Below, one piece after another: positions 1 to 33,130 of a stretch of 33,130 nt of DNA (position 1 is its first letter; every line of letters begins with the position of its first letter). Source of the DNA: an uncultured Clostridia bacterium (GTDB lineage Bacteria > Bacillota > Clostridia > Oscillospirales > Acutalibacteraceae); NCBI GenBank assembly GCA_905235625.1, contig CAJOLX010000014.1, positions 1 through 33,130 on the forward strand, read 5' to 3'. Both the position numbers and the translations under genes were made by a program. The notes below the pieces were generated by a model, which searched no databases, was not told the DNA's origin, and worked only from the letters and a program-made list of their open reading frames with translations.

Positions 1-696
1 TGCACCGGTCCATGTATTACCTTCTCCGTCTTTGTTATACAGTGTTGCAAAGTAGGCGTTACAGTTTTCGACGCCCATATCAACGTAAATTGTTAGTAAT
101 TTCTCAACATTGGAAGGAGCGTTAGAACTGTCTAAATCACCGCCGGCTTTGAGTTCCATGATATTCCAATTAACTCCATCGAAAAAAGCAAGATCAACGG
201 GTTTATCGTATATCTGATTGCACTTATATTTTGTTGAAAGCGGTAATAACTCGCGTTTGCAGCTGCCTTGAGTTACGCCGCTTTCAACGCGCGTGCGACC
301 ACGTCCTTGAGCTTCATTACTGGCTCTAAATCTAGCAATTTCACCTCTTAAAGCTCCATTATGTGTTTCAACATCAGTTACAACAATTTGTCCGGAAATA
401 GAACTTGCATCATAATTGTGCTTTAAATTTCTAGGATTGACTATAGCAGGAACATTTTCGTCTCCAAATGTAAGCCGAGCAATTCTCTTTGCGCAGGTTT
501 CAATAGCAAAGCCGCTTTTAGATTCAAAGCTGCTGACAAAAACCATGCTTGCAGTTATGCGTTCGTCCATCTGGCTGAGTAAAAAATTATTGACTTTTCG
601 CTTATAGTTTGAAGCGAAGTCTGCTTCTATTTGTTCTGTAAGATTTGAGAATTCTTCGATAACAATTTGCTTTATAGTTTCTCTCATGTCTGGCAT
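1..696 (-). CDS. Type II restriction endonuclease, PD-(D/E)XK fold, 3' end outside the window
   Basis: I translated this reverse-strand frame from the ATG at 696; 232 codons are visible with no stop, and it runs off the left edge. The diagnostic stretch is residues 165-187: P-V-D-L-A-F-F-D, then M-E-L-K-A-G-G-D-L-D. Asp168 with Glu181-x-Lys183 forms the D...ExK metal-binding centre of PD-(D/E)XK nucleases. The N-terminal 60 residues are helical and charged. The overall look resembles the TdeIII-like restriction enzyme family, but that assignment is from memory and tentative. The start lies two bases after the stop of the helix-turn-helix gene upstream, and its GGAGG site lies inside that gene's last codons, so the two are probably translationally coupled. 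This is the standard controller-endonuclease order. No methyltransferase is visible; it would have to lie to the left. The region is AT-richer than the rest of the window, suggesting transfer. Confidence 0.72.
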   Translation of the reverse strand, partial: MPDMRETIKQIVIEEFSNLTEQIEADFASNYKRKVNNFLLSQMDERITASMVFVSSFESKSGFAIETCAKRIARLTFGDENVPAIVNPRNLKHNYDASSISGQIVVTDVETHNGALRGEIARFRASNEAQGRGRTRVESGVTQGSCKRELLPLSTKYKCNQIYDKPVDLAFFDGVNWNIMELKAGGDLDSSNAPSNVEKLLTIYVDMGVENCNAYFATLYNKDGEGNTWTGA

Positions 697-698
697 TG

Positions 699-908
699 TT
701 ATTCCTCCATAAACAATTTATAGGTTTCTATTTCGAGTGCATCCGCAATGCGCTGCACATTTTCAAGGGCAATGCTACGGCGGTAACACTCAATAGCGCT
801 GATGTATGTGCGGTGCAAACCGCATTTCTCGGCAAACGCTTCTTGAGATAATCCGAGAGAATTTCGATATTTGCGCAAATTATCTCCAAACACTTTAATA
901 ATATCCAT
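699..908 (-). CDS. XRE-family helix-turn-helix controller protein of the adjacent restriction system
   Basis: This 69-residue protein consists almost entirely of one lambda-repressor-like helix-turn-helix domain. Residues 7-30 carry F-G-D-N-L-R-K-Y-R and L-G-L-S-Q-E-A-F-A, followed by the recognition helix region H-R-T-Y-I-S-A-I-E and the late helix L-E-N-V-Q-R-I-A-D-A-L. Size, sequence style and position directly before a restriction nuclease fit the C (controller) proteins of type II restriction-modification systems. These dimerise on C-boxes, activate the nuclease gene after a delay and repress themselves. Translation starts at the ATG at 906-908 behind a GGAGGA site (916-921). A solitary XRE regulator is the alternative, but the two-base junction with the nuclease favours the C-protein reading. 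Confidence 0.75.
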   Translation of the reverse strand: MDIIKVFGDNLRKYRNSLGLSQEAFAEKCGLHRTYISAIECYRRSIALENVQRIADALEIETYKLFMEE

Positions 909-926
909 ATTTACAATCCTCCGTTT

Positions 927-959
927 ACTTAGTTTAATTTAATCGAATACTAAAAGTCT
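927..959 (-). promoter_or_regulatory. Candidate controller-protein operator (C-box-like)
   Basis: Upstream of the helix-turn-helix gene the plus strand reads ACTTAGT (927-933), then 15 AT-rich bases, then ACTAAAAGTCT (949-959). The ACTTAGT and ACTAAAAGT arms form an imperfect inverted repeat of the ACT/AGT type seen in C-boxes. The match is loose and no clear -35/-10 pair is visible beside it. Confidence 0.3.
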
Positions 960-1094
960 ACATACAATAAGTATCATTAGAATTGAAAACATCACGCTTT
1001 TTTTAAATGTTGCGTGCGGATTTTGAAAAACATATTGTCGTTTGAAAACAAGGCGGGAATGAGTTTTGCTGTTTTTTGACGAATTAAATCATAT

Positions 1095-1144
1095 AAGCAA
1101 GCCCGTTTTATCCTTTTGAGGAGCGTTTACGGGCTTGCTTTTTT
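1095..1144 (+). terminator. Rho-independent terminator upstream of glnN
   Basis: AAGCAAGCCCG (1095-1105) pairs perfectly with CGGGCTTGCTT (1130-1140) around a 24-base loop and is followed by TTTT on the plus strand. The U-tract orientation indicates rightward termination, yet no rightward gene precedes it inside the window. Confidence 0.7.
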
Positions 1145-1205
1145 GCCGCGAATTTCGTTTTTGAAAGCCGAAGAGCATTTATCTTTGTTTAATTTAGTTT
1201 GATTG

Positions 1206-1234
1206 TTGACAATAATTTGTCAATAGTGTACAAT
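1206..1234 (+). promoter_or_regulatory. glnN promoter with overlapping palindromic operator
   Basis: TTGACA (1206-1211) and TACAAT (1229-1234) are separated by 17 bases, a near-consensus sigma-70/sigma-A promoter. The -35 box is the left arm of a palindrome: TTGACA, six AT bases, TGTCAA (1206-1223). A protein bound there would cover the -35 region and spacer, so repression is the likely mode. The repressor is not identified. Confidence 0.7.
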
Positions 1235-1314
1235 AAATTTTAATATGTTTGACAAAAGGATTTTACCCTGTTTTTTGATATTGCGAAGAACACACAGCGC
1301 TTAGGAGGGCAAAA

Positions 1315-3399
1315 ATGGAGAACGTAACAGATTATTTCGGCTGCCTCGTTTTTGACGACAGTGTTATGAGAACGAGCCTCCCCGAGGACGTTTACTACAC
1401 TCTCAAGAAGACCATTGACGAGGGCGCGAGCCTCGATATTTCGGTGGCGAACGCGGTTGCCGCCGCAATGAAGGATTGGGCGATCGCAAACGGCGCCACT
1501 CACTACACTCACTGGTTTCAGCCTTTAACGGGCGTTACCGCCGAGAAGCACGACAGCTTCATTGCCCCCGCAGGCGACGGCAAAATAATCATGGAGTTTT
1601 CCGGCAAAGAGCTTATTAAGGGCGAGCCGGACGCTTCGAGCTTCCCCTCGGGCGGCATAAGAGCCACCTTTGAGGCAAGAGGCTACACCGCCTGGGACCC
1701 CACCTCCTACGCTTTCATTAAGGGCAACACCCTTTGCATCCCCACCGCCTTCTGCGCCTACACGGGCGAAGCGCTCGACAAAAAGACCCCGCTTTTAAGG
1801 TCGATGCAGGCGCTCAACAAGCAGGCAATGAGAATTCTTCGCCTTTTCGGCAACACCTCGGCAAAATGCGTTCGTTCCCTCGTGGGCTCCGAGCAGGAAT
1901 ATTTTCTCATTGACAAGGAGCATTACAAGCAGAGAAAAGACCTCATTTTCTGCGGCAGAACCCTTTTCGGCGCTCTTTCCACCAAGGGTCAGGAGATGGA
2001 CGACCACTATTTCGGCGTCATCAAGCCCCGTGTTGCGGCTTATATGAAAGACCTTAACGAGGAGCTTTGGAAGCTCGGTATTCTCGCAAAGACTGAGCAC
2101 AACGAAGTCGCTCCCTCTCAGCACGAGCTCGCTCCCGTTTACACCACCACCAATATCGCAACCGACCACAATCAGCTCACAATGGAAATCATGCAGAAGG
2201 TCGCCGACAGGCACGGCCTCGTCTGCCTGCTTCACGACAAGCCCTTCGCGGGCGTAAACGGCAGCGGCAAGCACAATAACTGGTCGCTCGCCACCGACAC
2301 GGGCGTTAACCTTCTCTCACCCGGCGAAACGCCTTATGAAAACGCTCAGTTCCTTCTGTTCCTCTGCGCCGTAATCAAAGCGGTTGACGATTATCAGGAT
2401 TTGCTGAGAATATCGGTTGCCACCGCCGGCAACGACCACCGTCTCGGAGCTAACGAAGCGCCCCCCGCAATCGTTTCAATGTTCCTCGGCGAGGAGCTTG
2501 ACGCCATTCTCGACGCCATAGAAAACGACAAGCCCTATAACGGCGCCGAAAAAACCGTTATGCGTCTGGGCGTTCACGTGCTGCCCAAATTCCCCAAGGA
2601 TTCAACGGACAGAAACCGCACCTCTCCCTTTGCGTTCACCGGCAACAAGTTTGAGTTCCGTATGCTGGGCTCCGCAAACTCCATAGCCTGCGCCAACATC
2701 ATGCTCAACACCGCGGTCGCGGAATCGCTCAAGGTTTATGCCGACCGACTTGAAAACGTTGATAATTTTGAAGAATCGCTCCACGCGATGATTAAAAAGA
2801 CCATAACCGATCACCGCAGAATTATTTTCAACGGCAACGGCTATGACGATAAATGGGTTGAGGAAGCCGAAAGAAGAGGTCTGCTCAATTACAGGACCAC
2901 GGCGGACTGTATGCCTCACCTGCTCGATGAAAAGAACGTTGAGCTCTTTGCCCGCCACAAGGTGTTTTCGCTCGTTGAGCTCGAGTCCCGCTGCGATATT
3001 ATGCTCGACAATTACTGCAAGAGCGTGCTCATAGAAGCAAAAACGATGTGCGACATGGTGACGAGAGAAATTATACCCGCCGTTGAAAAATACACGGGAA
3101 TAATCGCCGCAAACGCGCTCAAAAAATCGGAATTCTGCTTCAGCGAGTGCAAATATGAGAAAGAAACCGCAGCGATTTTAAGCAAAGACACGGACGAGAT
3201 GTACGTTTGCGCCGGCAAGCTTTCAAAGCTTACCGATAACGCTTCCGCCATTTCCGGCATAATTGAAAAGTCGGCTTACGTGCGCGACGAGATATTGCCT
3301 CAGATGACTTTGCTTCGCTCGTTTGCGGACGAGGCGGAAAAATACACCGCAAAAGAATATTGGCCCTTCCCGACTTACGACGACATTCTTTTCTATTAA
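1315..3399 (+). CDS. glnN: Type III glutamine synthetase
   Basis: This 694-residue enzyme condenses ammonia with glutamate using ATP in the cytoplasm. Its length fits the GSIII family (about 700), not the roughly 450-residue GSI. Visible active-site blocks are [10 protein letters not shown] (191-200, metal-binding glutamates), [10 protein letters not shown] (262-271), [11 protein letters not shown] (314-324, the nucleotide/glutamate loop) and [16 protein letters not shown] (434-449). The ATG at 1315 follows AGGAGGG by five bases. The gene stands alone, with its own promoter and a shared terminator downstream, and no glnR, glnB or amt gene lies nearby. Regulation is probably through the palindrome overlapping its -35 box. 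Confidence 0.96.
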
Positions 3400-3440
3400 G
3401 TTTTTTGCCCGAAATTCGGCAGGCTCAAACAGCATATTTT

Positions 3441-3478
3441 CAAAAAACGCAGGGTACGGATTTTGCTCCGTACCCTGC
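3441..3478 (-). terminator. Terminator between glnN and the convergent surface-protein gene
   Basis: GCAGGGTACGGA (3449-3460) and TCCGTACCCTGC (3467-3478) make a perfect 12-bp stem with a 6-base loop. The A-run at 3442-3447 gives a clean U-tract on the minus strand, so it terminates the leftward gene best. The plus side is only moderately T-rich but may also serve glnN. Confidence 0.85.
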
Positions 3479-3519
3479 AAATTCATTTATAAGGTTTTTG
3501 TTTTCGGTCTGCCGGAAAC

Positions 3520-6504
3520 TCAGAAGTTTCTCTTGTTTCCGAAAAGGCCAGAGAAGAACGCGAGCACGCTGTGGAAGGTTCTGATAAACCAGCCGAAGAA
3601 TCCGCCGTGCTCAAGGCCGCAGTAAGAGCAGTCCTTCTCACGCTGATTGTTTATCTTTTCAATCGCGGCGTCCTTGATTGAGTTCACCTCTTCTTCGCTT
3701 GAAGCTTTATCAATATCTTCGGCGGCTTTTGCGGCAATATCCTTTACAGCCTTGGAGCAGCCGTCTTCTACTCTGCCGTTAACGGCTTTCTTTGCCTCTT
3801 CTTTCGCTTTGGCAAGCTCTGCCGAATCGCCCGTTGCCGGTATCACGTCTTCTTCAAGCACTTCTCCGCAAACGGTGCATTTTATCACCTTTTTGCCTGC
3901 CGAGGTCGCCGTGGGCTCTGTTTCAACTTCCCATTCGCCGGGGGTGTGAGGAACGGTTTCAGTGTCTCTTGTTTCGCTTTCTCTGCAAACGGAGCACACG
4001 TATTTCACTTTGCCCTGTTCGGTGCAGGTCGCCTCTTTTATCACTTCGCTCTCTTCCCACGTATGCTCATGGGTTTCGGAGTCGAAATCATAGTTAACTT
4101 CCGTGCTTTCGGGGCTTATGCCTGAGTTTGACGAGGTAACGGCTGCCCAGTCATCTTCGGAGCCCGCATAGTTTATCGCTTCAACGCCGGGATTTTCAAC
4201 GTTTATCAAATCGGTTACTGTTTCAACGTAGTCATCTAAAAGTTCCACGTAGCTGTCAAACATGAATACTTCGGTGTCAAACTGGGCTTTTGTTTCGTCT
4301 ATCTCATTTATGATATCATCGTATGAGGCGTCTCCGAATATTTCCTGCCACTCGTCTTCATTCAAGCTGTCTAAGCAGGCGTACAAATCGTCCCAGCTCG
4401 TTATTTCGGCGCCGAGTTCTTCGGACCGTTCTTCAAAATAACTTGCAAGATAGTCTTGCATTTCCTGAGCATATCTTTCCATCTCGGCTTTCGTTTGCGA
4501 CATTTCTTCCTCTATTTCCTCAAGCTGCGCTTCCAGATATTCTATAGGATATCCTTCGGTCATATCGGCGTTAAACGCTTTTTCGCCTATGTATTTAATT
4601 CCGCTGCCGAGATTAACGGATTTGAGTTTGGCGCAGCCGTAAAACGCGTATCTGCCGATAACGGTTACACTGTCGGGAATAGTTACGCTTTCAAGAGCGG
4701 GAGAGGCCGCAAAAGCATACTCTCCTATCGTTTTCACTCCTTCGGGAATTATCACCGAGGTTACGTTTTTGTTCGTGCCCAAAATGCCGAACAAAAAATC
4801 GCTTGTAATTGAATAGATGCACGTTACGGGAATTCCTCCCACTTGCTCGGGAATAACCGCCTCGGGACCTTCGCCTTTGTATGAAACGATTATCGCCTCA
4901 CGGTTGCCTTCGTCGTCTTGCATAATCAAGTAATCGAAGTCGCCCTCATGGGCAAGTTCCCTCTCTCTGCCGATCATTCTTACCGGCCTGTAAACGGTTT
5001 TGCCGCAAGTTTCGCAAACAATGGAATTAAGCCCGAAAGCGGCCGCGCTCGGAGGATCCGCAAGCGTTTCTTCCGGGGAAGAGTGCGCGTGAGAAAGGGT
5101 GAATATTTCACGCAAAACGTAGTCTCCGTCGCTGATAATGGTGATAGTGTAGGTCGTTCCGCCTTCAAATGAGTAAATGCTGTGTCCGCCGTTATATTCA
5201 CTGCATATGTAGTCATAGAAGTATGCATTCGGAGAAATACGGGGGTATACGTACGGGCCGTCATAACAGAATGTGTAATATCCGCCGTTTTCGGGGGTGA
5301 ACGTCATGGAAATATTGTCATATCCGGCAATTTCCACTGCCAGAGGCTCATCTTCATTCAAAACGTAAAAGGCAGGCGCGCCGCACATGTCGCAGGCAAG
5401 GTCGCCGTTTGAGTCAGCGTGCACGTGCTTAATGACGGCGGTTATCATGACCGACGTATCTTCGGAATAGCCGTAATTATGGGAGAAACGGAATTCATAA
5501 GTTTTGCCCTGCTCTAAATTTTGAGTGGAGCCCGGGTAACCGTAAATAGTGCCGTCGAGATAAATCGTGTAGCTTACGTAGTCGTTGCTGTACGTTTGGT
5601 CGTAACACACATAGTAACTTCCGGTCTTTTCGCATGTGAAAAACAGCGTTATCGGGTCAACGGCATACATTTCAAACGAAATCGGTTCATCTTCCGTAAA
5701 GTCATAAGAAATCGTTAAGCCGCATATGTCGCAAAGATAATCGCCGTTTGAATCAGCGTGTTTGTGATATATGGAATAAGATTCGTTTGCGGTCGTATCG
5801 GCAGAGTTGTTACTGATTTCAACGGTATAGACTCCTGCGGTTAACTCGCATGGCGTGGTTGAGTTTGAAAAATCTCCGAGAAGACCTCCGTCAGGGTCGT
5901 ATATTTTGCGGGTCATGTAAGACGCCATGTCTTTTATGTAAAATCCGAATACTCCCGCCGTTTCGCAGTTAAAAATGAGAGTTGCCGATTCGCCGGGAAG
6001 GATTTCGACGGCGGTGAATTCATCGACGGTCAATTCATAAAAAGCCCGAACGCCGCAAACGTCGCACAACAAGTCGCCGTCAAGGTCCTGATGAGCGTGC
6101 TTGAGCGTTATATCAAAGGCGCCCGAATACCACGAATATGAGAAATCTACCAAAAAATAATAAGTTTCGCCTGCGGTGAAATCATATTTGAGGCAGAAAT
6201 TGCCGTTGGACGCGCCGTAATAATCCGATGCGAGCAGCGTCGATTTATCAGAATCGTAAAGACGCGCTCTCGGATCAAGGCTCAGGTCTTCGGCATAAGC
6301 GGACGTTAACGTGTATCTTCCGTCCCTTTCCGGCACGAATTTGACGTATTCGGCTGCGCCGTCGGATAACACGACGGTCAGCGTTTCATCCTCGGCAATG
6401 GTGCGCTCTTCGTCCTCGGCGAAAGCCGTAGGAGCGACGCCCGCCATTCCCATTATGAGCAAAAAGCTCAAAAGCAGGGACAATAACTTTTTTGAGTTTT
6501 TCAT
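3520..6504 (-). CDS. Large secreted repeat protein (PPC-like beta domains, BspA-type leucine-rich repeats, DUF1542-like tail)
   Basis: This is a 994-residue exported protein. A signal peptide with lysines at 5-6, a hydrophobic core and an A-F-A cleavage site ends near residue 29. Three to four similar beta-rich domains follow (about 40-135, 158-247, 268-358, 380-470), each ending in G-x-T-Y-x-x-x-I/F strands like bacterial pre-peptidase C-terminal domains. They are divided by H-x-H-x-D-x-(N/D)-G-D-x-x-C-D-x-C-G linkers (136-151, 248-262, 360-375, and a degenerate copy at 472-501), which look like small metal-binding modules. Residues 550-645 are BspA-type leucine-rich repeats (I-P-x-x-V-x-x-I-G-x-x-A-F). 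A Glu-rich coiled coil spans about 655-705. Further CxxC repeats precede a DUF1542-like helical segment (about 893-955). The last 36 residues begin CSYCG and are aromatic and hydrophobic, possibly a cell-surface retention signal. The substrate or ligand is unknown. Confidence 0.85.
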   Translation of the reverse strand: MKNSKKLLSLLLSFLLIMGMAGVAPTAFAEDEERTIAEDETLTVVLSDGAAEYVKFVPERDGRYTLTSAYAEDLSLDPRARLYDSDKSTLLASDYYGASNGNFCLKYDFTAGETYYFLVDFSYSWYSGAFDITLKHAHQDLDGDLLCDVCGVRAFYELTVDEFTAVEILPGESATLIFNCETAGVFGFYIKDMASYMTRKIYDPDGGLLGDFSNSTTPCELTAGVYTVEISNNSADTTANESYSIYHKHADSNGDYLCDICGLTISYDFTEDEPISFEMYAVDPITLFFTCEKTGSYYVCYDQTYSNDYVSYTIYLDGTIYGYPGSTQNLEQGKTYEFRFSHNYGYSEDTSVMITAVIKHVHADSNGDLACDMCGAPAFYVLNEDEPLAVEIAGYDNISMTFTPENGGYYTFCYDGPYVYPRISPNAYFYDYICSEYNGGHSIYSFEGGTTYTITIISDGDYVLREIFTLSHAHSSPEETLADPPSAAAFGLNSIVCETCGKTVYRPVRMIGRERELAHEGDFDYLIMQDDEGNREAIIVSYKGEGPEAVIPEQVGGIPVTCIYSITSDFLFGILGTNKNVTSVIIPEGVKTIGEYAFAASPALESVTIPDSVTVIGRYAFYGCAKLKSVNLGSGIKYIGEKAFNADMTEGYPIEYLEAQLEEIEEEMSQTKAEMERYAQEMQDYLASYFEERSEELGAEITSWDDLYACLDSLNEDEWQEIFGDASYDDIINEIDETKAQFDTEVFMFDSYVELLDDYVETVTDLINVENPGVEAINYAGSEDDWAAVTSSNSGISPESTEVNYDFDSETHEHTWEESEVIKEATCTEQGKVKYVCSVCRESETRDTETVPHTPGEWEVETEPTATSAGKKVIKCTVCGEVLEEDVIPATGDSAELAKAKEEAKKAVNGRVEDGCSKAVKDIAAKAAEDIDKASSEEEVNSIKDAAIEKINNQREKDCSYCGLEHGGFFGWFIRTFHSVLAFFSGLFGNKRNF

Positions 6505-6642
6505 AAAGCCCTCTCCTGTTCCTTAAAAGTTGCGCCGGGCAAGCTCAAAACGCGATTTAAGTTTTGCGGTTTCGGGAGCTGTTTGCGCCGGCAGGGTTGA
6601 TTTTTAAAATGTGGCTGAAAAAGGTTAAAAACCTCCAATCTC

Positions 6643-6671
6643 AGTATAAAACTTTGCAAAAATTATTTCAA
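6643..6671 (-). promoter_or_regulatory. Promoter of the secreted repeat protein
   Basis: Read on the minus strand, TTGAAA (6671-6666) and TATACT (6648-6643) are 17 bases apart. This predicts a 5' leader of about 130 bases before the ATG at 6504. Confidence 0.55.
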
Positions 6672-6734
6672 CGGCAAATACCACAGGATTTTCTTCGCTT
6701 TTTTGTGTAAAAGAACATGGCGGATTTATTATTA

Positions 6735-6763
6735 TTGAATATATCCGCAAAACGTGATATTAT
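6735..6763 (+). promoter_or_regulatory. bioY promoter
   Basis: TTGAAT (6735-6740) and TATTAT (6758-6763) are 17 bases apart, about 65 bases before the bioY start. I found no BirA-type operator. Confidence 0.6.
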
Positions 6764-6828
6764 TTTAACGTATGCGGCGCCCGGCGCAGAAGCGCTTCGC
6801 CGCGAATGCAGGGAAAGGTGTTTAATCA

Positions 6829-7392
6829 ATGCAAAAGCTCATCAACCTAACGGAAATAGCTCTTATGGCTGCGCTTATCGCCGTTTGCGCCTGGGTGACG
6901 GTGCCGACGTCCGTGCCGTTCACTCTTCAAACCTTCGGCGTGTTTCTCGCTCTCTGCTCGCTCGGCTCTCTCAAGGGCAGCGCGAGCGTTGCGCTGTATA
7001 TACTCATAGGCGCCGCGGGAGCGCCTGTTTTTTCGGGTTTTAAGGGCGGCGCGGGCGTTTTGCTCGGGCCTACCGGCGGCTACATAACGGGCTTTCTCGC
7101 AATTTGCGTTTTTTACGCTCTGGGCGAACGCTTTTTCGGCAAAAGCCGAGTCACGCGCATCGTTTCTCTCGCCGCGGGCCTTGCCGCCTGCTACGCGGCA
7201 GGCACATTTTGGTTTGCGAGAGTCATGAGCACGGGCGGCAGCGCAATGACCGTTTTGCAAATTCTTTCGGTATGCGTTTTCCCGTTTATTATTCCGGACT
7301 GCGTTAAGCTTGCCGCGGCGGCGCTCGTTGCCGAAAGAATAACGAAGCTTTTGCCTAAAGCTCCCAAAAAAACGAATAAAAGCGCAGAATAA
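6829..7392 (+). CDS. bioY: Biotin ECF transporter substrate-binding subunit BioY
   Basis: This 187-residue integral membrane protein binds biotin and takes it up, either alone or with the shared energy-coupling EcfA/EcfT module, which is not in this window. The family hallmarks are P-F-T-L-Q-T-F-G-V-F-L (about 27-37), G-A-A-G-A-P-V-F-S-G-F-K-G-G (61-74) and L-L-G-P-T-G-G-Y-I (78-86). About six hydrophobic segments are visible, and the short basic C-terminus is cytoplasmic. The ATG at 6829 follows AAAGGTG. A biotin importer with no bio synthesis genes nearby hints at biotin dependence, but that cannot be judged from one window. The next gene has its own promoter 13 bases after the bioY stop and there is no terminator between them. 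Confidence 0.93.
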   Translation: MQKLINLTEIALMAALIAVCAWVTVPTSVPFTLQTFGVFLALCSLGSLKGSASVALYILIGAAGAPVFSGFKGGAGVLLGPTGGYITGFLAICVFYALGERFFGKSRVTRIVSLAAGLAACYAAGTFWFARVMSTGGSAMTVLQILSVCVFPFIIPDCVKLAAAALVAERITKLLPKAPKKTNKSAE

Positions 7393-7404
7393 AGCTCATT
7401 TTGC

Positions 7405-7433
7405 TTTACATTGCCTGCGTTTTGTTCTATAAT
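7405..7433 (+). promoter_or_regulatory. Promoter of the purA-purB-guaA operon
   Basis: TTTACA (7405-7410) and TATAAT (7428-7433) have a 17-base spacer. The leader of about 80 bases contains a TGCGGGC/GCCCGCA hairpin (7456-7462 with 7477-7483). No T-run follows it, so it is not a terminator. I see no purine-riboswitch or PurR-box pattern. Confidence 0.75.
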
Positions 7434-7518
7434 AAATTGTTACGTTTAATCCTTATGCGGGCTTCTCCGTCAATTTGCCCGCAAAGGCTCATCAATAAAC
7501 ATCAAAGGAGAGAATGAA

Positions 7519-8793
7519 ATGTCAACCTGTGCTATAGTGGGCATAAACTGGGGCGACGAGGGAAAAGGCCGAATGGTGGACCTTCTCACGGAGCAATATG
7601 ACGTTGTTGTGAGGTATCAGGGCGGCGGCAACGCCGGCCATACCGTAATTAACGACAAGGGCAAATTCGCCCTGCATCTGCTTCCCTCGGGCATATTCCG
7701 CCCCGGCGTTGTCAACGTGCTGGGCAACGGCGTTGCTCTCGACGCCGAAAACCTCTGGAACGAAATGCAGCAGGTTATCTCGCAGGGCGTGCCCCTCACT
7801 CCGGATAATCTGAAAATCAGCAGCAGAGCCTCTCTGCTTCTCCCGTGGCACAGGCAGCTTGACGGCCTTGAGGAAGCAAGACTTGCCGATAAGCAATACG
7901 GCTCCACAAAGCAGGGCATAGCTCCGTTTTACAGCGATAAATATCAAAAGAAAACCGTGCTCGCGGGCGAGCTGTTTTACCCCGAAAAGCTCAAAGAGCA
8001 CCTTGCCGACCTGCTTGAGTGGAAAAATCTCACTCTCACGCGCGTTTACGGCGCTCCGGCGGTCACTATGGAAGAGCTGCTCGAATGGGTGAACGATTAC
8101 GGTGAAAAGATAAAGCCCTATATCTGCGACACGGGCGCTTACCTGCGCGACGCTTACAAGCAGGATAAAAGAATACTCTTTGAGGCTCAGCTCGGCTCGC
8201 TCAGAGACCTCGATTTCGGCATAGTTCCCTACACCACCTCGTCAAATCCCGTGGCGGCTTACGCTCCCGTGGGCAGCGGGCTCACAAACGCGAGGGTTGA
8301 AGACGTTATAGGCGTTGTCAAGGCTTATTCCACGTGCGTTGGCGAAGGCCCGTTCACCTGCGAAATGTTCGGCGAAGAAGCGGACAAGCTGCGCGAAGCA
8401 GGCTTTGAATACGGCGCGAAAACGGGCAGACCCAGAAGGGTAGGCCCCATCGACATCGTCGCCACCCGCTACGGCGTTGAGGTGCAGGGCGCAACGGAAA
8501 TAGCGCTCACAAAGCTTGACGTGCTCTCTTATCTCGATAAAATCCCCGTTTGCACAAGATACAAGCTCTACGGCGAGCTCACGGACGAATTCCCGTTCCC
8601 CAGCGCTCTGCCCGACGCGGAGCCGGTTACGGAATATCTTGAAGGCTGGAAAACCGACATTTCGTCTTGCCGCAAATGGGAAGACCTGCCCAAGGCTGCT
8701 CAGGACTACGTGCTTTACGTTGAGGAGCGCATAGGCTGCTTCATCAAATACGTTTCGGTCGGCCCGGAGCGCGACAGCATAATCATCAGATAA
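7519..8793 (+). CDS. purA: Adenylosuccinate synthetase
   Basis: PurA makes adenylosuccinate from IMP, aspartate and GTP, the first committed step to AMP. The 424-residue length is typical. Residues 11-19 (W-G-D-E-G-K-G-R) are the GTP/IMP-binding loop with catalytic Asp13; the usual GKGK reads GKGR here. Residues 35-42 (G-G-G-N-A-G-H-T) carry catalytic His41. A later G-R-P-R-R-V-G block is the IMP-binding arginine region. The start follows AAAGGAG with normal spacing. It is the first gene of a tight operon, 12 bases before purB, and is cotranscribed with guaA. Confidence 0.97.
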   Translation: MSTCAIVGINWGDEGKGRMVDLLTEQYDVVVRYQGGGNAGHTVINDKGKFALHLLPSGIFRPGVVNVLGNGVALDAENLWNEMQQVISQGVPLTPDNLKISSRASLLLPWHRQLDGLEEARLADKQYGSTKQGIAPFYSDKYQKKTVLAGELFYPEKLKEHLADLLEWKNLTLTRVYGAPAVTMEELLEWVNDYGEKIKPYICDTGAYLRDAYKQDKRILFEAQLGSLRDLDFGIVPYTTSSNPVAAYAPVGSGLTNARVEDVIGVVKAYSTCVGEGPFTCEMFGEEADKLREAGFEYGAKTGRPRRVGPIDIVATRYGVEVQGATEIALTKLDVLSYLDKIPVCTRYKLYGELTDEFPFPSALPDAEPVTEYLEGWKTDISSCRKWEDLPKAAQDYVLYVEERIGCFIKYVSVGPERDSIIIR

Positions 8794-8805
8794 GGAGTTT
8801 GCCGA

Positions 8806-10221
8806 ATGTACGATAAATACGAATCTCCGCTGAGCTCAAGATATGCCAGCGATTATATGCTCTCGCTCTTCTCTCACAAAACGAGAATAGTCACCTGGAG
8901 AAGGCTCTGGGTTTCGCTTGCGAGAGCCGAAATGAAGCTCGGCCTGCCCGTTACCGAAGAGCAGGTGAAGGAACTTGAAGAAAACGTTGAAAACATAGAT
9001 TTTGACGTTGCCGCCGCAAGAGAAAAGGAAGTGCGCCACGACGTTATGGCTCACGTTTACGCTTACGGCAAAGCGGCTCCCGGCGCGGCGGGCATAATTC
9101 ACCTGGGCGCAACGAGCTGTTACGTGACGGATAACGCCGATATGATAATTTATCGCGACGCTCTGCTTTATCTCAGAAAAGAGCTGCTCGGCGTTATGGC
9201 AAATCTTTCGGATTTTGCGCTCAAATACAAATCTCTGCCCACTCTCGGCTACACTCATTATCAGCCCGCACAGCTCGTTACGGTCGGCAAAAGAGCCACC
9301 CTCTGGCTCCAGGATTTCGCGTCCGACCTCGAGGAGCTTGATTTCGTTATCGGCTCCATGAAGCTGCTCGGCTGCCGCGGCACCACGGGCACCGAGGCGA
9401 GCTTCGTTGAGCTTTTCTCGGGCGACACGGCAAAAATCGACGAAATGAACGCCCTCATCTGCAAGGATTTCGGCTTTGAAAAATGCTTCTCCGTAAGCGG
9501 CCAGACCTATCCCAGAAAGTTCGATTCGAGAATTCTCAACGTGCTCTCTTCGATAGCTCAGAGCTGCTACAGAATGGCAAACGACATTCGCCTTTTGCAG
9601 CATGACAGGCAGCTTGAAGAGCCGTTTGAAAAGAATCAGATAGGCTCCTCCGCAATGGCTTACAAGCGCAACCCGATGAGAAGCGAAAGAATATGCTCTC
9701 TTTCACGCTATCTCATGGCGGACGCTCTCAACGCTCCCATGACCGCCTCCACGCAGTGGCTTGAAAGAACTCTGGACGACTCCGCGAACCGCAGAATTTC
9801 CGTGCCGGAGGGCTGCCTTTGCGCCGACGCCGTTTTGAGGCTCGCTCAAAACGTTACTAACGGCCTGGTCGTAAACGAAAAAATCGTTGAGCGCACCGTT
9901 ATGGAATATCTTCCGTTCATAGCTACAGAAAATATCCTTATGGAAGGCGTTAAGCGCGGCGGCAACCGCCAGGAGCTGCACGAGGTCATAAGAGTGTGCT
10001 CAATGGAAGCCACCGCAAGAATGAAAGCGGGCGAAAGCTGCAATCTGCTTGAGCTGCTTGCCGCGAGACCGGAATTTGACCTCACGGAAGAAGAGCTTAA
10101 AGCGGTGCTTGACCCGTCGCTCTATATCGGCCGCTGCCCCGAGCAGGCGGAGGCTTACGTAAACGAGCTTGCCCCCGTTATAGCGCAGGCTGAAAGAACC
10201 AATCCGGACATCAACGTTTGA
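8806..10221 (+). CDS. purB: Adenylosuccinate lyase
   Basis: PurB splits adenylosuccinate to AMP and fumarate, and SAICAR to AICAR in de novo purine synthesis. It belongs to the fumarase/aspartase superfamily. The signature loop G-S-S-A-M-A-Y-K-R-N-P-M-R-S-E (280-294) carries the mobile catalytic serine. Other family blocks are R-H-D-V-M-A-H (77-83), H-L-G-A-T-S (99-104) and G-Y-T-H-Y-Q-P-A-Q (148-156). At 471 residues it is the longer form common in Clostridia and eukaryotes, not the roughly 430-residue Bacillus form. The AAGGAG site lies just after the purA stop. Confidence 0.97.
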   Translation: MYDKYESPLSSRYASDYMLSLFSHKTRIVTWRRLWVSLARAEMKLGLPVTEEQVKELEENVENIDFDVAAAREKEVRHDVMAHVYAYGKAAPGAAGIIHLGATSCYVTDNADMIIYRDALLYLRKELLGVMANLSDFALKYKSLPTLGYTHYQPAQLVTVGKRATLWLQDFASDLEELDFVIGSMKLLGCRGTTGTEASFVELFSGDTAKIDEMNALICKDFGFEKCFSVSGQTYPRKFDSRILNVLSSIAQSCYRMANDIRLLQHDRQLEEPFEKNQIGSSAMAYKRNPMRSERICSLSRYLMADALNAPMTASTQWLERTLDDSANRRISVPEGCLCADAVLRLAQNVTNGLVVNEKIVERTVMEYLPFIATENILMEGVKRGGNRQELHEVIRVCSMEATARMKAGESCNLLELLAARPEFDLTEEELKAVLDPSLYIGRCPEQAEAYVNELAPVIAQAERTNPDINV

Positions 10222-10238
10222 CTTGAAGGTAACGATAT

Positions 10239-11771
10239 ATGGAAAAAATTCTCGTTCTTGATTTCGGCGGCCAGTACAATCAGCTTATCGCAAGGCGCGT
10301 AAGGGATGAGCACGTTTACGCCGAAATAAAAGCTTACAGCAAAATAACCGCGGACAAAATAGCCTCCGAAGGCTATGCCGGCATAATTTTCACCGGAGGG
10401 CCAAACAGCGTTTACGACCCTTCGTCGCCGCATTTTGACCCTGCCGTTTTGAACCTCGGAATACCCGTGCTCGGCATTTGCTACGGCTGCCAGCTCATGG
10501 CTTATATGGAAAACGGAGAGATTTGCTCCGCCGGCAGCATCAGCGAATACGGCAAAGTGGATTTGACCGTTAAGCAGAGCCCTCTGTTTAAAAACGTTCC
10601 CGAAAAAAGCGTTTGCTGGATGAGCCACACGGATTACGTGAAAACTCCGCCTGCACATTTTGAGATAATCGCTTCAACCGATAACTGCCCCGTTGCCGCG
10701 ATGTGCGACGAGAGCAGAAATCTCTACGCCGTTCAGTTCCACCCCGAGGTCACTCACACCGAATACGGCAAAGCGATCCTTCACAATTTCCTTTATGACG
10801 TCTGCCGCTGCAAGGGCGAGTGGACTATGGAGAATTTTGCCGCGTCTTCGATTGAAAAATACCGCGAAACTCTCAAGGGCAAGAGAGTGCTCTGCGCCCT
10901 GAGCGGGGGAGTGGATTCCTCCGTTGCCGCCGTTATGCTCCACAAGGCGATAGGCGACAACCTCACCTGCGTTTTCGTTGACCACGGTCTTTTGCGCAAG
11001 GACGAGGGCGACATAGTTGAAAACACCTTCAAAACCAAGATGGGCCTTAACCTCATCAGAGTTAACGCGAGCGACAGGTTCCTCGCAAAGCTCGAGGGCG
11101 TTACCGAGCCCGAAAAGAAAAGAAAGATAATCGGCGAGGAATTTATCCGCGTCTTTGAAGAAGAAGCAAAAAAAATAGGCAAGGTGCAGGTGCTCGTTCA
11201 GGGCACCATATACCCCGACGTTGTTGAGAGCGGCGCGGGCGACGCTGCGGTCATCAAGAGCCACCACAACGTGGGCGGCCTGCCGGACGTTATCGACTTT
11301 GACGAGATAGTCGAGCCGCTGAGAAACCTCTTTAAGGACGAGGTTAGAGCCGTCGGAATAGAGCTCGGCATACCTTATGAGCTCGTTTGGCGCCAGCCCT
11401 TCCCGGGCCCCGGCCTCGCGATAAGAGTTATGGGCGACATCACGAAAGAGAAGCTCGACACTCTGCGCCTTGCGGACGCCATTTTCCGCGAGGAAATCTT
11501 GAACGCAGGCCTTGAGCGCGACGTTAATCAGTATTTTGCCGTGCTCACCAATAACCGCACCGTCGGCGTTATGGGCGACGCGCGCACCTACGGCTACACC
11601 GTAGCCCTCAGAGCCGTTTCAACCGACGATTTCATGACCGCCGACTGGTCGCGCCTGCCATACGACGTGCTCGCCAGAGCAAGCGCCAGAATAACCAACG
11701 AGGTTCATTCCGTCGGCCGAGTCGTCTATGACGTCACAAGCAAACCCCCCGCCACAGTGGAGTGGGAGTAA
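10239..11771 (+). CDS. guaA: GMP synthase (glutamine-hydrolysing)
   Basis: GuaA aminates XMP to GMP using ATP and glutamine. The N-terminal class I glutamine amidotransferase has the nucleophile in G-I-C-Y-G-C-Q (Cys81; the usual Met after Gly is Cys here) and the His168/Glu170 pair in Q-F-H-P-E. The ATP pyrophosphatase P-loop is S-G-G-V-D-S-S (222-228). The C-terminal dimerisation domain ends with the conserved K-P-P-A-T-V-E-W-E. The 510-residue length is normal. The start is 17 bases after purB, behind GAAGGT. With purA and purB it covers both branches from IMP except guaB, which is not in the window. A strong terminator ends the operon. Confidence 0.97.
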
Positions 11772-11815
11772 GCTTTGCTTTCCTTTGACGAATCGAATCA
11801 AAAGCGGTATAAAGC

Positions 11816-11855
11816 AGCCGGGGCTGGTCTTTTGACAGCCCCGGCTGAAGTTTTT
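11816..11855 (+). terminator. Terminator of the purA-purB-guaA operon
   Basis: AGCCGGGGCTG (11816-11826) pairs with CAGCCCCGGCT (11836-11846), an 11-bp GC-rich stem with a 9-base loop. It is followed by GAAG and five Ts. Confidence 0.9.
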
Positions 11856-11937
11856 ATCGGTTTTCAAAATAATGAATCGGCAAAGCCGGCACAAATCGGA
11901 ACGAAAACGGAAGGACTTATCGGTTCTTGTTTTGCTC

Positions 11938-13074
11938 TTATACTGCAAGGTATCTTTCGAATACTATGTCGGCGGCGGATTTAACGTTTACGTCTTCTCC
12001 GGCGCAGGATGGCAGAACTCTGACGGGAATGCTGTTTCTTCTCAGAATGCGGCTGTTAATGCCTTTCTCCATAGCGGGGATGAGCTTTTCCGAGCCGTAG
12101 AGCAAATCGCCCGCGAGCAGCACGGTATCAATGCTTATAACGTTTGCCATTGAGGCAATTCCCGAGGCGAGATATTCCGCTTCAAGCTTTATTAAATCCC
12201 GGGCGTCGCTCTCATTGTCGGATTCGTCTGTTACCTGCTTCCAGCTTTCAAAGCGGGTGCCTTCGAGCAAATTCGGTATTGCGGCGTAGGCTTCAAGGCA
12301 GCCTCTGTTGCCGCAAGCGCATTTTTTGCCCCTGTAATTTATGGTGACGTGGCCGAGCTCCCCCGTGAAGCTGCCGGCACCCTTCAGCGCCTGACCGTCC
12401 GCGATAATTCCCGAGCCCACTCCGCTGTCAACGAGCAGCAGCAAGAAGTTTCTGCTGCCGTTCGCTTCGGGTTTATCAAGATTATATTGAGCGAGGCTTG
12501 TCGCGTTGTTTTCAAGGTAAACGGGCAGGTCGAGAGCGGAGCTTAAAATGCCCGTTATTTCGGTATTGTGCCAAAGGTCAAAGCGGGGAGGATTGATTAT
12601 CATGCCCCTTTCGCCGTCGAGAGGTCCCGGAGCGGAAACTCCCACTCCGATAATTTTTTCGCGCGGCAAATTTGTTTCTCTTATGATTGCTTTGATTTCT
12701 TCGGCGAGGGCGTTCAGCCCGTCGGGAGCGCCGCTTTCAAGGCGGATTCGCCGCTTGGCAAAAACGCCGCCCGCAAAATCGACTGCGCCTATCGTGCAGC
12801 CGTCGCGGTTAAGATAAACGCCCACCGCGCAGCCGGCGTCGGCTCTCAAAACGAGCGGCACGGGAGTGCGGCCCCTCTGCGTTTCGCAGGTGGAGGACTC
12901 CGCGATTATGCCAGCTTCGAGCAGCTCGTCCGCTATGAGCGACGCCGCGGAGCGTGTAAGGCCCATCTGCCTTGCGATTTCCGCCCGTGACATCGGCTTT
13001 GATCGGAGCAGCCGCAAAAACATTTTTCTGTTGTATTCTTTGGTATATTCGGCGTTTCTCGCGCTTTTGCCCAT
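11938..13074 (-). CDS. ROK-family transcriptional repressor
   Basis: This 378-residue protein starts with a MarR/winged-helix-like DNA-binding domain (15-60: L-R-S-K-P-M-S-R-A-E-I-A-R-Q-M-G-L-T). A ROK sugar-sensing domain follows, with G-V-G-V-S-A-P-G-P (143-151) and the zinc site G-E-L-G-H (238-242) plus C-x-C-G-N-x-G-C-L-E (252-261). Where ROK kinases have the catalytic aspartate in E-N-D-A, this protein reads E-N-N-A (188-191). That supports a regulatory rather than kinase role, as in XylR/NagC-type proteins. It is 18 bases downstream of the phosphomannose-isomerase-like gene, forming a two-gene operon. It probably binds the palindrome at 14216-14238 that lies between this operon and the glycyl-radical operon. 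The inducer is unknown. Confidence 0.9.
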   Translation of the reverse strand: MGKSARNAEYTKEYNRKMFLRLLRSKPMSRAEIARQMGLTRSAASLIADELLEAGIIAESSTCETQRGRTPVPLVLRADAGCAVGVYLNRDGCTIGAVDFAGGVFAKRRIRLESGAPDGLNALAEEIKAIIRETNLPREKIIGVGVSAPGPLDGERGMIINPPRFDLWHNTEITGILSSALDLPVYLENNATSLAQYNLDKPEANGSRNFLLLLVDSGVGSGIIADGQALKGAGSFTGELGHVTINYRGKKCACGNRGCLEAYAAIPNLLEGTRFESWKQVTDESDNESDARDLIKLEAEYLASGIASMANVISIDTVLLAGDLLYGSEKLIPAMEKGINSRILRRNSIPVRVLPSCAGEDVNVKSAADIVFERYLAV

Positions 13075-13092
13075 TTTCGCTTACTCCGTGTT

Positions 13093-14151
13093 TCAGTCGC
13101 CGCCTTTGCAGCAAACCATTTTTATTTTGCCGCCTGTTGAAACGGCGCATTTGCCTGTGGCAGCGGCGGGCAGGAAGAAATATTCACCCGCTCCGATTTT
13201 TCTATCATATCCGTCCGAAATAACCTTGCCTTCGCCTTCAACGCATATCCAGACGGATGCGGGAGCGGCGAGGGTCATTTGAGCTTTTTCGATTGAAAAT
13301 CTGTTCATCGAGAAGCAGGGCGTTTCGCTTTGCCCGATGAGCTCCTCCGCGAGCACGCCGCCCGAATTTGAGAGGACTTTCGGCTCTTTTCTGCCGCTTT
13401 CGAGAGCGGCGGCGCCGTATTTTTCAAAGTCGAAACATTCGAGAGCTGTTTCTTTGTCGAGCCCGAGATACATTTCCCTGTCATTGAGCTTGTAATCGGC
13501 GCACCAATGCTCCGGCTGGATTGTGAAATCCGTCGGCTCCTGCACCTCGAGAATGAGGCAGCCCGCTCCTATCGCGTGAATTACTCCCGCGCCGACGAAA
13601 AACACATCTCCGCTTTTGACGGGCACACGGTTCACGAAAGAGGTCATTATCTCTTTATCCGTTTCGCTCTTGTCAACGGCGAGCGAAAATTCCTCTTTGC
13701 TCACCCGCCTGTCAAAGCCGAAATATATGCAGGCGCCGGGGCGTGTAGCAAGCACGAGCCACGCCTCAGCCTTGCCGTAAGTAGAGTTAAAATGCTTTTC
13801 GGAATAAGCCCTCGTCGGGTGCGCCTGCATCGGCAGGCGAACGGCGCTGTCAAGGTATTTGACGAGCACGCCGACGTCATCCCGCTCGCCGAGATAAGCC
13901 TCTTTATTTTCGGCGATAAGCTCGCTAAACGGCTTGCCGTCCTCTTCTCTCAAAGAAATGCCCTCGAGAGGGTCGGTTCTGCCCGGATTTATGGCTCTTA
14001 CGCTCGAGCAAATCCATTCCTCGGGCATATTGCCGTCTTCGGCGGGGTCGCCGAGCAGCTCGTGAAAGAGCTTGCCGCCTCTGTAAACTCTGAAAACACG
14101 GTTCCTTCTGAAAAATACGGGCAGATACGGGCTTTTATCGGCATTTTGCAA
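13093..14151 (-). CDS. Mannose-6-phosphate isomerase-like cupin (class I)
   Basis: This 352-residue cytoplasmic metalloenzyme belongs to the ManA family, which interconverts fructose-6-phosphate and mannose-6-phosphate. Metal-site motifs are M-Q-A-H-P (108-112), the following K-H-F (119-121), G-K-A-E-A-W (126-131), and A-G-V-I-H-A-I-G-A-G (188-197) with L-E-V-Q-E-P-T-D-F (201-209). The start is a TTG codon (14151-14149) placed correctly behind AGGAGGG. The nearby ATG is out of frame, so the rare start looks real. The gene lies ahead of the ROK regulator and is divergent from a glycyl radical enzyme operon. Its true substrate may therefore be a different sugar phosphate from that module, and I would not fix it as ManA. 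Confidence 0.88.
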   Translation of the reverse strand: MQNADKSPYLPVFFRRNRVFRVYRGGKLFHELLGDPAEDGNMPEEWICSSVRAINPGRTDPLEGISLREEDGKPFSELIAENKEAYLGERDDVGVLVKYLDSAVRLPMQAHPTRAYSEKHFNSTYGKAEAWLVLATRPGACIYFGFDRRVSKEEFSLAVDKSETDKEIMTSFVNRVPVKSGDVFFVGAGVIHAIGAGCLILEVQEPTDFTIQPEHWCADYKLNDREMYLGLDKETALECFDFEKYGAAALESGRKEPKVLSNSGGVLAEELIGQSETPCFSMNRFSIEKAQMTLAAPASVWICVEGEGKVISDGYDRKIGAGEYFFLPAAATGKCAVSTGGKIKMVCCKGGD

Positions 14152-14196
14152 AGCTATCCCTCCTAAATCGGGCTGATTTCAATTCTGTCTCAAATA

Positions 14197-14224
14197 ATTA
14201 TATCATTCTTTGCTTTTTTGTCAA
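14197..14224 (-). promoter_or_regulatory. Leftward promoter of the isomerase-ROK operon
   Basis: On the minus strand, TTGACA (14224-14219) and TATAAT (14202-14197) are 16 bases apart, a perfect consensus pair. The -35 box lies in the left arm of the palindrome at 14216-14238. Confidence 0.8.
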
Positions 14225-14238
14225 GTCACTTGACAAAA
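14216..14238. promoter_or_regulatory. 23-bp palindromic operator shared by divergent promoters
   Basis: TTTTGTCAAG (14216-14225) and CTTGACAAAA (14229-14238) are perfect inverted arms around TCA. Each arm contains the -35 box of one of the two divergent promoters, so a single bound dimer could block both. The likely protein is the ROK repressor encoded leftward; this is inferred from position. Confidence 0.75.
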
Positions 14239-14258
14239 TCCGAGCCTTGCTATATAAT
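14230..14258 (+). promoter_or_regulatory. Rightward promoter of the glycyl radical enzyme operon
   Basis: TTGACA (14230-14235) and TATAAT (14253-14258) with a 17-base spacer form an exact consensus promoter. The -35 box is inside the right arm of the operator palindrome. Transcription would begin near 14265, about 55 bases before the activase start. Confidence 0.85.
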
Positions 14259-14318
14259 TTAAACGTATTATTGTATCTACTTATCGGATTGGCGCGGCGC
14301 CTTTGGGCGAGAGGTAAT

Positions 14319-15047
14319 ATGGAGATAAGAATTTTTCAAAAGGGCTTTAATTTTTCGCAGGACGGCCCCGGAAACAGGCTCGTTTATCATTTGCAGGGCT
14401 GCAATTTGCGCTGCCCGTGGTGTTCAAATCCCGAAGGTCTCGTATCGGGCTCGGGCGCCGCTTATACCGTTGACGAGATAGTTGACGAGGTAAAGCGCAG
14501 CGAAATGATGTTTTTTGACGGCGGAGGCGTTACCCTCACCGGCGGAGAGGCGACCGTTCAGTTTGAAGCGGTCAAGGAGCTGCTTTGCCGCCTTCATGAA
14601 AACGGCGTAAACACCTGCATTGAAACCAACGGAATTTGCGCCCGCCTGCCCGAGCTGTTCCCCTATCTTGACCTGCTCATTGCGGACGTAAAGCACTACG
14701 ACCCGGTTAAGCACAAGCAGGTCACGGGGCTTTCAAACGAGATGACGCTCGAAAACATCAAAATTGCTCTCGCGCAGGGGCAAAAAACCGCTCTTCGCAT
14801 TCCGCTCATAGGCGGGTTCAACGCGGAGGAAGAGGACGCAAAGCAGTTTGCCGCTCTCTTCGGCGGCTTAAAATCCGAAGGCGATTTCACCGTTGAGCTT
14901 TTGCCTTATCACGAATACGGCAAGGATAAATACGGCGCGCTCGGCGTTGACTACAAAATGACTGAGCAGGCGAAGGTCGGCGGCGAACGCCTGATTAAAT
15001 TCAAAAAAATCCTTGAAAACTCCGGTATAACCGTTATAAAAACTTAA
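14319..15047 (+). CDS. Glycyl radical enzyme activase (radical SAM, PflA-like)
   Basis: This enzyme uses a [4Fe-4S] cluster and S-adenosylmethionine to install the glycyl radical on the partner enzyme encoded next. From the chosen start it has 242 residues. The cluster motif is C-N-L-R-C-P-W-C (Cys28, Cys32, Cys35; CxxxCxxC), and the G-G-G-V-T-L-T-G-G-E block is the SAM-binding region. It is the short PflA-like form, without the extra ferredoxin insert of many dehydratase activases. The frame is open back to 14247, but that region contains the predicted transcription start. The ATG at 14319 has GAGAGG upstream and begins the conserved M-E-I-R-I-F-Q-K-G-F, so I prefer it. It sits 13 bases before the glycyl radical enzyme, and activase-first order is less usual. 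Confidence 0.93.
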   Translation: MEIRIFQKGFNFSQDGPGNRLVYHLQGCNLRCPWCSNPEGLVSGSGAAYTVDEIVDEVKRSEMMFFDGGGVTLTGGEATVQFEAVKELLCRLHENGVNTCIETNGICARLPELFPYLDLLIADVKHYDPVKHKQVTGLSNEMTLENIKIALAQGQKTALRIPLIGGFNAEEEDAKQFAALFGGLKSEGDFTVELLPYHEYGKDKYGALGVDYKMTEQAKVGGERLIKFKKILENSGITVIKT

Positions 15048-15060
15048 CGATGCGAAAGGA

Positions 15061-17445
15061 ATGAATAAAATGAAATTGTTTCAGACTGTCGGCCCCGACA
15101 AGCTGACCGAAAAAGCGAAGGCGCTTTATATTGAAGAGCGCAAAAGCCACAAGATACTGAACGGATGGTTTCTCGCAAAAGAAATCGCATCGGACGAGGC
15201 GGAAAAGCATAAAGACGCAGAGCCCGAAATGCGCGCCGCCTTTGAGCTTGAAGCCGTTATAAGAAACATTCCCATTGAAATAAGCGAAAACGCAATTTTA
15301 GCGGGCACTCAGCGCGATGCGTTCGCCGCGAGCTACGCCCTCATAAATCCCGCGTTCAAGGTTGAAACTTTCAGAGGTTACTGCAACCCTCTGGAGGTTT
15401 ACGACTATGCCACCCCGACCGAGGAAATTCCAGAGAAGCGCATAGCCGCCATGCGCGAGCGCTACGCTCAAACGCCTTACGTCAAGGCGCTCAATGAGGT
15501 TTACGGAGAATATTCGGAATACACCGAAGAGGTCGCGTTTTTTATTGAACAGGTTACGGGCCACATGATACCCGATTTTCAGCCCGCGCTCAGATACGGC
15601 GTAAAAACCCTCATTGAAAAAATCGGCGAAAAAATTGAAAAAGAGGATTTGACCGGGGAGCAAAAGACCAATCTTAAAGCAATGCAGAAGAGCCTTAACT
15701 GCTCGGTCATTCTGGCGAACCGCTACGCAGACCTTGCCTCGTCGCTCAAAGAAACCGCCTCGGGCAGCCGCAGGCAAGAGCTTGAAATTATGGAAGAAAC
15801 CCTGCGCAAAGTGCCGGAATACGGAGCGGAAAATCTTTATGAAGCGATGCAGTCTTACGTTTTTCTCTGGCAGGTGATGTGCCTCGAGCAGGCTCCGAAT
15901 CCCTTTGCGTTCTCCGTAGGAAACGCCGACCGCATTTTTGAGCCCTACCGCGCCGCCGATAATTTAAGCCGCGATGAGGCCGCCGCTCTGTTTAAGCATT
16001 TTCTCGTATTCTTTAACGTGGGCGAGAGAAGCTGGGCAATATCTCAAAACGTGCTCATAAGCGGCAGAGACGTTGACGGAAACGACCTCACAAACGAGAT
16101 GAGCTACGCCATTCTTGACGCTTATTACGACATGAAGCTGCCGCAGCCGATTCTCTCGGTGAAGGTGCATAAGAACACTCCTCACAGGCTTTATGAAGAA
16201 ATGGGCCGTTTCTTCTTCACGCCCGGCATGCTCACGCCTTCTTTCTTCAATGACGATTCGCTGTTTGAAACTCTCGGCGAGCACGGCGTTAAAGCGGAGG
16301 ACCTGCCCGCCTATTCAGTAGCGGGCTGTCAGGAGCCTTTGATAATGGGCAAAGACAACGCGAACACCACCAACAGCTGGCTCAATATGGGCAAGGTGCT
16401 TGAGCTGACTCTCACGGGCGGCAAATCCGCGATTACGGGCGCGCAAATCGGCCCTCAGACGGATTATGACGCCGAATATATTCTCAAAAATCTGCGCCCC
16501 CTCTTCTATGAAAATCTGCAATTCGTCTGCGAAAAAATGCGCGACGCCGCAAACGGAGCGTCACGCGCTCTTTCGCTGCTGCCCGTTCCGTTTTTGAGCT
16601 GTTTTGAAGGCGGAGCGGATTCAGGCTACGACGTTCGCGACACCCGTCATCAGGGCACGCCCTACAACGGCAGCGGCTGCCTCATTCACGGGCTTTCGAT
16701 AATCGCCGATTCCTTCGTCGCAGTCGACCGCTTGCTTAAAGAGCGCCCGGAGGACGCGCAAAATCTCATTGACGCCTGCAAATGCAACTTTGAAGGCTAC
16801 GAGGAGCTCAGAGAATATCTCAAGGCCTGCCCCAAATACGGCAACAACATACCCGAAGCGGACGAAGAAGCGGCGGAAATTGCCGCAAAGGTTTCAGACA
16901 TGGTCGGAGGTCTTAAAAACTACCTCGGCAATCCGTTCAGACCGGACTGGAGCTCGCCCTCGACTCATCTCACCTACGGCTACTGGGTGGGAGCGACCCC
17001 CGACGGGCGCGGCGCAAGGGAGCAGATGGGCTACGGCATTGACCCGCTGTTCAGCACGGCGGGCTCGGGGCTCGGCTTCCGCACGCTGTCTACAATGAGG
17101 CTTCCGTTTGAAAAATTCAACGGAGGATGCGCCTCTCATTTCGGCATTGACCCGAAATATTTCACCGCGGACACCGACGAGGAAAAGGGCGCTCAGTTTT
17201 ACACCCGGGTGCTTGAGCCTCTGTTTTTCAATAAATTCAACGACAAACGCGCGCCGTTTTATCTTTACGTTAACGTCACCACGGCGGAAACTTTGCGCAA
17301 GGTTTTGGCGGAGCCCGAAAAATACGCTCCGAGCGGAGTGTACATCATGCGCATTCACGGCACGTTCGTAAACTTCCTCGATCTCAGCCCCGCCATTCAG
17401 GAGGATATAATTCTCAGGCTGGATCCCGCATCCACAAGCTGTTGA
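15061..17445 (+). CDS. Glycyl radical enzyme of unassigned substrate
   Basis: This 794-residue protein belongs to the pyruvate formate-lyase/glycyl radical family. The active-site loop is S-V-A-G-C-Q-E-P (419-426). Cys423 is the thiyl residue and Glu425 occupies the acid/base position of the glycerol/diol dehydratase and lyase clade. PFL itself has two adjacent cysteines, so this is not PFL. The radical loop R-I-H-G-T-F-V-N-F (764-772) puts the radical on Gly767, and both the His before it and the Thr after it differ from the common R-V-x-G-Y. A G-H-M-I-P-D block (167-172) matches the family's N-terminal active-site wall. The activase lies 13 bases upstream and an FGGY kinase 9 bases downstream. 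There are no microcompartment shell genes or aldehyde dehydrogenase. A phosphorylated or free sugar/polyol substrate is inferred from context. Confidence 0.92.
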   Translation: MNKMKLFQTVGPDKLTEKAKALYIEERKSHKILNGWFLAKEIASDEAEKHKDAEPEMRAAFELEAVIRNIPIEISENAILAGTQRDAFAASYALINPAFKVETFRGYCNPLEVYDYATPTEEIPEKRIAAMRERYAQTPYVKALNEVYGEYSEYTEEVAFFIEQVTGHMIPDFQPALRYGVKTLIEKIGEKIEKEDLTGEQKTNLKAMQKSLNCSVILANRYADLASSLKETASGSRRQELEIMEETLRKVPEYGAENLYEAMQSYVFLWQVMCLEQAPNPFAFSVGNADRIFEPYRAADNLSRDEAAALFKHFLVFFNVGERSWAISQNVLISGRDVDGNDLTNEMSYAILDAYYDMKLPQPILSVKVHKNTPHRLYEEMGRFFFTPGMLTPSFFNDDSLFETLGEHGVKAEDLPAYSVAGCQEPLIMGKDNANTTNSWLNMGKVLELTLTGGKSAITGAQIGPQTDYDAEYILKNLRPLFYENLQFVCEKMRDAANGASRALSLLPVPFLSCFEGGADSGYDVRDTRHQGTPYNGSGCLIHGLSIIADSFVAVDRLLKERPEDAQNLIDACKCNFEGYEELREYLKACPKYGNNIPEADEEAAEIAAKVSDMVGGLKNYLGNPFRPDWSSPSTHLTYGYWVGATPDGRGAREQMGYGIDPLFSTAGSGLGFRTLSTMRLPFEKFNGGCASHFGIDPKYFTADTDEEKGAQFYTRVLEPLFFNKFNDKRAPFYLYVNVTTAETLRKVLAEPEKYAPSGVYIMRIHGTFVNFLDLSPAIQEDIILRLDPASTSC

Positions 17446-17454
17446 GGTGAGCGT

Positions 17455-18753
17455 ATGAAGGCTCTCGGAATTGACGCAGGCACAACCACCGTGTGCGCCG
17501 CTGTCGTGGAAAACGGCGTTTTGCTTGACAGCGTTACGGCGCCGAATAACTCCGCTTTGGTCGCCGCCAATCAATGGGAAAAAGCGCAGGACCCGAATAT
17601 AATACGCGACGCGGCTTTAAAAGCGGCGGACGAACTTTTTGAAAAGCACCCGGATATAGCCAAAATAGGCGTTACGGGGCAGATGCACGGCATTCTTTAT
17701 CTTGACGGCGAAGGCGCGCCTCTGAGCCCTCTTTACACCTGGCAGGACGGGCGCGGAAATCTGCCCTATGATTCTTGCCGCTCTTACGCCGCTTACCTCG
17801 GCGAGCTGACGGGATACGGCGTTTCGTCGGGCTACGGCTCCGTCACTCATTTTTACAATGTAAAAAACGGCATTGCGCCCGAAAACGCGGCGGTTTTCTG
17901 CACGGTTCACGACTATATCGCAATGTCGCTTTGCGGCAATTCTTCGTCCGTTACGGACTCAACTGACGGCGCGAGCTTCGGGCTGTTTGATTTAAAAAAG
18001 AACTGCTTTGACGCCGAAGCGTTTGCGAAAGCCGGCATGAGCCCCGCAATTCTTCCGAAGATTTCGGACGGCAGCCCTATCGGCTTTTACAAAGGCTCGG
18101 TGCCCGTTTACGCCGCGATAGGCGACAATCAGGCGAGCTTTATAGGCGCGTCCGGCGGCAGGCGTGAAACCATGCTCATAAATGTGGGCACGGGCAGTCA
18201 GTTTTCCGCCTACACGGAAGAATATATGGAATGCCCCGGGCTTGACACCCGCCCCTTCCCGGGCGGCGGATACCTTATCGTCGGCGCTTCCCTTTGCGGC
18301 GGCAGGGCTTACGCTCTGCTCGAGCGCTTTTTCAGAGAATCCGTTAAAGAAATAACGGGCCGATCGCCCGAAAGCTGTTACGACGCAATGGCTGAAATTC
18401 TGAGCGAAGGAATGCCCGATAATATCCCGACAGTCAGCCCTCTGTTTCAAGGCACGAGGGAAAATCCCGATCTTCGCGGCAGCATAACGGGTCTTGACAC
18501 CGACAATTTCACTCCCCGCCATTTGCTTTGGGGCATGCTCAACGGCATGGCAAGAGAGCTTTACGATATGTATCTCGGCTACAAAAACGCGGGCGGCGCC
18601 GATTATGAATTGACAGGCTCGGGAAACGGCCTTCGCAAAAACAAATATCTGCAGGAGCGCTTTGAAAAGCTTTTCGGCATGCCGATTAAGATGTCCGATT
18701 GCCGTGAAGAAGCGGCTTGCGGAGCGGCTCTTTACGCGATAGGCAAATCTTAA
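17455..18753 (+). CDS. FGGY-family carbohydrate kinase
   Basis: This 432-residue sugar kinase transfers phosphate from ATP to a sugar or polyol in the cytoplasm. The N-terminal phosphate loop is G-I-D-A-G-T-T-T (5-12). The Q-M-H-G-I-L-Y-L-D block (about 76-84) and W-Q-D-G-R-G resemble the sedoheptulokinase/xylulokinase branch. The second ATPase half has I-N-V-G-T-G-S-Q and the adenosine motif L-T-G-S-G-N-G-L-R-K-N. It is somewhat shorter than typical FGGY kinases (about 490). Its start overlaps the end of the glycyl radical gene's Shine-Dalgarno region (GAGGTGAG, 9 bases from the preceding stop), so the two are co-translated neighbours. No clear terminator follows. It probably phosphorylates the substrate, or the product, of the glycyl radical enzyme. 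Confidence 0.9.
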   Translation: MKALGIDAGTTTVCAAVVENGVLLDSVTAPNNSALVAANQWEKAQDPNIIRDAALKAADELFEKHPDIAKIGVTGQMHGILYLDGEGAPLSPLYTWQDGRGNLPYDSCRSYAAYLGELTGYGVSSGYGSVTHFYNVKNGIAPENAAVFCTVHDYIAMSLCGNSSSVTDSTDGASFGLFDLKKNCFDAEAFAKAGMSPAILPKISDGSPIGFYKGSVPVYAAIGDNQASFIGASGGRRETMLINVGTGSQFSAYTEEYMECPGLDTRPFPGGGYLIVGASLCGGRAYALLERFFRESVKEITGRSPESCYDAMAEILSEGMPDNIPTVSPLFQGTRENPDLRGSITGLDTDNFTPRHLLWGMLNGMARELYDMYLGYKNAGGADYELTGSGNGLRKNKYLQERFEKLFGMPIKMSDCREEAACGAALYAIGKS

Positions 18754-18906
18754 TCTTCCGTTATGAAATAATTAATGCTTAATACGGTTTTCGTCAATCA
18801 ATTTCTCTTTGGTTTACGGCGTTACAAACTGCCGCGGTTTTGAAAAGTCACTCGTTAACTTTTTGTAAACTTTTGTTTTTTGCGCCTCGGGCAAAAACTT
18901 TTTCGG

Positions 18907-18935
18907 TTGATTTTTGCAACAGATTATGATATTAT
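18907..18935 (+). promoter_or_regulatory. tRNA-Gly promoter
   Basis: TTGATT (18907-18912) and TATTAT (18930-18935) have a 17-base spacer and lie directly before the tRNA. Confidence 0.65.
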
Positions 18936-18949
18936 TTACACATATTTTT

Positions 18950-19023
18950 GCAGGGTTAGTATATCGGTAATACAGACGCTTCCCAAGCCTCAGCGGCGGG
19001 TTCGACTCCCGTACCCTGCTCCA
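18950..19023 (+). tRNA. tRNA-Gly (anticodon CCC)
   Basis: The 74-base sequence folds as a cloverleaf. The acceptor GCAGGGT pairs with ACCCTGC and is followed by T and an encoded CCA. The D-arm is GTAT...ATAC, the anticodon loop is TTCCCAA, and the T-arm has GCGGG-TTCGACT-CCCGT. The anticodon CCC reads glycine GGG codons. The anticodon stem GACGC/GCCTC has a central C-C mismatch, which is unusual but leaves four pairs. Confidence 0.92.
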
Positions 19024-19028
19024 AAAAG

Positions 19029-19060
19029 TGGGCTGTTTCCGTTTCCAGGGCAGCCCATTT
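19029..19060 (+). terminator. Weak terminator after tRNA-Gly
   Basis: TGGGCTG (19029-19035) pairs with CAGCCCA (19051-19057), a 7-bp stem with a 15-base loop followed by only TTT. Read-through into the acyl-CoA synthetase is possible. Confidence 0.5.
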
Positions 19061-19105
19061 AATAGTTAATTTTTGTTTTTTCACTTTCCGGAGGTCTATT
19101 CTCGT

Positions 19106-20797
19106 ATGCATCATCCTTTGTATGAAACCAGAGATTTCGGCAATATAAGAGAGCTTATTGACAATTCCGTTGCTCTTTTCGGCGAGAGAAACGCTTTCAG
19201 AATTAAGCGCGGCTCAGAGCAGGTTTGCATCACCTACAACGAATATCAAGAGAAAATAAACGGCATGGTCACCGCTCTGCTCAGCGAAGGTCTCTCCGAT
19301 GCGAAAATAGCGATTTGCTCCAACAACTGCTATGAATATTGCCTCACTTATCTCTCGGTAATATGCTCGGGCAACGTTATCGTGCCTATCGACAAAGAGC
19401 TTCACGAGGATGATATTCTCGGCATTCTCAAAGCCTCCGATTCCGAAATTCTCATTTGCGACGATCATTTTCTAAAAGAGCACGACGTTTCGGCATTTGC
19501 CGATTACAGGCTCATCCGCATAAAAGGCTCGGGCGAAGAAAGAGATGATATTGAAGATTTTGACGCCTTCGTTCAAAAGGGCATTGATATGAACGCCGCG
19601 GGATATGAGCTTTACAAAAGCTATGAGCAGCAGCCGGATAAGCTCTGCACCCTGCTCTTTACCTCCGGCACTACCGGCACTTCAAAGGGCGTTATGCTCT
19701 GCCAGAATAATTTCGCCTTCGAAATCCTCTCCGCAATGAAGGTAGTTAAGATAAATCCCGAAGACCGCGGCATTTCTCTTTTGCCGTTGCACCACACCTT
19801 TGAGAGCTCGATAATCATATTCTTCGCCGTTTATTCGGGCGCGGAGGTCACCTTCTGCGACAGCCTGAAATACGTGCTGAGAAATATGGCGGATTTTAAC
19901 CCCAGCGTTTTCGTCGCCGTGCCGCTGCTGCTTGAAACGGTGCACAGCAAGCTGATGAAGGCCGTTAAGAAAAAGCGCTTCGGCGAGCTTCAGTTCAAAG
20001 TGGGCGCCGCGATCTGCCGCGCCGCGGATAAATTCGGCATAGACCTCAAAAAAGTATTTTTCAAAGAGATTCAAGACACTTTCGGCGGCAATATGAGGCT
20101 CATAATCTGCGGAGGAGCGCCCATAGACCCGCAGATAATAAAGGATTTTGACGCTTTCGGCATTCAGGTCATTTTCGGCTACGGCCTCACAGAATGCGCG
20201 CCGCTCGCAATAATCAACAACGACTTCGTGCGCACCGTTGACTCTATCGGCGAGCCTCTGCCGGGCGTTGAAGCAAAAATCATCGACGAGGATGAAAACG
20301 GCGTGGGTGAGCTTTGCGTTAAGGGCGGCATGGTTATGAAGGGATATTACAAAAATCCCGAAGCCACCGAAGAAGTGCTCGACGGCAGCGGATTCCTTCA
20401 CACGGGCGACCTCGGCTTTGTTGACAAGCGCGGATATTATCACATAACCGGCAGAAGCAAGAACGTGATAGTCACCAGCAACGGCAAAAACATTTATCCC
20501 GAAGAGCTCGAATATCACCTTTGCAAGAGCCCGTTCGTTTCTTCCGCAATGGTGGAGGGCAAAAAGAACGAGCAGGGAGAGCTCCGGGTTCACGCTCAGA
20601 TATTCCCCGACAAAGAGGAAATAAAGGAATATATCGACAAAGAGCCGAACGACGGCGAAATTCAGGCGATTATAAAGAAAGTCGTTGACGAGGTCAACGC
20701 TTCCGTGCCTAATTTTAAAAAGATTAAAAGCTTTTACGTTCGCCCCAACGATTTCGTTATGACAACGACCAAAAAGATCAAAAGAAACGCAAACTGA
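19106..20797 (+). CDS. AMP-dependent acyl-CoA synthetase (long-chain type)
   Basis: This adenylate-forming enzyme activates a carboxylic acid, probably a fatty acid, with ATP and then CoA. From the chosen ATG it has 563 residues. The phosphate-binding motif L-L-F-T-S-G-T-T-G-T-S-K-G is near residue 180. The acyl-binding/adenylation motif G-Y-G-L-T-E-C-A-P-L, the ribose motif H-T-G-D-L-G and the hinge block I-T-G-R-S-K-N-V-I-V-T-S follow in order. The near-terminal lysines in T-T-K-K-I-K-R would supply the C-terminal catalytic Lys. The frame is open 11 codons further up to a TTG at 19073, but the GGAGG at 19090-19094 only suits the ATG at 19106. A strong terminator follows. The substrate class cannot be fixed from sequence alone. 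Confidence 0.9.
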   Translation: MHHPLYETRDFGNIRELIDNSVALFGERNAFRIKRGSEQVCITYNEYQEKINGMVTALLSEGLSDAKIAICSNNCYEYCLTYLSVICSGNVIVPIDKELHEDDILGILKASDSEILICDDHFLKEHDVSAFADYRLIRIKGSGEERDDIEDFDAFVQKGIDMNAAGYELYKSYEQQPDKLCTLLFTSGTTGTSKGVMLCQNNFAFEILSAMKVVKINPEDRGISLLPLHHTFESSIIIFFAVYSGAEVTFCDSLKYVLRNMADFNPSVFVAVPLLLETVHSKLMKAVKKKRFGELQFKVGAAICRAADKFGIDLKKVFFKEIQDTFGGNMRLIICGGAPIDPQIIKDFDAFGIQVIFGYGLTECAPLAIINNDFVRTVDSIGEPLPGVEAKIIDEDENGVGELCVKGGMVMKGYYKNPEATEEVLDGSGFLHTGDLGFVDKRGYYHITGRSKNVIVTSNGKNIYPEELEYHLCKSPFVSSAMVEGKKNEQGELRVHAQIFPDKEEIKEYIDKEPNDGEIQAIIKKVVDEVNASVPNFKKIKSFYVRPNDFVMTTTKKIKRNAN

Positions 20798-20813
20798 AAT
20801 GATTAGGTAGTTA

Positions 20814-20849
20814 AATCAGCCCGCCGAGGATTCGGCGAGCTGATTTTTA
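20814..20849 (+). terminator. Terminator of the acyl-CoA synthetase gene
   Basis: AATCAGC (20814-20820) pairs with GCTGATT (20839-20845) and GCCGA (20823-20827) with TCGGC (20832-20836), with a small internal loop and a GGAT tetraloop. A run of Ts follows. Confidence 0.9.
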
Positions 20850-20856
20850 TAAATTG

Positions 20857-21021
20857 ACGGCTGTGCCGTTATGATTTGGCTGTCGCCATGATTTGGCTTC
20901 GCCGTGAATTGAATTGCGCCTTTATGCCCCGCAGGGCAATTCATGCACGCAGTGCAATTCATGTGCCGAAGGCACAATTCATGACCGCAGGTCAATTCAC
21001 GCGCCGGCAGGCGCAATTCAT
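20857..21021. repeat. Array of eight short hairpins with conserved AATTCAT spacers
   Basis: In this convergent intergenic stretch, small palindromes recur about every 18-20 bases. The clearest are GCCC-CGCA-GGGC (20926-20937), GCAC-GCA-GTGC (20945-20955), GTGCC-GAA-GGCAC (20963-20975), GACC-GCA-GGTC (20983-20993) and GCGCC-GGCA-GGCGC (21001-21014). The spacers are AATTCAT (20938, 20956, 20976, 21015) and AATTCAC (20994). Three degenerate leading units, ACGGC-TGT-GCCGT (20857-20869), GGC-TGTC-GCC (20878-20887) and GGC-TTC-GCC (20895-20903), are spaced by ATGATTT-like words. Stem sequences differ between units but always self-pair, while loop and spacer stay constant. The function is unknown. 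Confidence 0.85.
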
Positions 21022-21090
21022 TTCGGCGCGGTTTGTCCGATAAGGACAACCGGTTATTTGCTTTTTGCTTAACCTGCCCGGCTCAAGCGA

Positions 21091-21621
21091 TTACGCCCAG
21101 GGGTTTTGGCTTTCGGGCTGTCTTACGTCCACGAGGATAAACTGCTCCCAGAGATACCATTTGCCGTCTTTGGCTTCTCTCAGGCGGATGTATCTCGGGC
21201 TGTCGGCGCCGGATGACTTTACGTAGATATCCGCATAGCCTTCGTTCTGATAAGAATAAGGATTTTCGCTTACGGTTACGGTCAGAGGCAGGGCGGGCGT
21301 ATAGTCGTTTTCGGGCGAGGAGCCGGCAAAATAGGAGCGGGGCACGTAGTCCTTATCCATAAATCTGTCTCTTATAAACTGCAGCTCCATGGGGCTGAGC
21401 GGTCTCGGGCCTTTGAGGAAATTCACCATTTCTATGCCTGCGTCTCTGTTTTTTGCGTAAACGGCAAACGCCAGCACGGTCATTGCGGCGGCGTCAAAGG
21501 GCGAAGAGAGTGCGGTCTGCGGCAAGGCGGCAAACTCCGCAAGCGTTGCGGGCTCCGCGGCAAAGGTGACGTCAACGCTTTTGCCGCTGTTTGAATTTTT
21601 AAAGCTTTCGTAAGTTCCCAT
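21091..21621 (-). CDS. DUF6935-like protein of unknown function
   Basis: This is a 176-residue cytoplasmic protein with no signal peptide or membrane segment. The N-terminal 45 residues are A/L-rich. The centre carries F-L-K-G-P-R-P-L-S-P-M-E (68-79) and R-D-R-F-M-D-K-D-Y-V-P-R-S-Y-F, then T-V-T-V-S-E-N-P-Y-S-Y. The C-terminus has K-W-Y-L-W-E-Q-F-I-L-V-D-V-R and P-W-A. I recall this pattern from Clostridia proteins labelled DUF6935, but I cannot verify it here. The strong conservation-type motifs (GPRPLS, DYVPRSYF, LWEQF) suggest a folded domain with a specific job that is not known. The start follows AAAGGAG. It has its own likely promoter (21655-21683) and no clear partner gene. Confidence 0.75.
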   Translation of the reverse strand: MGTYESFKNSNSGKSVDVTFAAEPATLAEFAALPQTALSSPFDAAAMTVLAFAVYAKNRDAGIEMVNFLKGPRPLSPMELQFIRDRFMDKDYVPRSYFAGSSPENDYTPALPLTVTVSENPYSYQNEGYADIYVKSSGADSPRYIRLREAKDGKWYLWEQFILVDVRQPESQNPWA

Positions 21622-21654
21622 TTTGAAATCTCCTTTAGGTTGTATTCTTATTAA

Positions 21655-21683
21655 ATACTATCACAATTTTTCGCTCCGCGCAA
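21655..21683 (-). promoter_or_regulatory. Likely promoter of the DUF6935-like gene
   Basis: On the minus strand, TTGCGC (21683-21678) and TAGTAT (21660-21655) are 17 bases apart, about 34 bases before the start codon. Confidence 0.45.
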
Positions 21684-21693
21684 TATGGCATTT

Positions 21694-21730
21694 AAACAAA
21701 AGCTCGCCCGCAGACGGTTAGCTGCGGGCG
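21694..21730 (-). terminator. metY terminator
   Basis: CGCCCGCAG (21705-21713) pairs with CTGCGGGCG (21722-21730), a 9-bp stem with an 8-base loop. On the minus strand it is followed by AGCTTTTGTTT. Confidence 0.85.
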
Positions 21731-21765
21731 ATGAAAATCGGAGGTTTCTATGTCAAAAATCTTTT

Positions 21766-23052
21766 TTATTTAAGAGCCGCAAAGCCTTTTTCAAGGTCTG
21801 CGATAATGTCGTCTATGTGCTCGGTGCCGATTGAAAGACGAATGGTGTTCTGATGGATATCCTGATCCTCAAGCTCTTCGGCAGAAAGCTGTGAGTGCGT
21901 GGTGGTCGCGGGGTGAATTACGAGGGACTTAACGTCCGCAACGTTTGCAAGCAGTGAGAATATCTCAAGATTGTCGATGAATTTGTGAGCTTCCGCCTGG
22001 CCGCCCTTTATATCAAATGTGAATATTGAAGCGCCGCCGTTCGGGAAATACTTCTTGTAAAGCTCATGCTGAGGATGATCGGGAAGAGAAGGATGATTGA
22101 CCTTTTCAACGAGCGGATGATTTGCGAGATATTCAACGACCTTCTTGGTGTTCTCCGCATGGCGCTCAAGACGAAGGGAAAGAGTTTCAATGCCCTGGAG
22201 AAGAAGGAATGCGTTGAAGGGAGAAATCGCTGCGCCGGTATCTCTGAGCAGAATTGCTCTGATGTAAGTAACGTATGCCGCCGCGCCTGCCGCCGCTGTG
22301 AAAGCCACGCCGTGATAGCTGGGGTTGGGCTTTGCGATCGCTGGGTATTTATCGGCGTTCGCAGCCCAGTCAAATTTGCCGGAGTCAACGATTATGCCGC
22401 CGAGAGTGGTGCCGTGGCCGCCGAGGAATTTGGTTGCGGAGTGAACAACTATGTCCGCGCCGTGCTCGATGGGCCTGATGAGATAAGGCGTGCCGAAGGT
22501 GTTGTCAATTACGAGAGGAATGTTGTTTGAATGAGCTATTTCGGCAAGAGCGTCAATGTCGGGGATGTCGCTGTTGGGGTTGCCGAGGGTTTCAATGAAT
22601 ATCGCCTTGGTGTTCGGCTTAACGGCAGCCTTAACCTCATCAAGATTGTGTATATCAACAAACGTGGTGTCGATGCCGTAGTTGGGAAGGGTGTGAGCGA
22701 GCAGATTGAAGCTGCCGCCGTAAATGGTCTTTTGAGCAACGATGTTGTCGCCCTTGCTTGCGAGCGCCTCAATGGCGTAAGTGATCGCCGCGGCGCCGGA
22801 AGCGGTTGCGAGAGCTGCTACGCCGCCTTCGAGAGCGGCAACTCTCTTTTCAAGCACGTCCTGGGTGGAGTTTGTAAGTCTGCCGTAAATGTTGCCGGGG
22901 TCTGCAAGACCGAAGCGGGCGGCTGCGTGAGCCGAATTATGGAAAACGTAAGAAGTGGTCTGATAAATGGGAACTGCTCTGGAATCGGTTGCGGGGTCTG
23001 CCTGTTCCTGGCCTACGTGAAGCTGAAGGGTTTCAAATTTATAGTTACTCAT
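21766..23052 (-). CDS. metY: O-acetylhomoserine sulfhydrylase (PLP-dependent)
   Basis: MetY joins O-acetylhomoserine with sulfide to give homocysteine, a direct-sulfhydrylation route to methionine. The 428-residue length is typical of MetY and longer than MetB/MetC (about 380-400). The family N-terminus F-E-T-L-Q-L-H-V-G-Q-E is present. Y-Q-T-T-S-Y-V-F, the PLP-lysine block H-S-A-T-K-F-L-G-G-H-G-T and the V-I-D-N-T-F-G-T-P-Y region that carries the PLP-ring aspartate all match. The start follows AAAGGAG by normal spacing. The gene is preceded by a long leader with a small ORF and hairpins, and beyond that a LysR regulator in the same orientation, which is the likely sulfur-responsive controller. 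Confidence 0.94.
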   Translation of the reverse strand: MSNYKFETLQLHVGQEQADPATDSRAVPIYQTTSYVFHNSAHAAARFGLADPGNIYGRLTNSTQDVLEKRVAALEGGVAALATASGAAAITYAIEALASKGDNIVAQKTIYGGSFNLLAHTLPNYGIDTTFVDIHNLDEVKAAVKPNTKAIFIETLGNPNSDIPDIDALAEIAHSNNIPLVIDNTFGTPYLIRPIEHGADIVVHSATKFLGGHGTTLGGIIVDSGKFDWAANADKYPAIAKPNPSYHGVAFTAAAGAAAYVTYIRAILLRDTGAAISPFNAFLLLQGIETLSLRLERHAENTKKVVEYLANHPLVEKVNHPSLPDHPQHELYKKYFPNGGASIFTFDIKGGQAEAHKFIDNLEIFSLLANVADVKSLVIHPATTTHSQLSAEELEDQDIHQNTIRLSIGTEHIDDIIADLEKGFAALK

Positions 23053-23155
23053 GATTGTTTCTCCTTTTGATTTTAAATTTTGTTTTTGGGGTTATACCGT
23101 TTTCTGTTTTATTGTTAGGTAGTGAGGAATTTTTGAAAGAAAGAAGTTTTAAAGT

Positions 23156-23209
23156 TTAAAAACATCGCATTCGCGTTTTGAGGATGTTCTTTTTGATTTC
23201 GATTGTCAT
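23156..23209 (-). CDS. Putative 17-residue leader peptide of metY
   Basis: An ATG at 23209 sits eight bases after AGAAAGGA and opens a 17-codon frame, M-T-I-E-I-K-K-N-I-L-K-T-R-M-R-C-F, ending at TAA (23156-23158). Its last ten codons overlap an imperfect hairpin in which AACAT pairs with ATGTT and CGC with GCG. The hairpin is followed by Ts (minus strand, 23188-23157). A translated leader whose end overlaps a terminator-like hairpin is the layout of ribosome-mediated attenuation. The single internal Met and single Cys near the end would be weak sensors, so this is suggestive only. Confidence 0.45.
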   Translation of the reverse strand: MTIEIKKNILKTRMRCF

Positions 23210-23233
23210 TTTGATTTTCCTTTCTATGTGAAG

Positions 23234-23273
23234 GGCGAACCGGCTGTGTGATTTTTGACTGCCGTTCTCCGCC
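23234..23273 (-). other. Hairpin in the metY leader RNA
   Basis: In plus-strand coordinates, GGCGAAC (23234-23240) and GGC (23242-23244) pair with GCC (23261-23263), GTTC (23264-23267) and GCC (23271-23273), leaving a 3-base internal bulge. It lies between the promoter and the leader ORF. No matching riboswitch class is recognised. Confidence 0.5.
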
Positions 23274-23286
23274 TGATTGCAAGGTT

Positions 23287-23315
23287 ATTATACATCCCGT
23301 TTTCCGATTTGTCCA
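23287..23315 (-). promoter_or_regulatory. metY promoter
   Basis: On the minus strand, TGGACA (23315-23310) and TATAAT (23292-23287) are 17 bases apart. The start site would be near 23280, giving a leader of about 225 bases. Confidence 0.7.
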
Positions 23316-23329
23316 ATATCCTATGTAAA

Positions 23330-23362
23330 TGCTCAGTTATAGCCTGAGGCTATAACTGAGCA
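23330..23362. terminator. Perfect 15-bp hairpin between lysR and metY
   Basis: TGCTCAGTTATAGCC (23330-23344) and GGCTATAACTGAGCA (23348-23362) are exact complements with a TGA loop. It lies 35 bases after the lysR stop and just upstream of the metY promoter. It may end lysR transcription, but the minus-strand T-tract (ATTTACAT) is poor, so it may instead be an operator or processed RNA structure. Confidence 0.5.
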
Positions 23363-23397
23363 CTGCATTTTCGTTTTCACTTTATACGTTTATACTG

Positions 23398-24318
23398 TCA
23401 TTCAACGCCGAGATATTTCTTAAGCTCGCCTATATACGTCAGCGCGACGCGGCTCGGCAGCATGTTTTCTTTAAGAATATATCCTATTTCCATTTTGCTG
23501 TCTTCCGACACGCCCTTTGAGTCAAACGGCACCGCCACGTAATCGGAGCCGTTCAGCTCCTCGCTGATTATTCCCGAGCAAAGCGTGTAGCCGTTAATGC
23601 CCACCATGAGGTTCAGCATGGTCGCGCGGTCGTTGGCTTTTATGGTTCTCGGATATTCCGCCGTGCTCAGTATTTCCTCTGCAAAGTAAAATGAAGCGTC
23701 CGCCCCCTGCTCAAACGACAGGCAGGGGTAATCGGCAAGCTCTTCAAAGGTTATTGACTTATTGCCGGCGAGCGGATGCCCTTTCCATAAATATACGAAA
23801 GCGTCGCACTCTATGAGAGGGGTGAACTCGAGCGAATTGCTTCTGAAAAGCTTTTCCAAAGCTTTGCGGTTAAAGCTGCTCAGATAAAGAACTCCTATCT
23901 CGCTTCTACCCGACGCAACGTCGTCGATAACTTCTCTCGTTTTGGTTTCTCTTATCGCGAATTCATATTCCGCCGTGTCAAGCTGTTTCACCATCTCGAC
24001 AAAGCTTTTAACGGCAAAGGAATAGTGCTGAGCCGATATGCCGAATTTCTTTTTTATTGAACCGCCGCCCGTATATTTTTCTTCGAGAATATCGTATTGA
24101 TGCACGACCTGCCTGGCGTTTTGCAAAAACTCCAAGCCGTCGTTTGTGAGAGTAACTCCTCTGCCGGAACGGTTAAAAATAATGATGCCGATTTCCTTTT
24201 CAAGCTCTCTTATTGAATTTGTGAGCGAGGGCTGAGCGACGTAAAGCATTTCAGAGGCTTTGTTGAAAGAGCCGTTTTCGGCAATGGCGATAACGTATTT
24301 AAGCTGCTCTATTCTCAT
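23398..24318 (-). CDS. LysR-type transcriptional regulator
   Basis: This 306-residue regulator has the N-terminal winged helix-turn-helix (2-60: I-A-E-N-G-S-F-N-K-A-S-E-M-L-Y-V-A-Q-P-S-L-T) and a two-lobed effector domain (about 90-300). The effector domain begins with F-G-I-S-A-Q-H-Y-S-F-A, a phrase I associate with CysB/CmbR-like regulators of sulfur genes. It points at metY in the same direction and is separated from it by a hairpin and the metY promoter. Sulfur control of metY is therefore the obvious hypothesis. It is divergent from lacZ, whose promoter could also be affected. The ATG at 24318 follows GGAGGGG. Confidence 0.88.
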   Translation of the reverse strand: MRIEQLKYVIAIAENGSFNKASEMLYVAQPSLTNSIRELEKEIGIIIFNRSGRGVTLTNDGLEFLQNARQVVHQYDILEEKYTGGGSIKKKFGISAQHYSFAVKSFVEMVKQLDTAEYEFAIRETKTREVIDDVASGRSEIGVLYLSSFNRKALEKLFRSNSLEFTPLIECDAFVYLWKGHPLAGNKSITFEELADYPCLSFEQGADASFYFAEEILSTAEYPRTIKANDRATMLNLMVGINGYTLCSGIISEELNGSDYVAVPFDSKGVSEDSKMEIGYILKENMLPSRVALTYIGELKKYLGVE

Positions 24319-24353
24319 AATTCCCCTCCGGTAAGTCGAATATTATGTTTTAT

Positions 24354-24380
24354 ATTATAACGCAAAATTAAATATGTCAA
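24354..24380 (-). promoter_or_regulatory. lysR promoter
   Basis: On the minus strand, TTGACA (24380-24375) is followed after 15 bases by TATAAT (24359-24354), or after 17 by TAATAT. The region is AT-rich and suitable for LysR autoregulation. Confidence 0.55.
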
Positions 24381-24418
24381 TAGCGGGAAGAATATAGACT
24401 CAATCGGAGCAAAACTTA

Positions 24419-24447
24419 TCGACAAGCGCCGCTTTTTGTGCTAAAAT
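24419..24447 (+). promoter_or_regulatory. lacZ promoter
   Basis: TCGACA (24419-24424) and TAAAAT (24442-24447) have a 17-base spacer. Predicted transcription starts near 24454, downstream of the upstream-most ATG of the frame. That supports translation from 24483. Confidence 0.6.
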
Positions 24448-24482
24448 CAATCATATATTTTCCTAAAAAGGAGAATTGCGAA

Positions 24483-27455
24483 ATGGAAATAAAGCGTTTT
24501 TACCGCATGACGGAATTTCCTCACGTGGGCGCATTGCCGCCGAGGGCGTATTTTATTCCGTTTGCCGCAGGGGAAAACCCTTCGGGCGACAGAGAAAATT
24601 CATCCCGCTTTCTTTCGCTTAACGGAGAATGGGATTTTCGCTTTTTTGAAAACGTTGAAGAGCTGCCGATTGAGGAGCCGGACTTTGCGGGCGGCGTTGA
24701 ATGCCCCGATAAAATAAGCGTGCCTTCCTGCTGGCAGCTTTACACCGGCAGAGGCTACGACGCGCCGAATTACATAAATCAGGATTATCCTTTCCCCGTT
24801 GACCCTCCGCACCTGCCGGACGTTATTCCGTGCGGATTTTACCGCAGAAAGTTCAATTTGAATAAGGAAACCGGCAAATCCTATTATATCAACTTTGACG
24901 GCGTGTCGTCCTGCTTTTATCTGTGGATAAACGGCGGGTGGGCAGGATATTCTCAAGTGAGCCACGCAAACAGCGAGTTTGACGTTACCGACCTGCTGAG
25001 CGACGGCGAAAACACCGTTGAGGCTCTGGTCATAAAGCACTGCACAGGCAGTTATATGGAAGACCAGGATTTCTTCCGACTTTCCGGCATATTCCGCGAC
25101 GTTTATATTCTCACCCGCGACAAAGCCCACGTCAGCGACATCTTTTGCGAAACGGAAATTTCGTATGACTTTTCGCGCGCTTCGCTTTCGGTTAAGCTCG
25201 ATTTATGCGGAGAAGTTAACGCCCGCGCCGAGCTTCTTTCTCCCGAAGGCGGGCTTTGCGGCAAAGCGGAGGGCAATCCGCTCTTGTTTGAGCTTTCGGA
25301 GCCCGAGCTCTGGAACGCCGAGCAGCCCCGCCTTTACACCCTGCTCATTTATGCGGGCGAAGAAACCGTCAGCCTGCCGATAGGCTTCAGACGCGTTGAA
25401 ATAAAAGACAAATGCCTGCTGCTTAACGGCAAAAAGCTCAAGCTCAAGGGCGTTAACCGCCACGATTCCTCGCCCGAAACGGGATATTACGTTTCTCCGG
25501 AGCAAATGCTCGGGGAGCTGTATCAATTAAAACGCGCAAACGTTAATACCATAAGAACGAGTCACTATCCAAACGACCCGAGATTTCTTAAAATGTGCGA
25601 CGAGCTGGGCTTCATGCTGGTTGACGAGGCGGACCTTGAAACGCACGGCATGGGCTACAACTACGGCGACTGGTATTGGGATTATTGGAGCCACGTGTGC
25701 GACACGCCCTTGTGGGAAGCGCAGTGCGTTGACAGGGCGGCAAGGCTTTTTGAGCGCGACAAAAATCATTGCTCGGTCATATTCTGGTCGCTCGGCAACG
25801 AATCGGGCTGCGGCGAAAATCACCGCTCTATGGCGGCATACATCCGCTCGCGCAGCAAAAGCGCTATAATTCATTACGAAAACGCAAGGCTCGAATACGG
25901 CGAGCGGGTCGGCAGGGATTTCAGCGACATTTCGGACGTTGAGAGCAGAATGTACGCCTCCCTCGACTATCTTAACGAATATCTTAACGACCCGATGCAG
26001 ACAAAGCCGTTTTTCTATTGCGAATATTCTTCCGCCTGGGGCACGGGCGACATTCCTCTTCACTGGAGGGAATTTGAAAATTATGACAATTACTGCGGCG
26101 GATGCTTCTGGGAATTCACCGACCACGCCGCGAATATCGGCACGAAGGAAAATCCGCGCTACCGTTTCGGCGGCGATTTCGGCGATTATCCAAACGACGG
26201 AATGTCATGCCTTGACGGCATGGTGCATCCCGACCGCCGCGAACGCCCCGGCTACTTTGACTTGAAGGATTGCTACAAGCCGTTTGAAGTGACTTACGAA
26301 AGCGGAAAAATCACCGTTTTAAACAAGCGTTATTTCACCTCTTTTGACGACCTTGCTCTGCGCTGGGAAATCGAAAAAGACGGCAAGCCCGTATTCGGCG
26401 GTCAAATCTCTTCGCTCGACATCAAGCCTCGCGAAAAAGCGGAATACGCTCTCTTTGACGAGCCTTTGCCCGGCGGCTTCGTAACGCTTAATATTTATTT
26501 CACGCAAAAGAACGACACTCCGTGGGCAAAAGCGGGCTATGAAACGGGGCATGCGCAATTTATTCTTAATAACGCGCTCGTTTCTCTCCCCGAAAGAGAA
26601 GAGAAGGCTCCGCTCGCTTTAACCGAAAGCCGCACGCAAATCACGATAAAATGCGGCGAAAAGCGCGTTGTGTTTGACAAAACGAAAGGCGTAATAAGCT
26701 CGATTACCTGCGGTGAAAAGCTCATTGCGGAAAATATTCGCCTCTCAATATTCCGCCCCTGGCTGCCGAACTGCGGCAACAAAGAGACGTGGGAGCGAGC
26801 CCGCTACGACCATGCCGGGCAAAAATGCTATCGCCTTTCTCTTGAAGAATTCACGCCCGATAAGGCGATAATCGGCGCCGAGCTTTCGTTCGCCGCCGCC
26901 GCGATGCCTCCCGCCGTTAAAGCGCGCGTTACCTACACGGTGACCTCCGGCGGAGAAATCCTTGCGAACGTTGCCGCGAAGGTGACGGATAACGCTCCTG
27001 CCTTGCCGAGATTCGGCTTTACTTTTGAAATGCCGGGCGAATTTGACAAGGCGGCTTACCTCGGCTACGGCCCTCACGACAGCTACCCCGACCGTTTCGT
27101 TTCCGGCATGCTGCGCGAATATGAAACGAACGTTAAGGCAGACTTCGTGCATTACGCCCGCCCCGCGGAATGTAACGCTCATTACGCCGTTAAGACCGCC
27201 TCGGTGCAAAATTCGAGCGGCTGCGTCATGCGCTTTGCCGACCTTTCGGATAAAGGAATGCTCTTCACCGCGCGCCCCTATTCGGACGAGGCAATCTATC
27301 TCACGGAGCACGACGACGAGCTGAAGGAAACGGGCAAAACCTACGTTCATCTCGATTATAAAATGCACGCCGACAACGCCTCTTACCTTGAGCGAGAGCC
27401 CCGGCGCAGCTTTGATGAAAAAGAATTTTCTTTCGCGTTCCTCTGGCAGATATAA
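24483..27455 (+). CDS. lacZ: Beta-galactosidase, glycoside hydrolase family 2 (LacZ type)
   Basis: From the ATG at 24483, seven bases after AAAAGGAG, the protein has 990 residues, close to E. coli LacZ. There is no signal peptide, so it acts on imported beta-galactosides. The order is a sugar-binding jelly-roll domain, an immunoglobulin-like domain, a TIM barrel starting around L-K-G-V-N-R-H-D, and a C-terminal beta-galactosidase small-chain domain. The acid/base is Glu440 in W-S-L-G-N-E-S-G and the nucleophile Glu514 in Y-C-E-Y. Around the latter the usual A-H-A-M-G-N reads S-S-A-W-G-T. H-Y-P-N-D-P and D-E-A-D-L-E-T-H-G are conserved barrel blocks. No lactose transporter or galactose genes are adjacent. 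The exact beta-linked substrate is open. Confidence 0.92.
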   Translation: MEIKRFYRMTEFPHVGALPPRAYFIPFAAGENPSGDRENSSRFLSLNGEWDFRFFENVEELPIEEPDFAGGVECPDKISVPSCWQLYTGRGYDAPNYINQDYPFPVDPPHLPDVIPCGFYRRKFNLNKETGKSYYINFDGVSSCFYLWINGGWAGYSQVSHANSEFDVTDLLSDGENTVEALVIKHCTGSYMEDQDFFRLSGIFRDVYILTRDKAHVSDIFCETEISYDFSRASLSVKLDLCGEVNARAELLSPEGGLCGKAEGNPLLFELSEPELWNAEQPRLYTLLIYAGEETVSLPIGFRRVEIKDKCLLLNGKKLKLKGVNRHDSSPETGYYVSPEQMLGELYQLKRANVNTIRTSHYPNDPRFLKMCDELGFMLVDEADLETHGMGYNYGDWYWDYWSHVCDTPLWEAQCVDRAARLFERDKNHCSVIFWSLGNESGCGENHRSMAAYIRSRSKSAIIHYENARLEYGERVGRDFSDISDVESRMYASLDYLNEYLNDPMQTKPFFYCEYSSAWGTGDIPLHWREFENYDNYCGGCFWEFTDHAANIGTKENPRYRFGGDFGDYPNDGMSCLDGMVHPDRRERPGYFDLKDCYKPFEVTYESGKITVLNKRYFTSFDDLALRWEIEKDGKPVFGGQISSLDIKPREKAEYALFDEPLPGGFVTLNIYFTQKNDTPWAKAGYETGHAQFILNNALVSLPEREEKAPLALTESRTQITIKCGEKRVVFDKTKGVISSITCGEKLIAENIRLSIFRPWLPNCGNKETWERARYDHAGQKCYRLSLEEFTPDKAIIGAELSFAAAAMPPAVKARVTYTVTSGGEILANVAAKVTDNAPALPRFGFTFEMPGEFDKAAYLGYGPHDSYPDRFVSGMLREYETNVKADFVHYARPAECNAHYAVKTASVQNSSGCVMRFADLSDKGMLFTARPYSDEAIYLTEHDDELKETGKTYVHLDYKMHADNASYLEREPRRSFDEKEFSFAFLWQI

Positions 27456-27481
27456 ATACATTTGAGAAAGAGACCAAAGCA

Positions 27482-28804
27482 ATGAATATAAAGCACATTT
27501 GCAAAAATCTAATTTTTATTATTCTCAGCATCTCAAGTTCATTTTTAACAGGATTTTTCCTTGTACTACTAATCGCCGATGGCAATGAACCTGTTTTGTC
27601 TTGTGCTTTCTGCGTCGTTTTATTCGGACTTATGACGTGGGGACTTATTCATTTCGTTACCGTCGAAAACAGGCTGTGGTTCTTGTGCTTTTTAGCACCT
27701 TACTTACTCAATGTAGTTGTAGCACTTCTTATTAGCGAAAAAAATTCATTCGCGGCGTTTGTTGTTCTGTCGATTTTAACAGTCGCCTTTTTATCAATAA
27801 TGTGTCAAAACAACGGAAGCGAAGAAATTCAAAAAATTCAGAATTTTCTGCAATTAAAAAAAGAAAAGGCAACCGAGTCATTTGAATCTAATAATGACGA
27901 TAAAAACAATGCGGAGGATAAAACAGATTTTGAATTAGAAATAGTAAATCTGAACAGCAAATATTGCCCTAACTGCGGAAGTGAAATAATCCCGGGCACA
28001 ATTTGCGCTACTTGTGCAAAGAACACAACATTCTATTTGAAATCGTCAAGAAAAAAGAATATGATTGTTCGTCTCACAAGTCCTAAATTGCATGAGCTCA
28101 ATAAAATAATAAAGGAAACGCCCATAGTCAATACAAAAAGTGATTATTTGAAATATGAATGCCGTTCAAGAAAACATTTTGATAAAATAAGCAGAGAAAA
28201 GGCTTTAATTTCTTTAATTTACGATAACGAAGACTATTTTAGAAAAATAGCTCTGTTAGTTTATCCAAGTGAAAATAATTATCGACTTTATAAGAGAAAA
28301 CTAAAGGAATTAAAAAAGAAAAAATATCTTATACCGGCTGATACAGGGATAAGTAATTTTACCTATCGGGTAATTGAAAATCATATTTTTAACAAGCTCA
28401 CTTCTAAGAGAAAATTCAAACGATATAATCTGAAAATTTTAAAAAGCTATACCAGTCCTAAGAAACAAGTGAACCTGCGAACAACTTATATATTTTCATG
28501 CGAAGATGTCGCAAGAACATACAATTACTGTCAGTCTGAAAAAGCAAGGAAAGAATTTATGCGTGAATTTGCAAAATATCAACGCAGCCTTTTGTCAAGT
28601 GAGTTAAGATACGATATTTTGAAACGTGATAACTTCAGATGCGTAATTTGTGGGCGTTCACAGGCTGATGGAGTGAAGCTGCATGTTGATCACATCATAC
28701 CGGTATCAAAGGGCGGAAAAACAGAATGGAATAATCTTCGTACCTTGTGTGAGGATTGCAATTTAGGAAAAAGCAATAAATACGATCCCTATGGCATCAA
28801 TTAG
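27482..28804 (+). CDS. Predicted membrane-anchored zinc-ribbon/HNH endonuclease
   Basis: This 440-residue protein has an unusual layout. Four hydrophobic helices occupy the N-terminus (about 9-31, 37-59, 65-84, 88-107). A charged linker and a four-cysteine zinc ribbon follow (C162-P-N-C165 and C175-A-T-C178). A basic middle region of about 190 residues is not recognised. The C-terminal HNH nuclease module (373-440) has C387-V-I-C390, the catalytic H401-V-D-H404-I-I-P, N417/N418 and C423-E-D-C426. HNH enzymes cut DNA with a metal held by this beta-beta-alpha fold, and tethering one to the membrane is rare. The gene is much AT-richer than its neighbours (many AAA, TTA and ATA codons), has a poor ribosome site and starts 26 bases after lacZ, so recent transfer is likely. 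A defence-effector role is speculation; a DNA-uptake or phage-entry nuclease is another option. Confidence 0.8.
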   Translation: MNIKHICKNLIFIILSISSSFLTGFFLVLLIADGNEPVLSCAFCVVLFGLMTWGLIHFVTVENRLWFLCFLAPYLLNVVVALLISEKNSFAAFVVLSILTVAFLSIMCQNNGSEEIQKIQNFLQLKKEKATESFESNNDDKNNAEDKTDFELEIVNLNSKYCPNCGSEIIPGTICATCAKNTTFYLKSSRKKNMIVRLTSPKLHELNKIIKETPIVNTKSDYLKYECRSRKHFDKISREKALISLIYDNEDYFRKIALLVYPSENNYRLYKRKLKELKKKKYLIPADTGISNFTYRVIENHIFNKLTSKRKFKRYNLKILKSYTSPKKQVNLRTTYIFSCEDVARTYNYCQSEKARKEFMREFAKYQRSLLSSELRYDILKRDNFRCVICGRSQADGVKLHVDHIIPVSKGGKTEWNNLRTLCEDCNLGKSNKYDPYGIN

Positions 28805-28900
28805 CAAGCTGTTTGAAGACTTTTTTGCGGTCACCGTTTTCGCCGAAATAAAAATAATTTGTAAAATTATATATTTAATATTTATTTTTCTTTTCTCGTG

Positions 28901-28909
28901 TGATATAAT
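28901..28909 (+). promoter_or_regulatory. Extended -10 promoter of the LCP gene
   Basis: TGATATAAT is an extended -10 (TG-n-TATAAT) with only a weak TTTATT at the -35 position (28881-28886). The leader then folds a 9-bp hairpin, CAAACGGCA (28921-28929) with TGCCGTTTG (28946-28954). Confidence 0.6.
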
Positions 28910-28988
28910 GCAGTGTCTGACAAACGGCAGGGAATAAAAAATCTTTGCCGTTTGACGCCCAATTACCCGGTTAAGAGGTATTGATTCA

Positions 28989-30482
28989 ATGGCAAAAAAA
29001 GAAAAATTTGAGGATATTTCCTCAACCAGCGAGCCTTCGGGATTCAAAGAGAAGGCCGAATATAAAAGAGAAAGAGCAAAAACTTTTTTCCTTCGCAACC
29101 GCAAAAGAAATCTCAAAGCTTTGCTCAGCATACTTATATGCCTCATTCTCGTTGTTGCGGCAATGAGCGGCGCTTACGTTCGCAAAATGCTCTCGCTCAT
29201 TAACTACAACGCAGGCGACGAAGGCGATCCCGACGCAACGTTTGCTTCCGACTCACAGGAAGAAGACCTGAATTTTGAAACGATGTATGACATCGCGAGC
29301 GCGGATTCAATAAAAGATCTTATCAAAACCTGGGCGACCAACGGCGGCGAAAAGCTCCACAGCAAAAACGTTATTAACGTTTTGCTCATCGGCGAGGATA
29401 ACGACGACGGCTCCCACCGCTCCGACTCAATGATTTTGGCGTCGGTCAACACAAAGACCAAGCGCATAACCCTCTGCTCCTTCCTCAGAGATACTTACAC
29501 TTATATGGATATAAAGGGCAGCGAGCGCTACGACAAAACGAATCACGCCTATTCATGGGCAGGCCCCGCAAAGGTAATGGAGGTTCTCTCCGACAATTAC
29601 AAAATAGAAATCGACCACTTCGTTTCCATAGATTTCGGCTCGTTTGAAAAGGTCATCGACCTGCTCGGAGGAGTCACCGTGCCGATAACGGACGCCGAGG
29701 CGAGATACATGAACCGCACGACGCAGGTCAAGGGCTTCGAATCCGGCGACGCCGTTACTCTTAACGGCAAGAGAGCGCTTATCTATTCGAGAATAAGAAA
29801 GCTCGACAGCGAAATCGAAAGAACGAGACGCCAGAGGAACGTTATCGCCTCAGTCGTAAAGCAGGTCAAGGCGTCGTCCATAAGCGAGCTCAACAATCTT
29901 GTTGAAACCTTCCTGCCCTACGTCACAACGAATTACAAATATTCCGAAATTCTTTCGCTTGCGACCACGGCTCTGACCGATAAATGGATGAATTACGAAA
30001 TTGTGGGCATGGTTGAGCCGAGCGACGACGTAAGAGTCGGCATAAGCGGCTTCCGCACCTACACGGGCTATCTTGACGTGTGGATTGCGGATTACGTCAA
30101 GGCAGCCAGAGAGGTTCAGCTCGCGCTCTACGACACCACGAATATCGTGATAAGCAGCGACCATATTTCTGCGATTGACCTCGCGAGGGGCAGCACCAAC
30201 AGCTCCTCAAACAACGAGAATTACGATTATTACACGGATCGGGATCCTTCCGAAAACGGCTATGAATACGAAGACGATTTCGGTGAAACCACCACACGCC
30301 CCGATATGTTCGGCTGGCTCACAAGGCCTGCCTCGGGCGGCGATGATACGGTGACCACCATAAACTTCTTCACCCGAAATCAAACGACCGAAGCGACCGA
30401 GCCCGACCCCTATGAAAACCCCGATGTGCCCGATATCCCTCAGGACGACGAGCCCGGAGAGGTGTATGAAAATAATTACTAA
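28989..30482 (+). CDS. LytR-CpsA-Psr (LCP) family cell-wall glycopolymer ligase
   Basis: LCP enzymes attach teichoic acids, capsules or other glycopolymers to peptidoglycan outside the membrane. The 497-residue protein has a basic cytoplasmic N-terminus (1-42), one membrane helix (about 43-64) and an external LCP domain (about 120-310). The domain starts with V-L-L-I-G-E-D-N-D-D-G and R-S-D-S-M-I-L-A-S, and contains S-F-L-R-D-T-Y and R-R-Q-R-N-V-I, whose arginines and aspartates bind the lipid pyrophosphate. After the domain comes a long acidic Asn/Glu/Pro/Thr-rich tail (about 400-497), unusual for the family and probably a wall-spanning or disordered extension. It is monocistronic, with its own promoter and a strong terminator. 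AGAGGT precedes the ATG. Confidence 0.92.
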   Translation: MAKKEKFEDISSTSEPSGFKEKAEYKRERAKTFFLRNRKRNLKALLSILICLILVVAAMSGAYVRKMLSLINYNAGDEGDPDATFASDSQEEDLNFETMYDIASADSIKDLIKTWATNGGEKLHSKNVINVLLIGEDNDDGSHRSDSMILASVNTKTKRITLCSFLRDTYTYMDIKGSERYDKTNHAYSWAGPAKVMEVLSDNYKIEIDHFVSIDFGSFEKVIDLLGGVTVPITDAEARYMNRTTQVKGFESGDAVTLNGKRALIYSRIRKLDSEIERTRRQRNVIASVVKQVKASSISELNNLVETFLPYVTTNYKYSEILSLATTALTDKWMNYEIVGMVEPSDDVRVGISGFRTYTGYLDVWIADYVKAAREVQLALYDTTNIVISSDHISAIDLARGSTNSSSNNENYDYYTDRDPSENGYEYEDDFGETTTRPDMFGWLTRPASGGDDTVTTINFFTRNQTTEATEPDPYENPDVPDIPQDDEPGEVYENNY

Positions 30483-30523
30483 CCGCTTTCAATCGGTCGA
30501 ATAAATAAGTTCAATATTCCCTT

Positions 30524-30563
30524 AAATCCCTTTGTCAAATCCCGGCAAAGGGATTTTATTTTT
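30524..30563 (+). terminator. Terminator of the LCP gene
   Basis: AAATCCCTTTG (30524-30534) pairs perfectly with CAAAGGGATTT (30546-30556), followed by TATTTTTG. Confidence 0.9.
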
Positions 30564-30737
30564 GCCGGATGAGAGAAAACGGCCGCCGCTTTTCCGTCAT
30601 AATGACTTAAAAGCGATTAAAAATGCTCACAAACGCGTTTTTTCGTGTAAATAATCAACAAACTTATAGCGGTCAAATAGTGAAGAAACACAAAATATAG
30701 TGCAAAATGTCAAAGGTTATTCATATTTGGTGGCATG

Positions 30738-30850
30738 TTGCACAAAAGTTATTCTCGTTTTGTTGAAATTAAGTTAATTATTGCAAGAAGTTGTTGACAT
30801 CGTTCTTTGTGCATATTGCACATACAGGCGGTTGTTTGTTTGTGCAAAAT
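30738..30850. promoter_or_regulatory. Cluster of TTGTGCA-type operator sites
   Basis: TTGCACAAAA (30738-30747), TGTGCA-TAT-TGCACA (30808-30822, a perfect palindrome) and TTTGTGCAAAAT (30839-30850) repeat one half-site in both orientations. A weaker TGCAAAAT lies at 30701. The last site ends four bases before the -35 box of the small gene's promoter, so a DNA-binding regulator acting there is likely. The protein is unknown. Confidence 0.5.
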
Positions 30851-30853
30851 ATC

Positions 30854-30881
30854 TTGACATTTCCCTAAATGGTGGTATAAT
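30854..30881 (+). promoter_or_regulatory. Consensus promoter of the 42-codon gene
   Basis: TTGACA (30854-30859) and TATAAT (30876-30881) have a 16-base spacer. Both boxes are exact consensus, predicting strong transcription. Confidence 0.85.
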
Positions 30882-30916
30882 GAAGCCAACAAATAAAGAA
30901 AGGGAGGCGTCAGGAC

Positions 30917-31045
30917 ATGACAGACTTCAGAGAAATTCAAAGACTTGAAAATCAGCTTATGGAAGAGATCAGAAATGAGAAGTTCTTCTCGTTAAAGAGA
31001 TGGGCAAAGATCATAGAGCTCCAGAGCCTCTTCAGAATGGTTTAA
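30917..31045 (+). CDS. Small 42-residue protein of unknown function
   Basis: I found this gene by reading the intergenic space. The ATG at 30917 lies nine bases after AGGGAGG and opens 42 codons to a TAA at 31043-31045. The peptide begins M-T-D-F-R-E-I-Q-R-L-E-N-Q-L and ends K-I-I-E-L-Q-S-L-F-R-M-V. It is rich in Glu, Arg, Lys and Leu, has no membrane segment and looks like one or two amphipathic helices joined around F-F-S-L-K-R-W. The perfect promoter, ribosome site and downstream terminator make it a complete, probably highly expressed unit. I do not recognise a family. The protein could bind a partner or nucleic acid; that is a guess. Confidence 0.75.
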   Translation: MTDFREIQRLENQLMEEIRNEKFFSLKRWAKIIELQSLFRMV

Positions 31046-31144
31046 GCCTCTGATCCCCGCAAACAAACATCGGGCAGCCGTTTAAAGCACCGGTTTGCCG
31101 ATTTAATATACTGAAGCTTTAACGCTTCGGACCATAAGCGCAAC

Positions 31145-31172
31145 AGCCGCTCGAGAAATCGGGCGGCTTTTC
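31145..31172 (+). terminator. Terminator of the 42-codon gene
   Basis: AGCCGC (31145-31150) pairs with GCGGCT (31163-31168), with an inner CG/CG pairing, followed by TTTTC. Two further weak hairpins lie between the stop codon and this point: CGGGCAGCCG/CGGTTTGCCG around 31071-31110, and GAAGC/GCTTC around 31113-31129. The transcript would end in a structured tail of about 125 bases. Confidence 0.75.
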
Positions 31173-31237
31173 ATATTGCCTTTCACGAGCTGCTGCGCCG
31201 TAAAGGCAAAATATTTCTTTATTTTCACGGACAATTA

Positions 31238-31246
31238 TGCTATAAT
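31238..31246 (+). promoter_or_regulatory. Extended -10 promoter of the transglutaminase-like lipoprotein
   Basis: TGCTATAAT is an exact extended -10 element, with TTTATT in the -35 position (31218-31223). It lies 33 bases before the start codon. Confidence 0.6.
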
Positions 31247-31278
31247 GGGAAAAATTTGTTGCGGAGGGCGCATCTTAA

Positions 31279-32712
31279 ATGAAAAAAGGACATTTCGGCG
31301 GAAGAGCGGCAAGCGCGGCGGCGGTTCTTCTCATTTTATCCTTGATGATATCATTTTCCGGCTGTTTCGGCGGCGAAGAGAGCGCCGTAACAGAAGAAAA
31401 TTACGAATCCGTTTTGTCGGACACGACTGTATCAGAGCCGATTGATATTTTCATTCATGACGAAGAGAGCGGGGAAGAATCGACCTCTGCGGCGGAGTAT
31501 TCATCGGCTGTTACCGACACGGTGACCGAATCCGCTTCTTCCATTCAGTATGAGAGTGAAACGGCGTCCGCGGCAGGTGAAAAAACGTCTGCGGCAGTCG
31601 AAACAACGTCGGCGAAAAAAGAAACAACCTCCGCGGTTCGGTCAACGACCGGGCAGGCGCAGACCGCGGCGCGCGCGGCATCCTCTTCGCCGAAAGCCTC
31701 GGAGTCATTTCCAGGCAGATTTTATTATCCCCGACTTTCCGATAAGAAAAAAGCAGTCTACACTCAGCTTTACAATTCCGCTTCAAAAGGCAATAATTCT
31801 TTTTCGATGACCGTGCCGGAAAGCGAATTTGACATATCCGAAATCGAAAACGCGGTTTATGCTTTTTGCTATGATTTTCCCGAATATTGCAGGCTTGACA
31901 CCTCTTTCAGCACGAGATATTCAACCTCCGGGGGTCAAGTCAGCTACACGGTAAGCGTTAATCTTTGCGCATTCTGCCGAAATTCCGACGGGCTTGACTA
32001 TGACAAGAGGCTTGCGGCGGAAGTGAAAAAGATTGCGGACGCCGCAAGACAATATTCCGGCGATTTTGAAAAAATCAAATACGTGCACGATTATCTTTGT
32101 GAAACCGTCACCTACACAAACGCCGCCTATCTCGGCTCGCTGACCGGCCCCGATTATCAGCTGGCACACTGCGCTTATGGCGCTCTGCTTAACGGCAAAG
32201 CGGTTTGCGACGGATACGCAAGCGCCTTTGAGTGCATAATGCACGAGCTCGGCTACGAATGCGGAATTGTTCTCGGCAAGAGCCGCAATCAAAACCATGC
32301 ATGGAACGTGATAAAGGTCAAGGGCGAATATTACTACGTTGACGTCACGTGGGACGACACCGACGGAGACGGCACCGATTATCAATACTTTTGCATAACG
32401 AGAGCCGAAACGGAGCAAAGCCACTCCTTCTCATCCGATTATTCCTATCCGAACGCCTCGGCAACCGCCATGAGCTACTATGAGAATATCGGCGCAGTGA
32501 TGGATTCTTACGATTATGACAGAGCGAGCGAGATAATCAACAGCCAGAGGAATAATGATATAATCGCGCTCAAATTCAGCAATAAGCAAAGCTATGACGC
32601 CGCAGTTGCCGACCTCACCGCCCTTTCGGGAAAGATAAGAGAAATAAACGGCAGACGCCTGGTGCAGTATAATAACGACCCGGCGGCAATGATAATAAAG
32701 TTTTACGTGTGA
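31279..32712 (+). CDS. Secreted lipoprotein with transglutaminase-like (cysteine protease fold) domain
   Basis: The 477-residue protein has a signal peptide ending in F-S-G-C, so Cys29 is probably lipidated and anchors it to the outer face of the membrane. A low-complexity Ser/Thr/Glu/Ala linker (about 35-142) follows. The transglutaminase-like core (about 255-365) shows the full catalytic triad: Cys310 in G-K-A-V-C-D-G-Y-A, His340 in N-H-A-W-N-V-I and Asp355 in Y-V-D-V-T-W-D-D. Such proteins in Firmicutes may be peptidases or cross-linking enzymes acting in the wall, and the substrate is unknown. The C-terminal 100 residues are unassigned. The ATG follows GCGGAGGG. It lies near the LCP gene, giving a small cell-envelope neighbourhood. 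Confidence 0.9.
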   Translation: MKKGHFGGRAASAAAVLLILSLMISFSGCFGGEESAVTEENYESVLSDTTVSEPIDIFIHDEESGEESTSAAEYSSAVTDTVTESASSIQYESETASAAGEKTSAAVETTSAKKETTSAVRSTTGQAQTAARAASSSPKASESFPGRFYYPRLSDKKKAVYTQLYNSASKGNNSFSMTVPESEFDISEIENAVYAFCYDFPEYCRLDTSFSTRYSTSGGQVSYTVSVNLCAFCRNSDGLDYDKRLAAEVKKIADAARQYSGDFEKIKYVHDYLCETVTYTNAAYLGSLTGPDYQLAHCAYGALLNGKAVCDGYASAFECIMHELGYECGIVLGKSRNQNHAWNVIKVKGEYYYVDVTWDDTDGDGTDYQYFCITRAETEQSHSFSSDYSYPNASATAMSYYENIGAVMDSYDYDRASEIINSQRNNDIIALKFSNKQSYDAAVADLTALSGKIREINGRRLVQYNNDPAAMIIKFYV

Positions 32713-32796
32713 TTATTTGCCAAACGCGCCGACGGCGTGAAAGAATTATCGCCGATGCAATTGGATATCGGTCTTTGTGTCAATTAAACAGATGTC

Positions 32797-32832
32797 AAAC
32801 AACTCCCGCCGTTTTCGGCGGGAGTTGTTGTT
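32797..32832. terminator. Terminator between the convergent lipoprotein and SDR genes
   Basis: AACAACTCCCGCC (32798-32810) and GGCGGGAGTTGTT (32817-32829) form a perfect 13-bp stem with a 6-base loop. The flanks are T-rich on the plus strand (GTTTAG) and on the minus strand (GTTTGAC), so it may serve both genes. Confidence 0.85.
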
Positions 32833-32878
32833 TAGCTGCGCGTTTTGTTTGCTTATATTATGTTCGCATAACTTATAA

Positions 32879-33130
32879 TTAAGTATATCCGCCGTCTGCG
32901 GTGAGAGTTTGGGCGGTGATGTAAGCCGATTTTTCGCTTACGAGGAATGCGACGGCTTCGGCTATTTCTTCGGGCTTTCCGAAGCGCCCGATGGGGATTT
33001 CGCTTGCGAAAGCTTCCTTTTCGCTCCGCGTCAGCTCGTCGTTCATTGCCGTGTCTATGGCGCCGGGAGCTATGCAGTTTACGGTAATTCCGCTCGGCGC
33101 AAGCTCTCTCGCGAGGGCTTTTGTCAGCCC
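32879..33130 (-). CDS. SDR-family oxidoreductase (FabG-like), C-terminal part only
   Basis: The last 83 codons of a leftward gene, ending at TAA (32879-32881); the beginning lies beyond the right edge. The visible part has the classical short-chain dehydrogenase C-terminus. It contains A-L-A-R-E-L-A-P-S-G-I-T-V-N-C-I-A-P-G, where the P-G turn follows the cofactor-binding strand, then G-R-F-G-K-P-E-E-I-A-E-A-V-A-F-L and finally D-G-G-Y. This ending matches 3-oxoacyl-ACP reductase (FabG) and related NAD(P)H-dependent reductases. The Ser-Tyr-Lys catalytic residues are not in view, so the exact substrate is open. Confidence 0.88.
   Translation of the reverse strand, partial: GLTKALARELAPSGITVNCIAPGAIDTAMNDELTRSEKEAFASEIPIGRFGKPEEIAEAVAFLVSEKSAYITAQTLTADGGYT

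Follow-up and report, generated by a model that had tools for sequence, protein, structure and literature searches.

The window, a stretch of 33,130 nucleotides from an uncultured Clostridia bacterium, holds two operons that face away from each other. The left operon (minus strand) comprises a phosphomannose-isomerase-like metal cupin of 352 aa with a TTG start (13093–14151) and, as its second gene, a ROK-family repressor of 378 aa (11938–13074), which falls outside the coordinates that an earlier sequence-only reading had given for the module. On the plus strand, the right operon encodes a 242 aa radical-SAM activase of glycyl radical enzymes (GREs; 14319–15047), a GRE of 794 aa (15061–17445) and a short FGGY carbohydrate kinase of 432 aa (17455–18753). 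All five genes listed in that reading were located, with Pfam and NCBIfam profile matches that are sub-threshold for the cupin. The listed open reading frame of the activase opens at a TTG (14247), with the ATG at 14319 as the likely start; the protein matched TIGR02494 above cut-off (5e-57) and Radical_SAM (2.1e-20) and is without a long ferredoxin-type insert. No microcompartment family was detected by Pfam among the six window proteins scanned, in line with that reading.

Between the operons lies the perfect 23-bp palindrome around which they had been described to diverge, TTTTGTCAAGT-C-ACTTGACAAAA (14216–14238). When the sequence between the operons was shuffled by mononucleotides 2000 times, arms of at least 11 never arose, and a search of the window that allowed up to three mismatches returned no second copy. 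Similar palindromes were found 5' of the activase in five of the 16 related loci with a ROK gene (L011, L003, L002, L007 and L081), and none was seen in the close relative L118. The ROK protein combines a ROK domain (PF00480, 2.5e-39) with a helix-turn-helix that was seen as sub-threshold MarR-type hits, the make-up of a ROK repressor; its nearest NCBIfam models, those of NagC/Mlc regulators, remained below cut-off. The palindrome is probably the operator of this repressor, which would keep both operons silent until a sugar binds to it.

For comparison, we used the best 80 of 122 related loci found in a collection of one genome per species (58–77% identity). The GRE is a member of the GRE superfamily: it matched PF02901 (PFL-like, 2.9e-111), its predicted structure matches GRE structures, and Cys423 and Gly767 are invariant in an alignment of 36 rows, as are His168 and Glu425. 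R323, R627, T437 and W440 are likewise invariant and may serve as anion and substrate contacts. The AlphaFold2 model (pLDDT 83.4, with values <50 at residues 89–106, 324–327 and 635–666) had glycerol dehydratase 1r8w as first Foldseek match (TM 0.80). Both motifs noticed in the sequence-only reading are as described, that is, the catalytic Cys423-Gln424-Glu425 (codons 16327–16335) within GCQEP and Gly767, the expected radical site (codon 17359–17361), within RIHGTFVNF; GCQEP is present and RIHGTFVNF identical in 80/80 of these best related loci. CXE is the mark of GRE eliminases (PMC7077986), and the Cys loop of the window GRE contains such a Cys-X-Glu. It is not a pyruvate formate-lyase (PFL), as its Cys-Gln aligns with Cys-Cys in E. 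coli PflB, and since the window's genome encodes a single PF02901 protein, there is no separate PFL in it.

None of the curated NCBIfam models of GRE families was matched above cut-off. The GRE reached 245 bits against TIGR01774 (PFL2/glycerol dehydratase subfamily, cut-off 678), for which ten other GREs from the phylum scored 500–920 bits, and 48–186 bits against the models of HypD, CutC, sulfopropanediol dehydratase, indoleacetate decarboxylase and hydroxyphenylacetate decarboxylase (cut-offs 1000–1150). When the profile of the GRE family was run against 398 genomes of the phylum, the window scored 1422 bits and no other scored match exceeded 283. The proposal that this GRE lies beyond the characterised families is supported for those tested, and tight clustering with one of them, which the sequence-only reading had named as a refuting outcome, was not found. 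Judged by profile scores, on which its separateness from characterised GREs is based, the GRE is a discrete, isolated and uncharacterised family with its own invariant motifs.

The best sequence and fold matches include the B12-independent glycerol and 1,2-propanediol dehydratases (1r8w, 5i2g and 9rco), with which the window GRE shares the Cys, the Glu and the equivalent of His168, and it could be a drifted diol dehydratase of this type. However, identity is 22–24%, and F/Y282, A283 and T437 occupy the positions of the diol-binding His281, Ser282 and Asp447 of glycerol dehydratase (1r8w alignment, read by column); with this pocket replaced, the GRE does not qualify as a glycerol or propanediol dehydratase. 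Unlike the loci of these enzymes, the module had no propanediol or microcompartment genes among the neighbours scanned, which were part of all neighbours, and its GRE is tied to a sugar kinase. We regard a drifted diol dehydratase as very unlikely.

The hosts of the best 80 of 122 loci are, by genome titles, mostly gut and rumen Clostridia, together with an Anaerolineae bin, Claveliimonas bilis and Sporanaerobium hydrogeniformans. Neighbours were tallied by tblastn in place of ORF-cluster counts, which run low on account of antisense ORFs (cluster c8) that overlap the GRE in six loci and were judged to be artefacts. Co-occurrence of the five genes had been suggested as a check, and the neighbours proved to be conserved: among loci with enough flank, the activase lies upstream of the GRE in 74/76 and an FGGY kinase downstream in 62/73, within 60 bases in 53 of them. 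The cupin was detected in 35/70 loci with 2.6 kb downstream, a count that leaves out L060, whose cupin was missed by the filter; the number of cupin changes counted on the GRE tree is slightly too high for this reason. Of 297 genomes of the order that were drawn separately, seven had the GRE; in the six other than the window's, activase and kinase adjoin it in 6/6 and the cupin in three (among the six loci, L119 lies on the contig already included as L063). By eye, the flanks of many loci are housekeeping-like and without a transporter; cysteinyl-tRNA synthetase, LytR-type, ArgJ and MreB neighbours were judged to be such flanks. A search of the open-access PMC literature, which is no proof of absence, turned up no paper that describes an FGGY kinase together with a GRE.

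The kinase, which the sequence-only reading called sedoheptulokinase-like, matched FGGY_N (3.3e-22) and FGGY_C (7.5e-7). Xylulokinase is its nearest curated model (XylB, TIGR01312), yet its score of 112 bits falls short of the 380 required for that family; compared with XylB it is short, and it shares the GQMHG motif with the XylB-family kinase of L038. Eleven of the 73 eligible loci (from the best 80 of 122) have no downstream FGGY kinase. Four of these carry a xylulokinase-family kinase upstream instead, in L013, L038 and L078 above the XylB cut-off and in L079 assigned by 74% identity to that of L078. An FGGY kinase of either type was not seen in seven of the 73 (L010, L023, L027, L053, L069, L071 and L075), with contig ends close upstream in L010, L069 and L071; L010 has a PfkB-type kinase and L069, by eye, a SIS protein and a ROK-type sugar kinase. 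In L081, kinase and cupin are fused in a single ORF of 852 aa.

The cupin gave sub-threshold MPI_cupin and Cupin_2 matches alone in Pfam and 60 of the 116 bits needed for TIGR00218 (manA), and its family profile matched B. subtilis ManA (1qwr) at 2.5e-30. Q109, H111, E129 and H192, at the metal-ligand positions of ManA, are invariant in 21 aligned rows. Although these Gln, His, Glu and His are kept as in type I ManA, the ManA Arg is replaced by Gln in 35/35 cupin relatives, and together with the low score this sets the cupin apart from the type I phosphomannose isomerases; the window's genome encodes a separate ManA above cut-off. Given the invariant Gln, the cupin could equally well act on a free aldose as on a phosphorylated sugar. 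The interpretation put forward in the sequence-only reading is partly supported: it stands for the unassigned GRE, the conserved neighbours and the sugar-phosphate setting, while the cupin may or may not act on a phosphorylated sugar, as that reading proposed, and the GRE may act before or after the kinase.

Alternatively, the GRE might come first: its substrate would be a glycoside, polyol or anhydro-sugar that carries no phosphate, and the free sugar it yields would then be isomerised by the cupin and phosphorylated by the kinase. The swapping of kinase types between loci and the loss of the ManA Arg would suit this order, as would the Zn- and SDR-type dehydrogenases and the (by eye) Rbs-like importer upstream in L078/L079. 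XylB kinases phosphorylate D-xylulose, a ketose (PMC3245297). Yet a dehydration product without a 2-OH is not isomerisable by a PMI-like enzyme, and the replaced residues of glycerol dehydratase named above are those that hold a free diol. We consider this order unlikely, if worth keeping in mind.

Several relatives carry further sugar-related genes. A PfkB-type kinase and a class II aldolase lie behind the GRE in L008–L010, with the aldolases of L008 and L010 above the TIGR00167 cut-off. A fructose-6-phosphate-aldolase family gene lies between GRE and kinase in L057 (314 bits, cut-off 246) and another 1.6 kb off on the other strand in L079, and L078 has a glycerol-dehydrogenase-family enzyme nearby. 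Glycosidases nearby are GH38 (L046/L053/L060/L064; L053 and L060 by Pfam, the others by identity), GH2 (L063/L065/L070; L063 by Pfam, the others by identity) and GH32 (L013/L038/L068; L013 and L068 by Pfam, L038 by identity); L016 has a GPH symporter. Each type of aldolase, transporter or glycosidase is confined to few loci, and the glycosidases differ. With the frequent downstream kinase, the fusion in L081 and the aldolases in few operons, the sugar-phosphate setting suggested from the sequence is upheld.

The nearest chemistry to the module is that of YbiW/PflD on 1,5-anhydrohexitol 6-phosphates, and the window GRE is not in the YbiW/PflD family. PDB titles list Streptococcus PflD with 1,5-anhydromannitol-6-P and E. 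coli YbiW with 1,5-anhydroglucitol-6-P, in agreement with a JACS paper that reportedly treated these enzymes in 2024. Common to both systems are the CXE motif, a sugar-phosphate setting and aldolase neighbours (FsaA/FsaB in E. coli, the FSA-family gene in L057). In contrast, the Cys motif is GCVEL/GCIET there and GCQEP in the window GRE, the Gly loop is GYSAFF there and GTFVNF here, preceded by three residues more, and pflD neighbours PTS genes where the window GRE has the FGGY kinase and the cupin. PflD from E. coli and Streptococcus (8id0) and YbiW scored 139, 163 and 106 bits, below glycerol dehydratase (192), with the same order given by the GRE family profile; PRK09983 gave 169 bits of 1109.

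By analogy with YbiW/PflD, an anhydro-sugar, the example given in the sequence-only reading, is a plausible substrate. The module could then perform anhydroglycolysis with a second enzyme family, in which the kinase would yield a 1,5-anhydrohexitol 6-phosphate and the GRE would open its ring to 1-deoxyfructose 6-phosphate. Anhydroglycolysis then proceeds through fructose-6-phosphate aldolase, which forms glyceraldehyde 3-phosphate and hydroxyacetone, the latter being reduced by a GldA-type enzyme. The substrates in the solved structures, the position of E. coli ybiW next to fsaA and of pflD near fsaB and gldA, and the corresponding genes in L057, L079 and L078 argue for such a route. However, the GRE scores outside the YbiW/PflD group, a 1-deoxy product has no need of a PMI-like cupin and, as it is not phosphorylatable at C1, the PfkB-type kinase and class II aldolase of L008–L010 would be unexplained. 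Moreover, the only fructose-6-phosphate aldolase family hit in the window's genome is sulfofructose-transaldolase-like and sits inside a sulfoquinovose cluster, so that this genome offers no support for anhydroglycolysis; the family occurs in 3/7 GRE-bearing and 4/15 other genomes, which is no useful association. We therefore rate anhydroglycolysis as improbable.

A sulfur-bearing sugar was also considered, from which the GRE would free sulfite or a thiol by C-S cleavage, with O-acetylhomoserine sulfhydrylase capturing the sulfur. Such a sulfhydrylase lies directly 3' of the kinase in L012, L018, L024, L040 and L055 and divergently in L017, L019, L020 and L042, with those of L018 and L042 above the family cut-off. 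But these are only 9/80 loci (best 80 of 122), explained by two changes in one part of the GRE tree; Arg678 of isethionate lyase, its sulfonate contact, aligns with Asp629 of the window GRE; and a sulfoquinovose cluster of known type is already present in the genome. For these reasons the sulfur-sugar reading was set aside as most improbable. For methylthioribose, no related account was found in the open-access PMC literature.

The gene set suggests an undescribed anaerobic breakdown route for a sugar, and we see about an even chance that the module serves regulated anaerobic sugar catabolism, with an isolated and uncharacterised GRE eliminase family at its centre. The scheme that follows, including the kind of sugar and whether kinase or GRE acts first, is inferred. 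The cupin would convert an aldose to a ketose and the FGGY kinase would phosphorylate the terminal hydroxyl of the latter; this ketose phosphate or a close derivative would most likely be the GRE substrate. The activase would generate the radical on Gly767, Cys423 would abstract a hydrogen from a carbon that bears a hydroxyl, and Glu425 and His168 would together aid the elimination of water or a ring oxygen as the adjacent leaving group to give a deoxy-keto sugar, whose cleavage to trioses may fall to the aldolase encoded adjacently in some relatives. We tentatively suggest, as a possibility of modest weight, that the ketose stems from common plant sugars (mannose or fructose, for instance) and that the GRE dehydrates or opens its phosphate to a deoxy-keto sugar phosphate, which aldolases split. 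We know of no GRE that converts a ketose phosphate in this way.

Much of the unusual chemistry of anaerobic gut communities depends on GREs, and the discovery of a new GRE family has often led to a new metabolic route. Here, the kinase, the cupin and the aldolases of some relatives narrow the GRE reaction to a short, testable panel of sugars.

All five genes noted in the sequence-only reading, and the palindrome as well, are present in the window sequence. The gene for a PMI-like cupin (13093-14151, minus strand) lies upstream of that for a ROK repressor on the same strand (11938-13074), and the plus strand carries a radical-SAM activase (14319-15047), a glycyl radical enzyme (GRE, 15061-17445) and an FGGY kinase (17455-18753). 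Between the divergent operons stands a perfect palindrome (14216-14238) whose arms are 11 bases long; arms as long were obtained in 0 of 2,000 shuffles of the intergenic stretch. About 200 bases past the kinase gene lies a tRNA-Gly (CCC, 18950-19023, plus strand).

The GRE module is real and conserved. Scanning species genomes confirmed 122 GRE places, the best 80 of which (58-77% identity) were used as relatives' loci, so that the 80-locus tallies cover the near family only. Among loci with enough flank, the GRE was preceded by the activase in 74 of 76 and followed by the kinase in 62 of 73 (53 at ≤60 bases). The cupin passed our filter in 35 of the 70 loci with 2.6 kb downstream (36/80 at a laxer threshold), and a window-like ROK gene was present in 16/80 loci (22 at a laxer threshold). 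On the GRE tree, the cupin required 11 changes (with one cupin row, L060, mislabelled as lacking it) and ROK 13, which fits both being accessory parts. Six extra genomes of the order carried activase and kinase (6/6) and, in 3/6, the cupin; five of them are new, since L119 is on the same contig as L063.

Four loci (L011, L003, L002 and L007) have a look-alike palindrome with 0-3 changes directly before the activase, and L081 has one there with 4 changes; all five loci have a ROK gene. No such palindrome precedes the activase in the remaining 11 of the 16 ROK-bearing loci or in the close relative L118. Elsewhere in the 80 loci (1.40 Mb searched), three sites with ≤3 changes were found (L002, L053, L054).

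The GRE passed no NCBIfam cut-off. Its best match, TIGR01774, gave 245 bits versus a cut-off of 678, and ten other GREs from the phylum scored 500-920 bits with this model. The nearest solved protein was glycerol dehydratase (192 bits). Tested for membership of the YbiW/PflD family, the GRE fell outside it (139-163 bits versus PflD, 106 bits versus YbiW). A profile built from 36 family members gave 1422 bits for the window GRE and ≤283 bits for the other scored matches in 398 genomes of the phylum, where at most two candidates per genome were scored; the best of 29 fetched rivals reached 296 bits on rescoring of its whole ORF. Because of this gap, the GRE is classed by profile score as a discrete family, with no intermediates in the 398 genomes sampled. 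Within the order, 7 of 297 genomes, the window's included, carry one copy each, and no second PF02901 protein was found in the window's genome.

GCQEP and RIHGTFVNF are both intact in 80/80 loci; the motif deviations noticed in the sequence-only reading are therefore family features. Three extra residues just before the Gly loop set the family apart from PflD, YbiW and PflB of E. coli. In alignment columns, it carries F/Y282, A283 and T437 at positions that are diol-binding in glycerol dehydratase, and S328 and W440 stand at Phe340 and Tyr450 of HypD. Given these replacements, the predicted pocket is unlike that of diol dehydratases. An AlphaFold2 model (pLDDT 83.4; poor at 89-106, 324-327 and 635-666) retrieved glycerol dehydratase at Foldseek rank 1 (TM 0.80), PflD with 1,5-anhydromannitol-6-phosphate at rank 27 and YbiW with 1,5-anhydroglucitol-6-phosphate at rank 39. 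His168, Cys423 and Glu425 align with the His-Cys-X-Glu set of GRE eliminases, whose role is described in PMC7077986.

Metal-ligand positions of the cupin are those of PMI and conserved, and the Arg of 1qwr is replaced by Gln in 35/35 cupins. With a separate ManA over cut-off in the window's genome, the cupin is unlikely to serve as the cell's regular mannose-6-phosphate isomerase; it may act on a free aldose. In L081 (12368-14926), kinase and cupin form one 852-aa ORF, which makes consecutive steps probable. Where the downstream kinase is absent (11 of 73 eligible loci), four loci have a xylulokinase-family kinase upstream instead (L013, L038 and L078 over the XylB cut-off; L079 74% identical to that of L078), a PfkB-type kinase follows the GRE directly in L010, and L069 carries a SIS protein together with a kinase of ROK type, both judged by eye; no replacement kinase was seen in L023, L027, L053, L071 and L075. 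The window's genome encodes five FGGY kinases elsewhere. It also holds a transaldolase-type sulfoquinovose cluster (1283-8376 of L122, segment G000:C10:10500-24500), with a YihQ-family sulfoquinovosidase (PRK10426, 758 bits versus a cut-off of 553), an SftI-like isomerase (403/700 bits) and, by eye, an SftT-like transaldolase, a dehydrogenase, a TauE-like exporter and a GPH-type symporter.

The fullest operon is that of L008. There, importer genes (assigned by eye), one aldo-keto reductase and an additional activase and GRE precede the activase, GRE and kinase of the module; behind these come a PfkB-type kinase (nearest to ribokinase, below cut-off), a class II aldolase that scores above the TIGR00167 cut-off, and two more aldo-keto reductases. 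L009 has the same order as far as its contig reaches, and L010 shares the PfkB-type kinase, aldolase and one reductase. A fructose-6-phosphate-aldolase family gene lies between GRE and kinase in L057, and a class II aldolase upstream in L065. Glycosidases vary by clade: GH38 in L046, L053, L060 and L064, GH2 in L063, L065 and L070, GH32 in L013, L038 and L068, and an arabinofuranosidase-type protein in L026 and L049. In L078 and L079 the neighbours include Zn- or SDR-type dehydrogenases and an importer judged by eye to be Rbs-like. Together, these neighbours point to a sugar or polyol pathway, ending in some relatives in aldol cleavage.

Several further genes were observed beside the module. 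The second GRE of L008 (688 aa, with its own activase; L008:1926-17470) lies directly before the module, between importer-like and aldolase genes, and L009 is similar; the best PDB match of the L008 protein is PflD (265 bits). An extra GRE activase stands at the module end in L063 (14631-15464) and L070, next to which no second GRE was seen. O-acetylhomoserine sulfhydrylases of a distinct subfamily follow the kinase in L012, L018, L024, L040 and L055 and are divergent in L017, L019, L020 and L042, a distribution that takes 2 changes on the GRE tree. The window's own O-acetylhomoserine sulfhydrylase (21766-23052, minus strand, 3 kb downstream of the kinase) is only 43-48% identical to this subfamily. 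L017, L019, L020 and L042 also encode a secreted-looking protein of 516-537 aa after the kinase (about 13780-15390), whose L042 copy had no Pfam match.

In the pathway we propose, the cupin would convert an aldose to a ketose and the FGGY kinase would yield the ketose phosphate. A Cys423 thiyl radical of the GRE would then abstract hydrogen, and elimination would give a deoxy-keto sugar phosphate for cleavage by an aldolase. Among known reactions, the nearest to this GRE step is the ring opening that YbiW and PflD catalyse. Enzyme types and linkage are established at the level of sequence; for the order of steps and the substrate, we infer the scheme with evenly balanced confidence. Searches of open-access papers turned up no description of the GRE module. 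Its interest lies in the fact that a small panel of substrate assays could decide its function.
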